Assembly (NCBI RefSeq): GCF_002196705.1
Contig: NZ_NADJ01000032.1
Coordinates: 62,001 to 126,000 of the forward strand
Direction of reading: 5' to 3'
Origin: Desulfosporosinus sp. FKB
GTDB taxonomy: Bacteria > Bacillota > Desulfitobacteriia > Desulfitobacteriales > Desulfitobacteriaceae
DNA: 64,000 bases
The notes under the pieces are model-generated. The model was not told the DNA's origin. It saw only the letters and a program-made list of their open reading frames with translations, and did no database searches. The stretch's first letter is position 1. The number at the start of each line of letters is the position of its first letter. The position numbers and the translations under genes were made by a program. This document shows, piece after piece, positions 1 to 64,000 of this stretch.

Positions 1-587
1 CAACAAACCAGTATGGAGCATTAGGACATGTAATTACGGATGCTGATACTAATCAAAAAATTGAAGTTTATAATGGTAAAATCATGGCTTCAACGATTTA
101 TTCAATTCAAAAAGGTAAACGCGGTCATCCTGGCGAAAAGATTGGTTCCTTTGTCACGAATTCTCCTTTTTTCGGTACAATTGAAAAAAATTCGTTGACT
201 GGAATATTTGGCAAATTGCGAGGTCAAATCACGAATCCGTATTATAAAGAGCCAGTTCCTGTTGGTTGGGAATCTGAAGTAAAAGTAGGGCCGGCTAAAA
301 TTTATACTGTAATCCAGGGGGAAAAAGTTGAGGAATTCAGCATCAATATAGATCGTGTTATGCATAATCGTACCGATAGTAAAAATATGATTGTTCGAGT
401 AACAGACCCACGACTTCTGGAAGCAACAGGTGGCATTATTCAAGGCATGAGCGGCAGCCCAATAATTCAAAATGGCAAAATCATCGGAGCTGTTACTCAT
501 GTTTTTGTTAATGATGCCCAGCGTGGTTACGGAGTGTTTATTCAGAACATGATCAATGAGGGTATCGACAATAAAGCAGCTGCATAA
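1..587 (+). CDS. spoIVB: SpoIVB serine peptidase, C-terminal part (5' truncated by window)
   Basis: The reading frame is already open at base 3, so the start lies outside the window. The visible part begins with a GALGHVITD stretch that matches the S55 peptidase domain and its catalytic His region, and it contains the GMSGSP motif (bases 444-461) that holds the catalytic serine. SpoIVB is made in the forespore, acts in the intermembrane space and triggers SpoIVFB-dependent pro-sigma-K processing. The spoIVB-spo0A order is the classical one in spore formers, which supports the call. The PDZ domain expected upstream is not visible here. Confidence 0.93.
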   Translation, partial: TNQYGALGHVITDADTNQKIEVYNGKIMASTIYSIQKGKRGHPGEKIGSFVTNSPFFGTIEKNSLTGIFGKLRGQITNPYYKEPVPVGWESEVKVGPAKIYTVIQGEKVEEFSINIDRVMHNRTDSKNMIVRVTDPRLLEATGGIIQGMSGSPIIQNGKIIGAVTHVFVNDAQRGYGVFIQNMINEGIDNKAAA

Positions 588-604
588 TTCACAACGCTTG
601 TAAA

Positions 605-636
605 GAAGTGACCTGGGAGAGTCACTTCTTTTTTTC
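605..636 (+). terminator. Intrinsic terminator after spoIVB
   Basis: An 8-bp perfect stem (gaagtgac / gtcacttc) with an 8-nt loop is followed by a run of seven T. It separates spoIVB from spo0A, so spo0A has its own promoter. Confidence 0.9.
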
Positions 637-656
637 TGGATTTATATAAATAAAGA

Positions 657-683
657 AGGAGTCTGGAAAACAATTGTCGAAAT
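657..683 (+). promoter_or_regulatory. 0A box and possible sigma-H promoter of spo0A
   Basis: A perfect TGTCGAA 0A box lies at 675-681, about 43 bp before the spo0A start. AGGAGTCT at 657-664 followed by gtcGAAAT at 676-683 resembles a sigma-H promoter, but the -10 is imperfect. Autoregulation of spo0A by Spo0A~P with sigma-H is established in Bacillus; here it is inferred from these matches. Confidence 0.6.
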
Positions 684-723
684 TATAGTTACATAATTTA
701 TCGAGAATGAGGAGGATCCTGGG

Positions 724-1548
724 ATGCAAAGGCCTATACGAGTCTTACTAGCAGATGACAACCGGGAATTTGTTGAAATTGTTAAAGAATTCATTGAACG
801 GCAAGAAGATATGACTCTTGTTGGAGTAGCTTATCATGGAAATGAGGCCCTCGAATTAATTGCCCGTGAAGAACCCCATGTCGTACTTTTAGATATTATA
901 ATGCCTCATTTAGATGGTTTAGGAGTTTTAGAAAAACTTCAAGTTTTAACTCCCAGACCAAAAATCATTATTCTAACTGCCTTTGGCCAGGAATCAATGA
1001 CTCAAAGAGCAGTTAATTTAGGAGCTAATTATTACATACTGAAGCCTTTTGATTTAGAAACCTTAGGAAAGCGCATTCGTCAACTACAAGATGATTTTCC
1101 GGATACGCTTAGTTCTGCCCAACTTGTAAATCCGACTATAAATAATAAAGTTGTTAGTTCTCCCCAAATTTCTTCAAGTATCCTTCCGCCAACCTCCAAG
1201 AATCTTGAAGTGGAAGTAACCCGCATGATACATCAAATGGGAGTGCCAGCTCATGTTAAGGGTTATCAATATCTGAGAGATGCAATTGTAAGCGTGGTGC
1301 AAGAAGTTTCTTTACTTGGAGCTGTTACTAAAGAACTTTATCCGATGATTGCCGAAAAGTACCAAACGACTCCCAGCCGTGTGGAAAGGGCAATCCGTCA
1401 TGCCATTGAATTAGCTTGGGATCGGGGAAATGTGGATTTCATGAATCGCTTTTTTGGCTATACCATCAACATTGACCGCGGCAAGCCAACGAATTCCGAG
1501 TTCGTGGCAATGGTTGCCGATAAGCTCCGTATGTCGATGATGTATTAG
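724..1548 (+). CDS. spo0A: Sporulation master regulator Spo0A
   Basis: This 274-residue response regulator controls entry into sporulation. The receiver domain (about 1-125) has the acidic pair D11/D12, the phospho-acceptor D57 in VVLLDIIMP, and the conserved Lys in the YILKPFD motif. A linker leads to the C-terminal Spo0A DNA-binding domain (about 160-274), recognised by the helix region [15 protein letters not shown]. The ATG start follows a GAGGAGG-type ribosome site. It lies downstream of spoIVB as in other spore formers and carries its own 0A box. The next gene is a histidine kinase that could phosphorylate it directly. Confidence 0.98.
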
Positions 1549-1667
1549 AATCCCCTTGTGGCAAGGTTACAGGGTTTGCTATTGCAACAAACTATTTTAA
1601 ATAGTTATAGAAATGGTTTGTAAACCTACAAACTAGTATAGTTCATTGCAATAAAATTATTTGTCCG

Positions 1668-1703
1668 CAAACATCTCTAGTTAATTACTTGGAGGTGTTT
1701 TTT
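1668..1703 (+). terminator. Intrinsic terminator after spo0A (copy 1 of a repeated terminator)
   Basis: aacatctc pairs with gaggtgtt and is followed by six T. The sequence is nearly repeated at 3432-3468, after the kinase gene, including the outer caaacatctct and acttggaggtgtttttt blocks. The rest of the 428-bp gap up to 1976 holds no convincing gene. Confidence 0.8.
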
Positions 1704-1976
1704 GCTTTGGAATTATCTAAATTGGACTTATCGGAGGATAGCGTAAATTCATGTACAATTAATAAATGGAGTTAGATACAACTCGTAGCACTATAAAATG
1801 ATTTAGGTTTCTGAATTATTTAGTTATAAAAACATAATCTCTAAACCTTGATTTTAATTTTCTTATAAGTTTAGAAACCATGGATATTGTTGATTTGGGA
1901 GGAATATTAAGGGGATGCGTTGAATATTTAGCATATAGGTAGAGAATAGGAGCTGCATCGTAATGAGGTTTTTTAA

Positions 1977-3356
1977 TTGCAAAATATAAACGAACATTAC
2001 AAGTATTCAATAGAAAGGGAAGTAACTTATAATAATTATAATCGTACAGGAAAGTTAGCGTTAATCTTGTTTTTGGGAAGCTTTGTTCTTGTACTTATAG
2101 ACCAAATCAATAGGTTCAAGGGTCTCTGGGTAATTACAAATGGTTATAGGTATCTTTTTTATTCTCATGTTGTTTTAGGTTTAACATCACTCATTTATCT
2201 TTTGTTTTTCTACAAAATTAAAGCCCGTTCCCCCAATGAGGTAACATATTTACATGAATTTTATGGAGTATCGTTTGCCTTTTTTATGCTAAGTCTTACC
2301 GCCGTGATATCAGGCTTTATCGACCAACAAATTCATAGAGAAATTACAGTTTATATACTAGGATGTTTCACAATAGCTGTAATGTTTTATTATAGCTTAA
2401 AGGTGTCCTCAATTTTGTATGGATTATCCTGGGTAATATTAATGGCCTTCCTGACTATTAGTCAGAAGGACCTAACTATTCGCCAAGGAAACTACATAAA
2501 TGCGTCGTTTTTAGTTATAATCTCATACTTTTTATCAACAGTTCTTTATAAATTTAAACGTTGTGAGTTAATGCATAATTACTATTTAGAGAACTTGGTC
2601 GCTGAGCGAACTAAAGAATTGCAAACGGCAAATGAATTACTTTCACAAGAAATTGTCGAACGTAAACGGGCTGAGATAGAGATGGTCCGGATGGATAGGT
2701 TAAACTTAATTGGTCAAATGGCAGCCAGTATTAGTCATGAAGTTCGAAACCCGATGACGACAGTAAAAGGATTTTTGCAATTGCTTAAATCTAAACAAGA
2801 GCTAAAAAATCAGGAATACTTTGATCTCATGATAGAAGAGTTGGACCGCGCAAATTCTATCCTTTCAGAATTCCTATCTATCAGTAAAACTAAGACGACG
2901 ACGTTGGAAAGGTGTAATATTAATGATATTGTTAATTATACCTTGCCGCTAATTCAAGCTGATGCTCAATATAACGATACATTATTAACTTTAGAGCTGA
3001 ATAATGTGCCGTATTTACAACTTAACGCTCAGGAAATACGGCAACTTCTATTAAACCTAGTACGTAATGGATTTGAAGCAATGGAATGTGAGGGGGGATT
3101 GAAAATAACTACTTATTCAACCAACGGTGAAGTAGTACTGGCTGTATCGGATGAAGGTAAAGGAATCGAGCAGTCTTTAATTGAAAAGTTGGGCACACCA
3201 TTTTTTACGACGAAAGAACAAGGTACTGGTTTGGGATTAGCGGTGTGTTACGGTATAGTATCACGGAATAACGGAAGGATAAGTGTTGAAACAAGTCCTA
3301 AAGGTACCACATTTTACGTGTGTTTTAAACCGAGTTATGAACATAATCCCATATAA
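1977..3356 (+). CDS. Membrane sensor histidine kinase, possible sporulation kinase
   Basis: The protein has 459 residues. Six predicted membrane segments fill roughly residues 20-195, then comes a short coiled coil. A HisKA domain carries the phospho-acceptor His in SHEVRNP. An HATPase_c domain has the N box (LLNLVRNGFEAME), the G1 box (DEGKGIE) and the G2 box (GTGLGLAVCYGIV). The architecture resembles Bacillus KinB/KinD-type sporulation kinases. No response regulator is adjacent except Spo0A, and direct Spo0A phosphorylation by orphan kinases is known in Clostridia, so that role is inferred. The start is a TTG preceded by tgaggt at 8 bp. Two near-identical terminators flank the gene. Confidence 0.85.
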   Translation: MQNINEHYKYSIEREVTYNNYNRTGKLALILFLGSFVLVLIDQINRFKGLWVITNGYRYLFYSHVVLGLTSLIYLLFFYKIKARSPNEVTYLHEFYGVSFAFFMLSLTAVISGFIDQQIHREITVYILGCFTIAVMFYYSLKVSSILYGLSWVILMAFLTISQKDLTIRQGNYINASFLVIISYFLSTVLYKFKRCELMHNYYLENLVAERTKELQTANELLSQEIVERKRAEIEMVRMDRLNLIGQMAASISHEVRNPMTTVKGFLQLLKSKQELKNQEYFDLMIEELDRANSILSEFLSISKTKTTTLERCNINDIVNYTLPLIQADAQYNDTLLTLELNNVPYLQLNAQEIRQLLLNLVRNGFEAMECEGGLKITTYSTNGEVVLAVSDEGKGIEQSLIEKLGTPFFTTKEQGTGLGLAVCYGIVSRNNGRISVETSPKGTTFYVCFKPSYEHNPI

Positions 3357-3431
3357 AATCTTAAATAAAGCAAAGAACGCATATATTAATAAATCGAAAT
3401 AAATAGCTTTGTAGCTGTTCGATTGATTGTT

Positions 3432-3468
3432 CAAACATCTCTATGTTAAAGACTTGGAGGTGTTTTTT
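3432..3468 (+). terminator. Intrinsic terminator after the kinase gene (copy 2)
   Basis: It is the same hairpin as at 1668-1703 (caaacatctct ... acttggaggtgtttttt) with a different loop and a run of six T. Confidence 0.8.
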
Positions 3469-3476
3469 ATTTGCCA

Positions 3477-3510
3477 TTTTTGCAATAACCTGCAAAGCAG
3501 GATTTTGCAG
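3477..3510. promoter_or_regulatory. TGCAAA/TTTGCA palindrome upstream of the sigma54 activator gene
   Basis: CTGCAAA and TTTGCAG form a 21-bp inverted repeat at 3490-3510, with a further TTTTTGCA at 3477-3484. The same TGCAAAAT word recurs upstream of the leucine dehydrogenase and alanine dehydrogenase sigma54 promoters. The likely role is as binding sites of the activator encoded at 3604; this is inferred. Confidence 0.45.
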
Positions 3511-3603
3511 ACCTTTGGCGAATATTTGGAATAGTTATTAAGATACTGTTTTTTCTGATAAATAGTACTGGAATTGCTCGCAGGATTAGAAGGAGGTCGG
3601 GTA

Positions 3604-5340
3604 TTGGGTATGTTCAGACGTCGTGAGCTTGAGAAAATGGCTGTCGAAACGAAACAAGCAATTATAGGAATAAACCTATTAAATGAAATTGTTATCTGTA
3701 ATTTCCAAGCAGCAAATTTTTTAGGTTACACCCCTGAAGAGATTATAGGTAAAGATTTATGGCAGATAATACCCGATGATCCTTTGCCTTCGATCAGAGA
3801 TACTCAGAGGATGGAGTTTAATAGATTTAGCCGAATAGGAAGCAAAATGTTTATAGCTAGCCGGGCTCCTTTTAAAGACGAGCAGGGAAGAGTTACCGGC
3901 GCTGTTGCTTTTTTGCAAGACATGACCGAACATGAAATCCTCAAGGCCAAGGTTCATTCTTTGCAGGAACTTAAGATTCTTTTGACTGCAATTATTGATT
4001 CTACGCAGGATGCCATTTCAGTCGTTGATGAAAACGGCTTGGGATTTTTAATAAATCAAGCATATACTCGATTAACCGGATTTACCGCCGAAGAGATCGT
4101 TGGCAAACCTCCGACTGTTGATATTGCTGAGGGAGAAAGTATGCATCTTAAGGTCGCTAAAACTCGTCAGCCTGTCAAAGGAGTAATCATGAAAGTAGGT
4201 CCCAAGCGAAAAGAAGTAATTGTCAATGTTGCCCCCATTATGATATCGGGACAATTTCGTGGTACTGTGGGAGTCCTCCATGATATTTCCGAAATTCATA
4301 AACTCTCCGAAGAACTAGAAAGAGCAAAACGGATTATCCGGCACTTAGAAGCCAAGTATACCTTCAGCGATATTATCGGTGACAGCGAAGCTATTAGAGC
4401 GACGATTGCTCAGGCGGAACGTGCTGCCGCGACGCCGGCCACCGTGCTGCTGCGGGGAGAGAGCGGTACTGGAAAAGAATTGTTCGCTCATGCGATTCAT
4501 CGTTCTAGTGACCGGCAAAAAGGTCAATTTATTCGTGTTAACTGCGCTGCTTTAGCGGACAACTTACTCGAGAGTGAGTTATTCGGTTACGTCGAAGGAG
4601 CCTTTACCGGTGCCAAACGAGGCGGGAAAATAGGGCTCTTTGAAGAAGCTAATGGAGGAACTATTTTTCTTGATGAAATTGGGGAAATTAGTCTTAATCT
4701 CCAAGCCAAGTTGCTGAGAGTTCTCCAGGAGCGTGAAATTGTCAGAGTTGGAGACAATCGGGCCTTTCATGTTGATGTCCGTGTTATTGCAGCGACTAAT
4801 GCTAATCTTGAAGCTGAGCTTAGAACTGGGAGATTTCGCGAAGATTTATACTATCGTTTAAATGTTGTTCCTGTTATTATTCCTCCTTTACGACAGCGTA
4901 AGGATGACATTCCCTTATTAGTTCATCATTTGATTGCCAGCTTTAATCAGGAATACGGCCGATGTGTTGAGGGAATCGGTGATGATGCCCTGCAAATTTT
5001 GTTAAATTATCATTGGCCGGGTAATATTCGCGAATTGGAAAATATTTTAGGCCGTGCAATTATTAATATGAGGATCAATGAGACTGTTATTGAATTGCAG
5101 CATTTGCCGGTTTTGCCGCTTCCAAATAGTAATATCATGGAAACTAAGCTGCTTGAGGTTCAGGATATTACAGTCGGGGAAGAAGATATAGGATTCGAGG
5201 CTTTGCAGAGACAATGGGAACGGAATATACTTCTGGCGACGTTGCAAAGAACTGGGGGAAATAAAACAAAAGCCGCTAAACTGCTGCAAATGTCAATTCG
5301 AAACTTCTATTATAAGCTAGAAAGGAATGCTTTGATTTAG
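3604..5340 (+). CDS. Sigma54-dependent PAS-domain transcriptional activator (BkdR/RocR type)
   Basis: The protein has about 578 residues and two PAS domains (roughly 10-110 and 120-230). An AAA+ sigma54-interaction domain follows, with Walker A GESGTGKE (about residue 285), the sigma54-contacting GAFTGA loop (about 332) and Walker [13 protein letters not shown] Fis-type HTH ends the protein ([14 protein letters not shown]). I chose the TTG at 3604 because AGAAGGAGGT lies 6 bp upstream; an ATG at 3610 is the alternative. The gene sits next to leucine dehydrogenase, as BkdR does in Bacillus, and a good sigma54 promoter lies between them. It therefore probably activates branched-chain amino acid catabolism, with the PAS domains sensing a metabolite or redox state. 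Confidence 0.93.
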
Positions 5341-5345
5341 GATAC

Positions 5346-5363
5346 TGCAAAATATTGCAAAAT
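5346..5363. promoter_or_regulatory. Tandem TGCAAAAT repeats, candidate upstream activating sequence
   Basis: TGCAAAAT occurs at 5346-5353 and again at 5356-5363, one helical turn apart. They lie about 180-200 bp upstream of the -24 element of the next operon, a usual distance for an enhancer-binding protein. The same word flanks the activator gene and the ald promoter. Confidence 0.45.
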
Positions 5364-5370
5364 ATAGTTG

Positions 5371-5411
5371 AAAATTCATGCTTGCATTTAGTTGCAAGCA
5401 TGAATTTTTTT
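5371..5411 (+). terminator. Intrinsic terminator after the activator gene
   Basis: A long stem (aaaattcatgcttgca / tgcaagcatgaattttt) with a short loop is followed by T residues. The outer ACTGCAAAA and TTTTGCAGT words (5345, 5406) can extend the pairing. Confidence 0.85.
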
Positions 5412-5542
5412 GCAGTAATTGGTTCTTGTCTTGGGAAATTAATGTTCCTTAATCGCAAGCATTTGGGCCGTGTACTCCGCATCAATACTGGGTTTCTAAG
5501 GGGCGTAATATTTATTTAAAAATTAACAATATTGAAACGGTT

Positions 5543-5560
5543 TTGGCATCTTTATTGCAA
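5543..5560 (+). promoter_or_regulatory. Sigma54 (-24/-12) promoter of the leucine dehydrogenase-vor operon
   Basis: TTGGCATCTTTATTGCA has GG at 5545-5546 and GC at 5557-5558 with exactly 10 bp between them, matching TGGCAC-N5-TTGCW except for C to T at one place. The expected transcription start (about 5570) leaves room for the TTG start at 5612 with its ribosome site. Confidence 0.85.
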
Positions 5561-5611
5561 ATCATTTAGTCGAGTGTTTCAATGCGAAATGACATAAAGG
5601 GGGAAGGAACA

Positions 5612-6682
5612 TTGGATATTTTTAAATATTTAGAAACGTATGATTATGAACAATTAATCGTCTGTCAGGATCGAACTTCGGGACTTAAAGCAATTATTTG
5701 TATTCATGATACAACCATAGGCCCCGCACTTGGGGGAACAAGAATGTGGAACTATGCCAGCGAAGAGGAGGCAATCCTTGATGCTCTGAGACTCGCCCGA
5801 GGGATGACATACAAAAATGCTGCCGCCGGACTAAATCTTGGCGGCGGTAAAACCGTTATTATTGGCGATTCTCGCACTCAAAAAAGTGAGGAGCTCTTTC
5901 GCGCTTTTGGACGATATGTACAATCTTTAAACGGCAGATATATCACGGCAGAAGATGTGGGTACAACAGTTCGAGATATGGATTGGGTGCATCTTGAAAC
6001 GAATTTCGTAACAGGGGTGTCCGCTTCGGGAGCATCGGGTGACCCGTCCCCGATGACGGCACGGGGAGTATGGAGAGGGATGAAAGCTGCGGCGAAAGAG
6101 AAGTTTGGTAAGGATTCACTCCAAGGAAAAAAAGTAGCTATCCAAGGGCTGGGGCATGTTGGGTATTATTTGGCCAAGCATTTACAGGAAGAAGGGGCTA
6201 AACTCATAGTGACGGATATTCACGAGGATGCAATTAAACGAGTACTCAATGAAATGGAAGCGACCGTCGTAGGGCCTGACGAAATTTTTGGTGTCGAGGC
6301 TGATATATTTGCCCCTTGCGCTATGGGCGCTGTTGTTAATGATGAAACAATACCTCGTTTTAAATTCGCAATTATTGCCGGGGCCGCAAACAACGTGCTT
6401 TTAGAAGAACGCCATGGCGATAAGCTTCACGACTTAGGGATTCTCTATGCGCCGGATTATGTCATTAATTCTGGCGGAGTTATAAATGTAGCGGATGAGT
6501 TAGAAGGATATAATCGTGCAAGGGCTTTGCAAAAGGTGGACATGGTTTACGACAATGTAGAAAAGGTTTTAAAAATAGCCAAGGAAATGAATATTCCAAC
6601 CTACAAAGCCGCTGATCGCTTGGCTGAAGAAAGGATACGGCGTTTAGGACAAATTCGTTCCACCTATTTAAGAAATAGATAA
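5612..6682 (+). CDS. bcd: Leucine (branched-chain/phenylalanine-type) dehydrogenase
   Basis: This is a Glu/Leu/Phe/Val dehydrogenase of about 356 residues that deaminates leucine, valine and isoleucine to 2-oxo acids with NAD. The N-terminus from [13 protein letters not shown] aligns with the usual start of the family, so the TTG at 5612 (preceded by gggggaagg) is preferred over the ATG at 5582, which lacks a ribosome site. The glycine-rich PALGGTRMW segment, the catalytic Lys in the GGGKTVI region and the [10 protein letters not shown] dinucleotide fold are all visible. The enzyme feeds the 2-oxoacid:ferredoxin oxidoreductase encoded next, and transcription is probably sigma54-dependent. Confidence 0.95.
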
Positions 6683-6788
6683 AGGTTTAGTTTGGGCAAT
6701 TTCTTTTATGAGAGGAGAAAATACACTTCGATAGATCGTTGTATTATGGATTACCAACCTCCCATGAGGTTCATAAAGGAGGGAAACT

Positions 6789-7010
6789 ATGCTTAAAGTT
6801 GAGTTCGATGAGGATCGTTGTAAGGGGTGCGAACTTTGTTTGGAGGCCTGTCCGAAACATATTGTGAGTATGGCGGGGCATCTGAACGCTATGGGTTTTC
6901 ATCCTGCCACTGTACGTGATCAGGAGAAATGTATTTCCTGTGGGTTCTGCGCCAGAATGTGTCCGGATGTTGTAATCACGGTACGAAAGGAGGAAAAGGG
7001 AAATGGGTAA
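6789..7010 (+). CDS. vorD: 2-oxoacid:ferredoxin oxidoreductase, ferredoxin (delta) subunit
   Basis: The protein has 73 residues and two CxxCxxCxxxCP clusters (CKGCELCLEACP and CISCGFCARMCP), so it binds two [4Fe-4S] clusters. It is the electron-transfer subunit of the four-subunit enzyme that oxidises branched-chain 2-oxo acids to acyl-CoA. An aaggaggg ribosome site precedes the ATG. It overlaps the next gene by 8 bp. A 2-oxoglutarate (Kor) enzyme cannot be excluded, but the leucine dehydrogenase next door favours Vor. Confidence 0.88.
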   Translation: MLKVEFDEDRCKGCELCLEACPKHIVSMAGHLNAMGFHPATVRDQEKCISCGFCARMCPDVVITVRKEEKGNG

Positions 7011-8076
7011 AGTTCTTATGAAGGGGAATGAAGCTTTGGGCGAAGCAGCGGTTCGTGCCGGATGTCGGTACTTTTTTGGCTATCCCATTACTCCGCAGAA
7101 TGAAATTCCTCATTATTTAGCTAAGCGACTTCCTGAGGTAGGCGGGGTTTTTGTGCAAGCTGAATCTGAAATTGCGGCCATTAATATGGTTTATGGTGCC
7201 GCCGGGAGCGGGGCACGGGTTATGACATCTTCTTCAGGACCGGGGATAAGTCTTAAACAAGAAGGAATATCCTACATTGCCGGAGCTGAACTTCCTTGCG
7301 TTATCGTAAATATGCAGCGGGGTGGGCCAGGGCTAGGCGGTATTCAACCGGCTCAATCGGACTATTTTCAAGCAGTCAAAGGCGGCGGACATGGAGATTA
7401 TCGCTTGCTTGTCTTAGCTCCGGCGACAATTCAAGAAATGGTGGATTTGATGGGAAAGGCTTTTGACTTAGCGGATGAATATCGCAATCCGGTAATGATT
7501 TTAGGAGATGGGATTCTTGGTCAAATGATGGAAGCTGTTGAATTGCCGCCTGAAGATCTAAGCTTTAAAATCCCTTCCAAGCCTTGGGCAACAACTGGAG
7601 CAAAGGGGAGAACCCCCAATATTATTAATTCGCTTTATCTGGATCCGTTGGAATTAGAGAAACATAATCTGCATCTCCGCAACAAATATGAACAGATGCG
7701 TAAAGAATCTATGGGAGAAACTTATAAAACAGAGGATGCAGAACTAGTCCTCGTTGGTTATGGATCTGCTGCTCGCGTGGCAAAAGCAGTTGTGGATCAA
7801 GGCAGAGCGCGGGGGTTAAAAGTCGGATTGTTCCGACCGATTACGTTATTTCCATTTCCTAAAGATGATCTGCAAAAGGCCTGCTGCCAAGCCAGACATG
7901 TTATAACTGTCGAGATGAGTTTGGGTCAGCTTATTGAGGATGTTCGCTATAACTTGGAATTTAAAGTACCTGTTCATTATTGCGGACGTGTTGGAGGCAT
8001 GATTCCGACAACCCGTGATATTTTAGCAAAAATTGAAGCCTTAACGAACCTTCAAGGGGAGGGTGAAGAGGTATGA
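7003..8076 (+). CDS. vorB: 2-oxoacid:ferredoxin oxidoreductase, alpha subunit (VorB/KorA type)
   Basis: The 357-residue protein has the pyruvate:ferredoxin oxidoreductase domain I/II arrangement. The N-terminal [10 protein letters not shown] motif and the [14 protein letters not shown] segment are characteristic of the subunit that contacts substrate and CoA. It overlaps vorD (8 bp) and the next gene (4 bp), indicating translational coupling. Substrate class (branched-chain rather than 2-oxoglutarate) is inferred from the upstream leucine dehydrogenase and the BkdR-like activator. Confidence 0.9.
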
Positions 8077-8822
8077 TTACCGTTTTTGAACGACCAAAGT
8101 CACTAACCTCTGCTAAGACTCATTATTGCCCAGGATGCACTCATGGGATTATTCATCGCCTTGTTGCCGAAGTTATTGACGAGCTTGGAGTACGTGAAAA
8201 AACCATTGGAGTTTCTCCTGTCGGATGCTCGGTTTTAGCGTACAACTACTTTAATCTGGATATGCAGCAAGCGGCACATGGCAGGGCTCCTGCTGTTGCT
8301 ACAGGAATTAAACGGGTCAATCGTGATAAGATAGTTTTTACCTATCAGGGCGATGGCGATCTGGCTTCTATCGGTACGGCTGAAATAATTCATGCCGCTG
8401 CCCGAGGGGAAAACTTCACGACAATTTTTGTTAATAATGCGATTTACGGGATGACCGGGGGACAGATGGCCCCGACGACGTTGTTAGAACAGGTGAGCCA
8501 GACCTCTCCCCAAGGGAGAGATCCTTCGCTTCAGGGATATCCTATACGTATGTCGGAAATGCTTGCGACCATTGAGGGTGCTGCCTTCATTGCCCGGGTT
8601 TCCGTGCATAACCCGCAAGAGGTCAGTAAAGCCAAAAAAACTATAAAGAAGGCCTTCGAACTTCAGCAGGCAGGGCGAGGTTTTACCTTGGTGGAAGTTT
8701 TGTCAACCTGTCCCACCAACTGGGGTTTGACTCCAAGAGAGGCGTTAAAATGGTTAGCCGACAAAATGATTCCTGTTTATCCTCTCGGTGTCAAAAAAAC
8801 ACTTGAGGGGGGAGAAATCTAA
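8073..8822 (+). CDS. vorA: 2-oxoacid:ferredoxin oxidoreductase, TPP-binding beta subunit
   Basis: The protein has 249 residues. The CPGCTHG motif near the N-terminus and the GDGDLASIG...[11 protein letters not shown] stretch bind thiamine diphosphate and Mg, as in the beta subunits of Vor, Kor and Por. It overlaps the alpha gene by 4 bp and the gamma gene by 1 bp. It decarboxylates the 2-oxo acid and passes electrons to the clusters of the delta subunit. Confidence 0.9.
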
Positions 8823-9370
8823 TGTTGCAAGAAATTATCCTGGCGGGTTTCGGTGGGCAAGGAGTTATGTCGATGGGACAACTGCTGGCCTATGCCGGGC
8901 TTGAAGAAAACAAATATGTCAGCTGGATTCCTTCCTATGGGCCGGAAATGAGAGGAGGAACTGCAAATTGCTCGGTTACAATATCTGATAAAGAAGTCAG
9001 CTCTCCGATTATTACGGAACCGAATACCCTCATTGTTCTCAATCGTCCATCACTAGAAAAGTTTGAGGGAGATATTCAGCCCGGAGGATGGTTGCTTCTC
9101 AATTCTTCGCTGATTGACTTGGAACCACGAAGACAAGACATTAATGTTTTCAAGATCCCTTCCGCCGACATCGCCAGCGAAAAACTTAACAACTCTCGGG
9201 TAGCGAATATGATAATACTTGGGGCATATATTCAGTTAATAGGTGCTGTGAGCTTGGAATCAGTCGTTAATGCCCTGAAAAAAGTTCTGCCGGAGTATCG
9301 GCATGATCTTCTTCCACTTAACCGACGTGCCTTAGAATTGGGAATCGAGCTGGCTCAGAAAGCTTTATAG
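8822..9370 (+). CDS. vorC: 2-oxoacid:ferredoxin oxidoreductase, gamma subunit
   Basis: The protein has 182 residues. GFGGQGVMSMGQLLAYAG at the N-terminus and the SYGPEMRGGTANC motif are diagnostic of the catalytic gamma domain of this family. It starts one base before the beta gene ends and closes the sigma54-driven operon. A long imperfect hairpin follows at 9380-9424. Confidence 0.92.
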   Translation: MLQEIILAGFGGQGVMSMGQLLAYAGLEENKYVSWIPSYGPEMRGGTANCSVTISDKEVSSPIITEPNTLIVLNRPSLEKFEGDIQPGGWLLLNSSLIDLEPRRQDINVFKIPSADIASEKLNNSRVANMIILGAYIQLIGAVSLESVVNALKKVLPEYRHDLLPLNRRALELGIELAQKAL

Positions 9371-9379
9371 AGAAAAGGA

Positions 9380-9424
9380 GATGCCGCTGCACAACGAACT
9401 ATCAGTTCATTTTGCAACGGCATC
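9380..9424. repeat. Long imperfect inverted repeat after vorC
   Basis: gatgccgctgca (9380-9391) pairs with tgcaacggcatc (9413-9424), and an inner gaact/agttc pair extends the foldback. No T run follows on either strand, so it may end or stabilise the operon mRNA rather than act as a classical terminator. Confidence 0.5.
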
Positions 9425-9504
9425 AATCATGTTGGTGTGCTATTTTGTATTCGTCGCTCAGATGGCATAAAATAGTGTCAGATGTGCTGAAAGAAGGGTT
9501 AATT

Positions 9505-10041
9505 ATGAACGATAAGCAAAAATTATCTGAAACACGTATCGCGGGAGAAGTGATCTTTGAGGGACGTATGCTTCGCCTAGAACGAGATAAAGTCGCATTG
9601 CCCAATGGAAGTGAGACGTATCGAGAGGTTGTTAGGCACCCCGGAGCTGTTGCCGTTATCGCTTTACAGGATCAGGAAATCCTTATGGTTCGTCAATATC
9701 GATATCCTATTGCTCGTGAAACGTTAGAAATACCCGCCGGAAAAATTGATCCCCAAGAATCTCCATTGAACTGCGCGATTCGCGAACTGCGTGAAGAAAC
9801 CGGCTATAGGGGAACTATGGAATTAATGGGTACTTTTTATACAACGCCGGGTTTTACGGATGAGGTTATGCACATTTTTTTAGCTCGAGATTTGGTTTGG
9901 GATCCTTTGGCAACAGATGATGATGAGTTTTTAACGGTGGAGAAAATTCCCTGGAGTGAAGCATTAAGACGTGCTTGCCAAAATGAGTTTATTGATGCCA
10001 AAACAATACTTGGAATTTTGCTTGTCCAGGAGCATATATAA
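9505..10041 (+). CDS. nudF: ADP-ribose pyrophosphatase, NUDIX family
   Basis: The protein has 178 residues. The full NUDIX box is visible (GKID-x5-L...RELREETGY), together with the ADP-ribose-hydrolase Pro/Tyr context after it (YTTPGFTDE). It hydrolyses ADP-ribose to AMP and ribose 5-phosphate. The ATG at 9505 preceded by aaagaaggg was chosen; the open frame extends further upstream but lacks homology-like sequence. It begins the nudF-yqxK-spoIIM order conserved in Bacillus. Confidence 0.9.
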   Translation: MNDKQKLSETRIAGEVIFEGRMLRLERDKVALPNGSETYREVVRHPGAVAVIALQDQEILMVRQYRYPIARETLEIPAGKIDPQESPLNCAIRELREETGYRGTMELMGTFYTTPGFTDEVMHIFLARDLVWDPLATDDDEFLTVEKIPWSEALRRACQNEFIDAKTILGILLVQEHI

Positions 10042-11204
10042 TGATTTATGCGGATTTACATATTCATATTGGACAAAGTCTTGATAATAAGCTGGTTAAA
10101 GTCACAGCCTCAAAATCTTTAACCCTTCCCAATATTCTGGAGGTTGCCCGGGATATAAAAGGTCTGAATATGATTGGAATTGTAGATGCCCATTCGGAGG
10201 GTGTTCGTAACGATTTCAGAACCTTGCTCACTTTGGGGGAGATCCATGCTCTGGCTGAAGGTGGATATGCTGCCAAGGGCTTAACAATTATTCCCGGACA
10301 TGAAATCGAATTGCAAATTGGGGAGGGGAACGCACATTTTCTGGCCTATTTTCCTTCTCTCGGCCACATAGAAGACTATGCCCGGGAAATAAGGGCTGCT
10401 ACAAAGAATTGGCAGTTGAGTACCCAGAAAGGTCATCTTCAAATTGAGCAGTGGCTGGAGGCTGTCGGAAAAGCTGAGGGAATATGGTTTCCGGCTCATG
10501 CTTTTACTCCCCATAAAGGAATCTATGGAAACTGCTGTCGCCGCTTGGCTGACGTTTTGCCCATTCTCCCTCGAGGACTGGAAATTGGTTTAAGTGCGGA
10601 CAGAGCTATGGCTAAAAGTATCAGTGAACTGGAGAATGTGGTTTTGTTCAGCAATTCAGATGCTCACTCTTTAACCAACATCGCTCGAGAATATAATCTG
10701 CTGGAGAACGTTGAATCTTCTTTTCAAGGATTAAGTGATTTATTGTTAATAAATCCAAAAGGAAGTGTGCGGAATTTTGGCCTGCCGCCGAAAGTGGGCA
10801 AGTATCATCGGACATACTGTTTGCATTGCGAACAGGTTGTTTTAACGTCTCCGCCACAATTGTCATGTCCTGTCTGCGGAAGTCATCACGTAGTGGCAGG
10901 GGTTTTGGATCGTGTAGTAAGTATTGCTGACAATACCTTAACTGATAATGATCCTTCAAGTTATGTATATCAGGTGCCCCTGCAAAGGCTCCCGGGAATT
11001 GGACCTAAAATGTATCAGCGGCTGCTAAATCATTTCAAAACTGAAATGGCAGTTTTGCATGAAGTTTCTGAAGAAGAATTAATCCCGGTGGCCGGTGAAA
11101 AAATAACAGCCTGGATTTTAAAAGCTCGGCGCAATGACTTGGAATTTATCTCTGGCGGAGGGGGCGTATTTGGTAAGGTTTTGGACATACTTTCCCTTGA
11201 ATAG
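10041..11204 (+). CDS. PHP-domain protein of the endonuclease Q family (YqxK-like)
   Basis: The protein has 387 residues. An N-terminal PHP metal-binding signature (ADLHIHIG) is followed by further His/Asp motifs (DAHSEGV, PGHEIE, PAHAFTPHKG, SNSDAHS). A zinc-ribbon pair (CLHCEQ ... CPVCGSHH, about residues 260-282) and a helix-hairpin-helix-like segment (LPGIGPKMYQRL) follow. This is the layout of EndoQ, a nuclease that cuts at deaminated bases. The ATG overlaps the nudF stop by one base. The repair function is inferred from the family. Confidence 0.85.
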   Translation: MIYADLHIHIGQSLDNKLVKVTASKSLTLPNILEVARDIKGLNMIGIVDAHSEGVRNDFRTLLTLGEIHALAEGGYAAKGLTIIPGHEIELQIGEGNAHFLAYFPSLGHIEDYAREIRAATKNWQLSTQKGHLQIEQWLEAVGKAEGIWFPAHAFTPHKGIYGNCCRRLADVLPILPRGLEIGLSADRAMAKSISELENVVLFSNSDAHSLTNIAREYNLLENVESSFQGLSDLLLINPKGSVRNFGLPPKVGKYHRTYCLHCEQVVLTSPPQLSCPVCGSHHVVAGVLDRVVSIADNTLTDNDPSSYVYQVPLQRLPGIGPKMYQRLLNHFKTEMAVLHEVSEEELIPVAGEKITAWILKARRNDLEFISGGGGVFGKVLDILSLE

Positions 11205-11244
11205 GAATAAAATTCCATATAGAAAAGGGAAAGGGGGATTTTCT

Positions 11245-11844
11245 ATGTGGAAAAAGCTAGGCGATCATATTTGTAAATACTGGGTTATCTATCTCACACT
11301 TTCGAGCGTTTATTTGGCTGGTGTCGTGTTTGGCGCTTTGGGAGTCAAAGCTTTAGGAGCTTCGGCTGCCTCTCAATTGGGGGATTTTCTCAATACGCTT
11401 TTAAAAAATCAACCAGTTGATTTAAACCCGGTATTTCTCGGGCAATTGGCGAGAGATGTTTTTATTATCATGGTAGGAATATGGATCCTAGGACTTACCA
11501 TCATTGGGGCCCCGTTAATTTATCTCATTGTTTTTACGCGAGGTTTTATTCTGGGTTTTACGGTTAGTTTTATTATTAGCTTTAAAGGAATGTTGGGCCT
11601 TGGCTTAATCCTTGTAACTGTCTTAGTGCCTGCGCTTTTGGGAATCCCCTTATTGTTATTAGGAGCAGGCTTGGCAACTATCTTTTCCTTTTTATTATTA
11701 AGGGGTAAAGCCAGAGGAGAATCACTGCGCCGAGAGTTTTTGTATTATACCGTGGCTGCGGCGTTTGTATCTCTTGGCGCAGTATTTGTAGGAGTTGCTC
11801 AAGGGTATTTTTCAGTATTGGGTACTCGAGTTTTGGGGTTGTAA
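11245..11844 (+). CDS. spoIIM: Stage II sporulation protein M
   Basis: The protein has 199 residues, the normal SpoIIM length. It is an integral membrane protein with about five hydrophobic segments (near residues 15-35, 70-95, 100-120, 125-150 and 170-190). SpoIIM acts with SpoIID and SpoIIP in engulfment. The ATG at 11245 follows aaagggggat; an upstream open frame overlaps the previous gene and is not used. In Bacillus the next genes are fur, yqzK and xerD; here ald takes the fur position. Confidence 0.92.
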   Translation: MWKKLGDHICKYWVIYLTLSSVYLAGVVFGALGVKALGASAASQLGDFLNTLLKNQPVDLNPVFLGQLARDVFIIMVGIWILGLTIIGAPLIYLIVFTRGFILGFTVSFIISFKGMLGLGLILVTVLVPALLGIPLLLLGAGLATIFSFLLLRGKARGESLRREFLYYTVAAAFVSLGAVFVGVAQGYFSVLGTRVLGL

Positions 11845-11859
11845 GTTTAAAAACAAGGA

Positions 11860-11918
11860 AAATAGCCTGCATTATTTTGCATTGCAACAATAAGCATGCA
11901 AAATAATGCAGGCTATTT
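11860..11918. promoter_or_regulatory. 23-bp-arm inverted repeat: terminator of spoIIM and/or activator site upstream of ald
   Basis: aaatagcctgcattattttgcat (11860-11882) is the exact reverse complement of 11896-11918. No long T run follows. It contains ATTTTGCA (11874-11881) and TGCAAAAT (11897-11904), the same words found upstream of the leucine dehydrogenase sigma54 promoter. It may serve both as an RNA hairpin and as an enhancer for ald. Confidence 0.55.
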
Positions 11919-11966
11919 AAAACGTTTAATTGTCATAAATCTCTTAAAATTCAGATATTGTTGCCA

Positions 11967-12070
11967 GTAAACTCGTTCAGCTAAAGCTGAACATGGGGTC
12001 TTCGGCGGGACTTTACCCCCACCGAAGAGCGCTCCCGCCTGTAAAGGCGGGAGTCTTACGATTGGATAAA
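11967..12070 (+). repeat. Structured repeat element, copy A
   Basis: It starts with a perfect hairpin (gttcagc-taaa-gctgaac). A stem cttcgg/ccgaag encloses a short insert, then a GC-rich hairpin (cccgcc-tgtaaa-ggcggg) leads into gtcttacgattggataaa. Copies B (44676) and C (46527) share the gctgaacat(c)gggg(c)ttc block and the same end. The structure is typical of transposon-associated RNAs (IS200/IS605 or HEARO-like), but no transposase or nuclease gene is present. It lies between the putative activator site and the sigma54 promoter of ald. Confidence 0.6.
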
Positions 12071-12128
12071 GACACAAAAAAGTCATTGAGAGAGTTAAAT
12101 CTTGTGCTGTTTGGATCTTGCTTGCTTC

Positions 12129-12144
12129 TGGCATAATAATTGCA
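12129..12144 (+). promoter_or_regulatory. Sigma54 (-24/-12) promoter of ald
   Basis: TGGCATAATAATTGCA has GG at 12130-12131 and GC at 12142-12143, 10 bp apart. It has the same TGGCAT-N5-TTGCA form as the leucine dehydrogenase promoter at 5543. It ends about 48 bp before the ald ATG. Confidence 0.8.
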
Positions 12145-12192
12145 TTATAATTAGCAAAGTTAGGAATATTGATTAAAATGGAGGTTTGCATT

Positions 12193-13308
12193 ATGCTGAT
12201 TGGAGTACCAAAAGAGATTAAAAACAATGAGAACCGTGTTGCCATTACTCCTGCGGGTGTCCATGCTTTTACTCTGACCGGACATCAGGTCGTTGTGGAA
12301 AAATCTGCTGGAGAAGGTAGTGGAATTACCGACGAAGAGTATGTCAAGGCTGGTGCCCAAATCTTAGATTCTGCAGCCGACGTTTGGAATGCTGACATGA
12401 TTATCAAGGTCAAGGAACCGATAGCACCCGAATACGACTTTTTTAAACCAGGACAAATTTTATTCACTTATTTGCATCTTGCTAACGAACCGGAATTGAC
12501 CAGGGTACTTATGGAAAAACAAGTTGTTGGGATAGCCTATGAAACGATTCAGCTCGACAATGGCTCTCTGCCTTTGCTGGTTCCTATGAGCGAAGTGGCT
12601 GGGCGAATGTCAATTCAAATCGGTGCCCAATTTTTAGAAAAACATTGCGGCGGAAAAGGAATGTTATTAGGTGGGGTTCCTGGAGTGTCGCCGGCTAAAG
12701 TTACGATTATCGGCGGGGGAATTGTAGGTACAAATGCGGCTAAAATGGCTGTTGGAATGGGTGCCAATGTCATCCTGATTGAAAAAAGCGCTCAACGGCT
12801 TCGCGAAATCGATGATCTGTTTAACGGACGAGTTAAAACTCTTATGTCAAACCCTTATAATATTGCTGCCAGTGTCGCTCGGGCGGATCTGCTTGTCGGA
12901 GCTGTGCTTATTCCTGGTGCCCGTGCTCCCCACTTAGTAACAGAGGAAATGGTAAAAACCATGACCCCCGGAAGTGTTATCGTTGACGTGGCTGTTGACC
13001 AAGGGGGCAGCATAGAAACCATCGATCGAGTTACTACCCATAGTGATCCAGTCTATATTAAACACGGTGTGGTACACTATTCGGTTGCTAATATGCCGGG
13101 AGCAGTCGCTAGAACCTCGACCTTTGCCCTGACCAATGTTACCTTAGGTTATGCTTTGGATATTGCTAATAAAGGATATTTTAAGGCACTCCAGGAAAAT
13201 CGCTCGCTGCGCAAAGGAATAAACGTTATTAACGGAAAGTTAACTTACAAAGCTGTTGCTGAATCATTAAATATTATGTATACGCCTTTAGAAGAAGCTT
13301 TGCTCTAA
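12193..13308 (+). CDS. ald: Alanine dehydrogenase
   Basis: The 371-residue enzyme interconverts L-alanine and pyruvate with NAD. The N-terminal [17 protein letters not shown] block, the catalytic Lys in IIKVKEPI, the His in TYLHLA, and the dinucleotide fold [18 protein letters not shown] are all present. The ATG has tggagg upstream and follows a good sigma54 promoter, so ald probably responds to amino acid availability with the leucine dehydrogenase operon. Two tandem terminators follow. Confidence 0.97.
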
Positions 13309-13362
13309 GACCTGGTGTCATGACCGGTATTGTTAAAGCAGACTATTCTGAAGAGTGACTTC

Positions 13363-13428
13363 GAGTGAAATCGTGATATGGTTTCACTCTTTTTTCAGGG
13401 CCGAGTAAAACTCGGTCCTGAATTTTTT
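13363..13428 (+). terminator. Two tandem intrinsic terminators after ald
   Basis: First, gagtgaaa/tttcactc with a run of seven T (13363-13395). Second, agggccgag/ctcggtcct followed by gaatttttt (13397-13428). Tandem terminators suggest a need to insulate yqzK-xerD from ald transcription. Confidence 0.85.
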
Positions 13429-13482
13429 GGGGGATAAGGACAATCGTGAGTTGCATAAGCTTTAGGGATAGGAGGTAGAGTC

Positions 13483-13707
13483 ATGCCAAAAAAACATTGG
13501 AGAGACTTTTTCTTATATTTGGGACGGGTATTTCTCCTCCTGATTTTACTTGCTGTGTTGCTCCCGAAACTTGCTGTCGTCTGTAATATTTGGGTTTCAT
13601 CGTTGCTTCATAATGATGATAAACCTATGGGAAATCCGATGAAAGTCGAAGCACCTGGTTGGACAAAATCCGTTTTGCAATTATTCCCTATCTCTCAGAA
13701 AGAGTGA
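13483..13707 (+). CDS. Small single-span membrane protein, YqzK-like by position
   Basis: The protein has 74 residues: a basic N-terminus (MPKKHWRD), one hydrophobic segment at about residues 10-32, and a short polar tail that should lie outside the membrane. Its size, topology and place just before xerD match Bacillus YqzK (DUF4227), whose function is unknown. Sequence similarity to that family is not certain from inspection alone. An ataggaggtagagtc ribosome site precedes the ATG. Confidence 0.65.
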   Translation: MPKKHWRDFFLYLGRVFLLLILLAVLLPKLAVVCNIWVSSLLHNDDKPMGNPMKVEAPGWTKSVLQLFPISQKE

Positions 13708-13810
13708 TAATTTCCCTCAAAATTCCGAGTAAACAAGGAAAAGTGCTTATCTGCGTAGAATTTAAAAGTGTGATTTTGAATTTATTTTGAATTTAAATAG
13801 GGGGGATTTT

Positions 13811-14719
13811 ATGACCTCCACAGAACAGCTTTTGCAGCAATATATTATGTTTCTGCATGTTGAACGAGGGCTTTCCTTGAATACTCGCCAGGCTTATGAA
13901 CTTGATTTACGCCAGCTTGTTGTGTTCCTCGAGCAGAGGGAAACGGATGTTTTCAAATGTGAGCATAATGATCTCTTCTTATTTCTGCTTCACTGGAAAG
14001 AACAGGGTAAATCGCCCCGAAGTATTGCCAGGTGCAATGCTACGCTGCGAGGGTTTTTTGCCTTTATAATGGAGGAAGGGAAACGAAGTGACAATCCCAG
14101 TACATATCTTGTCACTCCGAAGCTAAATCAATCTCTTCCCAAAGTGTTGTCTGAAGGAACAATGGACAAACTATTAGAAACAAATGATACAACGGATGCT
14201 GCTTCACGAGATTTGGCAATCTTGGAAATTCTCTATGGAGGCGGTTTACGGGTCTCGGAGTTAATTAATCTCCGCGTAGGGGATGTATCATTGGATGTTG
14301 GGTATGTACGCTGTCTGGGAAAGGGAAATAAGGAACGGATCGTACCATTGGGAGAACCAGCGATACGGGCCGTTAAACGTTACATAACGGGTGCAAGAAA
14401 GCGTATGTGCGGAAAGTCCGCGAGTAATTTCTTATTCGTAAATGCGCATGGACATGCGCTAACTCGTCAAGGAGTAACATTTATTTTAAAAAAGTGGGGA
14501 ATGTCTCATAATCTTGAGAAAAGGATTTCGCCTCATATGTTCAGGCATAGTTTTGCAACTCACTTGTTGGATCATGGGGCAGATTTGCGTTCCGTGCAGG
14601 AGTTACTAGGCCACGCAGATATTTCTACGACTCAGATATACACGCATTTAACAAGAAAACGCTTGTTAGATGTATTTAATAAGTCTCATCCGCGTGCTGA
14701 TGGGAAAATTGACGAATAA
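13811..14719 (+). CDS. xerD: Site-specific tyrosine recombinase XerD
   Basis: The protein has 302 residues. It has an N-terminal SAM-like core-binding domain (about 1-90) and a catalytic domain with all six residues: Arg in GGGLRVSEL, Lys in [11 protein letters not shown], His and Arg in [14 protein letters not shown], His in [10 protein letters not shown], and the nucleophile Tyr in IYTHL. It resolves chromosome dimers with XerC at dif. The ATG at 13811 follows taggggggat; a TTG at 13787 lacks a ribosome site. Position before deoB and pdp matches Bacillus ripX. Confidence 0.93.
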
Positions 14720-14756
14720 CACTAGTTTGAAATTATTTATAGATGGAGGCCAAATT

Positions 14757-15929
14757 ATGAAGCGCAGTATTATTATTGTCTTAGACAGTGTCGGTATCGG
14801 AGAAATGCCTGATTCTAGTAAATATGGAGACGCAGGAAGCAATACGTTGCATAATATTGCCGAAGCTGTGGGGGGGCTGGAGCTTCCAAATCTGGAAACG
14901 CTGGGGCTGGGGAACATTTACCAGATCAAAGGTGTGCATGCCCAGTCAAATCCTAAAGGAAGTTATGGCAAAATGGCAGAGGCTTCTCGAGGCAAGGATA
15001 CTACCAGCGGGCATTGGGAAATAGCGGGAGTTATTTTAGAGAGCGCGCTCCCAACCTTTCCTCAGGGGTTCCCACGGGAGTTCATTGATCGTTACGAGAA
15101 GGCAATCGGACGAGGTGTACTTGGCAACGAAGTCGCTTCAGGAACAGAAATCATTCAGCGCTTGGGTGAAGAACATATGAGAACGGGAAAACCTATTGTC
15201 TATACTTCTGCGGATTCGGTATTTCAGGTTGCGGCTCATGAAGAGGTTGTTCCTTTGCCGGAACTAATGCATTTTTGTCAGCTTGCCCGTGAAATGTTAA
15301 CTGGTAATTTGGAAGTAGGAAGGGTTATTGCTCGTCCTTTTCTTGGACAAGCCGGTGAGTTTTATCGAACTTCGAATCGGCACGATTTTGCCTTGGTACC
15401 TCCTCGCAAAACGTTATTAGAATATATTTCTGAACAAGGCCTCGCAGTCAATGCTGTTGGAAAAATTCACGACATTTATGCAGGGAAGGGGATTACTGAC
15501 TTTTGCTCAACAAAGAACAACATGGATGGTGTTGATAAAACTTTGGCGTATATGACTAAAACGAACGCCGGTTTGATCATGACAAATCTCGTAGACTTTG
15601 ATATGGTGTATGGCCACAGGAATAATGTGGAAGGTTATGCTCAAGCTTTGAAGGATTTCGACCAACGTTTGCCGGAATTAATGGCGCTTTTGCGCCCGGA
15701 GGACTTGCTGGTCATAACAGCTGATCATGGCTGCGATCCCACATTCCCGGGAACCGATCATACACGAGAATATGTTCCGCTGCTGCTTTATGGGCAAAGC
15801 GTAAAACATGGAGTGAATCTGGGAGTAAGATCAACGTTTGCTGATCTGGGGGCAACTGTTGCAGCCTATTTAGGCCTTGATCCTCTTCCAGTAGGAAAAA
15901 GTTTCTTAGCCGAGATTAGAAATGATTGA
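14757..15929 (+). CDS. deoB: Phosphopentomutase
   Basis: The 390-residue protein belongs to the alkaline-phosphatase superfamily and interconverts ribose (or deoxyribose) 1- and 5-phosphates. Metal ligands lie in [12 protein letters not shown], the nucleophile Thr region in [10 protein letters not shown], and further ligands in [17 protein letters not shown]. The ATG follows gatggaggc. It works with the pyrimidine nucleoside phosphorylase encoded next in nucleoside salvage. Confidence 0.96.
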
Positions 15930-15956
15930 GAATAGGCAGGACATGGGGTGATTTAT

Positions 15957-17258
15957 ATGAGAACGGTTGATTTGATTCAAAAGAAAAAACGCGGCGAAAC
16001 TTTAAATACCGATGAAATTAACTATTTAGTTCAGGGATACGTTAACGGCGAAATTCCTGATTATCAAATGTCAGCATTTCTCATGGCTGTTTACTTTAAA
16101 GGAATGAATAAAAGAGAGATCGCCGACCTGACGTTATCATTTGTGGATTCTGGAGATAGAAACGACTTATCAGCAATACATGGGATTAAGGTTGATAAAC
16201 ATTCATCGGGTGGCGTAGGCGATAAGCTTAGTCTGGTTATTATTCCGCTTGTTGCATCTGCGGGAGTACCCGTTGCTAAAATGTCTGGAAGAGGATTAGG
16301 ACATACAGGCGGTACCATAGATAAATTAGAATCTATACAAGGCTTTAAGACAGAGCTGGATAGAGAAACGTTTATTCATAATGTAAATAACTTTAAAATG
16401 GCCATTGTCGGTCAGAGTTCCAATTTGACACCCGCGGATAAGAAGATCTATGCCCTTCGAGATGTGACGGCAACCGTTGACAGCATACCATTGATTGCCA
16501 GCAGTATTATGAGCAAAAAAATAGCCTCTGGTGCTGATTGCATAGTGCTGGATGTTAAAGTTGGTTCTGGAGCCTTTATGAAATCCATCCCCGAGGCTAT
16601 TGAATTAGCTAAGACGATGGTGGGAATCGGGAAATCGCTGAATAGAAAAACAATTGCCGTTGTTACAGATATGAGTCAGCCTCTTGGACATGAAGTGGGA
16701 AATGCTAATGAGGTAAAAGAAGCCATTGAAATCTTGAAGGGACAAGGAGCGGACGATGAAACGACTATTGCTTTGACTCTGGCGTCTTATATGACTGTCT
16801 TAGGAGGGGCCTTCAAGGATTTTGATATTGCTTATTCGGAACTTAGTCATGTTATTAATTCCGGCAGAGCGGTCGAAACGTTAAAAGAGTTGATAGAAAT
16901 TCAAGGCGGAAATTCAAAGGTTGTTGACGTACCTGCGTTACTTCCCCAAAGCGGCCGCCATATTGAAGTAAAAGCCGCAGGTGAGGGATATGTTGCAGCC
17001 ATTGATGCTGAAAAGATAGGCATAACTGCTATGCTGCTCGGCGCAGGAAGAAAGAAGAAAGAAGATGCCATAGATTTTTCGGCGGGAGTTACAATGTTGA
17101 AGAAAGTTGGAGATAAGGTTCGTTTGGGGGAAGCGATTTGCATTTTGCATACAAATCTGAAGGATTATAAAGAAGCTCTGGAAACGGCGAATCAGGCATA
17201 TTCCTTCAGTAGTATAAAATCGAAGCCCGGAAAGTATATTTATGAAGTAATTCAATAA
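15957..17258 (+). CDS. pdp: Pyrimidine-nucleoside phosphorylase
   Basis: The 433-residue protein cleaves uridine and thymidine phosphorolytically. The phosphate site KHSSGGVGDKLSL and the family signature SGRGLGHTGGTIDKLE are present, with the substrate Lys/Ser region VKVGSGAFMK and a C-terminal alpha/beta domain with GAGRKKKED. The ATG at 15957 is 9 bp after a weaker GTG. In Bacillus this position is held by a purine nucleoside phosphorylase followed by dacF; here the pyrimidine enzyme is found. Confidence 0.95.
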   Translation: MRTVDLIQKKKRGETLNTDEINYLVQGYVNGEIPDYQMSAFLMAVYFKGMNKREIADLTLSFVDSGDRNDLSAIHGIKVDKHSSGGVGDKLSLVIIPLVASAGVPVAKMSGRGLGHTGGTIDKLESIQGFKTELDRETFIHNVNNFKMAIVGQSSNLTPADKKIYALRDVTATVDSIPLIASSIMSKKIASGADCIVLDVKVGSGAFMKSIPEAIELAKTMVGIGKSLNRKTIAVVTDMSQPLGHEVGNANEVKEAIEILKGQGADDETTIALTLASYMTVLGGAFKDFDIAYSELSHVINSGRAVETLKELIEIQGGNSKVVDVPALLPQSGRHIEVKAAGEGYVAAIDAEKIGITAMLLGAGRKKKEDAIDFSAGVTMLKKVGDKVRLGEAICILHTNLKDYKEALETANQAYSFSSIKSKPGKYIYEVIQ

Positions 17259-17291
17259 GAAATAAGCTTGTTATTCCATAAGAGAAGAAAT

Positions 17292-17416
17292 GGGTCTGTT
17301 GCAAATGCATAAGCCCCCCCATTAAACGAAACCTTGCATAAATAGTGGCTTAATTATCCACTGATATGCAGGGTTTTATTTATAAAAACGTATAAATACT
17401 TATTATGCAACGGCCC
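17292..17416. mobile_element. MITE-like foldback element (about 125 bp) with nested terminator hairpin
   Basis: The ends are imperfect inverted repeats: gggtctgttgcaaatgcataag on the left and, read inward from the right, gggccgttgcataataag. The left end resembles the GG-x-CTGTTGCAAA termini of the IS6 family. Inside, aaaccttgcata...agtgg pairs with ccact...tatgcagggttt and is followed by T-rich DNA, so it can also terminate pdp transcription. No target duplication is obvious. Confidence 0.5.
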
Positions 17417-17512
17417 AGTCAATTAGTGTTGATTGAATCGCTTAAGGCACAATAATCATAAATTTCTCTTCCCAACGTATATGATAGAGAGGGTATTGGG
17501 AGGGGGGATATT

Positions 17513-17998
17513 ATGACTCGAGAGAAAACGATTTTTTCATTTCTTGAAGGTCTGACCACGAAGGATACATTTGCGGTTCTGGGGAATGCCCGGAAATTTA
17601 AAACTCACAAACATGCCTGGAAGGCTTGGCGGGCGTTAAAAGAATTTGGCTGTTTAGCTTATCCCGTTGCTGAAGATTTACAGCGAATTGATGGGAGCAA
17701 AGTATATTCAGGTGTCCAGGAACTAAAGGATAAGATAACTGTCATCGTACCTTGTCTGTTACCGGAGGAAATGCCGTCACTTGTCACAGAGGCTTCGTTT
17801 GCCGGAGTAAAAAAGATTTGGTTTCAAGAGCAGACATGGAGTCAAGATGTCCAAGAGGAATGCGAGAAAATGGGAATTCAAGTCTTCCGTGGATGTGTCC
17901 TTCGACATAAAAAATATCCTGCACTGAGTCTTTGTTACTTAAATCCTTGTTACTGGCATGGGTTAAAGGATTCGAAAGTTCCATCGAAACGTTACTAA
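17513..17998 (+). CDS. CoA-binding (Rossmann-type) domain protein
   Basis: The 161-residue protein looks like the CoA_binding_2/YccU family: the segments FAVLGNARKF, KEFGCLAYPVAEDL, ITVIVPCLLPEEMPSLV, VKKIWFQEQTWSQDV and MGIQVFRGCVLR follow the beta-alpha order of succinyl-CoA synthetase-like nucleotide folds. The C-terminal third has several Cys (RGCVLRH, LSLCYLNPCYW). Physiological role is unknown. A gggaggggggat ribosome site precedes the ATG. It lies between pdp and dacF, where Bacillus has no such gene. Confidence 0.6.
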   Translation: MTREKTIFSFLEGLTTKDTFAVLGNARKFKTHKHAWKAWRALKEFGCLAYPVAEDLQRIDGSKVYSGVQELKDKITVIVPCLLPEEMPSLVTEASFAGVKKIWFQEQTWSQDVQEECEKMGIQVFRGCVLRHKKYPALSLCYLNPCYWHGLKDSKVPSKRY

Positions 17999-18052
17999 AA
18001 GTTACTAAAATAACAAGAGAACATCAGTAAAACAAGAGAAAACAAAGTTTTT

Positions 18053-18086
18053 AAAGCCTTTGGGATATTTCCTAAAGGCTTTGCTA
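18053..18086 (+). terminator. Weak intrinsic terminator before dacF
   Basis: aaagccttt pairs with aaaggcttt across a 12-nt loop; the downstream T tract is interrupted (ttgctatatt). Confidence 0.5.
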
Positions 18087-18181
18087 TATTATACATATTT
18101 TAATGCTGCTTTTAATTCTCATTACTATATAATTTCTCTTTTCGGGAATAATAACATCAAATTTAATGAGGAGGAGTCAAG

Positions 18182-19330
18182 ATGAGAAAAGGATTAGCAG
18201 TTGTTCTTGCTTTCATGCTTGTACTAGGCAATATTGCCTTTGCTAATGTTCCTTCTGTAATGGGAGCGGAGATTGTAACGGATGCCGCGAGTGCTGTATT
18301 GATGGATGCTGCATCGGGACGAGTTCTCTATGAAAAGGATATGAATAAGGAATTGCCTCCGGCAAGCGTGACTAAACTAATGACCTTGTTAGTGGCTGCA
18401 GAGGCTGTCGAATCTGGAAAGGTTAAACTAACGGATAAAGTTACGGCGAGTGAGAATGCCTGTAAGCTAGGCGGGTCACAAATTTATCTTGAACCTGGAG
18501 AGACCTTTACTTTGGAGCAAATGTTAATTGCCATTGCTGTTGGTTCAGCAAATGATGGTTGTGTCGCTGTGGCAGAACATATTGACGGAACTCATGAAGC
18601 CTTCGTCGAGGAAATGAATCGCAAAGCTCAGGCATTAGGCCTGAAAAACACTCATTTTGCAAATGCCTACGGATTACCTGCTGAAGGACATTATACCAGT
18701 GCCTATGATTTGGCAGTAATTGCAAGAGAAACTCTTAAATATCCTTTGATTCGAAAATTAACAAGTATCAAAGAATATGATTTGCGCGATGGAAAATTTA
18801 AATTATGGAATACGAATAAACTTCTCTGGTGGTATCCGGGAACGGATGGCTTTAAAACCGGTTGGACCAATGAAGCCAAATATTGTCTTGCCTCCACGGT
18901 TGAGAGAGATGGACTGCGCTTAATTTGTGTCGTGATGGGAGTGCCTCAGGTTAGGGGGCATTTTGCGGAATCAATGAAAATCTATAATTATGGTTTCGCC
19001 AAATATCAATTTAAAACCTTTGCTCCAACGGGTCAAAAAGAGGGAGTCGTTAAAGTTGCCAAAGGGAAGGAAAACACAGTAAATGCAGTCACAGAGAAAG
19101 CCTTTGGCGCTACCATTGAAAAAGGAAATGATAAAAATTTCTGGGTCGAAACTAAGCTCAACCCAGAAGTAAGTGCTCCTATTAAAAAAGGACAAAAACT
19201 TGGCGAAATTCACCTCTATCGTAATGACATTTTACAAAGCAGTGTAAATCTGATTGCTGATCATTCTGTGGAAAAAGCTGGCTTAACGGAACAGATAACA
19301 CGCACTCTTAAAGGTGTTATCGGATATTAG
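18182..19330 (+). CDS. dacF: D-alanyl-D-alanine carboxypeptidase (PBP5/DacF family)
   Basis: The 382-residue protein has an N-terminal signal peptide (about 1-29). The penicillin-binding motifs are SxxK with Ser62 in PASVTKLM, SAN in VGSANDG, and KTG in FKTGWTNE. The C-terminal domain is the PBP5 type. In Bacillus dacF is transcribed in the forespore together with spoIIA. Here the two are convergent and the stop codons overlap (19327-19330), so they cannot be co-transcribed. Confidence 0.94.
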   Translation: MRKGLAVVLAFMLVLGNIAFANVPSVMGAEIVTDAASAVLMDAASGRVLYEKDMNKELPPASVTKLMTLLVAAEAVESGKVKLTDKVTASENACKLGGSQIYLEPGETFTLEQMLIAIAVGSANDGCVAVAEHIDGTHEAFVEEMNRKAQALGLKNTHFANAYGLPAEGHYTSAYDLAVIARETLKYPLIRKLTSIKEYDLRDGKFKLWNTNKLLWWYPGTDGFKTGWTNEAKYCLASTVERDGLRLICVVMGVPQVRGHFAESMKIYNYGFAKYQFKTFAPTGQKEGVVKVAKGKENTVNAVTEKAFGATIEKGNDKNFWVETKLNPEVSAPIKKGQKLGEIHLYRNDILQSSVNLIADHSVEKAGLTEQITRTLKGVIGY

Positions 19331-20178
19331 CCGGGGTCTCTTCTGTGCACCTTTTTCGAGGTTGTTTCTGAGTCTGAATCAGGGGCAGAGGTTCGGTCAG
19401 AGTGTTCCTCAATTTTGGATAATTCGCGGATTCGCATGAGGGCCGCTCTCTCAATTCTGGAGATTTGAACTTGTGAGAGGTTAAGGATCGCTGCGATTTG
19501 ACTTTGAGTTTTATCTTCAAAAAATCGCATTAAAAGAACATTTTTTTCACGTTCAGGCAGTTTATCCAAAACCTCATTCAGGGCGATTTTATCAAACCAA
19601 CCAGGGTCTGCCCCTTTTTCTGTTGAAAGTTGATCAAGCACATAGATGGGATCGGAGTCATCTTGATAGAGCGTATCGTAGATGGATGTGGGGCTTTGTA
19701 TAGCCTCCAAAGCCGCAACAATCTCCTCTCGATCAACTCCGATATTGGCGGCAATTTCGCCGATTGTCGCCTCTCGGCCTAATCTGGAAGAAAGTTCATC
19801 ACGCGCACGGTTTACTTTATAGACTAATTCTTTATAAGACCGAGGAACTTTTAAAGGATGATCATCACGAAGGAAACGTCTGATTTCTCCAATAATCATG
19901 GGCACGGCGTAGGTAGAGAATTTGACTCCATAGGAGAAGTCGAATTTATCAATTGCTTTAATTAGACCAATAGTTCCAATTTGAAAAAGGTCTTCAAGTT
20001 CGTAGCCTCTATGGGTAAAACGCTGAACAAGGTTAAATATAAGTTTCAAGTTGCAATTGATTAAACGCTCCCTTGCTTCCGTGTCGCCTTCCTTAGCAGC
20101 ATGGAGATTCTTCATCATCTCTTCATCAGAGAGAAGGGGAAAATGAGGAAGATTCATATCCGTTAGTCGTTGAATCAT
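19327..20178 (-). CDS. sigF: Forespore sigma factor sigma-F
   Basis: The protein has 283 residues. Region 2 is clear (NLKLIFNLVQRF, YELEDLFQIGTIGLIKAIDKFD, FSTYAVPMIIGEIRRFLRDD), as are region 3 and the region 4 HTH (LNLSQVQISRIERAALMRIREL). After region 4 there is a tail of about 30 polar residues (from SKIEEHSDRTS to RRDPG) that ordinary sigma-F proteins lack. The tail is encoded where the gene runs into the end of dacF on the other strand. It follows spoIIAB by 11 bp and is held inactive by SpoIIAB. Confidence 0.96.
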   Translation of the reverse strand: MIQRLTDMNLPHFPLLSDEEMMKNLHAAKEGDTEARERLINCNLKLIFNLVQRFTHRGYELEDLFQIGTIGLIKAIDKFDFSYGVKFSTYAVPMIIGEIRRFLRDDHPLKVPRSYKELVYKVNRARDELSSRLGREATIGEIAANIGVDREEIVAALEAIQSPTSIYDTLYQDDSDPIYVLDQLSTEKGADPGWFDKIALNEVLDKLPEREKNVLLMRFFEDKTQSQIAAILNLSQVQISRIERAALMRIRELSKIEEHSDRTSAPDSDSETTSKKVHRRDPG

Positions 20179-20189
20179 GTCCGGCCCCC

Positions 20190-20627
20190 CTAATGAGAAG
20201 CATTGGAGGATTGTTTCAGCTGCTTCTTCATAGTTACAGTTGTTCCGATATCAATGGTTGAGTCAACCTGCAGGTCATCCATAAATGACTGCATAAAGAC
20301 GAATCCCAGACCCATGCGTTCCGGATCAGTACTAAAGGCAGGCTGCATAGCTTGCTCAACATTCGAAATTCCATATCCTTCATCTTTAACAACAATCTTA
20401 AGGGCATCATCCATTACCTCTAATTCGAGATAGACAACATGATTAGCGTCGTTGCGGTAACCATGGATGATGGCATTGGAAACCGCTTCAGAAACCGCAA
20501 CTTTAAGTTCTTCAATGTCATTAAGAGACAGATCTAATTGGGCTCCGACGGAAGCTATTAGCAACCTCGCAATTCCTACATTTTCAGCGATACTCGAAAA
20601 AGTAAGGGCTAATTGATTTGATTTCAT
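20190..20627 (-). CDS. spoIIAB: Anti-sigma-F factor / serine kinase SpoIIAB
   Basis: The 145-residue GHKL-type kinase has the N box EAVSNAIIHGY, the G1 box VKDEGYGISN and the G2-like segment RMGLGFVFMQSF. SpoIIAB binds sigma-F and phosphorylates SpoIIAA. The ATG directly abuts the spoIIAA stop codon, indicating coupled translation. Confidence 0.97.
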   Translation of the reverse strand: MKSNQLALTFSSIAENVGIARLLIASVGAQLDLSLNDIEELKVAVSEAVSNAIIHGYRNDANHVVYLELEVMDDALKIVVKDEGYGISNVEQAMQPAFSTDPERMGLGFVFMQSFMDDLQVDSTIDIGTTVTMKKQLKQSSNASH

Positions 20628-20978
20628 CTATGCTCTCCTTCCTTCCTCATAGGCATGGGTCTCATCATCATAAAAGTTAATGATTTTCGGTAAGCCTGAC
20701 AGTTCCATGATTTTGTAAACATTCGGAGGTACATTGGTAATTTTTAGTTTTCCGCCTAAGGAGAGTAACTTTTTATATCTGCCTAAAATAACACCTAATC
20801 CGGAACTATCAATAAATTGAACGTTTTGAAGATTGAGAATTACTGTTCGAATCCCCCTTTTCTCAATTTCTATGTCTATAGCTTGCCTTACAAGATCCGA
20901 TGTGTGCATATCCAGTTCTCCGTCTAAACGTAAGAACAGGGTAAGGCGCTCTATCTTTTTTTCAAGGTTCAAGTCCAT
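20628..20978 (-). CDS. spoIIAA: Anti-sigma-F factor antagonist SpoIIAA
   Basis: The 116-residue STAS-domain protein carries the phosphorylatable Ser58 in FIDSSGLGVILGRY, at the same residue number as in Bacillus. It releases sigma-F from SpoIIAB when dephosphorylated by SpoIIE. First gene of the minus-strand spoIIA operon; the ATG is preceded by ttaggggggat. It is divergent from spoVAC with 189 bp between. Confidence 0.97.
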   Translation of the reverse strand: MDLNLEKKIERLTLFLRLDGELDMHTSDLVRQAIDIEIEKRGIRTVILNLQNVQFIDSSGLGVILGRYKKLLSLGGKLKITNVPPNVYKIMELSGLPKIINFYDDETHAYEEGRRA

Positions 20979-21074
20979 CCCCCCTAAAATGTGTTTGAAA
21001 ATAAAGGTAAAGAATGTTTTCGCTCAATAGCCATAATTTTCCTGCGTGCTTTTTATAGTATTCTTGGCAAGCTC

Positions 21075-21115
21075 TGTCGAAATATCTGCATAAAAATGGA
21101 AATAGTAAGTATAAT
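21075..21115. promoter_or_regulatory. Divergent spoIIA/spoVA control region with a 0A box
   Basis: A TGTCGAA 0A box (21075-21081) lies about 97 bp upstream of spoIIAA; spoIIA is a known Spo0A target in Bacillus. On the minus strand an AGGAAAATT with loosely spaced GA-rich sequence may be a sigma-H promoter. On the plus strand TGCATA (21087-21092), 17 bp, TATAAT (21110-21115) could serve spoVA; TGCATA fits a sigma-G -35, but the -10 is closer to sigma-A. Confidence 0.45.
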
Positions 21116-21167
21116 TTACTCTGTTTTCATTAATAATACAAATTAGTCTATAAAGGGAGGGAGCTGA

Positions 21168-21635
21168 ATGCCTAATCAAACGCTGCGCAAACCCGCCATT
21201 TCAATCTCACCTGAAGAATACAAAGCACTAGCGCAAAAATACACTCCTAAACCAACGTTTACTAAAAATATTTTGAGGGCTTTTTTTGTTGGCGGTCTGA
21301 TTTGTGCTTTGGGACAAGTGATTATAAATATTTTTTCCGGTATTGGGTTAACTCCGAAAGAGGCCTCAAATGCTGGCACTGCCGCGATGATTTTCTTAGG
21401 CTCCCTGCTCACGGGGCTTGGAGTTTATGATGAGATTGGAAAATTTGGGGGAGCCGGCTCTATTATTCCTGTCACAGGTTTTGCCAATTCTATTGTTTCA
21501 CCGGCGATGGAATTCAAACGCGAAGGATATGTTCAGGGAGTAGGGGCGAAGTTGTTTACCGTTGCAGGTCCTGTCCTCGTATATGGTATTGCGGCCTCCA
21601 TCATTATTGGCGTCTTAGCTTATTTTTTGCATTAA
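21168..21635 (+). CDS. spoVAC: Stage V sporulation protein AC
   Basis: The 155-residue membrane protein has a polar N-terminus, then about four hydrophobic segments including FFVGGLICALGQVIINIF and the conserved VTGFANSIVSPAMEFK. SpoVAC is part of the dipicolinic acid channel of the spore inner membrane. It heads a spoVAC-D-E-F run; spoVAA and spoVAB are absent here. An agggagggagctga ribosome site precedes the ATG. Confidence 0.95.
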   Translation: MPNQTLRKPAISISPEEYKALAQKYTPKPTFTKNILRAFFVGGLICALGQVIINIFSGIGLTPKEASNAGTAAMIFLGSLLTGLGVYDEIGKFGGAGSIIPVTGFANSIVSPAMEFKREGYVQGVGAKLFTVAGPVLVYGIAASIIIGVLAYFLH

Positions 21636-21700
21636 GACAAGAGAGTAATTGCTTTATGAAGCTTTGGAATCTTGGACATGAATGGGGATGAACACATGAC

Positions 21701-22708
21701 ATGGGTTTAAAAAGAGCGGGTAATCAGACGGTCCTGTTTGACAATCCGCCGGTTATTTTATCATCTTATGCTGTCGTTGGGCCTAAAGAAGGAAAAGGCC
21801 CCCTTGGCAAAACCTTTAACTCTATTTGGCAGGATCAGCTGAACGGTGAAAAAACTTGGGAATTGGCAGAGAGCAAGATGCTTCAAGAAGCCTTGCAAGG
21901 GAGCGTCAAACAAGCAGGGATCGGAAAAGAACAAATTGACTTTATGTTAGCTGGTGACTTACTGAATCAGATTGTTTCTTCGAATTTTGCAGCTCGGCTA
22001 ATGGCCTTACCCTTCATTGGAGTATATGGAGCATGTTCTACCATGGCCTTAAGTTTGGCCTTAGGCAGTATGCTGATTGATGGCGGATTTGCTGAACATG
22101 TGCTGGTGGGAGTTTCAAGTCATCATGACACGGCAGAGCGCCAATTTCGTGCCCCAACGGAACAGGGGACACAAAGGGCTATGAGTGCTCAATGGACTGT
22201 TACTGGAGCAGGAAGTGTTCTCCTGGGCAAAAAGGGAGGCGGACCAAGAATTACTTCAGCAACGATTGGAAGAGTTATTGATTATGGAGAGACCGATGCT
22301 AGCAATATGGGTTCCGCAATGGCTCCGGCAGTCGCCGATACGATTCTTAATCATTTTCATGATTTACAGTGTACAGGGCAGGACTATGATCACATAGCTT
22401 CTGGGGATTTAGGAACTGTTGGTTTAGCTCTGGCCTGTGAGGTTCTTAAACAAAGCGGTGTTGATACGGGGACGGAATTTACAGATTGTGGCGTTAGGAT
22501 TTTCGATTCAACTCAGGATGTTCATGCCGGCGGCAGCGGATGTGCTTGTTCTGCCGTTGTTTTCGCCGGGGATTTGATGCAGAAGTTAAAGGCTAGAGCC
22601 TTAAAACGAGTTTTGCTTATAGGCAGCGGGGCCTTACACAGTCCAACTTCTGCGCTGCAGGGCGAATCGATCCCTGGGATAGGTCATGCCGTTGCTATTG
22701 AAGCATGA
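21701..22708 (+). CDS. spoVAD: Stage V sporulation protein AD
   Basis: The protein has 335 residues with the thiolase-like fold of SpoVAD, which binds dipicolinic acid. The segments GVYGACSTMALSLALG (family Cys position), VGVSSHHDTAERQFR and GSGALHSPTSALQGESIPGIGHAV are typical. It lies between spoVAC and spoVAE as in all spore formers with this set. Confidence 0.96.
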   Translation: MGLKRAGNQTVLFDNPPVILSSYAVVGPKEGKGPLGKTFNSIWQDQLNGEKTWELAESKMLQEALQGSVKQAGIGKEQIDFMLAGDLLNQIVSSNFAARLMALPFIGVYGACSTMALSLALGSMLIDGGFAEHVLVGVSSHHDTAERQFRAPTEQGTQRAMSAQWTVTGAGSVLLGKKGGGPRITSATIGRVIDYGETDASNMGSAMAPAVADTILNHFHDLQCTGQDYDHIASGDLGTVGLALACEVLKQSGVDTGTEFTDCGVRIFDSTQDVHAGGSGCACSAVVFAGDLMQKLKARALKRVLLIGSGALHSPTSALQGESIPGIGHAVAIEA

Positions 22709-22721
22709 AAGGAGTCTTCAG

Positions 22722-23084
22722 ATGTTTCATTTGATATTCCCAGCCTTTATCGTTGGTGGACTGATCTGTGTTATCGGGCAGTTAATGATGGATTTAACGA
22801 AACCATCCTTTACACCTGCTCATGTCTTGGTATCGTTTGTCACAGGGGGAGCTGTCTTGGGAGCTTTAGGTGTATATGAACCTCTGGTTAAGTTTGCCGG
22901 AGCCGGAGCGACGATCCCTTTATCTGGATTTGGTTATAGTTTAGCTAAAGGCTCTATTGAGGCTGTTGAAAAACGGGGTCTAATAGGCGCCTTGTCAGGC
23001 GGCGTCGAGGCAACGGCGGTCGGAATTGCCGCTGCTGTATTTTTTGGCTATTTGATGTCTGTAACCTTTAACCCTAAGGGATAG
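22722..23084 (+). CDS. spoVAE: Stage V sporulation protein AE (AEb type)
   Basis: The 120-residue membrane protein is related to SpoVAC (FIVGGLICVIGQLMMD, GAGATIPLSGFGYSLAKG). The ATG at 22722 follows aaaggagtc, 13 bp after the spoVAD stop; an open frame from 22686 has no ribosome site. Part of the DPA channel. Confidence 0.94.
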   Translation: MFHLIFPAFIVGGLICVIGQLMMDLTKPSFTPAHVLVSFVTGGAVLGALGVYEPLVKFAGAGATIPLSGFGYSLAKGSIEAVEKRGLIGALSGGVEATAVGIAAAVFFGYLMSVTFNPKG

Positions 23085-23131
23085 GTCCTTTTCCTTCGAC
23101 TATAAAAATTTCAAGATAAAGGGAGGTCAGT

Positions 23132-24628
23132 ATGAGCAATAATTCAAGTGAAAAAAACGTTCCTGTAAGTAAAAATTACCAAGAAAATGTTAATTACTTA
23201 AATCAGGAATTAGGAGTCCCGGATAGTTTTGACATTGTAGTTCGGGAGATGTCGATCGGCGGTAAAAAAGTAGCAATTTATTCCGTCAATGGCATGGTTG
23301 ACACTCATGTTGCCAGTTATATTCTTGATGCCTTGATTGACTTAGAACGCTCTGATCTTATCGTCAATGCCCTGGACAAATTGGTGAAAGGCCGAATTGT
23401 CAATTTACAAGTTACAGAAGTTGAAACAATGGACAAGGTATTCTATTTTGTTTTGTCGGGTCCCATGGCAATTTTTGTTGAAGGGCAAGAAAAGGCAATT
23501 ATCGTAGATTTAAGAACTTATCCTGCCCGTCAGCCCCAAGAACCGGATATCGAACGTGTTACCCGAGGATCACGTGATGGATTTGTTGAGACACTGGTGA
23601 TGAACACTGCCTTAATTCGCAGGCGTTTGCGTGACCCAAAACTGCGCATGAAATTGGTGCAGGTTGGAGGAAGATCGAAAACCGATGTCTGTATTGCCTA
23701 TATCGAGGATATAACTAATCCGGAGATGGTTCGAAAAATCCAAGAAGATTTGCAAGCGATTAAAATTGATGGGATTCCTATGGCTGAAAAAAGCGTTGAA
23801 GAATTTATTCTCGGGAGCAAATTTTGGAATCCTTATCCCCGGGTCAGGTATACAGAACGTCCGGATGTGGCAGCTATTCATTTACTGGAAGGGCACGTTG
23901 TTATTCTTGTCGATACGTCTCCATCGGTTATTACGGCGCCAGCAACCTTTTGGAGTCATCTCCAGCATGCAGAAGAATATCGGCAGGAACCCATTGTTGG
24001 CGCTTATCTGCGCTGGATACGGTTCGCCGGGGTATTCGCCGCCTTATTTCTCCTTCCGCTTTGGCTGGGAGCAGCTCTAAACCCTCAATTACTACCGAAA
24101 GGACTTCAGTTTATCGGAGTTTCCAAGCCAGCAAAAATTGGTCTTTTTCCCCAAGTGGTATTTGCCGAATTTGGCGTAGATCTTTTACGAATGGCCGCCG
24201 TTCACACTCCGGCCCCCTTAGCGACAGCCTTAGGCTTGATTGCTGCCTTTATGCTCGGAGATATCGCTGTTAAAGTGGGGATGTTTTCTCCGGAGGTAAT
24301 TCTCTACGTTGCCGTAGCGACAGTGGCCACTTTTGCAACTCCGAGTTTCGAGCTGGGTTTAGCCAATCGGTTGGCGCGTTTATTCATTATCGTTCTGACA
24401 GGCCTCTTTAATTTTTGGGGATTTTTGGCCGGAACGTTACTCGTAATCTTTCTACTCTGGAGAACCAGATCCTTCGGTGTTCCATATCTCTGGCCCCTGC
24501 TGCCCTTAAATTTCAAAGCCATGGGCACCGTTTTGGTTCGGTCGCCGGTTCCCATTAAGAACACACGCCCAAGTATTTTAAAACCTCAGGATCCAATCAG
24601 GCAGCCAGAGGGTAAAACAAAAAAATGA
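23132..24628 (+). CDS. spoVAF: Spore germination protein SpoVAF (GerA A-subunit family)
   Basis: The 498-residue protein has a soluble N-terminal half (about 1-280) with GerA-type motifs such as SRDGFVETLVMNTALIRRR, then about five membrane segments, and a polar tail. The family participates in germination and interacts with the SpoVA channel and FigP/SpoVAF-type complexes. An aagggaggtcagt ribosome site precedes the ATG. Last gene of the spoVA run. Confidence 0.93.
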   Translation: MSNNSSEKNVPVSKNYQENVNYLNQELGVPDSFDIVVREMSIGGKKVAIYSVNGMVDTHVASYILDALIDLERSDLIVNALDKLVKGRIVNLQVTEVETMDKVFYFVLSGPMAIFVEGQEKAIIVDLRTYPARQPQEPDIERVTRGSRDGFVETLVMNTALIRRRLRDPKLRMKLVQVGGRSKTDVCIAYIEDITNPEMVRKIQEDLQAIKIDGIPMAEKSVEEFILGSKFWNPYPRVRYTERPDVAAIHLLEGHVVILVDTSPSVITAPATFWSHLQHAEEYRQEPIVGAYLRWIRFAGVFAALFLLPLWLGAALNPQLLPKGLQFIGVSKPAKIGLFPQVVFAEFGVDLLRMAAVHTPAPLATALGLIAAFMLGDIAVKVGMFSPEVILYVAVATVATFATPSFELGLANRLARLFIIVLTGLFNFWGFLAGTLLVIFLLWRTRSFGVPYLWPLLPLNFKAMGTVLVRSPVPIKNTRPSILKPQDPIRQPEGKTKK

Positions 24629-24650
24629 TTAAAGAAAGGATGCCAAGAGA

Positions 24651-25712
24651 GTGAAAATAGGGTTTCCGCGTGCTCTTTTTTATTATGATTATTTCCCTTT
24701 TTGGGCTGGCTTCTTTTATCATCTTGGCATAGAGGTGGAAACATCCCCTCCGACGCAGCGTCAGATTATGGAGGACGGCCTTAAGAAAACCAGCGATGAA
24801 ACGTGTTTGCCGCTAAAGCTACTAGCTGGGCATATTCAGGCCCTAAAGGATGTTGACGCCATTTTTCTGCCTCGAATGGTAAGTATGGAAGAAAATACTT
24901 ATAACTGTCCCAAGTTTCTTGGAATTCCTGAAAGTCTTCTTTCTGCAGTTCCCCCCGAGATTCCTGTTCTAAGTGCAGTGATCAATTGGCGAAAGGGTCA
25001 GCGTCAAGTTCTTAAAGATCTGCGGATTTTGGGAATGCAGCTTGGCAAAAGCGGGGCAGAGATTCATAGAGCGTTTCTGGAGGGGCACGAATGGCAGCAG
25101 CATTACCAGGACTCTCGAGGGGGAGAATGGGATTTTGAAGAAAAAATGAGGGAAATAGAGTATGTTACGAGACAGACAACAAAAACAAGACCCCAAAATT
25201 TCTCGGTGCAGCTCAGCGAGAACCATCAGAATTGCCAAAAGGACTTAAAAATCACCTTAATTGGCCATTCCTATCTTGTCCAGGAATGCTATGCCAATCT
25301 AAATCTTCTCCAACGCCTGAGAGAACATGCGGAGGTGAATCTCATCCAACATGTTGAACGGGAAGACGTTGAAGCGCATCTTTCGGGATTACGCAAGAAA
25401 CTTTTTTGGAGCCATGCTAAACAAATTTATGGTGCCGGGAATAAATTCGTCGAAGATCCAACAGTTGACGGGATCATTTATTTAACTTGCTTCGGCTGTG
25501 GTACCGATTCAATGGTGCAAGAATTATTGGCTCAAAGAGTTAGGAAGCACCATAAGCCTTATATGGTGATAACCCTCGACGAACATACCGGCGAAGCGGG
25601 ATTAGTAACTCGCCTGGAAGCCTTTCTGGATATGGTTGAAAGGAGGAAGGTTCGTGAAGGTTACGTTTCCGCATATGGGGAATGCTTGGATAGTCATTCA
25701 AACACTCTTTGA
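24651..25712 (+). CDS. Acyl-CoA dehydratase activase-related protein (DUF2229 type), first part
   Basis: This 353-residue protein starts with KIGFPRALFYYDYFPFW and contains TSDETCLPLKLLAGH, LPRMVSMEENTYNCPKF, CFGCGTDSMVQELL and VITLDEHTGEAGLVTRLEAF. These are hallmarks of the DUF2229/HgdB-like proteins that accompany BadF-type activases. Conserved Cys residues suggest an Fe-S cluster. The GTG start follows aaagaaagga. The next two genes overlap in sequence, so the three products probably form one complex. Substrate is unknown. Confidence 0.8.
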   Translation: MKIGFPRALFYYDYFPFWAGFFYHLGIEVETSPPTQRQIMEDGLKKTSDETCLPLKLLAGHIQALKDVDAIFLPRMVSMEENTYNCPKFLGIPESLLSAVPPEIPVLSAVINWRKGQRQVLKDLRILGMQLGKSGAEIHRAFLEGHEWQQHYQDSRGGEWDFEEKMREIEYVTRQTTKTRPQNFSVQLSENHQNCQKDLKITLIGHSYLVQECYANLNLLQRLREHAEVNLIQHVEREDVEAHLSGLRKKLFWSHAKQIYGAGNKFVEDPTVDGIIYLTCFGCGTDSMVQELLAQRVRKHHKPYMVITLDEHTGEAGLVTRLEAFLDMVERRKVREGYVSAYGECLDSHSNTL

Positions 25713-26805
25713 ATCTTTAAATATTGAGGTCGTTGTACCTCCTATGAACAGCAAACAAACATTAACCTTAGGCGCAAAGTTAGCCCCCGAAGCTGCCTGT
25801 TTGCCTTTGAAATTAAATCTAGGCAATTATATTGAAGCAGTTCGAGATGGTGCTGATACAATTGTTATTACCGGGGGAATTGGCCCCTGCCGCTTTGGCT
25901 ATTATGGAGAGATTGAACGGCAAATCCTCAGAGAAGCAGGGTATCATTTTGATGTCGTGACCTTAGAGCCGCCGGATGGCAGTCTAAGGGGACTGGCGCA
26001 GCGAATTCGGTATTTAGCCGGGGAGAAAAATTCTTGGGCTTCAATTCTCAAAGCTCTGCGCTTTGCTTACCTTAAATGTGTTGCTCTGGATCAAGTTGAA
26101 GATATGATCCATGCCGCTAGACCAAGGCTGGCCGATTCTCAAGAAACGGAAAGGCTTTATGCTGAAGGTAAAAAACGCTTGGCTCAGGCTATGACCGTCA
26201 AAGGGATCCAAGATTCGGTTCGCTCGATACGCCAAAGCTTGCACGATCACCAAATGGCTGGTGATAAGAATGCCGATAAGTTTCAGAAGCCTTTGCGTAT
26301 TGGAATTATCGGTGAAATATACACGATTTTAGATCCCTTTACTTCCGTGGGGATAGAGGAAGAATTAGGACGTCTGGGAGTAGAAGTAGATCGGTCAATT
26401 TATCTTTCGGGGTGGGTAGGAAATCATATTTTTCAAGGACTTGCTCCTGGTTACCGTTCAATTCGTTCCTATCCAAGTCATGCCAAACCTTTTTTGTCTC
26501 ATTTTGTTGGAGGGCATGGTCAAGAGACTGTTGGAGCTGCAGTTAAATTCGCGAGGGAAGGTTTTGACGGGATTATTCAGCTTTTCCCCCTTTCTTGTAT
26601 GCCTGAGATAGTGGCAGCCAGCGTATTGCCAAGAGTCCAAGAAACCTATCAAGTTCCCATTATGACGCTTATCGTTGACGAGCATACTGGGCACGCTGGA
26701 ATACAAACACGTTTGGAGGCCTTTGTGGATTTATTGGAAAGACCCAGCCTCAAAGACATTTCAGAAACTTCTAGAGAGGGTGTGTCGGTAGTTGGGGAAC
26801 GATAA
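25654..26805 (+). CDS. Acyl-CoA dehydratase activase-related protein, second part
   Basis: The 383-residue protein shares the fold of its upstream neighbour: VTFPHMGNAWIVIQ, GAKLAPEAACLPLKLNLGNY, TGGIGPCRFGYYGEIE, FPLSCMPEIVAASVLP and LIVDEHTGHAGIQTRLEAFVD. The GTG at 25654 has aaaggaggaagg directly upstream and overlaps the end of the previous gene by 59 bp. In many anaerobes these domains are fused to the ATPase as one very large protein; here they are separate. Confidence 0.8.
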   Translation: MKVTFPHMGNAWIVIQTLFESLNIEVVVPPMNSKQTLTLGAKLAPEAACLPLKLNLGNYIEAVRDGADTIVITGGIGPCRFGYYGEIERQILREAGYHFDVVTLEPPDGSLRGLAQRIRYLAGEKNSWASILKALRFAYLKCVALDQVEDMIHAARPRLADSQETERLYAEGKKRLAQAMTVKGIQDSVRSIRQSLHDHQMAGDKNADKFQKPLRIGIIGEIYTILDPFTSVGIEEELGRLGVEVDRSIYLSGWVGNHIFQGLAPGYRSIRSYPSHAKPFLSHFVGGHGQETVGAAVKFAREGFDGIIQLFPLSCMPEIVAASVLPRVQETYQVPIMTLIVDEHTGHAGIQTRLEAFVDLLERPSLKDISETSREGVSVVGER

Positions 26806-27814
26806 CTATTATTTAGGCGCTGATGTCGGATCTGTCAGCACAAATTTAGTGTTGCTCAGTGAAAAAAATGAAGTGGCTTTAACTCTCTATCTGCGAACTC
26901 AAGGACGGCCTATGCAAACGATCCAGGAAGGAATTAAGGTTTTGAGGTCAAAGATTGGAAAATCTGCCAAAATAATCGGGGTAGGAACAACAGGCAGCGC
27001 TCGTCAGCTAGCGGCAACGTTATTAGGTGCGGATGTCATTAAAAATGAAATTACTGCTCACGCTGTAGCCGCCTCCAGAGTTAATCCTTCAGTTCAGACC
27101 ATTCTGGAAATCGGAGGTCAGGATTCTAAAATTATTATCCTTCGTGATGGGGTTGTTTCTGATTTTGCCATGAATACCGTTTGTGCCGCAGGAACCGGCT
27201 CATTTCTTGATCAGCAAGCGGCCAGACTTGGTATACCCATTGAGGAGTTTGGTCAGCTAGCCCTTGAAGCTGCAAGTCCCATTAAAATTGCCGGGAGGTG
27301 CTCAGTCTTTGCCGAATCAGATATGATTCACAAACAGCAGCTGGGGCATGCACTGCCGGATATTTTGGCCGGACTCTGCCAAGCGATGGTTCGCAATTAT
27401 TTAAATAATGTAGGCAAGAACAAGGATATACGAGGGCCAATTTTCTTCCAAGGGGGTGTGGCTGCCAATCCTGGTATTCGCAAAGCCTTTGAAGAGGAGC
27501 TTGGCCAACCCATTATAGTCCCGGAACATTTTGGTGTGATGGGCGCTCTGGGAGCTGCTTATTTAGCACAGGAAAAGGTAGGAAGACAATCAGAATTACG
27601 GACAAGGTTCCGAGGGCTACAATTGGGTGAAATCCAGTTTAATGCTCGAAGTTTCGAATGTTCCGGTTGTGCCAATCGCTGCGAAGTTGTTGAGATTCTG
27701 CAGGAAGGATCAATTTTGGCGCGCTGGGGAGATCGCTGTGGAAAATGGGCCAACGCTGTTGGCAAGGGTACATATAAGGGCAAATCCCAAGAAGGCGAGC
27801 AACAAGGAGCATAA
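26792..27814 (+). CDS. BadF/BadG/BcrA/BcrD-type activase ATPase
   Basis: The 340-residue ASKHA-fold ATPase has the N-terminal GADVGSVSTNLVLL phosphate loop, EIGGQDSKII, the cluster-binding NTVCAAGTGSFLDQQ and RCSVFAESDMIH, and a C-terminal Cys-rich part (CSGCANRCEV). Such activases use ATP to inject an electron into 2-hydroxyacyl-CoA dehydratases or benzoyl-CoA reductases. No such dehydratase is in the window, so the client protein is unknown. The TTG start overlaps the previous gene by 14 bp. Confidence 0.85.
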   Translation: MGNDNYYLGADVGSVSTNLVLLSEKNEVALTLYLRTQGRPMQTIQEGIKVLRSKIGKSAKIIGVGTTGSARQLAATLLGADVIKNEITAHAVAASRVNPSVQTILEIGGQDSKIIILRDGVVSDFAMNTVCAAGTGSFLDQQAARLGIPIEEFGQLALEAASPIKIAGRCSVFAESDMIHKQQLGHALPDILAGLCQAMVRNYLNNVGKNKDIRGPIFFQGGVAANPGIRKAFEEELGQPIIVPEHFGVMGALGAAYLAQEKVGRQSELRTRFRGLQLGEIQFNARSFECSGCANRCEVVEILQEGSILARWGDRCGKWANAVGKGTYKGKSQEGEQQGA

Positions 27815-27865
27815 AAGAATAGTAAGAGCCCAAAATATTTCCAAGAGAATTTCTGTAAAAATATT

Positions 27866-27894
27866 TTGACCTTCCATTAGAAGTTTGGTATACT
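27866..27894 (+). promoter_or_regulatory. Sigma-A promoter of the lysA leader
   Basis: TTGACC (27866-27871), a 17-bp spacer, then TATACT (27889-27894). It lies just before the lysine riboswitch. Confidence 0.85.
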
Positions 27895-27921
27895 GAAAAA
27901 AATTTCATATGCCTCATCTCT

Positions 27922-28112
27922 TTGGAGGTGTGGTAGAGGCGCGAATGACATAAGTACTATGGAAAAGGTTGCGGCAACTGATGAGACCATAGAAAAGGGG
28001 ATTTCGCCGAAGCGCAAAAAGCAGCGTGATTTTTGTTGCTGGTTCTACAGTCAACAACTGTGGGACTGTCATATGATAGTTTTATGAAGACTATCGTATG
28101 GAGAACTACTCC
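27922..28112 (+). ncRNA. Lysine riboswitch (L-box) upstream of lysA
   Basis: Conserved L-box blocks appear in order: GTAGAGGCGCGAA near 27933, AAGTA, GGAAAAGG, GGGATTTCGCCGAAGCGC around 28000-28016, TGCTGGTTCT and GGGACTGTCA near 28064, followed by the P5-like stem catatgatagt/actatcgtatg. P1 can close as ggtag/ctact. Exact ends are approximate. It precedes diaminopimelate decarboxylase, the last step of lysine synthesis. Confidence 0.9.
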
Positions 28113-28149
28113 CAACAGGAGAAGAGGGTCAATGTTAACGTGCAGTTGT

Positions 28150-28190
28150 ACGGCAGCAGAGGACCTCCTTCTGTTGCCGTTTGTATTTTA
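28150..28190 (+). terminator. Expression-platform terminator of the lysine riboswitch
   Basis: acggcagcagagga pairs with tccttctgttgccgt (one mismatch region), followed by ttgtatttta. It lies between the aptamer and the lysA ribosome site, so lysine binding should stop transcription. Confidence 0.8.
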
Positions 28191-28226
28191 TTAACTAGAG
28201 AAGGAAAAGTAATAGGAGGAGAGAAT

Positions 28227-29561
28227 ATGAGGCTGCACGGTACTCAACGAGTTAATGAACAGGGACATTTGGAAATAGGTGGGTGTGACACCATATCATT
28301 GGCGCAGGAATTTGGCACACCTCTTTATATTATGGATGAGGCCCATATTCGGGAAATATGCAGACGATATTATCTATCCTTTATTCAAGGAATGAAAAAT
28401 GCCGAGGTAATTTATGCTTCTAAAGCGTTTTCCACCCTGGCTATGTGTCGAATCGTAAACCAAGAGGGATTAGGGCTGGATGTTGTCTCGGGCGGAGAAC
28501 TGCATACTGCTCTGCAGGCAGAATTTCCTGCTGAGCGTATCTATTTTCATGGTAATAACAAATCTGCTGTAGAATTGGCAATGGCCATTAAGGCCGGCGT
28601 TGGACGTATTGTTGTTGATAATTTTTATGAAATGAGTCTTCTCAACGAATTGGCCGAAGAATTGCATGAATCGGTCAGCATACTTCTGCGCGTGACCCCT
28701 GGCATTGAAGCCCATACTCATGAATACATTCAGACAGGACAAATCGATTCCAAGTTTGGATTCACCCTTGCGAACGGAACCGCTGACCGGGCTTTGGATT
28801 TGGCATTATCCTCTTCCAACCTTGTTGTCAAAGGAATTCATGCCCATATCGGGTCGCAAATATTTGAATTGGAGTCCTTTAGTCACGAAGTCCAGATTAT
28901 GATTCAGTACATGGCAGATATTCACAAACGGACCGGGTACCTTTTGGAGGAATTGAACTTAGGCGGAGGATTTGGAATTTACTACGCTTCAGGTGATGAA
29001 CCTGCACAGATTGAGGACTATGCCAAAACTGTGCAAAATGCTCTTGAAAATGCCTGTCAAGATTATCAATTTCCAATTCCTAAAATTATCATTGAACCCG
29101 GACGTTCTATTGTCGGAACGGCGGGTACTACCCTCTATACGATTGGGTCAATTAAAGAAATTCCCGGGATACGTAAATATGTTGCTGTTGACGGGGGCAT
29201 GGCGGATAACCCGCGTCCGGCTCTCTATCAAGCACGCTATGAAGCTGTCTTGGCAAATCGTGCCAGTGAAGAGACAGCTGAGGAGGTTTCAATTACAGGG
29301 AAGTGTTGCGAGTCCGGCGATATGTTAATTTGGGATATTAATCTGCCCAAAGTTGAATCAGGTGATCTGTTAGCGGTATCTTGTACCGGTGCTTATAATT
29401 ACTCGATGTCTTCCAATTACAATCGTCTTGCCCGGCCTGCTGTTGTCTTGGTTGAAGGCGGCAAGGGTGATGTGATTGTGAAACGTGAAACATATCGTGA
29501 TTTATTGAGAAATGATGTTCTCCCCGAACGTTTAACCCACTTGCCTATAGCAAGCCGCTAG
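28227..29561 (+). CDS. lysA: Diaminopimelate decarboxylase
   Basis: The 444-residue PLP enzyme of fold type III has the cofactor Lys in YASKAFS, the DVVSGGELHTAL motif, HIGSQIF, LGGGFGI, EPGRSIVG, and the catalytic CESGD motif. It converts meso-diaminopimelate to lysine. The ATG at 28227 follows ataggaggagag. The longer open frame starting in the riboswitch region is not used. Confidence 0.97.
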   Translation: MRLHGTQRVNEQGHLEIGGCDTISLAQEFGTPLYIMDEAHIREICRRYYLSFIQGMKNAEVIYASKAFSTLAMCRIVNQEGLGLDVVSGGELHTALQAEFPAERIYFHGNNKSAVELAMAIKAGVGRIVVDNFYEMSLLNELAEELHESVSILLRVTPGIEAHTHEYIQTGQIDSKFGFTLANGTADRALDLALSSSNLVVKGIHAHIGSQIFELESFSHEVQIMIQYMADIHKRTGYLLEELNLGGGFGIYYASGDEPAQIEDYAKTVQNALENACQDYQFPIPKIIIEPGRSIVGTAGTTLYTIGSIKEIPGIRKYVAVDGGMADNPRPALYQARYEAVLANRASEETAEEVSITGKCCESGDMLIWDINLPKVESGDLLAVSCTGAYNYSMSSNYNRLARPAVVLVEGGKGDVIVKRETYRDLLRNDVLPERLTHLPIASR

Positions 29562-29570
29562 GACTGAAGA

Positions 29571-29606
29571 AAGGATCCGTGTACGTTAATTCGTATCCGG
29601 GTCCTT
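29571..29606 (+). terminator. Hairpin after lysA
   Basis: ggatccgtgtacg can fold on cgtatccgggtcc with a small loop, followed by ttatc. The T tract is poor, so this is a tentative terminator between convergent genes. Confidence 0.4.
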
Positions 29607-29610
29607 ATCA

Positions 29611-29976
29611 CTAATATCCTTTTTGAGGTCGGACTAAGGTTAAATCAAGGGCAACTAAAATAAGAATGGCAATCAAAATTAGGGTCAGACCATTGGGAGA
29701 AACGGGCCTTGAGTAAGCGTTATCAGGAACTAGAACAGGGGGATAACCTAAAGGCAGCGGCGGTATGCTTCCTAAGACAGGAGGCCCGTAAGGATAAGAT
29801 TGATAGTAAGAGGGTGAAGGTGTTGGAAGGGGGAAAGAGGGTTGGAAGTTATTAGAATAGGGTAAATAATTTTGTTGAGTCAAATAGTGATTAGGTTTTA
29901 AGATGAGATTGTTTTGATGAAAGAGTAAGGGGGCTCTCGTTACAGGTCCATAGATACGGGCGTTGCCAGGGTTCAA
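29611..29976 (-). CDS. Hypothetical Pro/Tyr-rich protein with C-terminal membrane segment
   Basis: The protein has 121 residues. The first 90 are rich in Pro, Tyr, Asn and Ser, including PSYYQSYPYGPP; a single hydrophobic stretch (GLTLILIAILILVALDLTLV) and a short basic tail follow. The TTG start has aaagggggaacag upstream. I do not recognise a family; the composition and tail anchor are reminiscent of small spore-coat or spore-membrane proteins, which is only a suggestion. Confidence 0.55.
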   Translation of the reverse strand: MNPGNARIYGPVTRAPLLFHQNNLILKPNHYLTQQNYLPYSNNFQPSFPLPTPSPSYYQSYPYGPPVLGSIPPLPLGYPPVLVPDNAYSRPVSPNGLTLILIAILILVALDLTLVRPQKGY

Positions 29977-30034
29977 TTCTGTTCCCCCTTTCCGATAAAT
30001 TCACCCGTTGTAATTGTTTTTAATCAGGTATGCT

Positions 30035-30070
30035 GGGGTGTGACATGAAGTGTCACACCCCTCTTCTTTT
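30035..30070 (+). terminator. 11-bp perfect hairpin followed by a T-rich tract
   Basis: ggggtgtgaca pairs with tgtcacacccc (loop tgaag) and is followed on the plus strand by tcttctttt. Both neighbouring genes are on the minus strand, so its transcript is unclear; it may block antisense reading or stabilise the minus-strand mRNA. Confidence 0.5.
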
Positions 30071-30368
30071 ACTCTTGAGATTGTGAAGGGTTTAGATTCT
30101 GGCCTTCAAAATGATGGCCGCCTTTGTGGAAAAGTCGAACCGATTCATGCTCTGGAGACCAGGCTTCATTTTCGTAGAGGAACTCCGGAGGCGCTGACTG
30201 AGCGTGTAACAATTTACTTCTAATACTACCTGATGCTTTAGGCTGATAATCATTGGCTTGTGGTTCTTCTTCAAATGTTGTATTTTCGCGTATCTCCAGT
30301 GAAGCATTCTCGTCCGAAGTTGAAGCAGAAGAAAGGGATCTTAAGAATAGTCGTTTTAGAATTACCAT
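30069..30368 (-). CDS. Hypothetical acidic protein
   Basis: The protein has 99 residues if it starts at the ATG at 30368, preceded by gagaggtgt. The N-terminus is basic and hydrophobic (MVILKRLFLRSL); the rest is polar and acidic with no recognisable motif. It may be peripheral to the membrane. The reading frame extends further upstream without a better start. No family recognised. Confidence 0.4.
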   Translation of the reverse strand: MVILKRLFLRSLSSASTSDENASLEIRENTTFEEEPQANDYQPKASGSIRSKLLHAQSAPPEFLYENEAWSPEHESVRLFHKGGHHFEGQNLNPSQSQE

Positions 30369-30491
30369 AACTATACACCTCTCAATGGCAGTATATGTAT
30401 TACCTTGTTTGATGTACCAAGTGAACTGGATTAAAATATATAAATTGCTAAATATTACATTTTGCATAAAGAATATTTCCAAGGAGTTTGT

Positions 30492-31622
30492 TTGATCCTA
30501 GGAAGTAGAATACATAAAGTTTTTGTGAGGTGGACTCGGGTGCAGAGAAACAAATTCGGATTATTAATCCGAGTCTGCAAAGGATATTGCCTGCTTTTTT
30601 TGTTTGGAATAGTTCTCGGAGCAAGTTTTGTTTTAGGTCCGTTAATTTTTAGTCACATTTCTAATGAACAACGGCCTCTGCAGGCAGCAGAACCCAAAGA
30701 AAACAATTCCTCGTTAGAAAAAAACAATCAAGATTTCACTTCACAAGACGTTCAAGGTCAGCCGGATTCAGAGCCTAAGTCAGATTTAAGCCCTAATCTT
30801 ACCCCTGAATTAAACTCTTCACCTCAGGTATCCTCCTCTCTAACCGATAATCGGATGACGATCCTTTTAGTGGGATTGGATCGCCGCCCTAATGAAAAAT
30901 CGTTAAGTAATACGGATACTCTTATTGTTGCCAGCGTCGATATCCAGAGCGGGAAAGTTGCTCTCGTTTCGATACCTCGCGATACCCAAGTCGTTATCCC
31001 GGGGTACGGTATGAATAAGATCAACGCCGCAGCTCGAATCGGCAATGGACTTAAGACAACGTCAGAAATCATTGAGCAGTTAATTGGCCAAAGAATTGAT
31101 GGTTATGTGCTGACGAATTTCGCGGGATTTAAGGAAATCATAAATACTTTGGGAGGCATCACGGTAAATGTTGAAAAGGATATGTATTATGTAACTGGAG
31201 ACAAAACAGATGGACTTATTAATCTCAAGAAGGGGATTCAGCGTTTAAATGGGAACCAGGCTTTACAATATGCCAGGTTTCGTCAGGATGCTTTAGCCGA
31301 TATTTCCAGGACCTCGCGTCAACAGGCTGTCTTGAAAGCGTTAGGGAAGGAATTCTTTCAAGTTCAGACGATTCCCAAGTTACCTCAGTTAATCCCTCAA
31401 CTGATGAAATCAGTGGAGACCAATCTCTCCATCAGCAAAATATGGGCCTTATCCAATGTTCTACTCCGTACCGGAACCCCCAAAATATCTTCGCAGACAT
31501 TACCGGGAGACTTCTTAACAGAAGATGGAATTAGCTATTGGAAAGTTGATCCCCAGAGATCCCAGGCTGTTGTCCGACGATTATTGACAGAAGGAAAGAC
31601 ATCCTCAGTATTTTTTAAATAA
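30492..31622 (+). CDS. LytR-CpsA-Psr (LCP) family cell-wall ligase
   Basis: The protein has 376 residues. After a short cytoplasmic part there is one membrane segment (about 27-50), a low-complexity linker, and the LCP domain with MTILLVGLDRRP, SNTDTLIVASVD, SIPRDTQVVIPGYG, KINAA and ALQYARFRQD. The Arg and Asp residues of these motifs bind the polyprenyl pyrophosphate. LCP enzymes attach anionic polymers to peptidoglycan. The TTG at 30492 follows aaggag at 5 bp. Confidence 0.9.
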   Translation: MILGSRIHKVFVRWTRVQRNKFGLLIRVCKGYCLLFLFGIVLGASFVLGPLIFSHISNEQRPLQAAEPKENNSSLEKNNQDFTSQDVQGQPDSEPKSDLSPNLTPELNSSPQVSSSLTDNRMTILLVGLDRRPNEKSLSNTDTLIVASVDIQSGKVALVSIPRDTQVVIPGYGMNKINAAARIGNGLKTTSEIIEQLIGQRIDGYVLTNFAGFKEIINTLGGITVNVEKDMYYVTGDKTDGLINLKKGIQRLNGNQALQYARFRQDALADISRTSRQQAVLKALGKEFFQVQTIPKLPQLIPQLMKSVETNLSISKIWALSNVLLRTGTPKISSQTLPGDFLTEDGISYWKVDPQRSQAVVRRLLTEGKTSSVFFK

Positions 31623-31625
31623 GAA

Positions 31626-31662
31626 GAGATGTTGCAAAGAAGTATTTGTAACATCTCCTTTA
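31626..31662 (+). terminator. Intrinsic terminator after the LCP gene
   Basis: gagatgttgcaaa pairs with tttgtaacatctc, followed by ctttaatgttt. Confidence 0.75.
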
Positions 31663-31809
31663 ATGTTTTAGGGATTGATTATTGAAAGCTTAGGAAAAGG
31701 TGAATCATTAATGATGACTCTCCGCTGACTAAGGAAAATCTTGTGATTTTCGCTAAATGGAGATATACTATTTAAGTTATTAGAAGGCGAATAATTTGGA
31801 GGGTGGATA

Positions 31810-32151
31810 TTGGAGAAGCTATTTGATAAGTTGAAAGAATATTTACACATGGATACAGAAATATCCTTTGAAGAATTTACGGAGTATTATCGAAATTTGA
31901 TCGCCGAACTTAACCAAACCTTTAACGACATGGACAAGGATAATCGCCTTAAAGCACTTTATATTTGTTCTATAGTTCAGTCTAATTCAGATGCAAGGAC
32001 TAAAACAAATAAATCAAATGCGAAAGCTTATAAAAAAATTAGTGCTAAATGTGCTTTCTGGGCTGATGCGATAAAATTCCATTTAGGTAAAGACGGTCTT
32101 TCTGCTGAAGAAATTGAGAAAGCCACTGAAGAAATTAATAACAGTATTTAA
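31810..32151 (+). CDS. Hypothetical small soluble helical protein
   Basis: The protein has 113 residues, is predicted mostly alpha-helical and charged, and has no Cys motif or membrane segment. It begins MEKLFDKLKEYLHMDTEISFEEF. The TTG start is preceded by ttggagggtgg. A strong terminator follows, so it is monocistronic. No family recognised; it looks like a conserved Peptococcaceae protein of unknown role. Confidence 0.6.
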   Translation: MEKLFDKLKEYLHMDTEISFEEFTEYYRNLIAELNQTFNDMDKDNRLKALYICSIVQSNSDARTKTNKSNAKAYKKISAKCAFWADAIKFHLGKDGLSAEEIEKATEEINNSI

Positions 32152-32179
32152 GGAAATTTATAATACCATGCATTAATAA

Positions 32180-32214
32180 AAACTCCGCATTCCTTATGGC
32201 TGCGGAGTTTTTAT
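32180..32214 (+). terminator. Intrinsic terminator
   Basis: aaactccgca pairs with tgcggagttt, followed by a T-rich tract (tttttatatt). Confidence 0.88.
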
Positions 32215-32261
32215 ATTCTATTGCTGCCATTGCGGCTTAAGCTTATGAATTAAGCAACAAG

Positions 32262-32291
32262 TTGCTGTCCCTGGTCTATAGATGATATAAT
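32262..32291 (+). promoter_or_regulatory. Sigma-A-like promoter
   Basis: TTGCTG (32262-32267), an 18-bp spacer, and a perfect TATAAT (32286-32291), 41 bp before the next gene. Confidence 0.65.
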
Positions 32292-32332
32292 TTAACAATG
32301 AAACTCAAAAATAAAGAATTTAGGGTGTCGAT

Positions 32333-34882
32333 ATGGATATCATTTTGGCTCATCGTCAAATCGATTTTGATGCTTTAGCATCAATGGTAGCCGCTCAAAA
32401 GCTATATCCAAGCAGTGTTTTGGTTCTGGACGGAAAGCCAAACGTTTATGTTCAGGACTTTTTAGCGTTATCCAAGGATCAGCTGAGGTTTCTTAAATCA
32501 TCGGAGGTCGACATAAACGACGTTTCTAAGGTTGTTCTGGTGGATACCCATGAATTAAAGAGAGCCGGTATGCTCGGTGAGAAAATATCTCAAACTCCAG
32601 GTATCGAAGTGGAAATTTATGATCATCATCCTTACAATGGCCCCATAAAGCCCGGGATGTTTATTGATCATGTCGGATCATGTGCAACATTGCTGGTTGA
32701 AAAACTGGCAGGATTTGGCTTACCATTAAGTGCCTTTGAAGCGACATTAATTGCTATTGGGATTTACGATGATACTGGGAGCTTATTATTTGATAGTACG
32801 ACGGTACGTGACGTTCGTGCTGTAGCCTATTTGCTGGAACAAGGCGCAAATCTAGGGGTTATCGCCGAATATCTGCGTAAACCTCTTACTGAAGAACAAA
32901 AAGAGCTTCTTCAGCAATTGCTTGATCACGGACAGACAGAATTTTTTGAAGGCTTGCCTGTTTATCTTGCCTATGCTGAAACGGAAGAATATGTTGGAGG
33001 ACTTGCCTTGTTGGCTCATCGGGTGGGAGAACTTGAAGGCGCAGATACTTGGTTTTTGTTGGTTAGAATGGATGAGAGGGTCTATATTGTTGGCCGTTCC
33101 AGAGGAAGAGGACTGCCGGTCAACCGTTTGGTAAAGGTATTTGGGGGAGCAGGACATGAAAGAGCTGCTTCTGCAACCATTAAGGACGGCGATCTTGAGT
33201 CAATTCTAAAAAAACTGCGCTTAGCCATAAAAAGCCGCGCAACTCGTCCTCATTTAGTACGAGACATGATGAGTTATCCGGTTAAAACGGTTTCTCAGGA
33301 GACTCGTTTAGGTGAGGTTGAAAAGATTCTTCTGCGTTATGGTCATACAGGAGTTCCTGTGACTGAGGATAAGAGCTTGGTGGGAATCATTTCGCGGCGT
33401 GACGTAGAAAAAGCTGTCAGGCATGGACTTCAACATGCGCCTGTTAAAGGATTTATGACGAGAAATGTTGTGACTGTGGATTCAAATGCAACTTTAGATG
33501 AAGTTCAAAGAGTGATGGTGCAGCACGATATTGGGCGGCTGCCGGTTGTTGAAGACGGTGAATTGGTCGGTATCGTTTCCAGATCCGATGTACTGCGTTT
33601 AGTGCATGGCGGGGCAGTTCCCTTTGAAACACAACTTGTTCGCGAACGCAGCATTGCTATGCGTCAGGACATCTTAGATTTGATAGGACGATTGCCCGTT
33701 AATGTGCAAGAAATCCTTGAAGCTGTGCGGGATACAGCTCAAGAAGAAGAATGTTCTGTTTATCTTGTGGGAGGGTTTGTCAGAGATTTACAGTTATCGG
33801 TTCCTACTCAGGATTTAGACTTTGTCGTTGAGGGCAACGGAGGTCAATTTGCTCAAGCTTTAATAAAACGTTTGCCGGAAGGAAAACTAACTCAGCACGT
33901 GCAATTTGGTACAGCTCAAATTTCCTTTCCTAACGGGAGTCATTTAGATGTGGCAAGTACGCGAGTAGAGTACTACTCTTTTCCTGGTGCCCTTCCTCAA
34001 GTGGAAGAGTCCTGCTTGCGTGATGATTTATTTCGGCGTGATTTTACAATCAACTCCATGGCGATCTGCTTAAATTCTGAACGTTTTGGAGAACTCGTTG
34101 ACTATTATGGCGGTAAGCGGGACTTACAACAAGGAAAAATTCGTTTTTTACACAATTTGAGTTTTATTGAGGATCCTACTCGAATGCTGCGAGCCATTCG
34201 TTTTGCCCGACGATATAACTTTAAATTAGCCAAAGAAACTTTGGAAGCTTTATTTACGGCCATTGAGACGGGAGTTCTTTTAAAGCTCAGCGTAGAGCGG
34301 TTTACGGAAGAACTGTTTATTATCTTTCGCGAAGATAACTATCTGTCAATGTGTCAGACGCTCATACGAAGCGGTTTGTTTCAAGCATGGTTTGGAGAAG
34401 ACTATAGTTGGAATTTTAATAATGATGATGTGCAGGAGAGTCTTAACTGGTCCATAACCATAAGATGGTTAAGCGGCATTTCTAAAATGAGGCCTGAGGA
34501 TATTGAGAAAATAATATGTCGCTTGAGCCTGAGCAAAACGCTGCGTGAAGAATCACAGATTCTTGTTCATTTGCAAAGGAAACTGCAGGAGACACTATCC
34601 TTAAGGGAATTAGATCAAGTATTGAGCAAAGTTCCTAACGGGGTTATTACTGTTTTAGAACGTGATGAGCGCTTTCATCGATCGCTTAAGGACTATCAGG
34701 AAGCAGAACATCGGATTCGCATGACCCTTGACGGAAAGGCTCTCTTACAGATGGGGTTCAAAGAAGGACCGGAAATTGGGAAAATTTTAGAACGGGTGCG
34801 AACAGCTTGGCTGGAAGGTCAAATTCATTCGCCTGAAGAAGAACAGGAAATCGTTCAACGGTGGATTGAATCCCAACGCTAG
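32333..34882 (+). CDS. DHH-CBS-tRNA nucleotidyltransferase fusion (A-adding type)
   Basis: The protein has 849 residues. The N-terminal DHH phosphoesterase domain (about 1-200, YDHHPYNG) is followed by a DHHA1 part with GGAGHERAA (about 265-275), two CBS domains (about 310-440, each with a VPVTED/LPVVEDGELVGI core), then a class II nucleotidyltransferase head (VYLVGGFVRDL ... DLDFVVEG) and its RNA-binding region (RRDFTINSMA, DPTRMLRAIRFARRYNF). Related fusions in Aquifex and deltaproteobacteria add A or CCA to tRNA ends. DHH substrate here is unknown. Confidence 0.9.
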   Translation: MDIILAHRQIDFDALASMVAAQKLYPSSVLVLDGKPNVYVQDFLALSKDQLRFLKSSEVDINDVSKVVLVDTHELKRAGMLGEKISQTPGIEVEIYDHHPYNGPIKPGMFIDHVGSCATLLVEKLAGFGLPLSAFEATLIAIGIYDDTGSLLFDSTTVRDVRAVAYLLEQGANLGVIAEYLRKPLTEEQKELLQQLLDHGQTEFFEGLPVYLAYAETEEYVGGLALLAHRVGELEGADTWFLLVRMDERVYIVGRSRGRGLPVNRLVKVFGGAGHERAASATIKDGDLESILKKLRLAIKSRATRPHLVRDMMSYPVKTVSQETRLGEVEKILLRYGHTGVPVTEDKSLVGIISRRDVEKAVRHGLQHAPVKGFMTRNVVTVDSNATLDEVQRVMVQHDIGRLPVVEDGELVGIVSRSDVLRLVHGGAVPFETQLVRERSIAMRQDILDLIGRLPVNVQEILEAVRDTAQEEECSVYLVGGFVRDLQLSVPTQDLDFVVEGNGGQFAQALIKRLPEGKLTQHVQFGTAQISFPNGSHLDVASTRVEYYSFPGALPQVEESCLRDDLFRRDFTINSMAICLNSERFGELVDYYGGKRDLQQGKIRFLHNLSFIEDPTRMLRAIRFARRYNFKLAKETLEALFTAIETGVLLKLSVERFTEELFIIFREDNYLSMCQTLIRSGLFQAWFGEDYSWNFNNDDVQESLNWSITIRWLSGISKMRPEDIEKIICRLSLSKTLREESQILVHLQRKLQETLSLRELDQVLSKVPNGVITVLERDERFHRSLKDYQEAEHRIRMTLDGKALLQMGFKEGPEIGKILERVRTAWLEGQIHSPEEEQEIVQRWIESQR

Positions 34883-34895
34883 AGGAGGTAATTCT

Positions 34896-35561
34896 TTGTT
34901 TGGATTTGATATAACAACAATCATAGCCAATATTCCGGCCTTAATGATTGGGTTTGCTTTTCATGAGTATGCTCATGCCTGGGTGGCAGACCGTCTTGGC
35001 GATCCCACACCTCAGAGCCAAGGGCGGTTAACTATGAATCCGCTGGTACATCTTGATCTGTTCGGAACCTTGATGGCCCTTTTATACCAATTTGGCTGGG
35101 CTAAACCGGTTATGATCAATCCTCATTATTTTAAAGGCAATAAACGCCGGGGAAGAATGTTAGTTGCCTTAGCGGGGCCGGCTGCGAATTTGATTATTGC
35201 CTTTCTTACCTTGTTGGCCTGGTATATTTGCATGCACTGGCTTCATGGCTCAGAATGGAGCTATGTTATTCAAATGGTGTTTAAATCCATTGTCTTTATG
35301 AACTTGGGCCTGGGCATCTTCAATCTCTTGCCAATACCTCCGCTTGACGGATTTTCAATTCTTACCGGTATCTTACCGGAACGGCTGGCTCGATACCTCT
35401 ATTTACTTGAACAATATGGCTTGATTATTTTGGTAATACTTTTATTTACAGATGCATTGAATATTGCTTTATACCCGGCAATGAATGGAATTGTTTTAAT
35501 ATACCAAACGATTATCACCATGATCTTAACCCCTATTTTTGGCCAGTTATGGTTGGTTTAA
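34896..35561 (+). CDS. Site-2 protease family (M50) membrane metallopeptidase
   Basis: The protein has 221 residues. The zinc-binding HExxH is in AFHEYAHAW near the N-terminus, the second metal site in NLLPIPPLDGF, and about five membrane segments are present. It belongs to the small YwhC/Rip-like group without a PDZ domain. The TTG at 34896 follows agaggaggt. Substrate is unknown; it lies in a conserved run before trpS and scpAB. Confidence 0.9.
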   Translation: MFGFDITTIIANIPALMIGFAFHEYAHAWVADRLGDPTPQSQGRLTMNPLVHLDLFGTLMALLYQFGWAKPVMINPHYFKGNKRRGRMLVALAGPAANLIIAFLTLLAWYICMHWLHGSEWSYVIQMVFKSIVFMNLGLGIFNLLPIPPLDGFSILTGILPERLARYLYLLEQYGLIILVILLFTDALNIALYPAMNGIVLIYQTIITMILTPIFGQLWLV

Positions 35562-35603
35562 TCGATTCATAAGCTAACGGAGATTACTAAAGGAGTGTAA
35601 TGT

Positions 35604-36578
35604 ATGAAAGGAAGAATATTGAGTGGAATGCGTCCGACAGGGGCGTTGCATATTGGGCACTTAAGTGTCATCCAAAACTGGGTTTCCCTGCAGGAAGATT
35701 ATGATTGTTATTTTTCTGTTGTTGATCTGCATGCTTTGACTTCGGGGTATGAAGATAAATTAGACTTCACTCGCCTTCGCCGCGACATTGCTCTGGATTG
35801 GCTCAGCGTAGGTATTAATCCTGAGAAAAGTGCCGTTTTTATTCAGTCTGAGGTCAAAGAACACTCAGAGCTTCATTTGCTTTTATCGATGTTCACTCCT
35901 CTATCATGGTTGGAGCGTGTCCCTACCTACAAAGATCAAATTCAACAATTAAGTATGCAAGGAAAAGATTTGGGGACCTATGGATTCTTAGGCTACCCTC
36001 TTTTAATGGCAGCAGACATCTTAGTTTACAAAGCAAGTGTTGTGCCCGTTGGGGAAGATCAGCTCCCTCATGTTGAGCTTTGCCGGGAGATCGCTCGCCG
36101 GTTTAATTACCTTTATGGTTCAGTATTTCCGGAGCCGAAAGCTCTTGTGGGCAAAGTTCCCTTATTGCCAGGTGTGGACGGCCGTAAGATGAGTAAGAGC
36201 TACCATAATGCTATTTCCCTCACAGCTTCTCCTGAAGAGATTAAGACGCGAGTTCAGCAAATGATTACAGACCCGGCACGCCTTCGCAAAGATGACCCTG
36301 GTCACCCGGATGTATGTATCGTGGATAAATTTCATCAGATTTACACGCCGGAAGTGGCGGAGGTTGAAGAAAATTGCCGGGCAGGAAAAATTGGATGTGT
36401 AGCTTGCAAACGTCTTTTAGCTGAGAATTTGGAGAAGTTACTAAGCCCCTTTAGAGAGCGTCGTGTCTATTGGGAGGAACCGGGCCGGGTGGAAAAGGTC
36501 TTGGAAGAAGGCGCATTGCGTGCTCATGAAGCGGCTGCGGTGACGATGAAAGAAGTTCGAAGTGCCATGGGGCTGTAA
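35604..36578 (+). CDS. trpS: Tryptophan-tRNA ligase
   Basis: The 324-residue class I synthetase has the HIGH-like GALHIGHLS at the N-terminus and KMSKS in DGRKMSKSYHN. No T-box leader is present in the 42 bp upstream, so regulation is not by that route here. It is followed at once by scpA. Confidence 0.97.
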   Translation: MKGRILSGMRPTGALHIGHLSVIQNWVSLQEDYDCYFSVVDLHALTSGYEDKLDFTRLRRDIALDWLSVGINPEKSAVFIQSEVKEHSELHLLLSMFTPLSWLERVPTYKDQIQQLSMQGKDLGTYGFLGYPLLMAADILVYKASVVPVGEDQLPHVELCREIARRFNYLYGSVFPEPKALVGKVPLLPGVDGRKMSKSYHNAISLTASPEEIKTRVQQMITDPARLRKDDPGHPDVCIVDKFHQIYTPEVAEVEENCRAGKIGCVACKRLLAENLEKLLSPFRERRVYWEEPGRVEKVLEEGALRAHEAAAVTMKEVRSAMGL

Positions 36579-37346
36579 ATGGAAAGTGGTAAGAACGGTC
36601 CTCAAATAGAATTGCCCGTTTATCACGGTCCCTTGGATCTGCTCCTGACCTTAATTCAGCAGGAAAAAGTAGATATCTATGATATACCTATTGCTCGCAT
36701 TGCCGATCAGTTTGTCGAAGCAGTCCGAGAAATGGAGTCTTTAGATATGGAAGTAACAACTGAGTTCCTTGTTCTGGCAGCTCAGTTGCTCTTTATGAAG
36801 TCAAGGGAACTTTTGCCAAAACCTGCAAAGAATGGACAAGATCAAGCTGAAGAGGAAGACCTGCGCCAAGAATTGGCTGAAAGGCTTGTGGCATACAGAA
36901 CGTATAAGCAGGCAGCCCAGATGCTGGAAAAAATCGAAATCGCTTCAGGACGTTCCTTTGATCGAGAAATTGATGTGGAGGAATTATTAGTAGACGTCCA
37001 GCCGGAGGATCCGCTCAAAGGGATTTGCTTCGAGGATCTTTGGCGGGCCTTTTGTAAAGTTATTGAGCGAGCTGAAAAAGGGGAAGAAATTCGGGAAGTT
37101 GAGCCGGATGAAATTGCTATCGGTGTTATGCTTGCTGATGTAATGCGGCGAGTGCTTCTCCACCCCAAGGGCCTGCGTTTCACTCACTTATTGCGCAGCG
37201 GATCGCGCATGGAAATTGTTGTTTCTTTTCTTGCATTACTGGAACTGTTGAAAGCGGGTAAAGTTCGTGCTGAACAATCCGCGGTCCTCAGCGATATTAT
37301 GTTATTCCCGACAGAAAAGGCATGGGAATTCATAGAAGAGGAGTAG
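36579..37346 (+). CDS. scpA: Segregation and condensation protein A
   Basis: The 255-residue kleisin subunit of SMC-ScpAB condensin has the N-terminal domain with LPVYHGPLDLLLTLIQQEKVDIYDIPIA and a C-terminal winged helix near ALLELLKAGKV. The ATG follows the trpS stop codon directly. The scpB gene follows after 5 bp. Confidence 0.96.
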   Translation: MESGKNGPQIELPVYHGPLDLLLTLIQQEKVDIYDIPIARIADQFVEAVREMESLDMEVTTEFLVLAAQLLFMKSRELLPKPAKNGQDQAEEEDLRQELAERLVAYRTYKQAAQMLEKIEIASGRSFDREIDVEELLVDVQPEDPLKGICFEDLWRAFCKVIERAEKGEEIREVEPDEIAIGVMLADVMRRVLLHPKGLRFTHLLRSGSRMEIVVSFLALLELLKAGKVRAEQSAVLSDIMLFPTEKAWEFIEEE

Positions 37347-37351
37347 ATAAA

Positions 37352-37915
37352 ATGCTGTTTCGGGAACCGGAAACGGCTGCCTTAGAGGCCTTATTATTTG
37401 TTGCTAAAAATCCGCTGACCTTTGATCTGCTGGAAGAAATTCTTGAGTTAGATCATTCAAAGATTGAGGAACTGCTGAATGAACTGCGAAACCGTTATTC
37501 TGCTGAGGCGTGCGGTTTAATGCTCTTAGAAATTGATGGAGGATTTAAATTGGCAACGAAACCGGAAGTTGCCCGCTATATAGAAACCCTATATAAACAA
37601 CCGGCTCAAACCTTATCGAATGCGGCCTTGGAAGTTCTCTCGATTATTGCCTACAAACAACCCGTTACTCGCGGAGAAGTCGATTTCATTCGAGGGGTTC
37701 AGTCCGATCGAGCCTTGAATACGTTAGTTGAGAAAGGCCTAGTCAAAGAAGTTGGACGTAAAGATGGTCCGGGACGTCCTATTCTTTATGGAACCACGGA
37801 ACAGTTCCTCCTGCATTTTGGTTTGCATTCAATCGATGATTTGCCCAATCTTGAAGTTTTTACTCTGAGTGAACGTGAAGCTGCAAGTACCCTTGAAATA
37901 GACGCTGAAACTTAA
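37352..37915 (+). CDS. scpB: Segregation and condensation protein B
   Basis: The 187-residue protein has two winged-helix domains, recognised by AALEALLFVAKNPLTFDLL and by ALEVLSIIAYKQPVTRGEVDFIRGVQ. The ATG at 37352 follows agaagagga. Partner of ScpA in chromosome condensation. Confidence 0.96.
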   Translation: MLFREPETAALEALLFVAKNPLTFDLLEEILELDHSKIEELLNELRNRYSAEACGLMLLEIDGGFKLATKPEVARYIETLYKQPAQTLSNAALEVLSIIAYKQPVTRGEVDFIRGVQSDRALNTLVEKGLVKEVGRKDGPGRPILYGTTEQFLLHFGLHSIDDLPNLEVFTLSEREAASTLEIDAET

Positions 37916-37964
37916 AATCACGCAGGTTTTTTACTGACCGGGCATGACGATTAGGAGAACTGTA

Positions 37965-38507
37965 ATGAGATTATTTATTGGTATTGATATCCCGGCTGAA
38001 CTAAAACACTTCCTGCTCTCGTTTCAATCAGAACTACGAGGACTGGGAGTCAATGGTTCCTGGAAATCGGCAGATAATTTTCACATTACCTTGGAATTTT
38101 TAGGGGAACTTGATCCTGAAGTAGTACCGATCATTATCGAAAGTATGTCTTTAGCCGCTGAGAACCGTAAGCCATTTAAAATAGATATTGGAGGTTTGGG
38201 CGTCTTTCCCTCATATAAACGGCCACACACTCTGTGGACCGGTGTGGGCGGAAACTTGACGGAATTGAACCAATTGCGGGAGGGGATACATGCTTTACTC
38301 GTAAACAAAAGCTTTACGTTGGAAAGTAAAAAATTCAAACCGCATATCACCTTAGCATCTCGCCCAAACCTTAAGCAAATCGACTTAAGCAGCTTGATGA
38401 TCAAAAAACTGGTTGAATTTACAGTTGAAGAGGTTACTCTTTTTGAAAGCATAGTCCTACAAGGAAAGAGGACTTACAAAAGTTTGAATCATGCAAGGCT
38501 GCAGTGA
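37965..38507 (+). CDS. thpR: RNA 2',3'-cyclic phosphodiesterase
   Basis: The 180-residue 2H phosphoesterase carries both HxTx motifs (FHITLEFLG and PHITLASRP). It starts RLFIGIDIP, typical of ThpR (LigT). The ATG at 37965 is preceded by taggagaac. It opens 2',3'-cyclic phosphates to 2'-phosphates. Confidence 0.92.
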   Translation: MRLFIGIDIPAELKHFLLSFQSELRGLGVNGSWKSADNFHITLEFLGELDPEVVPIIIESMSLAAENRKPFKIDIGGLGVFPSYKRPHTLWTGVGGNLTELNQLREGIHALLVNKSFTLESKKFKPHITLASRPNLKQIDLSSLMIKKLVEFTVEEVTLFESIVLQGKRTYKSLNHARLQ

Positions 38508-38536
38508 GTGAGTGAATAAAGGGGCCAATATAAGAA

Positions 38537-40378
38537 ATGAGTATTTTGTTTTGCCGGGATTGCGGTGTTGATGTTTCTGGAGATCCGTTGTTTAGACAGG
38601 TGAGTTTTGCGCTGGAAAATGGAGAAAAGGCGGCTTTAGTAGGCCCTAATGGTGCAGGAAAAACGACGTTGATTAGAGCGTGTTTAGGAGAAGTTCGTCT
38701 CGAAAGCGGCGAGACTCAAATTTTTGGCACATATGGCTACCTTCCGCAAATACCCATTATCGAGGAAGAAGGGAACGTATTTCAGTGTATGCTCCAAGAA
38801 AGAGCTGATTTGCTGGAAATGCAGAAACAACTCCGGGATTTAGAACAGAAAATGGCGCATACCCCTAGTGATAAAATCATGGAACAATACGCCATGTTGA
38901 CGGAACGTTTTGAACGTCAGGGCGGATATGCTTTAGAAGCTTTAATTCGGAGGATTTTGGCCGGACTGGGTCTTGAAGGTGAAGCTAATACCCTCGTTCA
39001 GTCCTTGAGCGGAGGTCAGAAAACGAGATTAGCTTTGTCTAAACTCTTACTTCGCTCTCCGGAACTCTTGATCTTAGATGAACCTACAAATCATCTGGAT
39101 GTTGCGGCTTTAGAATGGTTGGAAGGGTACTTGCGGGATTATCCAGGGGCCCTTCTTATCGTTTCCCATGATCGGTATTTTTTGGATCGTACTGTCTCAA
39201 GGGTCTTTTGCCTGGAAAATGGTAAATTAAAAAGTTACACTGGGAATTATTCCGAATTTGAACTGCAGCGTGCCATAGAAAGCAAAACGATCGGTCGCGA
39301 AGCAGAACGGTTGGAAAAAAAGATTGCCAAACTTGAAGAATATGTCCGCAGAAATAAAGCAGGAGTTAATTCAAAGCAAGCCCGCGGACGGGAAAGTCAG
39401 CTGAATAAGCTAAAGCCTATCGCTGTAGAGCACTCTGACCATAAGCTTTCAATTTCCCTAGGAAATGCAGGCCGCAGCGGGGATCGAGTATTGCTTTTGG
39501 AAGATGTTACGATTAACTTTGAGAATAGAACTTTGTTTCAGCATGTTCAATTGGACCTCCGGCGCGGGGACAAAGTCGCTTTATTGGGTAAAAATGGGGT
39601 GGGAAAAACTACACTTTTAAAAGGAATTCTGCGCCAAATTCCCTGCCAAGGAACTATTCGGTTAGGGGCTAATGTTAAAGTAGCCTACTATTCTCAAGAA
39701 CATGAGAACTTAGGCAACGCTGGGACTGTAATGGACGAAATCCGTACTGTCTCAAATTTAAAGGACCCGGAAATTAGAAATCTTCTGGCTCGGTATGGCT
39801 TTAGAAACGACGATGTTTTTAAGCTTGCAGCTGTACTAAGCGGAGGTGAAAAAAGCCGCTTGGCCTTATGTAAATTATTCCTGGAACAGGGAAATTTGTT
39901 GTTGCTGGACGAACCAACAAATCACTTGGATATGGACACTCGAGGTTTGTTGGAAGAAGCGTTGCAGGAATACGAAGGTACGGTCCTTGTCGTCTCCCAT
40001 GATCGTTACTTTTTAGATAAGGTGGTTCAAAAGATTGCGGAATTAACCCCTCAGGGTCTGACAATATTCGAGGGTGATTATACAAACTATCGGGAATCAA
40101 AACAAGAAGAAGACTCCTTCGTTGTTACGAAGGAAAAAAATGTTAGGTCCGGCTCTCAAGAGCAGCAAGAAAACCGTAATCTAGCGCGTGAGAAAAAGCG
40201 GCTTAAACAATTAGAGAAAGATATAGAAGAGTTAGAAGAAACACTTGGGAGGCTAGAAGGTGAACTTGCTTCTGCCGGGAACAATTATGAATTGGCAATG
40301 AGCCTTCATGAGGACTATGAAAGGGTGAAAAAACATAGGGATAGTGTACTGGAGGAATGGATCGCGGGGAGCGATTGA
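38537..40378 (+). CDS. ABC-F family ATPase
   Basis: The protein has 613 residues and two ABC domains with Walker A GPNGAGKTT and GKNGVGKTT, signatures LSGGQKTR and LSGGEKSR, and Walker B LLILDEPTNHLD and LLLLDEPTNHLD. A linker lies between them, a charged C-terminal coiled coil spans about 530-610, and there is no membrane domain. This is a ribosome-associated ABC-F protein (Uup/YdiF-like). Antibiotic resistance is not implied by the sequence alone. Confidence 0.92.
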   Translation: MSILFCRDCGVDVSGDPLFRQVSFALENGEKAALVGPNGAGKTTLIRACLGEVRLESGETQIFGTYGYLPQIPIIEEEGNVFQCMLQERADLLEMQKQLRDLEQKMAHTPSDKIMEQYAMLTERFERQGGYALEALIRRILAGLGLEGEANTLVQSLSGGQKTRLALSKLLLRSPELLILDEPTNHLDVAALEWLEGYLRDYPGALLIVSHDRYFLDRTVSRVFCLENGKLKSYTGNYSEFELQRAIESKTIGREAERLEKKIAKLEEYVRRNKAGVNSKQARGRESQLNKLKPIAVEHSDHKLSISLGNAGRSGDRVLLLEDVTINFENRTLFQHVQLDLRRGDKVALLGKNGVGKTTLLKGILRQIPCQGTIRLGANVKVAYYSQEHENLGNAGTVMDEIRTVSNLKDPEIRNLLARYGFRNDDVFKLAAVLSGGEKSRLALCKLFLEQGNLLLLDEPTNHLDMDTRGLLEEALQEYEGTVLVVSHDRYFLDKVVQKIAELTPQGLTIFEGDYTNYRESKQEEDSFVVTKEKNVRSGSQEQQENRNLAREKKRLKQLEKDIEELEETLGRLEGELASAGNNYELAMSLHEDYERVKKHRDSVLEEWIAGSD

Positions 40379-40441
40379 TTTCACCAATTAACCCATCTGC
40401 CCATATATTATCCTGAAGTCGCAAGGTGGAGGGATACATAT

Positions 40442-41101
40442 ATGGGAGTAGCTTTACTTATGGCTGTAGCATTAAGCTTAGATGGCTTTGGGGTCGGTTT
40501 GGCATATGGACTGCGCCGTATTCGCATACCGTTTGGTTCATTAATCGTTATAGCCATGTGTACTGTTTTGGCTATGGGTATATCGATGCTCTTTGGAAGT
40601 ATCGTTAAACTTTGGCTCACCTTTTTTCCGGCAAGGATGTTGGGGGCTCTGATTTTATTGGCTCTGGGAGTTTTTCAGCTGGGCAGAGCAATAATCAATC
40701 GTAATCATGAGCAATTGCCTGAGGCAGTTCCAGCGATAGCTGTTATTGAGGAAAAACCTGCCGCAGAACCGGAGTTTCGCTTTCAATTGGAATTTTTAGG
40801 ATTTGTGATCCAAGTACTTAAGACTCCGCAAATTGCTGATGTGGACGGGTCAGGCGGAATCAGTCTCAAAGAGAGTTTTTTGTTGGGAAGTGCCTTGGCT
40901 ATGGATGCTTTTGCCAGTGGTATTGGAGCCGCAATGGCAGGAATGACAGTGTCTGTTATTGGCGTTGTTGCTTTGACCCAGATTTTTATGTTATGTTTAG
41001 GCCAGCAAATGGCCGGCAAAGTCCCTGAGAATTGGATCAGCAAAGCAGAATTTTTGCCGGGGACTGTTTTAATCCTAGTCGGATTGGGCAAATTGATTTG
41101 A
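40442..41101 (+). CDS. ytaF: Sporulation membrane protein YtaF (MntP-like)
   Basis: The 219-residue protein has two related halves of three membrane segments each, with LLMAVALSLDGFGVGLAYGL and FLLGSALAMDAFASGIGAAM, separated by a polar loop. These repeats are shared with manganese exporter MntP. In Bacillus ytaF is next to the coaE cluster, as here. The sporulation role is by family name only. Confidence 0.88.
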   Translation: MGVALLMAVALSLDGFGVGLAYGLRRIRIPFGSLIVIAMCTVLAMGISMLFGSIVKLWLTFFPARMLGALILLALGVFQLGRAIINRNHEQLPEAVPAIAVIEEKPAAEPEFRFQLEFLGFVIQVLKTPQIADVDGSGGISLKESFLLGSALAMDAFASGIGAAMAGMTVSVIGVVALTQIFMLCLGQQMAGKVPENWISKAEFLPGTVLILVGLGKLI

Positions 41102-41112
41102 GGTGAGCTTTT

Positions 41113-41724
41113 TTGTTAACAATCGGCTTGACTGGTGGTATTGGCAGCGGAAAGTCAACAGTTTCTCAGTGGTTTGAAACCCAGGGGGTTTCGATAGTTG
41201 ACGCGGATAAAACCGTACACCGTTTGTTAGAATCGGATGTTAACTTAATTTCGAAGCTAGTAGAAACGTTTGGCCCTGAAATCACGGGGAACCAAGGGGA
41301 AATTGAGCGCAGGAAACTGGGAAAATTGGTATTTGATGACAAACAAGCCCGAAACGCTCTTGAAGAACTTATTCATCCTCGAGTACTTGCAACTATGAAG
41401 AATGAACGAGAAAATCTGGAAAATTCGGGCGCAAAGGTTTGTGTGTGGGACGTTCCTTTGCTTTTTGAAACAGGATTTGAACAATATGTTGATCAAATTT
41501 GGGTTGTCTGGGTACCTCGAGATATACAGCTTCAACGTGTGCTTAAGCGAGACAATTTAAGCCTTGGTGAAGCAGAAGCCCGAATTTCTGCCCAGGGATC
41601 GTTAGATGAAAAACGCCGGCGAGCCCATGTTGTCATTGATAATTCTGGAACTATCCAGGCAACGATAGAACAACTAAGAGAAGCTTGGAAAGAAATAAAA
41701 GAAACATATTTAAGAGGAAACTAG
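41113..41724 (+). CDS. coaE: Dephospho-CoA kinase
   Basis: The 203-residue P-loop kinase has Walker A GLTGGIGSGKST, the DADKTVH motif, and HPRVLATMKNERENLE with VWDVPLLFETG. It performs the last step of CoA synthesis. The TTG start is preceded by gaggtgagc. Confidence 0.96.
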   Translation: MLTIGLTGGIGSGKSTVSQWFETQGVSIVDADKTVHRLLESDVNLISKLVETFGPEITGNQGEIERRKLGKLVFDDKQARNALEELIHPRVLATMKNERENLENSGAKVCVWDVPLLFETGFEQYVDQIWVVWVPRDIQLQRVLKRDNLSLGEAEARISAQGSLDEKRRRAHVVIDNSGTIQATIEQLREAWKEIKETYLRGN

Positions 41725-41766
41725 GATATATTCATGTAACAGTCCTAATCGAGATGAGGAGATGCG

Positions 41767-42345
41767 ATGCTTAAAATGAAGGAAAGGATCAGAGCAAGCA
41801 AAAGGCTTCTTCTGGTCTTAATAGTCGTAATCCTTATAGGCTTTGGCCTATTGAACATACCGTCGTTTGAAAGAATTCTTTATCCCTACCCTAATCAAAA
41901 AATTGTGGAAAAATATGCAGCCGAATATGGTGTTGATCCTTTGCTCGTAGTTGCTATTATTAGGGAGGAAAGTAAGTTTCTTCCTCAATCCCAATCTCAT
42001 AAAGGTGCTGTAGGCTTAATGCAGCTAATGCCTAGCACTGCCCAATCAATTGCTGAAAGCCTGGGAGATAAAAGTTATTCCAATGAAGATCTTATTAAGC
42101 CGGAGAAAAATATTCAGTATGGAACTTGGTATCTAGCCAGCTTGGAGAAGGTTTTTGACAATAATCTTGTTCTTGTGATTGCCGCCTATAATGGGGGCAG
42201 AGGACATGTTCAGGAATGGATGGAATCCGGGCAGATCGATCCTAATAATGTCCGGCAAGAAGACATTCCCTTTAAAGAGACCAGGGATTACGTGGGACGT
42301 GTCTTGAAAAGTTATCAAAAATATATTAAACTTTACCGTACATAA
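41767..42345 (+). CDS. Lytic transglycosylase, SLT domain
   Basis: The 192-residue protein has an N-terminal membrane anchor (about 14-32). The SLT fold has the catalytic Glu in AIIREESKFLPQSQSHKGAVGLMQLMPSTA, and later NIQYGTWYLASL and AAYNGGRGHVQEW. It cleaves peptidoglycan outside the cell. Position after coaE matches many Clostridia. Confidence 0.93.
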   Translation: MLKMKERIRASKRLLLVLIVVILIGFGLLNIPSFERILYPYPNQKIVEKYAAEYGVDPLLVVAIIREESKFLPQSQSHKGAVGLMQLMPSTAQSIAESLGDKSYSNEDLIKPEKNIQYGTWYLASLEKVFDNNLVLVIAAYNGGRGHVQEWMESGQIDPNNVRQEDIPFKETRDYVGRVLKSYQKYIKLYRT

Positions 42346-42400
42346 TTTTCTGCAGCTGATAGGAGATTTCATGACGAGAAGGAAATGAGGAGAAACTACC

Positions 42401-42679
42401 GTGAAAGATGTGGACCAAACGGATACCAAAAAAATTATTACTCGACTTAAAACGGTGCGGGGTCATATTTCAGGGGTTGAGCGGATGATTGAAGAAGATA
42501 AACCCTGTGAGGATATACTATTGCAGCTCGTTGCTATCCGTTCGGCCGTCCAGAAAGTATCAGTGATTGTTGCTCAGCATTATGCTAATTCCTGCCTGGT
42601 TGATGCCCTCGATAAAGGAGAAAATCGTCAAGAGGTTTTAAGTAAAGCCATTGAAACCCTAATGAAATTGAATCAGTAA
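42401..42679 (+). CDS. CsoR/CstR-family repressor, probably a persulfide (CstR-type) sensor
   Basis: The 92-residue DUF156 protein has Cys36 and Cys65 at the two conserved positions, 29 residues apart as in both CsoR and CstR. The copper-ligand His expected at 61 is Tyr, although His is present at 60. Loss of the His ligand is what separates persulfide-sensing CstR from copper-sensing CsoR, so a sulfur sensor is favoured, by inference. Palindromes of the ACCCC...GGGGT class occur in two promoters nearby (47032-47049 and 56959-56975). A strong terminator follows. The GTG start follows atgaggaga. Confidence 0.78.
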   Translation: MKDVDQTDTKKIITRLKTVRGHISGVERMIEEDKPCEDILLQLVAIRSAVQKVSVIVAQHYANSCLVDALDKGENRQEVLSKAIETLMKLNQ

Positions 42680-42699
42680 TTACACCAGCAAATCATGCA

Positions 42700-42737
42700 G
42701 CCACCGGAAACTTGAGACTTCCGGTGGCTTATTTTTT
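42700..42737 (+). terminator. Intrinsic terminator after the CsoR/CstR gene
   Basis: gccaccggaa pairs with ttccggtggc, followed by ttattttttgg. Confidence 0.9.
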
Positions 42738-42818
42738 GGGGATAAACTCTTATACTTGATTATTCCAACGATTGTGGCTATACTGTAATTGAGCATATGC
42801 CCAAAAGGAGCTGATACA

Positions 42819-43301
42819 ATGTCAAGACGGCGTTGTTGCGGCCGAATTGATGAGACAATAGCTTGCCAAACGTTTATTCCTCAAGGATATTCACGTTGGC
42901 CGGAAGTATCAATCCAGCTTGAAGAACTTGAAGCCGTTCGTCTCAAAGACAAATTAGGCCTGGATCAAATTGAATGTGCAGCATCTATGGGAGTTTCCAG
43001 AGCTACGTTTCAGCGAATCCTTGGAGCAGCTAGAGAGAAAATTGCCACTGCCTTGTTAGAAGGCAGGCCCATCATTATTCAAGGGGGTAATTATACTGTA
43101 AAAAATAGGGTTTTCGAGTGTCTTCATTGTCAACATATCTGGGAGGAAAAACCTTGTTCTGCGGGTGGTAAGCATGGCTATGAAATAGTCTGCCCGAAGT
43201 GTGGCAACCTGGAGAAAATGCGTTTAGACAATGGGATCAAACGTCCTTGCGGCAGTCACTTAAGAAAGAAAAGCAGCAGTGATTGTTGTGAAGAAACTTA
43301 A
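42819..43301 (+). CDS. DUF134 domain protein (HTH and zinc-ribbon)
   Basis: The 160-residue protein begins SRRRCCGRID, typical of DUF134. It has a sigma-70 region-4-like HTH (LDQIECAASMGVSRATFQRIL), then an extended Cys-rich part (CLHCQHIWEEKPC ... CPKCGN) resembling a zinc ribbon, and ends with CC. DUF134 genes usually accompany NifX-like and Mrp genes, as here. DNA binding is likely but the target is unknown. The ATG follows aaaggagc. Confidence 0.88.
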   Translation: MSRRRCCGRIDETIACQTFIPQGYSRWPEVSIQLEELEAVRLKDKLGLDQIECAASMGVSRATFQRILGAAREKIATALLEGRPIIIQGGNYTVKNRVFECLHCQHIWEEKPCSAGGKHGYEIVCPKCGNLEKMRLDNGIKRPCGSHLRKKSSSDCCEET

Positions 43302-43330
43302 AAAGGGAATAATTAAAGGAGGTTATTTTT

Positions 43331-43705
43331 ATGGCGAAAAAGATTGCGATTCCGACAGATGGTGAGGTTTTAGACGCCCACTTTGGACGGGCTGCAGGGT
43401 TTACGGTCTTTGAAATTGAGGGGCAAACCGCACGCCTGGTTGAAAAACTCAGCGCAACAGGTCTTCAGCACCAGCATGAGGGACTTGCCAATATGTTTAA
43501 GAACAAAGGAGTAGAAGTTCTCGTTTGTGGCGGGATCGGCGGGGGAATGATCAACGGCCTTAATGCTGTAGGATTAGAAGTCGTCTCAGGAGCTTCAGGG
43601 AGAGTTGTTGATGTTGCTCAAGCCTATGCGGAGGGTAAAATTGTAAGCACCGGATCCGTATGCCAACATGACCACGAACACGAACACAATCATACCTGCC
43701 ACTAA
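43331..43705 (+). CDS. NifX/NifB-like dinitrogenase cofactor-binding domain protein
   Basis: The 124-residue protein has the fold of the iron-molybdenum cofactor-binding family: KIAIPTDGEVLDAHFGRAAGF, ATGLQHQHEGLANMFKNKGV and VLVCGGIGGGMINGL. A His-rich C-terminus (QHDHEHEHNHTCH) suggests metal binding. No nitrogenase genes are nearby, so a general Fe-S or metal-carrier role with the adjacent Mrp protein is more likely. Confidence 0.88.
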   Translation: MAKKIAIPTDGEVLDAHFGRAAGFTVFEIEGQTARLVEKLSATGLQHQHEGLANMFKNKGVEVLVCGGIGGGMINGLNAVGLEVVSGASGRVVDVAQAYAEGKIVSTGSVCQHDHEHEHNHTCH

Positions 43706-43818
43706 GTTAAGGATCTGCCAATATTGGACAAACTTGACAAAGCAAGAATCAGGGGAGTAAGATGAACTCGGATTACCCATTTGCAGGGTAATTTATGATA
43801 GGAAAGGGAGGCTGTACC

Positions 43819-44673
43819 GTGAGTGAAGCGTGTAATAGCTGTTCTGCAGCAGGAACTTGTACGGGAGATAGTTGTTCCAATGAACCAAAATTGACAGAGG
43901 CTCAAAAAGCCAGCCATATTGACAAGATTATTGCTGTTATGAGCGGCAAAGGCGGCGTTGGTAAATCTTCTGTGACGAGCATGTTAGCTGTGAGCCTAAT
44001 GCGTCAAGGCTACAAAGTCGGGATCTTAGATGCTGATATTACAGGACCAAGTGTCCCGAGAATTTTTGGGGTTACAGGCAGAGCAGGTGTAAGTAAGACA
44101 GGAATTCTTGCTCCTCAGAGCCGTGGTGGGATTAAACTCATGTCGCTGAATCTTATGATAGAAACAGAAGATGATCCTGTTATTTTAAGAGGACCACTCA
44201 TCACTCAAATTGTTAATCAGTTTTATACTGAAGTTGTCTGGGGCGACTTGGATTACCTCTTGATTGATTTGCCTCCGGGTACCGGAGATGTTCCTATTAC
44301 AGTCTTCCAATCATTACCTGTCGATGGGGTTGTTATGGTAACAAGTCCTCAATCATTAGCAAATATGGTAGTTCGCAAAGCCATTAAAATGGTGCGAAAC
44401 TATAAACCTCCCATTTACGGCTTGATCGAAAATATGGCCTATGTACAATGTTCAGATTGTAATCATCGCATGGAGGTTTTTGGGAAGCCTCAAGGTAAGG
44501 ATGAAGCTGAACGAACGAATATTCCATTTTTAGGTGAGCTTCCTCTGGATCCCACTTTAGCACAATTATCGGATGCCGGTAAGGTTGAAGATTATCAATC
44601 ACCTGTGTTTGACCAAATAGCGAAACGCTTAGCTGAAGAAATCAAAAACCATAGTGGTGAAAAGTTAGCCTAA
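43819..44673 (+). CDS. Mrp/NBP35-type Fe-S cluster carrier ATPase
   Basis: The 284-residue P-loop protein has the deviant Walker A MSGKGGVGKSS, DADITGPSVPRIFG, and DLPPGTGD. Its N-terminus carries CNSCSAAGTCTGDSC, and a CSDC pair lies further on (about 217-220), both likely cluster ligands. The GTG start follows aaagggagg; the longer frame upstream is not used. It delivers Fe-S clusters to apoproteins in related systems. A structured repeat follows directly. Confidence 0.9.
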   Translation: MSEACNSCSAAGTCTGDSCSNEPKLTEAQKASHIDKIIAVMSGKGGVGKSSVTSMLAVSLMRQGYKVGILDADITGPSVPRIFGVTGRAGVSKTGILAPQSRGGIKLMSLNLMIETEDDPVILRGPLITQIVNQFYTEVVWGDLDYLLIDLPPGTGDVPITVFQSLPVDGVVMVTSPQSLANMVVRKAIKMVRNYKPPIYGLIENMAYVQCSDCNHRMEVFGKPQGKDEAERTNIPFLGELPLDPTLAQLSDAGKVEDYQSPVFDQIAKRLAEEIKNHSGEKLA

Positions 44674-44675
44674 TA

Positions 44676-44866
44676 TGAGTGAACTCGCTTACGCTAAAGC
44701 TGAACATCGGGGCTTCAGATACAATAATGTCCAGTGGACATTATTTGCCGAGCCGCCTTTCCCAATAGGAATACTTAGCGGCGAAGGAGGACTCTACCCC
44801 ACCTGAAGTTTACGAAGGACCCCACACCCCCACTTATAGAAGTGGGGGTCTTAAAAACTGGATAAA
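44676..44866 (+). repeat. Structured repeat element, copy B
   Basis: It contains gctaaagctgaacatcgggg, then a cttcag/ctgaag stem that replaces cttcgg/ccgaag of copies A and C by compensatory change. An inner perfect hairpin aataatgtcc-agt-ggacattatt and a terminal cccccactt/aagtggggg hairpin lead into gtctt...ctggataaa. The longest copy (about 190 bp), lying right after mrp. With the terminator and the repeat that follow it accounts for the 312-bp gap up to 44985; no gene is seen there. Confidence 0.6.
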
Positions 44867-44915
44867 AAGGCCAAGGCTTACCCTCAGGACAAGCCTTGGC
44901 CTTTGTTTTATTTCA
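44867..44915 (+). terminator. Strong intrinsic terminator
   Basis: aaggccaaggctt pairs with aagccttggcctt, followed by tgttttattt. It ends transcription from mrp and copy B. Confidence 0.9.
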
Positions 44916-44918
44916 CCA

Positions 44919-44960
44919 GAGGTCAATACGTGAGAAGACTGTCTCTTCGTGCGTCAGTTC
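44919..44960. repeat. Short dispersed repeat, copy 1
   Basis: It resembles 59599-59640: both contain a gagtctaac/gaggtcaat start, a small gaaga...tcttc hairpin and a gcgtcaagtt/gcgtcagtt end. Each lies just past the 3' end of a minus-strand gene. Confidence 0.35.
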
Positions 44961-44985
44961 AGTGTTCTTTATAAGCTGAAAAAAA

Positions 44986-45465
44986 TTATTGTCTGAGAGT
45001 AGCTTTCAGGCGTTGAGGTTTTAAGAGCAACCCAAAGGCGTCTTCAATATCCTTGACAATAATGTCGGAGGCCAATAAAGCAGATGTACAAGCCCCTTCA
45101 AAGCCAATTACGCCAATCCCCAAATAGGCTCTTTCAAGCATTAACTGATCATTTGCACCGTTTCCGACGGCAACAACATGATCTGGATTGAAATTCAATA
45201 AGTAGTCTGCCTTTTCTCTGGTATGGTTCGAGCTTGTTAAGACATTTACTTGGACGGGTAAGTCCTGGCACTGACGTTTCACGGTTCCGAAGGTATCAGA
45301 CGTTAGAATATGAATGTCCATTAAGTGAGCTAGATGCCGCAGATGTTCTCTGGCCGATTCTAACATGTTGCCATCTAAGGCCAAAGTACCGTTATAATCT
45401 AAGACCAATACTTCTAAGACGACGATCCCTTTGCCAGGGATTTCTAATTCAATCATTTGTTTCAC
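44986..45465 (-). CDS. HAD-family hydrolase (P-type-ATPase P-domain-like, soluble)
   Basis: The protein has 159 residues. Motif I is DYNGTLALDG, where the usual DxDGT/DKTGT aspartates are partly changed, motif II lies in ILTSDTFG, and motif III/IV in VVAVGNGANDQLMLERA. The order is that of soluble HAD phosphatases resembling the P domain of transport ATPases. Substrate is unknown. The start may be the GTG at 45465 or the ATG at 45456. It is divergent from the NifU-like gene. Confidence 0.8.
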   Translation of the reverse strand: MKQMIELEIPGKGIVVLEVLVLDYNGTLALDGNMLESAREHLRHLAHLMDIHILTSDTFGTVKRQCQDLPVQVNVLTSSNHTREKADYLLNFNPDHVVAVGNGANDQLMLERAYLGIGVIGFEGACTSALLASDIIVKDIEDAFGLLLKPQRLKATLRQ

Positions 45466-45600
45466 ACTCTTTTACGAAGTTTCTGTAAAGTATCTTTGAG
45501 GAATATAATAACTGAACGTATATTAAATTTCAATAAATTTATTGAAAAGAATTCAATGATGCCATATAATGTGATCATATTCATAAATGGTGGTGAGACG

Positions 45601-46002
45601 ATGTATTCACAGAAGGTTACCGAACTAATAAGGAATCCTATTAATCAAGGAAAAATGACGAATTCGGATGGTGAAGGAACAGTAAAAGATCCACAAAGCG
45701 GGGATGTTTGTACAATTTATATTAAGGTTGAATTTGGTATTATAAAAAGTATCAGTTTTTGGGTCGAGGGAGATGAAGAGACTCTAGCCTGTTGTAGTAT
45801 GGCCACCGTTTTGGCCAAAGAAAAACATTTGGCAGAGGCGTTAAGGTTAAGTAAACAAGATCTTATGGAAGCCTTAGAATGGTCCGATGAGGTGAAACAT
45901 TCTTGTTTAGACCTTGTCATAAATACTCTGAGAAAAACAATTCAAGACTATCTTCTTAAACGGGGAATTTACTATATTCAATATGAAAAACTGGATACCT
46001 AA
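45601..46002 (+). CDS. NifU N-terminal-like iron-sulfur scaffold domain protein
   Basis: The protein has 133 residues. It starts YSQKVTELIRNPINQG, and GDVCTIYIKVE, ETLACCSMATVLA and KHSCLDLVINTLRKTIQDY provide the three Cys positions of the IscU/NifU N-terminal fold. No partner cysteine desulfurase is in the window. With the nearby Mrp and NifX-like genes it suggests an Fe-S handling neighbourhood. The ATG at 45601 follows ggtggtgag. Confidence 0.8.
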   Translation: MYSQKVTELIRNPINQGKMTNSDGEGTVKDPQSGDVCTIYIKVEFGIIKSISFWVEGDEETLACCSMATVLAKEKHLAEALRLSKQDLMEALEWSDEVKHSCLDLVINTLRKTIQDYLLKRGIYYIQYEKLDT

Positions 46003-46058
46003 GATCTGGATACTAAGATTATATAGCGAAGTTTTTATGCAATTTGGAAGTGACAAAA

Positions 46059-46487
46059 ATGCTTGATGAGGATCAAGGATTGTATACGATTGGCACGGTT
46101 GCGGAGTTAATTGAAGAACATCCGGAGACTCTAAGAGTTTGGGAACGAAATAACCTTATCCATCCGGAAAGAAAAGGAAGACAACGAAGATATTCAAACA
46201 ATGACATTAAGAGACTGCAATTTATTAAATATTTAACAGATCAAAAAGGGCTGAACATCGCTGGCGTCAGACACATAATTTCTATGTATTCATGCTGGTA
46301 TAATCGCAATTGTAAAGGGGGCGCTTATCAGAGCAGTCCCGTTCCGGTTAATGAATCAAAAGCTTGTTGGAAAATAAAAAACACGTATTGCCTCGTTGCA
46401 AGTGACAAAGCCGAAATGTGTAATTCTTGTGCTCTTCTGAAGAGTTGTCGAGCCGGTGAGGAGTGTAATATAAAGGATAATGGCTGA
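46059..46487 (+). CDS. MerR-family regulator with Cys-rich C-terminus
   Basis: The 142-residue protein has an N-terminal MerR winged helix (YTIGTVAELIEEHPETLRVWERNNLIHPERKGRQRRYS, about residues 9-50) of the HspR-like subgroup. The rest contains nine Cys, including CWYNRNCKGG and CNSCALLKSCRAGEEC, which could bind a metal or an Fe-S cluster. It lies 56 bp after the NifU-like gene and could regulate it. Effector is unknown. Confidence 0.82.
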   Translation: MLDEDQGLYTIGTVAELIEEHPETLRVWERNNLIHPERKGRQRRYSNNDIKRLQFIKYLTDQKGLNIAGVRHIISMYSCWYNRNCKGGAYQSSPVPVNESKACWKIKNTYCLVASDKAEMCNSCALLKSCRAGEECNIKDNG

Positions 46488-46513
46488 AAAAACGACTGTA
46501 ATGTCGTTTTTTT
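46487..46513 (+). terminator. Intrinsic terminator after merR
   Basis: aaaacgac pairs with gtcgtttt and continues into a T run. Confidence 0.85.
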
Positions 46514-46526
46514 AACTTTATAATGC

Positions 46527-46670
46527 ATGGCAGCTGAACATCGGGGCTTCGGTGACGAAAGTGCCTAGGCCATAACAAATTCTATCGCGCTAAAGGATGG
46601 AATCTTCCCCCGAAGCAAGGTATGGGAACCACTCGCACTTGTAGAAGTGGGAGTCTTACGATTGGATAAA
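46527..46670 (+). repeat. Structured repeat element, copy C
   Basis: It shares cagctgaacatcggggcttcgg with copies A and B, closes with ccgaagc, and has a cactt/aagtg terminal hairpin and the exact gtcttacgattggataaa end of copy A. The interior is unrelated to the other copies. It lies between two terminators. Confidence 0.6.
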
Positions 46671-46682
46671 ACTATATTACTC

Positions 46683-46711
46683 ATAGCCCGGCATTCGCCG
46701 AGCTATTTTTA
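46683..46711 (+). terminator. Intrinsic terminator after copy C
   Basis: atagcccggc pairs with gccgagctat, then tttttattc. It touches the 3' end of the minus-strand gene at 46709. Confidence 0.75.
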
Positions 46712-46924
46712 TTCGCGTCGAGCTAATTCCTTCTGAATAAGGACAAGAGAATTTTTTAGGATTGATAATTCGGCTTCGTATTTTTTGACAGTATGGCCGG
46801 GAAGATGAAGCCCAGTTTGTTTTAAAACATAGTCTCTCTCTTCTTCCAATTCTTCAAGTTCTTTGGACAAAGTTTCTAAACGTCGGATTAAAATCTTTTT
46901 TTCTAATAAGGTTAAATCCTCCAT
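46709..46924 (-). CDS. Hypothetical small coiled-coil protein
   Basis: The 71-residue protein is made of charged heptads (LIRRLETLSKELEELEEERDYV), a short GLHLPGHTV break, and a second helix. The ATG is preceded by aggagaggtg. It resembles in size and style the coiled-coil protein at 57602. No family recognised. Confidence 0.6.
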   Translation of the reverse strand: MEDLTLLEKKILIRRLETLSKELEELEEERDYVLKQTGLHLPGHTVKKYEAELSILKNSLVLIQKELARRE

Positions 46925-46988
46925 GGAGCACCTCTCCTCTTTAGGCAGAATATTACAGTATACGACATAGGGGTATTGTTTTTCTATA

Positions 46989-47049
46989 TTGACCCTGCGA
47001 GATTTTCATTGTATGCTATAAGTAATCACACACCCCCTCCCCAGGGGGT
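46989..47049 (+). promoter_or_regulatory. Sigma-A promoter with CsoR/CstR-type operator, sulfur/respiratory operon
   Basis: TTGACC (46989-46994), 17 bp, TATGCT (47012-47017). ACCCCCT-cccc-AGGGGGT (47032-47049) begins 15 bp after the -10, over the expected transcription start region, where a repressor would block. This palindrome is of the GC-rich class bound by CsoR/CstR repressors. The leader from here to 47260 is about 235 nt, with no gene or clear terminator seen. Confidence 0.65.
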
Positions 47050-47260
47050 AGGACAAAGGAAGCTTGTGATTATATTACCATAGCCAGCAATTAATCGCTA
47101 GACGATTTATCTAAAATAGTATTACATATTTCAATTCGATGATCAAAAGAGTTAATTGTGTTGGCAAACTAAAATGAATCTGTAACCTTGGAGGTGATCA
47201 AAAAGAGGATATGCGGATAGCTAAACTATTTGATAATTTGAAATGGGGTGAGGAGTAAAC

Positions 47261-48169
47261 GTGAAACGGTTAAAAATGTCTATTATTGCCTTAATCTTCG
47301 GGATTGTTGGAATAGTTTTCGTTGGCTATTCAGGACTGTCTACTCCCAAAGACGCTCAAGCAGCCTGTGGGGCATCAACGTCTTCCTGTAAAACGTGTCA
47401 CGAGGTTCAAGGAGCCGATCCTGTTTCCAAAAAGGGAGATTGGCATACACAGCACTCCTTTGGAGATTTCTGTCAGGCTTGTCACTTGGGTGTGGCAACG
47501 GAAACTGATAAGACAAAAGCTCATGCGGGGATCATTGCTAAACCTCTAGCTCAGCCGGATCAAACTTGTGTCTCGTGTCATCCAACGGATACTGCGGCAC
47601 GAGTTGCCAAATACGGAGGATCAGCAACAACGTCCAATGCTTCAGGAAATAACTCAAAAGGAAGCTCCTCTGCTGCAGGGACAGCTCCTTCCGCAGAGAC
47701 GGGATCAGTCGCTCCTTCGCCGGCAGCAACTCAAGTTCCGCCGAGTTCTAACCCGAACTTTGATGTTCTTGACTTTAGTAATAATGGCAAACTATCCTGG
47801 CTTACTTGGTCTATCATCGCTGCCGATATTCTGATTCTTTTAGTTTTGGCGATTTTGCTTTGGAAATGGAAAAAAGGTCTCTGGCCATGGGCTTACCTTA
47901 AAGGAAGGCAGAGAAATGTTCCCTTTAATACCCTGCCGTCGGAAGTTCAAGACGTATTTAGGCAATTGCTTGCCGGGGATATGGAGACAGTTTTGCTGCT
48001 GAAAACCATTTTAGAACGTCCCAATGGGCGGCAAACCTTGCTATTCTTATCTCAAGTGCCAGAGAATATCCTGACTCAGCTGCAAAGGATGGATGAAAAA
48101 GATCTGAAACAATTGATTTCCTTAATCGAGGCTGAGAAAGAGAAGGATAGGGGAAAGGGGGAAGTATAG
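47261..48169 (+). CDS. Membrane-anchored triheme cytochrome c with cytoplasmic domain
   Basis: The protein has 302 residues. An N-terminal signal anchor (about 5-27) precedes three CxxCH haem sites (CKTCH from Cys43, CQACH, CVSCH) in the first 110 residues. A Ser/Ala/Pro-rich linker leads to a second membrane segment (about 178-200), and a helical cytoplasmic domain of about 100 residues follows. The extracytoplasmic haem part could exchange electrons with the molybdoenzyme of this operon. The cytoplasmic part has no recognised family. First gene of the operon; the GTG start follows ggtgaggag, and the next gene starts directly after the stop. Confidence 0.85.
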   Translation: MKRLKMSIIALIFGIVGIVFVGYSGLSTPKDAQAACGASTSSCKTCHEVQGADPVSKKGDWHTQHSFGDFCQACHLGVATETDKTKAHAGIIAKPLAQPDQTCVSCHPTDTAARVAKYGGSATTSNASGNNSKGSSSAAGTAPSAETGSVAPSPAATQVPPSSNPNFDVLDFSNNGKLSWLTWSIIAADILILLVLAILLWKWKKGLWPWAYLKGRQRNVPFNTLPSEVQDVFRQLLAGDMETVLLLKTILERPNGRQTLLFLSQVPENILTQLQRMDEKDLKQLISLIEAEKEKDRGKGEV

Positions 48170-48700
48170 ATGTCTTTTACTGAAAAAATGAAAGAAAAAA
48201 CATGGTCTCCATGGGCCGCGGGCTTTCTTTTGGGAGTAACTGCCATAGCCTCCTATGTTCTGGTTGACAAGACGATCGGTTCTTCCGGAGGCCTCGAAAG
48301 CATCGACAGTATGCTTTTAAAGACGTTTCATTCTAACTTAGCAAACTCGATGTATTTTAAATTTCAGATGCCTCCCGTACTAAGTTTTCAAATTATCCTG
48401 TTTATTGGCATGCTACTTGGCGCTCTTGTCTCAAGTTTATGGTCTCATGATTTTAAAGTACGCATGATGCCTGATCAGTTGTGGACCCAAAATTACGGGC
48501 CCAGCAAGTTGAAACGGTGGGCATTAATTTTTATCGGCGGTATGATTATTGAATATGCTGCCGGGATTGCCGGCGGATGTACGAGCGGTTTGGCCATATC
48601 AGGGACAATGCAGCTTTCACCGGCAGGCTTATTATTTATAGTTGGCTTGTTCGTGTCTGGGATTATCACAACCAAACTTTTGTATGGGAGGGATTATTAA
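48170..48700 (+). CDS. YeeE/YedE sulfur-transport family protein, first half protein
   Basis: The 176-residue membrane protein has about four hydrophobic segments. The family Cys motif is present as AGIAGGCTSGLAISG, with a basic FKVR/KLKRW loop before it. YeeE/YedE proteins move thiosulfate or other reduced sulfur (selenium has been proposed for some). The usual functional unit is either one fused protein or two half proteins, as here. It directly abuts the cytochrome gene. Confidence 0.88.
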   Translation: MSFTEKMKEKTWSPWAAGFLLGVTAIASYVLVDKTIGSSGGLESIDSMLLKTFHSNLANSMYFKFQMPPVLSFQIILFIGMLLGALVSSLWSHDFKVRMMPDQLWTQNYGPSKLKRWALIFIGGMIIEYAAGIAGGCTSGLAISGTMQLSPAGLLFIVGLFVSGIITTKLLYGRDY

Positions 48701-48701
48701 C

Positions 48702-49280
48702 ATGACCACTTATGTTATCCCTTTAATTATTGGTTTTTTCTTCGCCTTTGCGCTGCAAAAAGCCGGCTTAGGTCATTATCATCGGATTGTCAACCAATTT
48801 CGTTTTAAGGATAACACCATCATGAAATTTATGATGACAGGGATTTCAGTGGGGCTTGTTGGTCTTTATGCTTTGAAGGATCTGGGCTTTATTCAACTGG
48901 ATCAAATGTCCTCGACATATATCGTCGGCAATCTCCTGGGCGGACTTCTCTTTGGAGTTGGTATGGCATTAGCCGGGACATGACCAGGTACTTTGATCAC
49001 AGGTTGTGGTCAGGGAAATATGGACTATTTGATTCCTGGAGTTTTAGGTTTTCTTGCCGGCGGCGTTCTCTTTGGGGCTACCTACCAGTCAATCTTCTTA
49101 AAAATATCCACTATTGGCGTTTATGGGCAGCAATCCCTTGAGGAACTGCTCCATGTAAACCATTGGCTGTTTATCTCTCTCTTTGTTTTCTGTACTCTCG
49201 TGTTCTATGTGGGTTCGAAAATTGCCGAGAAAGCAAAAGATGTCTCCGAAAAAAAGGCCAAAGATCTGAGGATGAACTAA
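48702..49280 (+). CDS. YeeE/YedE sulfur-transport protein, second half, with in-frame TGA read as selenocysteine
   Basis: The open frame from ATG 48702 (after gggaggg) is interrupted only by TGA at 48981-48983, codon 94, and continues to 49280 in the same frame (192 residues). The context GMALAGT-TGA-PGTLITG aligns with the family motif GMALSG-x-CPG, so the TGA replaces the conserved Cys. A hairpin of up to 11 bp with a GGU loop begins 7-10 nt after the TGA (48991-49015). Both protein halves are membrane segments with normal family sequence. A nonsense mutation or sequencing error is the alternative. Confidence 0.8.
48981..49015 (+). promoter_or_regulatory. TGA codon with bacterial SECIS-like hairpin
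   Basis: tgatcaca (48994-49001) pairs with tgtggtca (49005-49012), one G-U pair, extended by ctt/ggg; loop ggt. The loop starts 18 nt after the TGA, the same distance as I recall for the GGUC loop of E. coli fdhF. SelB recognises such GGU loops. Confidence 0.72.
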
Positions 49281-49313
49281 ATCTTCTCGGTAATTAAGAA
49301 AGGAGGTCCGACT

Positions 49314-51530
49314 ATGGCCAAAATTTTCACATGGAACCAGTTGTTCAGCCGACGGCAGTTTATTAAAGGTGCAGCAGGCACCGTGTTGGGTGCCTCTGCC
49401 GGTCTGGGACTGTTAGCACCGGGTAAAACCTTTGCAGGGTCTTCTTCTTCAATACCGGCAGATTCTGCGGAGAGTAGAGGAATTAAGAAGGTAACTACCA
49501 TCTGCGAGCAGTGTGTCTGGCGCTGCGGCGTAATTGCCCGGGTTGAAAACGGTGTTGTAAAAAAATTGGAGGGAAATCCCGATCATCCCAATAATGTGGG
49601 AAAGCTTTGTCCGCGGGGAAATGCAGGGATCGAAACATTATACAGCCCCGACCGTATAAAATTTCCTCTTATCCGGGCGGGGGCGAGGGGAAGCGGATTG
49701 TGGCGCAGAGCTTCCTGGGATGAAGCTTTGACATATACGGCGGGTCAAATGAAAAAGATTAAGGATAAGTATGGGGCCAAAGCCATGATGTTCAACTCCA
49801 CTGACAACCTGTCCCAGCCTTTGTTTGAGATCTTGCTCAAAGCTTACGGTACCCCAAACTATGGCACCCAGAGGAGTCTATGCTTCAATGCTATGACCAC
49901 CGGTTTTTATTATACCTACGGTGTTCCTCAACCAGGAACGGATTATAAAAATTGCAAGTATATGATCTTTGCGGGCAGAAATCTGGCCGAAGGAATTTCC
50001 AACAATGAAACCCAGGAAATGATTGAGATGATTGCCAGGGGAACTAAGGTTGTGGTTCTTGATCCGCGTTTCAGCAAAACAGCGTCGAAAGCCACAGAGT
50101 GGCTGCCGGTGCGCCCGGGAACAGATTCCGCTTTCTTTTTAGCTATCCTGAATGTCATTATTCAAGAAAAATTGTACAATCAGGATTTTATCACTACCTA
50201 TACTCAAGGTTTTGACGATTTAGTCCAGGAAGTCAAGGAATATACGCCGGAATGGGCGGAGAAAAAGTGCGAGATTCCTGGAGCGACAATAGAGAGGATT
50301 GCCCGGGAGTTTGCAGCAGCTGCTCCTGCCGCTATTGCCCATCCGAACTGGCGCACCTCAAATTTTAAAAATTCTTTCCAGACTGAGCGGGCAATTGCGG
50401 TCCTTAATGCCTTAATCGGCAATTGGGCTAAGCCGGGGGGACTTATTCCAGATCAGGAAATCAATACTGCCAAGCTTGGCGTTTTATCTCATCCACCCTT
50501 TCCTCCGGCTCAGGGAATGCGGCTTGACGGTGTACCCTGGCAGTATCCTCTGGTACCTCTATCCTATGGTGTAATTCAAACTATGCGGGATAATATCTTG
50601 ACCGGCAAACCTTATGAGGCCAAAGGATGGCTGATTTCCCGCCAGAATCCAATTCTCTCCATTCCGGAACGGCAGAAAACCATCAATGCTTTTATGAAGT
50701 TGGATTTTGTTGCGGTTATTGATATCCAAGCCAGTGATACGGCCTATTATGCCGATGTGATTTTGCCCGAATCCAGTTATCTGGAACGTTATGACGGCTT
50801 AGTCCCTATCGGCGACAAAATCTTTATCAGGCAGCCAGTGATTGAGCCCTTATATGACACGAAAAGCAGCTTAATGATTTATAAGGAACTGGCCGACAAA
50901 TTAGGCCTCGGTGATTTTCTTCCCTACAAGGATGAGCGAGATCTTTTGGCCAAACAACTTAAACCCTACCCGATCAGCTTAGATGAGTTAGAGAAGGCAG
51001 GCCATTATGTGGTACCGAATTTCCAAAAGGATTATTCCAAAGACTTTGAATTCCAAACCAGCAGCGGGAAAATCGAATTATCGTCGAGTATCATGGCGCA
51101 AATGGGCAAAAAAGCGGTGCCTACCTGGGATGAGCCGCCCCGCCCTTCGCAAGGTCACTATTATCTGTTGACGGGAAAAACTGCGCAGCATTCCCAGATG
51201 TTTACGCAGAACAATCGTTGGTTATTGGAAGTCTTTTCGGAAAACCGAGCCTGGCTGCATACTTCAGTGGCTGCTAAGCTTGGAGTTAAGACAGATGACA
51301 AGGTTATTCTGGAAAGCGACGTTGGCAAAGTGACGATTAAAGCCCAGGTTACCGAAGGAATCCGGCCGGACTGCATTTTCATGGTCGGAGGATTCGGTCA
51401 TGTCAGCAAAGGGCTTAGATCAGCTTATAAACTTGGAGCAAGCGATTCAGCACTCCACAAGACCGTTACAGATCCACTCTCTGGAGGTTCGGCTTTGAGT
51501 GAGACGTTTGTAACTGTAAGTAAGGCGTAG
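49314..51530 (+). CDS. Molybdopterin oxidoreductase, PsrA/PhsA-like catalytic subunit
   Basis: The protein has 738 residues. A twin-arginine signal (SRRQFIKG) marks export. The N-terminal [4Fe-4S] motif is CEQCVWRCG ... CPRG (about 62-100). The probable Mo ligand is Cys in TQRSLCFNAM, as in polysulfide/thiosulfate reductases, and the C-terminal molybdopterin-binding domain follows (YYLLTGKTAQHSQMFTQNN). The partners PsrB and NrfD are encoded next. The reaction is probably reduction (or oxidation) of polysulfide, thiosulfate or tetrathionate; the exact substrate cannot be read from sequence. Confidence 0.9.
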   Translation: MAKIFTWNQLFSRRQFIKGAAGTVLGASAGLGLLAPGKTFAGSSSSIPADSAESRGIKKVTTICEQCVWRCGVIARVENGVVKKLEGNPDHPNNVGKLCPRGNAGIETLYSPDRIKFPLIRAGARGSGLWRRASWDEALTYTAGQMKKIKDKYGAKAMMFNSTDNLSQPLFEILLKAYGTPNYGTQRSLCFNAMTTGFYYTYGVPQPGTDYKNCKYMIFAGRNLAEGISNNETQEMIEMIARGTKVVVLDPRFSKTASKATEWLPVRPGTDSAFFLAILNVIIQEKLYNQDFITTYTQGFDDLVQEVKEYTPEWAEKKCEIPGATIERIAREFAAAAPAAIAHPNWRTSNFKNSFQTERAIAVLNALIGNWAKPGGLIPDQEINTAKLGVLSHPPFPPAQGMRLDGVPWQYPLVPLSYGVIQTMRDNILTGKPYEAKGWLISRQNPILSIPERQKTINAFMKLDFVAVIDIQASDTAYYADVILPESSYLERYDGLVPIGDKIFIRQPVIEPLYDTKSSLMIYKELADKLGLGDFLPYKDERDLLAKQLKPYPISLDELEKAGHYVVPNFQKDYSKDFEFQTSSGKIELSSSIMAQMGKKAVPTWDEPPRPSQGHYYLLTGKTAQHSQMFTQNNRWLLEVFSENRAWLHTSVAAKLGVKTDDKVILESDVGKVTIKAQVTEGIRPDCIFMVGGFGHVSKGLRSAYKLGASDSALHKTVTDPLSGGSALSETFVTVSKA

Positions 51531-51541
51531 GAGGGAAAACT

Positions 51542-52117
51542 ATGACAGTTCGTATGGGATTTGTCATTATCACTTCGCGCTGTATCGACTGTGATGCCTG
51601 TATGGTCGCGTGCCGCGCAGAAAATGACGTACCCATTGGAAAAACACGCAATTGGGTCAAAAGCAGCGGTGTTCAAGGTGAATTTCCCAAGGTTAAAGAA
51701 GTTTTTCAACCCGGAAATTGCATGCATTGTGAGCACCCTCCCTGCGTTTCGGTATGTCCCACAGGAGCGTCCCAAAAACGCGCCGATGGTATTGTCATTG
51801 TTGAAAACAGTAAATGTATCGGGTGCAAATATTGTATTACTGCTTGTCCTTATGATGCTCGTTTTGCCAATCCGGAGACAGGCAAAGCAGATAAATGTAC
51901 GTTTTGTTTGCAGCGCTTGGAGCAAGGCTTAAAACCGGCCTGCGTCCAAACTTGTTTGGGAAAATCACGGCACGCGGGTGATCTCAATGACCCGGAGAGT
52001 GTTGTAGCCAAATTAATTGCCAAATACCCAAGTCGTCAGTTGCTGACGTATGTGGGAACCGGCCCCAATATTTATTATATTGATGAGGTCGTTCCGGAAA
52101 TACCTGAGGGCAAATAA
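51542..52117 (+). CDS. Four-cluster ferredoxin subunit (PsrB/PhsB type)
   Basis: The 191-residue protein has 16 Cys in four cluster motifs: CIDCDACMVACRAE, CMHCEHPPCVSVCPTG, CIGCKYCITACPYD and CTFCLQR...CVQTC. It passes electrons between the molybdoenzyme and the NrfD-type membrane subunit. It has no signal of its own, so it is probably exported with the Tat substrate. The ATG is preceded by taggaggg. Confidence 0.93.
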   Translation: MTVRMGFVIITSRCIDCDACMVACRAENDVPIGKTRNWVKSSGVQGEFPKVKEVFQPGNCMHCEHPPCVSVCPTGASQKRADGIVIVENSKCIGCKYCITACPYDARFANPETGKADKCTFCLQRLEQGLKPACVQTCLGKSRHAGDLNDPESVVAKLIAKYPSRQLLTYVGTGPNIYYIDEVVPEIPEGK

Positions 52118-52137
52118 GGGCGAAGGAGGGATTGCAT

Positions 52138-53034
52138 GTGGAAATAACCTGGGGCTTATTAATTGTTATTTACCTCTTTACTGCAGGGGTGAGTGCAGGA
52201 GCTATGATTACCTCGAACCTGACCTTGCTTTTGGGCGGTAAAGATTTTGAAAGGGTTGGCCGTTGGGGGGCATTAATTTCACCCTTTCCAATTTCCTTTG
52301 GGCTGGGTGTCTTGCTACTCGATTTAGGGAGCCCTTTTAACTTCTATCGTTTATTTATGACGTTGCAGGTTCGCTCTCCCATGTCTTATGGTAGTTGGGC
52401 GATTCTTTTCTTCACCTTGCTGAGTGTTGTCTATCTATACCTTTGGCTGCCTCAGAAGTTGCAAATTGTCGGGGAAGCTAAAGCTTTGGAACAATGGAAA
52501 AGAAGATTGGCTAAAATAATTCCTTTCTTGTCGGTAGGTGTGGCCTCCTATACAGGCCTTCTTCTCAATGCTGCCGCACGTCCCTTGTGGGCAGCTCCCC
52601 TGCTGCCGGTGCTTTTTTTGGTATCTGCTTTGTCTACCGGGGTGGCTGCTGTAATTTTCGTCTCAGCAATTACTCCCTGGCAGAGGGCCAGACAGGGGGA
52701 ACTGCACCTATTGACTAAAGTGGATGCTTTGCTCATCGCTTTAGAATGTTTTATACTATTAGCAATGATAGTGATGGGCAGGTTAAGTTCTCTCAGTGTT
52801 GCAGCGGCTTTCGGGAGTATGATCTACGGACAGTTTGCCTTTATTTTTTGGATTTTGATCGTAGGCTTGGGGCTGTTAGTTCCTTTTTCCCTGGAGTACA
52901 TGGAATTGAAAGAGAAATTTTCAGTTCGCTGGACTCTGCCAGTTACTATCGGCAGCAGTTTCCTCGTTCTTTTTGGCGGTTTTTTTGTCCGCTATATCAT
53001 AACTTATGCCGGGCAATTGACCCGTTGGTTTTAG
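52138..53034 (+). CDS. NrfD/PsrC family membrane quinone subunit
   Basis: The 298-residue protein has about eight membrane segments. The N-terminal EITWGLLIVIYLFTAGVSAGA and GSPFNFYRLF are typical of NrfD/PsrC, which reacts with menaquinone. The GTG at 52138 is used because aaggaggg ends 7 bp upstream; a TTG at 52132 is too close to it. It completes a PsrABC-like module. Confidence 0.9.
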   Translation: MEITWGLLIVIYLFTAGVSAGAMITSNLTLLLGGKDFERVGRWGALISPFPISFGLGVLLLDLGSPFNFYRLFMTLQVRSPMSYGSWAILFFTLLSVVYLYLWLPQKLQIVGEAKALEQWKRRLAKIIPFLSVGVASYTGLLLNAAARPLWAAPLLPVLFLVSALSTGVAAVIFVSAITPWQRARQGELHLLTKVDALLIALECFILLAMIVMGRLSSLSVAAAFGSMIYGQFAFIFWILIVGLGLLVPFSLEYMELKEKFSVRWTLPVTIGSSFLVLFGGFFVRYIITYAGQLTRWF

Positions 53035-53082
53035 GCGATTCCAGGATTTTGATCTGAGCGAAGAAGAAAGGGCTGAAAAAGG

Positions 53083-53535
53083 ATGGCAGGGCAAATAGAG
53101 TGCTCGCGACGGACAGTATTGCGCTTTGCTTGGTCCGGAATGGTTGCGGTGGGCGCCTTAAGTGTCAAACCTCTTGTTGACTATCTGACAAGTAAAGAAG
53201 ATCAGCCGCGCACGTCCTTGGTAGCCTATGAAAAGAGCCTTGTGGAAAAAACGGATTGGCAGCATGTGCCCAATTCACGTGTTTGGGTTATGCGGGATGA
53301 TCAAGGCATTGCTGCTTTAGTTGCGACCTGTACTCACCTGGGCTGCGAAGTAACGTATCATCCGGAAAGAAAACAATGGTTATGCCCCTGCCATGGCAGT
53401 ATTTACGACACAGACGGCAGGCCTGTAGAAGGGCCTGCTCCTAAAGCCTTGCCAAGGGCGGCTGTGGAGCGAAAGGCGGATGGGTCCTTGATCATTAATA
53501 CGGAGAAGCAAGTTGGATTGGATGCCCGGCTATGA
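53083..53535 (+). CDS. Rieske iron-sulfur protein
   Basis: The protein has 150 residues. A twin-arginine-like N-terminus (SRRTVLRFAWSGM) is followed by a membrane segment, and the Rieske [2Fe-2S] ligands are CTHLGC and CPCHGS. It overlaps the cytochrome b gene by 4 bp. With the next three genes it forms a b6-Rieske quinol oxidase-type complex. Confidence 0.95.
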   Translation: MAGQIECSRRTVLRFAWSGMVAVGALSVKPLVDYLTSKEDQPRTSLVAYEKSLVEKTDWQHVPNSRVWVMRDDQGIAALVATCTHLGCEVTYHPERKQWLCPCHGSIYDTDGRPVEGPAPKALPRAAVERKADGSLIINTEKQVGLDARL

Positions 53536-54152
53536 AGGATAATTTTGTTAATCACCTGCGGCCGCGCTTTATCTCGGATCGGGCACTTTCGGTCTACTAC
53601 ACCTTTTGCCTCGGAGGGCTGTCATTTCTGGCATTTCTAATGCTTGGGATTACAGGGATTCTTTTAATGTTTCACTATCAGCCCGGTACAAGTTCAGGTT
53701 TCAGCAGTGTTCTAACGATTGGGTCGGTAATTCCCTACGGTTCCGTCATTAGAAACCTGCATTATTGGTCGGCACAACTTATGGTTGTGACCGTTAACCT
53801 GCACATGGTCAGAGTCGTCTGGACTCATTCCTACAAGCCTCCGAAGCAGCTTAATTGGCTCGTTGGTGTCGGACTGCTGGTGCTTGTTTTAGTTTTGGAT
53901 TTTACGGGTTACCTGCTGATTGGTTCTCAAGAAAGCGGTGCAGCGGCAACGGTTGCTGCAAATCTGCTAAAGCAAATTCCGGGATTAGGCACAGCCCTGG
54001 CGCAGATTGCCTTAGGCGAACCGACCGCTTTAAGTGGCAGCACTTTGATTGTCTATGTCTGGCATTGTGTGGCCTTGCCCTTGGCTGCGTTCTGGCTGCA
54101 GCTCTATCATTTTTGGCGGATCCGCCGTGACGGCGGAGTACGCCCTCTCTAG
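53532..54152 (+). CDS. Cytochrome b6-type subunit
   Basis: The protein has 206 residues and four membrane segments. Haem-b ligands are His pairs 14 apart (LHYWSAQLMVVTVNLH) and 15 apart (WHCVALPLAAFWLQLYH), the b6 spacing. Cys26 in YYTFCLGG sits where b6 proteins attach the extra haem c-i. The subunit IV part is encoded separately next. Confidence 0.92.
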   Translation: MKDNFVNHLRPRFISDRALSVYYTFCLGGLSFLAFLMLGITGILLMFHYQPGTSSGFSSVLTIGSVIPYGSVIRNLHYWSAQLMVVTVNLHMVRVVWTHSYKPPKQLNWLVGVGLLVLVLVLDFTGYLLIGSQESGAAATVAANLLKQIPGLGTALAQIALGEPTALSGSTLIVYVWHCVALPLAAFWLQLYHFWRIRRDGGVRPL

Positions 54153-54169
54153 GGAGGGAGATAGCTAAA

Positions 54170-54541
54170 ATGGCTCGTTCACCCATTAATCAGCTTAAGG
54201 ATAACGAGGGAATAGCCGCCCTTGTTTTTCTGATCCTTTGCACTCTTTTGGCTTTCAAAGTTTCGTCCAGCGTGGGAACGAGCAATTTGGCTCCGGCAGT
54301 TCCTCATGCGGCAGCCCCCTGGATTTTTGGGCCTTTTCAAATACTGCTTTTGTATCTTCCGCCTTGGCTGGGGGCTTTAATGATTCCGGCCTTAATCCTT
54401 GTTGGTCTGGCCGTTGTGCCCTGGATTGCTCACTATTGGGGGGATAAATGGGGGAGAGGGATTTTCAGCGCTCTTTTTAGCCTGGTCCTTGTCCTCCTCT
54501 TCTGGTTTATGGTGAAAGAATTGTGGTGGAGTCACCTATGA
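54170..54541 (+). CDS. Cytochrome b subunit IV-like protein lacking the PEWY motif
   Basis: The 123-residue protein has about three membrane segments. The usual Qo-site PEWY motif is not present; the matching place reads APWIFGPFQILL, so the catalytic Glu is missing. Its position between cytochrome b and cytochrome c genes and the WLGALMIPALILVGLAVVPWI segment identify it as subunit IV-like. It overlaps the next gene by 4 bp. Confidence 0.8.
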   Translation: MARSPINQLKDNEGIAALVFLILCTLLAFKVSSSVGTSNLAPAVPHAAAPWIFGPFQILLLYLPPWLGALMIPALILVGLAVVPWIAHYWGDKWGRGIFSALFSLVLVLLFWFMVKELWWSHL

Positions 54542-56037
54542 AGAAAGTTCTGATCTTAGTAAGTCTTTTTCTCGGTCTCATTGTTTTGATTCTTCTTATT
54601 CAGGGCAGCACTCCGGATTGGGCTCACTATCAACGGGAGTATTTTCAAGAACAGGCAGCAAACTTGCAAGCGCAATTAAGTTTAACGAAAGATAAGACGA
54701 AGAAAACTCAGCTGCAGCAAGAAATCAAAAGCTTTGAAAATCGTAAGCCTGAAATTATTGACTTGGTGCTTCCCAACGGGAACGTTGAGCGCTGCAAAAC
54801 CTGTCACATCGGCATAGAGGAAATTTCCAGCTCTCATCCCAGTAATACCTTTGGCTGTGTCGTTTGCCACGGGGGAAATGCTCTCTCTTTGGACAAAGCA
54901 ACGGCCCATGCTCAAATGTATGGAGGGGGGCACCCGGGTTCCCTGAACGCAGCTTCTTTAAGCTGCGGAGGAACGGCTGAGAATGGGATGGCTTGTCACT
55001 CCGGCAACCAGGAAGCGGCGAAAAATGAAGTCGATCTCGTGAAAACGTCGATTATGTCCACAAAGGCCGGCGAGCTCAGTGTTGTACGCCGGATGTTCGG
55101 TTTTGATAAAACGAATGAGGTACCGGGGCTTGCCAAGGGACAGACAGCAGCGCTTTATCCTAATCCCTTGCAGGGACAGCCCAATCAGAAAGCGTTTCAG
55201 CAGAACTGTTTGAGTCAATGTCATCAAAACGGAGGGGAGATCCCCGTTTTTCCAACTCCGAATAATACTTCTCCCCAGGGCAGCCAAACTGGGGTTAAAT
55301 CTCAAACAGAGAACAAGATTCCGGCGAACGGTTGCGAGGTATGTCATGTTCTAACAAACCCTATGCATACATATATCGGGACAGATACGACCATGAGATC
55401 CGCTAATTTTGGCTGGGGGATGACCCACAGCTTGACAACCCAAATTCCTTACTCCCAGTGTAATCAGTGCCATAATCAAGGAAATCATGACCCGATCAAA
55501 ATGAGTTTTGCGTTTCGTTCAGATATGACCAAAGTTATTAGTGACTGGAAATCCGGAGATGCCAATTATTTGGACCGGGTTAAAGATTACTATTTGCCCG
55601 GTGAAATCTTCGCTCAATGTGAAGTCAGTCTGGATTGCATTGACTGTCACACAAGGCAGGATGTCATGGGAGATAATTTACTCCACACCTCACAATATGA
55701 TGCTGTTCATCTTCAATGCCAAGACTGTCATGGCACAAAAGAAACCCTCCCCAAGACCAACAAGATTGTGAACCCTAAGGACTTAGCCTTTGAAGAACAA
55801 CTGACGAACCCTAAGTTTCCCGCTCTGAAACTTGGGGATGAGATTCTTATTACGGGAAAAGGTGAGGAGCTGCCCTTTATCCGCCATGAAGGAAATAGTT
55901 GGGTACAGACCAGCCGTGTGACAGGTAAAACCTTCAATATTCCTTTAGTTTATGGAAGCAAGTGTCAGCAATCGCTTCTGGAGCAGGGGGCAGACTCCTG
56001 TCACAAATGTCATGACCGGAGCGCAGCCCATCCCTAA
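54538..56037 (+). CDS. Multihaem cytochrome c (about 7-9 haems)
   Basis: The protein has 499 residues with an N-terminal membrane anchor (about 4-24) and a coiled-coil-like stretch. Seven canonical CxxCH sites are visible (CKTCH, CVVCH, CEVCH, CNQCH, CIDCH, CQDCH, CHKCH). CLSQCH (Cx3CH) and a Cx9CH site ending in GMACH are possible unusual sites. It is extracytoplasmic and likely takes electrons from the Rieske/b complex. ATG at 54538 follows ggtggag. Last gene of the operon; a strong terminator follows. Confidence 0.9.
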   Translation: MKKVLILVSLFLGLIVLILLIQGSTPDWAHYQREYFQEQAANLQAQLSLTKDKTKKTQLQQEIKSFENRKPEIIDLVLPNGNVERCKTCHIGIEEISSSHPSNTFGCVVCHGGNALSLDKATAHAQMYGGGHPGSLNAASLSCGGTAENGMACHSGNQEAAKNEVDLVKTSIMSTKAGELSVVRRMFGFDKTNEVPGLAKGQTAALYPNPLQGQPNQKAFQQNCLSQCHQNGGEIPVFPTPNNTSPQGSQTGVKSQTENKIPANGCEVCHVLTNPMHTYIGTDTTMRSANFGWGMTHSLTTQIPYSQCNQCHNQGNHDPIKMSFAFRSDMTKVISDWKSGDANYLDRVKDYYLPGEIFAQCEVSLDCIDCHTRQDVMGDNLLHTSQYDAVHLQCQDCHGTKETLPKTNKIVNPKDLAFEEQLTNPKFPALKLGDEILITGKGEELPFIRHEGNSWVQTSRVTGKTFNIPLVYGSKCQQSLLEQGADSCHKCHDRSAAHP

Positions 56038-56064
56038 GAGGACCTCCTGTCTAAGTTATTATAA

Positions 56065-56116
56065 AAAACACAGAGGCTATGAATGTATCTTCTATTCATA
56101 ACCTCTGTGTTTTATT
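56065..56116. terminator. Bidirectional intrinsic terminator
   Basis: aaaacacagaggctatgaat pairs with attcataacctctgtgtttt (one mismatch), flanked by T residues on the plus strand and by A on the other side, so it serves both the cytochrome operon and the minus-strand pseudogene. Confidence 0.9.
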
Positions 56117-56879
56117 TGTTATTGTCCTCCTCAAAGGAAACGTTATCCATCCATAATTCCCCTGTGCCGCTGAGCAGCATACCGATATTGATAATGGCGC
56201 TGTTATCCGGTACATCTAGTACAACCGAATAATGGTTCCAGTCTGTATCGCCCGTTATGGGTCGGTTTTGCATATTATCGATTTTGATCACATTCGCGGT
56301 TATGTTGTCAATCCTCATCCATAGTCCACCCCAGCCTGTCACGCCTTTTGCTTTGATAAAGCCGGATAAACGCACTCTTTTTCCGATATAGTTTTTGGCT
56401 TTATATTGCTGCATTACCGTATAATAGTCACTTGTCTCCAATTCTATGCTGGTGCTTTTTAAAACGACCGATTTTGTTCCTTTGAAAAAAAACTTCTCGG
56501 TCAAATGCAGCTTCAAATTTCCCTGGAGCCGTTCCTGTTACGATCCATCCGGGAATCTGCTGATTGGTTTGCATATCGTTCACCTCATTTGTAGTTACTA
56601 ATTGGTTTATCGCACGGCGGTATTTTCCGGTAGGAAGCGTGTATACCTTCTTAAATTCTCTTGTAAAGGCCTCTTGAGATTCAAAACGACAATAGAGAGC
56701 AATGTCCATAATACTAAACTTCGATGACAGAAGAAGTTTTGCCGCCATAGTCAACCGGTGGCTTTGAATATGCTCCTTCAACCCCAAGCCGATCTCGTGC
56801 TTAAAAATGCGAATAAAGTGATATTTTGAAAATCCGGAAACTTTTACAATCTCATCCAATGGGAGGTAGATAATTTAGA
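56112..56879 (-). pseudogene. AraC-family regulator, disrupted (N-terminal stop and frameshift)
   Basis: The upper part (56428-56859) encodes an AraC HTH (LDEIVKVSGFSKYHFIRIFK ... FESQEAFTREFKK). The lower part (56112-56480) encodes the matching C-terminal domain (KGTKSVVLKS ... GWGGLWMRIDN ... NRPITGDTDWNHYSVV). The frames join at a run of eight A on the plus strand (56485-56492); removing one base restores the frame. A stop codon lies in frame just before the HTH, so the first helices are missing too. Probably inactive, unless the run is phase-variable or a sequencing error. Confidence 0.8.
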
Positions 56880-56917
56880 CAATAAATTCAGGAATTAAAG
56901 AAAGAAATTCCAACGGG

Positions 56918-56975
56918 TTGACAAATCAGTGATATGCGAATATATTGGAATTACAATGATACCCCAGCAGGGTAT
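56918..56975 (+). promoter_or_regulatory. Sigma-A promoter with CsoR/CstR-like operator
   Basis: TTGACA (56918-56923), exactly 17 bp, TATATT (56941-56946). ATACCC-cagca-GGGTAT (56959-56975) starts 13 bp after the -10, the same relative place as the palindrome at 47032. It drives fmdB, ferredoxin and possibly the next genes; the leader to 57138 is about 185 nt with no gene seen. Confidence 0.65.
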
Positions 56976-57138
56976 AAGGGGCAAAAATAAGATTGCTGTT
57001 TTACTTGGTACACGACAGACTCATTTCCAAACTTAGTTGCAGTACAGAAGGAGCCAGGAACCGGGATTCTGAATATCAGGTCTGGAGCCGAGCAAAGCAG
57101 TAATTATGAACTAAAGTCAATTAGGAGGATTGAAGACG

Positions 57139-57345
57139 ATGCCAAGTTATGATTTAATCTGCCAGACATGTAATCATAAGTTTTCTGTCTTTTGCAGCAT
57201 AAGCCAAAAAGACCGGCAAGTATGTCCGGTATGCGGAAGTGACCAAATTAAACAGCGGTTTACTACAGTTAATGTTATGGGGAAAAGCTCGAGTGGAGGA
57301 TCTTCTGTAGGCGGCTCAAGCTCTGGACCTCAACGCTTTGGCTGA
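57139..57345 (+). CDS. FmdB-type zinc-ribbon protein
   Basis: The 68-residue protein starts MPSYDLICQTCNHKF and has the second pair CPVCGS, then a Gly/Ser-rich tail, as in FmdB family proteins. The role of the family is not established. The ATG follows ttaggaggat. First gene of a small operon. Confidence 0.85.
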   Translation: MPSYDLICQTCNHKFSVFCSISQKDRQVCPVCGSDQIKQRFTTVNVMGKSSSGGSSVGGSSSGPQRFG

Positions 57346-57408
57346 GCAGGATGCTAAGGAGGAACCGGGTGTTCCTTTCATAAGGCGGGAATAAGGAGGA
57401 GAAAAGGA

Positions 57409-57612
57409 ATGTCAGCGTTTATCTTGGAAAAACTTTGCCGGGGGTGCAAGCGCTGTGTCAATACCTGTCCCGAACAGGCCATTGCCATGTTGTCACATTT
57501 GGCAGTGGTAGATCCTAAGAAATGTGTGGGATGTGAAGCTTGCATGGAAGCTTGCATGCATGGCGCGATTACCTTTGTGGAGACAGGGGAGATGAAGATT
57601 AATGGTGGATAA
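57409..57612 (+). CDS. Two-cluster ferredoxin-like protein
   Basis: The 67-residue protein has two [4Fe-4S] motifs, CRGCKRCVNTCPEQ and CVGCEACMEACMHG. The second motif ends CMHG instead of CP. An ataaggaggagaaa ribosome site precedes the ATG. It overlaps the next gene by 11 bp. It probably serves electron transfer for the redox genes around it. Confidence 0.9.
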   Translation: MSAFILEKLCRGCKRCVNTCPEQAIAMLSHLAVVDPKKCVGCEACMEACMHGAITFVETGEMKINGG

Positions 57613-57814
57613 TGGACAAGCGCATGAAAAGCCACTGGATCAACAGGAAGTATTACAGCGGCTTACAGAAGTTGAGGAAAAGCTTATTGATCTTAAAGCT
57701 CGTTGGCCGTATCACTCGGTGCAGCCACGGATGGTAGCAGAACGAGAAGATTTGGAAGAGGAAAGAGACCATTTGTTGGGTATCCTAAATGTATTGGGAG
57801 TTGTTTCGGATTAA
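57602..57814 (+). CDS. Hypothetical small coiled-coil protein
   Basis: The 70-residue protein is mostly charged helix (VLQRLTEVEEKLIDLKARWPYHS, then MVAEREDLEEERDHLLGIL). It overlaps the ferredoxin gene by 11 bp, which supports co-translation. No family recognised. Confidence 0.65.
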   Translation: MVDNGQAHEKPLDQQEVLQRLTEVEEKLIDLKARWPYHSVQPRMVAEREDLEEERDHLLGILNVLGVVSD

Positions 57815-57894
57815 TTTCCTAAATCGAACAACAAAGCATTCTATTGCTTAAAACCAAGAGATTGAATTATTATCTGATAAAGCGAGGGAAAGTC

Positions 57895-58281
57895 ATGGAT
57901 TTAAAGTATGAAGTCAAAACGAATAAACCTTTTGAGACAGCTGTGGAAGATTTGAAGAAAACAATAAGCAACAATAGTTTCGGTGTTTTGTGGGAACTTG
58001 ATTTTAAAGACAAATTGGCAGAAAAAGGGCTGGATTTTCAAGGTCACTTTAAGGTTTTGGAGGTCTGCAATCCCAAACAAGCAAAAGAAGTATTGGAGCT
58101 TCAAGTTGAAGTCGGATATTTTTTACCCTGTAAGGTGGTTGTTTACGAAAAAGAAAAAAGTGTGTATATGGGAATGATGCGTCCGACATCTTTGATTGGT
58201 ATGCTGGAACACGAACAATTGATGAGTGTTGCTCAACAGGTAGAAAGCGTGTTAAAGAAAGCGTTGGATGAGGCGATCTAG
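57895..58281 (+). CDS. DUF302 family protein
   Basis: The 128-residue protein matches the DUF302 pattern: YEVKTNKPFETAVEDLKKTI, FGVLWELDFKDKL and a LPCKVVVYEKEKSVYMGMMRPTSLIGML core. DUF302 domains are common near sulfur-responsive genes. Function is unknown. The ATG at 57895 follows aagcgaggg. A terminator follows. Confidence 0.85.
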   Translation: MDLKYEVKTNKPFETAVEDLKKTISNNSFGVLWELDFKDKLAEKGLDFQGHFKVLEVCNPKQAKEVLELQVEVGYFLPCKVVVYEKEKSVYMGMMRPTSLIGMLEHEQLMSVAQQVESVLKKALDEAI

Positions 58282-58380
58282 ATAATTAATCAAGGTGAAC
58301 AACATTTCGGGATATTATTTAAATAATCCTTGGGGCTGCGTAAAAACTTCATTCTAAAAATCAATTGGGTTCAAATAATC

Positions 58381-58430
58381 AAAGGCGTTCTCGCTTCACT
58401 AGTATAGTGGAGTGAGAACGCCTTTATTTA
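58381..58430 (+). terminator. Intrinsic terminator after the DUF302 gene
   Basis: aaaggcgttctcgcttcact pairs with agtggagtgagaacgccttt (two mismatches), followed by atttaatg. The 302-bp gap between 58281 and 58584 otherwise shows no gene. Confidence 0.88.
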
Positions 58431-58583
58431 ATGATTAGGCAAGCAAAGCCCATTTGCCGCTTGGTTCCTGCAGTTGTATCCCTTGTCAGGATTCCTCGGA
58501 GCAATATTAAAAGTTGATAGTTAATATGGGGAATTTGGGGAACACTTTCGCTATAAAAGAAATGACTCAAGGAGGTTTAAAAC

Positions 58584-59474
58584 GTGTCTGAGGATCTTAA
58601 TAATATCAAAGATCACTATGAACTTGCCATTATTGGATGCGGGCCGGCAGGGATGGCGGCAGCCCTTAATGCAAAAATCAGGAAACGAGATTTTATTTTG
58701 TTGGGCTCGGAATTCTGCAGTCCAAAGCTGTCTAAGGCACCTCAAATTGAAAATTGGCTCGGTTTTCCTGAAATAAGCGGTGAGGATTTAAGACAGCGGT
58801 TTCTAAATCATCTCAATGAAAAGGACATATCTATTATTCCTTTTAAAGTTACAAGTATATATCCGGGCCCTCCTTTCACTATCATTGGCAAGGAGAAATC
58901 CCTGGAAGCCGATGCTCTCATTCTGGCGACGGGAGTTTCGGCGAGCAAATTATTTCCCGGTGAAGCCGAATTGCTTGGTATGGGTGTCGGCTATTGTGCC
59001 ACCTGTGACGGTCCCTTGTATAAAGACAAGAAGGCAGCGATTATTTCTTATAGTCACGAAGGTGAGGATGAGGCCAATTTTATGGCCGACATCTGCTCCC
59101 AAGTCTATTATATTCCTTATTACAGTGACGTTCCCTCCCTTGATTCCCGGGTTGAAGTTAAGAAGAGCAAAGTTGCGAGGATTGTGGGGAAAGAAAGGGT
59201 AGAACAACTTGACCTTGGGGATGAACAATTAACCGTAGACGGAGTATTCATCATCAGAGAAAATCTTCCTGCCGAGCAGCTTATTTCAGGTCTGGAAATG
59301 GAAGACGGTGCGATTAAGGTAAATCACAAATTGGAAACTAGTTTTCCAGGGTTATTTGCAGCCGGCGATTGCACGGGACAACCCTATCAGTTAATTAAAG
59401 CTGCAGGAGAAGGCGGAACTGCAGCCCTTCAGGCGGTGAAATATCTGGATAGTCTTAAAGTTCCTAAACCCTAA
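58584..59474 (+). CDS. FAD-dependent thioredoxin-reductase-like oxidoreductase
   Basis: The protein has 296 residues. FAD-binding IIGCGPAGMAAAL lies at the N-terminus, the redox-active CATC pair in YCATCDGPLYKDKK, and the C-terminal GLFAAGDCTGQPYQ. The NAD(P)H-binding motif is degenerate (YSHEGEDEANFM, no GxGxxA), so an unusual donor such as ferredoxin is possible. The GTG start follows aaggaggt. It is close to the ferredoxin and sulfur genes. Confidence 0.85.
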   Translation: MSEDLNNIKDHYELAIIGCGPAGMAAALNAKIRKRDFILLGSEFCSPKLSKAPQIENWLGFPEISGEDLRQRFLNHLNEKDISIIPFKVTSIYPGPPFTIIGKEKSLEADALILATGVSASKLFPGEAELLGMGVGYCATCDGPLYKDKKAAIISYSHEGEDEANFMADICSQVYYIPYYSDVPSLDSRVEVKKSKVARIVGKERVEQLDLGDEQLTVDGVFIIRENLPAEQLISGLEMEDGAIKVNHKLETSFPGLFAAGDCTGQPYQLIKAAGEGGTAALQAVKYLDSLKVPKP

Positions 59475-59529
59475 ATCCAAATTATTATTTGTTCATGCAC
59501 TCGACCGCAATGGGGCTATATAAAAAACA

Positions 59530-59558
59530 ACAGGTAGGATTTCGAGTTTCCTACCTGT
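59530..59558 (+). terminator. Hairpin after the oxidoreductase gene
   Basis: acaggtagga pairs with tcctacctgt; the T tract that follows is interrupted (aagggtttgttttt). Confidence 0.6.
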
Positions 59559-59598
59559 AAGGGTTTGTTTTTCTATTTCTAACCTGCCGCTCTCGTTA

Positions 59599-59640
59599 GA
59601 GTCTAACAAGTGCGAAGACAGTTCTTCGAGCGTCAAGTTT
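59599..59640. repeat. Short dispersed repeat, copy 2
   Basis: It matches 44919-44960 in layout and about two thirds of bases, with a cgaaga-cagt-tcttcg hairpin. It lies just past the 3' end of thrB. Confidence 0.35.
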
Positions 59641-59668
59641 TCTTAATTCGGACTGTCACAAGAATTCC

Positions 59669-60565
59669 TTATTCGTCTGAAGAGACGGCTCCGCAGTGGT
59701 CAACATCAAGTATGATGGTCTGGGCCTCAACCCCAAATTGCTTCATAGTCGTCAGCATGGACTGGCAAACTGCGTTCTGGGAGGATTCCGGAATTAAGGC
59801 AATTAGCGTAGGGCCTGAACCGCTCAGAGCTGTTCCATAGGCTCCGGCTTGTTCGGCAGCCTTTAGGGTTTCAAACATCCCCGGAATAAGAACAGAACGT
59901 TTGTTTTGATGAAGCATGTCGCGCATTCCCTCTTTCAAGAGGAGATAATCTTCACGAATGAAGGCGTCAATTAATAATCCTGCATGGGAGATATTAAATA
60001 CAGCTTCTTGACGAGATACTTCGGGAGGTAAAATGCCTCTGGCTTTTTCTGTTTTTAGGCGCAGGTTAGGAATAAGAACCACTGCCTTCAGATTTGCCCC
60101 CTGTCCTAAAACTCTAGGCAGAACTCCATCATCTGTAGAAACAGCTAAGGTGATTCCCCCATATAAGGCCGGTGTGACGTTATCAGGATGTCCTTCAAGG
60201 GTATTGGCCATCTGCAGCAGTTCTAATTTTGCTAAAGGGGCCCCGGCCAAAATATTAGCTGCCACAAGTCCGCCTACAATGGCAGCAGAGCTGCTGCCGA
60301 GACCGCGAGCCGGGGGAATATGATTTTCCAATGTCAGGGCAATGGTCGGAATGGGATAATTAATTTGCTCCCAGAGGTGGCACATGGTTTGCCAGACAAG
60401 GTTGCTCTCGTCAGTTGATATACCTTCTTTATAGGTTCCTGTTAACGAGATTTGGAAGGGGCGGTTCACGTCGATTTTAATTGAGTTGTACAGTTGGAGT
60501 GCCAGGCCAAGACAGTCGAAACCGGGTCCAAGATTGGCGGAGGTAGCAGGGATTTTTACGATCAT
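59669..60565 (-). CDS. thrB: Homoserine kinase
   Basis: The 298-residue GHMP kinase has the N-terminal VKIPATSANLGPGFDCLGLAL, the phosphate loop PPARGLGSSSAAIVGGL, and the C-terminal GTALSGSGPTLIAL. It phosphorylates homoserine toward threonine. The ATG overlaps the hom stop codon by 4 bp. Confidence 0.97.
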   Translation of the reverse strand: MIVKIPATSANLGPGFDCLGLALQLYNSIKIDVNRPFQISLTGTYKEGISTDESNLVWQTMCHLWEQINYPIPTIALTLENHIPPARGLGSSSAAIVGGLVAANILAGAPLAKLELLQMANTLEGHPDNVTPALYGGITLAVSTDDGVLPRVLGQGANLKAVVLIPNLRLKTEKARGILPPEVSRQEAVFNISHAGLLIDAFIREDYLLLKEGMRDMLHQNKRSVLIPGMFETLKAAEQAGAYGTALSGSGPTLIALIPESSQNAVCQSMLTTMKQFGVEAQTIILDVDHCGAVSSDE

Positions 60566-61857
60566 GAGTTTGACTCCTCCCCTTTTTCAAAGCGTATTAC
60601 GTTGTGAATCATGAGAACTTTACTATACGCCCGAACTGAGTCCAGGGCTTCTTGAAGCGCGCCTTCGCGGCAGGGGTGCGTCATTAGTACGATTTCGGCT
60701 TGCTGTTCGCCGCGGGGCTTTTGGATAATAGAAGCAAAGCTGATGTTTGCTTCGGCAAAGAGGAGCGCTAAAGTGGCAAGGACGCGAGGTTCATCTTTCA
60801 CGAGAAGACGGATATAAAAGGCAGTGAAGAATTCCGAGGAGGCTTTGATTCCGAGATCACGATAACAGGTGCAGTTAATAATCGACGTGGAGTTAGACTG
60901 GATGTTGCGAATGACACGAATGATATCAGAAACTACGGCACTGCCGGTCGGCAGCGATCCTGCCCCGCGACCATAAAACATGGTTTCTCCCACAGCATCC
61001 CCCACAACATAAATGGCATTATAAACACCGTTTACCGAAGCCAGGGGATGGTTCATGGGCAAAATTGCCGGATGAACACGAACTTCTATGCCTTCTTCGT
61101 GATGTTTTGCGATAGCCAGTAATTTGATGGTACAGCCGAGTTCCGCCGCATAGGCTAAATCTTCGCGGGTGATTTTGGAGATGCCTTCCACAAAAACATC
61201 CTTGAGGGTAACACGTGAATTAAAGGCAATGGAAGCAAGGATGGACAGCTTTCGTGCTGCATCTAAACCGTCGACATCGGCCGAAGGGTTAGCTTCAGCA
61301 TAACCTAAGCTTTGGGCTTCAGCCAATACTTCAAAATAATCCCGTCCCTGTTCTGCCATAGCAGACAGGATATAGTTGGTCGTTCCGTTAATGATTCCGA
61401 TTAAAGCCGAGATTCGATTAGCAGCCAGAGCGTGTTTAAGGGCAGCAATGATAGGGATTCCGCCGGCGACACTTGCTTCAAAATAGAGGTCTTTACCAGC
61501 CGTATTGGCAGCGTCCAGGAGTTCTTGTCCATGGAGAGCCAATAAGTCCTTATTCGCCGTAACCACGTGTTTTCCTTGGCGCAGCGCTTCTAATATATAA
61601 GAACGAGCGGGTTCAATTCCTCCTATAACTTCAACAATAATATCAATCTCTGGGTCCTGGAGGATATCATTGGCTTGGTCTGTAAGGAGAAACTTTCCTG
61701 GAATGTTTCGGGGAAGTTCGGGATTGCGGACAAGAATCTTTTTTATCTGAATTTCACTTTGAGTTCTCGTTTGTATATCTTCGGCATTTTGCTGTAATAT
61801 GCTGACTACGCCACTACCAACGGTTCCAAGACCTAAAAGTCCAATGTTAATAGGCAT
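60562..61857 (-). CDS. hom: Homoserine dehydrogenase with C-terminal ACT domain
   Basis: The 431-residue protein has NADP-binding IGLLGLGTVGSGVV at the N-terminus, GGIEPARSYI and TANKDLLA, the catalytic-domain motif YFEASVAGGIPII, GTTNYIL and YAEANPSADVDGLDAARKL. A C-terminal ACT domain (from about residue 350) likely gives threonine feedback. The ATG at 61857 follows agaggagc. It heads the minus-strand hom-thrB operon, divergent from ilvE. Confidence 0.97.
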   Translation of the reverse strand: MPINIGLLGLGTVGSGVVSILQQNAEDIQTRTQSEIQIKKILVRNPELPRNIPGKFLLTDQANDILQDPEIDIIVEVIGGIEPARSYILEALRQGKHVVTANKDLLALHGQELLDAANTAGKDLYFEASVAGGIPIIAALKHALAANRISALIGIINGTTNYILSAMAEQGRDYFEVLAEAQSLGYAEANPSADVDGLDAARKLSILASIAFNSRVTLKDVFVEGISKITREDLAYAAELGCTIKLLAIAKHHEEGIEVRVHPAILPMNHPLASVNGVYNAIYVVGDAVGETMFYGRGAGSLPTGSAVVSDIIRVIRNIQSNSTSIINCTCYRDLGIKASSEFFTAFYIRLLVKDEPRVLATLALLFAEANISFASIIQKPRGEQQAEIVLMTHPCREGALQEALDSVRAYSKVLMIHNVIRFEKGEESNS

Positions 61858-61972
61858 CTTTGCAGCTCCTCTCGATAAATACAAATGTGTTGTAATAGTG
61901 GACATTATACCGCTAATTATCAAGTTTTGACAAGGCATCCAGTGAATTAATATGAATTTCATGGAAAAAGGG

Positions 61973-62001
61973 TTGACACTGAGGAATGTATTCTGTATCA
62001 T
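61973..62001 (+). promoter_or_regulatory. Sigma-A promoter of the ilvE leader
   Basis: TTGACA (61973-61978), 17 bp, TATCAT (61996-62001). It lies directly before the riboswitch-like leader. Confidence 0.82.
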
Positions 62002-62034
62002 ATACACAACGTCAGCAATACAAATGTCTTATAA

Positions 62035-62140
62035 CAGAGGAGGAAGTGTATCTAGGGTTCCGGGGGCAACCTGTCTGGTCCAAGCGATACAGAATCCAAT
62101 TACGGATTTACACCGTGGGTAGAAAAAACCCAAGCGGAAA
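62035..62140 (+). ncRNA. ykkC-class riboswitch, probably the ppGpp type, upstream of ilvE
   Basis: The leader contains tctagggttccg (62051-62062), ctggtcc (62075-62081) followed by a-rich/gcgata sequence, acaccg (62110-62115) and a g-rich/aaaaaaccc end, the conserved ykkC-aptamer blocks in the right order. The subtype that senses ppGpp is known to precede branched-chain amino acid genes in Firmicutes, which fits ilvE-ilvB. Guanidine or PRPP subtypes are less likely given the gene. Ends are approximate. Confidence 0.75.
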
Positions 62141-62176
62141 GTTCCACGTTGCTAGGGACTGGGCTTGGGTTTTTGA
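62124..62176 (+). terminator. Terminator overlapping the 3' side of the riboswitch
   Basis: aaaacccaagc pairs with gcttgggtttt and is followed by T. Its left arm is also the last part of the aptamer, so ligand binding should prevent termination (an ON switch). Confidence 0.85.
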
Positions 62177-62221
62177 GTTGTCTGAATTATTGCGGATATT
62201 TGATAGAAAGGGGTTAATCTC

Positions 62222-63121
62222 ATGGGACTCGTAATTTACTGTAAAGGGGCTTTCGTTTCTGAAGAAGAGGCAAAAGTATCAATTTTTGATCATGGCTTTT
62301 TATATGGAGACGGAATTTTTGAAGGAATTCGCGCCTATCATGGCCGGGTTTTTAAATTAGAAGAGCATTTAAAACGCCTCTATGAATCGGCGAAGTCGAT
62401 TCATTTAGAGATTGGGATATCGAAGGATGAAATGCAGGAGATTGTCTTGGAAACATTACGCAGAAATGGGTTAAGAGATGCATATATTCGTTTAATTGTT
62501 TCCCGTGGCAAAGGGGATTTAGGACTCGACCCAAATAACTGTCCCCTAGCTTCAATCTTTTGTATAGCAGATCAAATAAAAATCTTTGAGCCGATTAAAT
62601 ACGAACGGGGATTGGAAGTCAAAACTGCTGCCACTCGAAGAAATAATCCTGATTCCTTAAACCCTAGAATTAAATCTCTCAACTATTTGAATAATATTCT
62701 TGCCAAAATCGAAGCCAATCAAGCGGGAGTTGTGGAAGCAATCATGTTGACTCAAGATGGCTACGTTGCCGAAGGGACTTCTGACAATATTTTTATTGTG
62801 CGCAACGGAGTACTGATAACTCCCCCTTTATCTGCGGGGGTTTTGGAAGGTATAACCAGGAATTCGGTTCTGGAGCTTGCCCGTGAATTGGGGATTAGGA
62901 CGTCTGAAGAATTATTTACCCGTCACGATCTCTATACTGCCAGTGAGTGCTTTTTAACGGGTACAGCGGCTGAACTTATCCCTGTAGTTAATGTCGATGG
63001 CAGGGACATTGACAATGGAGTTCCCGGAGAAGTCTTCAAAAAACTTCTCGCTGCCTTTAGGGCTTTAACTCTTGTCAACGGTCCTGAGATTTATAAAGCG
63101 CAGAGCGCAACAGCCAGATAA
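62222..63121 (+). CDS. ilvE: Branched-chain amino acid aminotransferase
   Basis: The protein has 299 residues of PLP fold type IV. FDHGFLYGDGIFEGIRAY at the N-terminus, RLIVSRGKGDLGLDP, the cofactor Lys in IKSLNYLNN, EAIMLTQDGYVAEGTSDNIF and LTGTAAELIPV are typical. It makes leucine, isoleucine and valine from 2-oxo acids. The ATG follows gaaaggggtt. Probably an operon with ilvB. Confidence 0.96.
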   Translation: MGLVIYCKGAFVSEEEAKVSIFDHGFLYGDGIFEGIRAYHGRVFKLEEHLKRLYESAKSIHLEIGISKDEMQEIVLETLRRNGLRDAYIRLIVSRGKGDLGLDPNNCPLASIFCIADQIKIFEPIKYERGLEVKTAATRRNNPDSLNPRIKSLNYLNNILAKIEANQAGVVEAIMLTQDGYVAEGTSDNIFIVRNGVLITPPLSAGVLEGITRNSVLELARELGIRTSEELFTRHDLYTASECFLTGTAAELIPVVNVDGRDIDNGVPGEVFKKLLAAFRALTLVNGPEIYKAQSATAR

Positions 63122-63140
63122 TAGAGGAGGGAAATGAAAT

Positions 63141-64000
63141 ATGAGTGAAGAAAAGAAGGGATTAAGTGGAGCAAAACTATTATTAAACGCCTTACAAGAG
63201 GAAGGTGTGGACATTATTTTTGGCTATCCCGGCGGAGTATTGCTTCCTCTATATGATGCTATGCTGGATACTCCTATTCGCCACGTCTTAGGACGCCATG
63301 AGCAAGGGGTTGTTTTTGCTGCTGACGGCTACGCACGAGTCAGCGGTAAAGTAGGAGTATGTCTGGCGACGTCAGGTCCCGGGGCTACAAATCTGGTAAC
63401 CGGTATAACCAATGCTTATTCCGATTCAATTCCTCTTGTGGTTCTAACAGGGCAAGTGCCAACAAGTTCCCTTGGATCGGATTCCTTTCAGGAAGTCGAT
63501 ATTATCGGCATTACAATGCCGATCACAAAGCATTCCTATATTGTTAAAGATCCTCGCGACCTTCCCAGAGTAGTTAAAGAAGCCTTCTTTCTTGCCCGAA
63601 CCGGGCGACCAGGTCCTGTTGTAATTGATCTGCCGAAGGATGTTTTAGCCCAGGAAAATGTTGAACCTTTTCCCAGCGATATGAAGCTTAAGGGGTATAA
63701 AATCTTTGGCAGGGGCAATAACAGTAAAGTCGAAGAGGTAGCTCAGGCACTTTCCGAAGCGCGAAAACCTGTTCTTTATGCTGGTGGGGGAGTTGTGACA
63801 GCAAATGCCGAAGGAGCCCTGCGTCAATTTGCTGAAAGGGCGAATTTACCCGTTGTCACAACGTTAATGGGGATTGGCAGCCTTCCTTACGGTCATCCTA
63901 ATCTTTTAGGAATGGTCGGCATGCATGGTACAGTGACCGCTAACTATACAGTGGATGATTGTGACTTGCTGATCGCTGTAGGAGTTCGCTTCGATGATCG
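63141..64000 (+). CDS. ilvB: Acetolactate synthase large subunit (3' truncated by window)
   Basis: The frame from ATG 63141 (after gaggaggg) stays open to the window end, giving 286 residues. The N-terminal part has the TPP domain motif FGYPGGVLLPLYDAM, the catalytic Glu region RHEQGVVFAADGYAR, and TSGPGATNLVTGI and PRDLPRVVKEAF, with a central domain beginning. It catalyses the first common step of branched-chain amino acid synthesis. Confidence 0.96.
   Translation, partial: MSEEKKGLSGAKLLLNALQEEGVDIIFGYPGGVLLPLYDAMLDTPIRHVLGRHEQGVVFAADGYARVSGKVGVCLATSGPGATNLVTGITNAYSDSIPLVVLTGQVPTSSLGSDSFQEVDIIGITMPITKHSYIVKDPRDLPRVVKEAFFLARTGRPGPVVIDLPKDVLAQENVEPFPSDMKLKGYKIFGRGNNSKVEEVAQALSEARKPVLYAGGGVVTANAEGALRQFAERANLPVVTTLMGIGSLPYGHPNLLGMVGMHGTVTANYTVDDCDLLIAVGVRFDD

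Follow-up and report, generated by a model that had tools for sequence, protein, structure and literature searches.

A predicted selenocysteine at a relay-cysteine position of a split YeeE/YedE transporter in Desulfosporosinus and its relatives

Among the closest described systems to the locus studied here is TsuA (YeeE) of Spirochaeta thermophila (solved structures 6leo, 6lep, 8j4c and 8k1r), a single-chain, cysteine-bearing transporter that works with TsuB; thiosulfate is proposed to be relayed past its three conserved cysteines via hydrogen bonds (PMC11073785, in excerpt). Split forms are also described: PmpA and PmpB are encoded by two short genes matching the C- and N-halves of such a protein, with one conserved Cys each, the PmpB residue corresponding to Cys91 and the PmpA residue to Cys293, both indispensable in TsuA. 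The same source leaves open, for TsuA and SoxT, whether the relay cysteines act chemically or by hydrogen bonding (PMC11582611, in excerpt). A predicted YeeE/YedE selenoprotein, WP_012471001.1, is tabulated in two reviews (PMC9312934 and PMC13188914, in excerpt); the second gives its motif as GUxSG and treats a differing selenocysteine (Sec) position or motif as defining a distinct subfamily. In the literature searched, this accession appears in those two sources only. No passage naming a YeeE/YedE selenoprotein was found in the main texts of GOS 2008 and Peng 2016, which leaves the two review tables as the basis of the prior claim. The main text of PMC12013277 mentions neither YeeE nor YedE, and among the papers listed in a search of openly available main texts, none names a Sec-containing YeeE in Desulfosporosinus.

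We analyzed a stretch of 64,000 nucleotides from Desulfosporosinus sp. FKB (contig NZ_NADJ01000032.1, positions 62,001 to 126,000; herein the window). Two adjacent short genes match the two halves of YeeE/YedE, as in PmpA/PmpB, and the PmpB-like half carries an in-frame TGA, proposed to encode Sec (U94), where PmpB carries Cys (Table 1). The locus differs from TsuA in having two chains, one with the proposed Sec, and in that no protein like TsuB/TusA, with which E. coli YeeE is partnered, turned up when the cluster proteins were scanned; it differs from PmpA/PmpB in that its genes lie inside a molybdoenzyme cluster. The original prediction knew of no described selenoprotein in this family and suggested that this one may be new. 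The excerpted reviews contradict the first statement, as a predicted member with another motif was already listed, and with it goes any novelty as a selenoprotein family. Novelty as a subfamily survives: WP_012471001.1 likewise belongs to PF04143, has Sec for Cys and is a prediction, but the motif in the window, GTUPGT in a short PmpB-like half, does not fit GUxSG, a difference that would define a new subfamily by the rule in the available part of the review. GCxSG is seen both in TsuA, at Cys91 (GGCASG), and in PmpA-like halves, at the site proposed to match Cys293 (GGCTSG), so the listed Sec position may or may not coincide with that in the window.

Many selenoproteins are redox enzymes. A Sec in the relay row of a transporter could be used to test cysteine chemistry against hydrogen bonding only, and natural Sec and Cys versions within one genus allow a direct comparison. 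In sulfate reducers, a gene seemingly broken in two may encode a single functional protein.

Table 1. Features of the split YeeE/YedE locus (window positions; bit scores with model cut-offs where relevant)
Feature	Position	Strand	Basis or remark
c-type cytochrome, three CxxCH (by eye), first gene of conserved cluster	47261-48169	+	Pfam cytochrome matches below cut-off
Partner YeeE/YedE C-half (PmpA-like), Cys137 kept in GGCTSG	48170-48700	+	PF04143, 71.6 bits
Predicted Sec-containing YeeE/YedE N-half (PmpB-like), 192 aa read through TGA	48702-49280	+	PF04143; aligned to TsuA residues 6-102
In-frame TGA, codon 94, proposed Sec at TsuA Cys91-equivalent position	48981-48983	+	Translation, homologues, TsuA alignment
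Proposed bacterial SECIS hairpin	48991-49015	+	Synonymous constraint, folding, alignment and pair counts; no covariation
Nearly invariant 8-bp hairpin core	48994-49012	+
GGU apical loop	49002-49004	+	GGC in L048 and L062; GGG in L063 (closing pair lost)
Cys102 codon TGT, 3' arm of hairpin	49005-49007	+	Homologue comparison
Molybdopterin oxidoreductase nearest to thiosulfate reductase PhsA; twin-arginine start (by eye)	49314-51530	+	Below PhsA cut-off
4Fe-4S electron-transfer subunit (TtrB/NrfC-like)	51542-52117	+	Below TtrB/NrfC cut-offs
NrfD-type membrane subunit	52132-53034	+
Rieske protein	53083-53535	+
Cytochrome b, ExtP-like	53532-54152	+	259.9 bits, cut-off 290
Small cluster-conserved protein	54170-54541	+	No family at E 0.01 (NCBIfam)
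Multihaem c-type cytochrome, weakly ExtM-like	54523-56037	+	130.1 bits, cut-off 800

The PmpB-like gene and codon 94

Read from its ATG with TGA as U, the N-half gene contains a single recoded codon, and GGGAGGG, Shine-Dalgarno-like by eye, lies just 5' of it. The PF04143 match runs across the TGA (residues 29 through 182; 85.4 bits, curated cut-off 27), beyond which the frame continues, open and homologous, for another 98 residues with coding-type diversity (0.54 at third and 0.09 at second codon positions). The TGA is thus the sole interruption of a YeeE/YedE half, as originally predicted, and it also stands where the family's conserved Cys before PG was expected: PG follows U94, and the non-TGA homologues examined have Cys here. 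Alignment to the solved structures places residue 94 on TsuA residue 91, occupied by Cys in 8k1r and by Ala in the chain of 6lep, and we take the Sec to be equivalent to this relay Cys. The half protein scores below the cut-offs of the TsuA thiosulfate transporter models, which are full length (NF052577, 52.7 versus 400 bits; NF041049, 42.3 versus 645 bits). AlphaFold prediction of the N-half alone from 15 alignment rows gave no usable model of the site (mean pLDDT 52.1, pTM 0.37).

Of 29 genomes of the genus Desulfosporosinus, 17 match: 16 carry TGA and one carries TGC (genome G018; loci L025/L061); the other 12, some of them incomplete, gave none. Across 73 genomes of the order, which include these 29, 23 match at E 1e-15 (19 TGA, 4 Cys), and three of the TGA genomes lie beyond Desulfosporosinus, so that the TGA form spans more than one genus. 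A contig scan of named relatives, overlapping in species with the order-wide set, yielded 22 loci (16 TGA, 6 Cys); the closest named match was D. acididurans, in a scan that may leave out records of the window's own genome. None of the three scans found a residue other than Sec or Cys at codon 94, and the genus and order homologue rows contain no further internal stops, in agreement with what the original prediction had asked of homologues. A plasmid search for relatives gave one weak match.

This distribution bears on whether the gene is simply damaged. A frame interrupted once could reflect a nonsense mutation, a sequencing error or a pseudogene. Sequencing error does not explain a TGA shared by 16 of the 17 matching genus genomes and three outside the genus, and a pseudogene is at odds with TGA at the same codon in 19 genomes of more than one genus, with the coding-type divergence that goes on after it and with the intact gene cluster. 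We regard damage of any of these kinds as practically out of the question.

In a tree of 28 rows (20 Sec, 8 Cys), two label changes suffice (two to three over bootstraps), and the TGC row sits within the Sec rows (fork supports 88/80, 80/69 and 95/77). The simplest reading is one putative gain of Sec and one reversion to Cys, which several weak forks and flagged long branches keep from being proof.

The downstream hairpin and the selenocysteine machinery

A hairpin with a G-containing apical loop follows the TGA directly. For the segment 48981-49024, folding predicts an 11-bp stem capped by a GGU loop at -14.9 kcal/mol (z -2.63), a stability matched by 2 of 200 dinucleotide shuffles. The full stem starts 7 nt, the nearly invariant 8-bp core 10 nt and the loop 18 nt after the TGA, so that folding returns the very dimensions given in the original prediction; this geometry would be like that of the fdhF SECIS, as that prediction proposed. 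The lower stem pairs are not all kept (pair 12-34 occurs in 3 of 14 distinct rows), and two other Sec hairpins are only moderately better than their shuffles (z -1.54 and -1.53). Compensatory changes were absent among 17 Sec sequences (14 distinct), in which 8 of the 11 pairs never vary, and Rfam returned nothing for 48950-49080, even at E 10.

Constraint on the hairpin is evident at synonymous sites. Across 23 sequences (21 distinct, 20 of those Sec), synonymous diversity averaged over columns with an invariant, degenerate amino acid is 0.108 in codons 99 through 104 versus 0.522 outside codons 95 through 104. No draw of random columns in 200,000 was as low (p 5e-6), for a stretch picked after viewing the sequences and with draws that ignore relatedness; the lowest two six-column stretches in the gene are 98 through 103 and 99 through 104. 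All 20 Sec sequences share the codons ATC, TGT and GGT, and also AAT at codon 106, which is not part of the hairpin. The stem is lost in the TGC homologue (z +1.05).

The complement of selA, selB, selC and selD expected for a selenoprotein, and called for as a check on the prediction, was found in the window genome (5.12 Mb): selA, selB and two selD exceed their cut-offs, and a tRNA-Sec is present. The tRNA-Sec has anticodon TCA (ARAGORN) and lies ∼1 kb from selB; one selD contains an in-frame TGA (UGCK) and the other does not (L071 and L072; G000 contigs C35 and C4). As searches for tRNA-Sec, selB and selD match weakly in all 14 control genomes, only matches over cut-off were counted, and for tRNA-Sec only 65-bit ones. 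On this basis, selA and selB are present in 19 of 19 TGA genomes. The four Cys-form genomes vary: G053 and G057 have both genes, which means that having the machinery is not enough to predict the Sec form; G066 (83% complete) has neither; and the TGC-bearing G018 (85% complete) has selA only, together with a 65-bit tRNA-Sec match. The missing selB of G018 may reflect genome incompleteness. We considered whether G018 had reverted to TGC through losing the Sec machinery and dropped the idea, because this 85% complete genome keeps selA and tRNA-Sec; lost Sec decoding does not explain the change. In another genome (G011), contig 1 carries two selB, two selA and two 65-bit tRNA-Sec, with one of each near 2.25 Mb.

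The ORF list splits the gene into frames 48642-48983 and 48993-49280, in keeping with a TGA that is a true stop followed by a second protein starting at TTG 48993; plain read-through as another residue would be a variant of this. Neither accounts for the Cys in relatives, for the frozen hairpin and its loss in the TGC form, or for selB and selA in all 19 TGA genomes, and we consider both very improbable. The exchange of TGA with Cys, the hairpin and the machinery instead make it very likely that TGA 48981 encodes Sec. The homologues and the machinery likewise support the predicted placement of Sec at a functional Cys of a YeeE/YedE transporter subunit.

Gene cluster and proposed role

Eighteen of the 22 named loci, among them the TGC form and two Cys-bearing Chloroflexota loci, keep the gene order cytochrome c-PmpA-PmpB-molybdoenzyme-FeS. 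In 12 of the 22, the available stretch carries on through NrfD, Rieske, cytochrome b, the small protein and the multihaem cytochrome, giving all ten genes. Four loci depart from this order: L053, which is truncated at the start; L066 and L067, short stretches from one Deferribacteraceae genome; and L068, without a cytochrome match. The molybdoenzyme reaches 607.2 bits against the PhsA model NF012032, whose cut-off is 694; it, the cytochrome b and the multihaem protein are like PhsA, ExtP and ExtM, respectively, and not members of these families. The partner C-half has no solved-structure match at E 0.001. Farther along the window, 58584-59474 encodes a thioredoxin-reductase-like flavoprotein, below the NCBIfam cut-offs shown, and a lysine riboswitch (107.1 bits) lies at 27926-28116.

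The mechanism that we favor, with some reserve, is as follows. TGA 48981 would be decoded as Sec by the host SelA, SelB, SelD and tRNA-Sec, guided by the downstream hairpin, and the Sec-containing N-half would join the Cys-containing C-half as a heterodimer, forming one split YeeE/YedE-type membrane transporter. Sec would replace the essential second relay cysteine (TsuA Cys91), with the partner giving the third (the Cys293 equivalent). As to substrate and direction, we infer that inorganic sulfur (thiosulfate or sulfane sulfur/polysulfide) probably crosses the cytoplasmic membrane for the co-encoded modules, the Phs/Psr-like molybdoenzyme and the Rieske/cytochrome b. Selenolates are ionized at lower pH and exchange faster than thiolates, so Sec could serve as a better-ionized, faster-exchanging relay group. 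Some carriers of the Sec form come from acidic sites, but others, D. lacus among them, are no evident match for an acid-only rule, and we do not press the idea of a pH advantage.

Thiosulfate or sulfane sulfur appears the favored substrate from the gene context, given a molybdoenzyme nearest to PhsA, and from two organisms. In Acididesulfobacillus acetoxydans, whose locus L060 has the Sec form, thiosulfate, sulfur and selenate but not polysulfide serve as acceptors, and thiosulfate and sulfur are also disproportionated (PMC8982180, in excerpt). In Thermotoga maritima, yeeE is up 42.6-fold on thiosulfate (PMC9431562, in excerpt).

The use of selenate by A. acetoxydans would also suit a transporter whose substrate is selenium, as selenide or selenite species, in place of sulfur, as would the co-occurrence of YedE relatives with selD (excerpts of PMC5322559) and the ExtP- and ExtM-like cluster genes, both below cut-off, whose namesakes are selenite/tellurite reduction operons. 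Scores against selenium YedE models are far below cut-off, however, for the N-half (TIGR04112, 24.8 versus 200 bits; NF033796, 27 versus 350 bits) and for its partner (38.1 versus 350 bits). In the available part of PMC11097638, yedE of M. maripaludis is not absolutely required for any selenium species tested, and its deletion causes only a mild selenocystine phenotype. Together with the PhsA-like molybdoenzyme and the 12 of 29 genus genomes, some incomplete, that have no match, these observations make selenium handling a rather improbable function.

Cys102 and a possible second Sec site in the family

All 20 distinct Sec forms carry Cys at residue 102; none of the nine Cys loci does, their residue being Ile, Val, Ala, Gly or Trp (two of these loci, L046 and L068, look alike, and L066 and L067 are from one genome). 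This pairing raises the question of whether Sec94 is mainly a redox switch or a selenenylsulfide partner of Cys102, gating the channel or sensing sulfur instead of relaying it; a family member, SoxT1B, serves signaling (PMC11582611, in excerpt). RNA pairing could by itself have kept the Cys102 codon, which doubles as the hairpin's 3' arm. In L063, where codon 100 has become ACC and the closing pair no longer forms, the Cys102 codon is still TGT, a hint from one lineage that the protein itself may also want Cys102 beside Sec. We judge a switch in place of a relay unlikely, and retain the relay as the preferred role of Sec94.

A PF04143 search of 398 genomes of the phylum revealed a further candidate site. 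Among the matches listed, many of which contain stops, 18 stretches were examined, and 10 (L108-L112, L114, L115 and L117-L119) have a TGA inside the protein at the motif YGUNIGALFSG of split YeeE C-halves, giving at least 10 genomes with this form; the motif reads Cys in L105 and L106. The site is proposed to be equivalent to Cys293 through the like TsuA motif GGCNIGHFLTG. As in the window, TGA replaces a proposed relay Cys of the same family; the loci differ in the site, in their neighbors and in an N-half that keeps Cys (GGCASG in six of six scanned of the 10). Their occurrence is in favor, though short of proof, of Sec having entered YeeE/YedE more than once. That Sec was taken up independently at Cys91 here and at Cys293 elsewhere for a substrate-relay role, here perhaps with Cys102, the two coming and going together, is a possibility that we offer tentatively. 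By eye, the neighbors of the C-half loci include TusA-like and thioredoxin-reductase-like genes.
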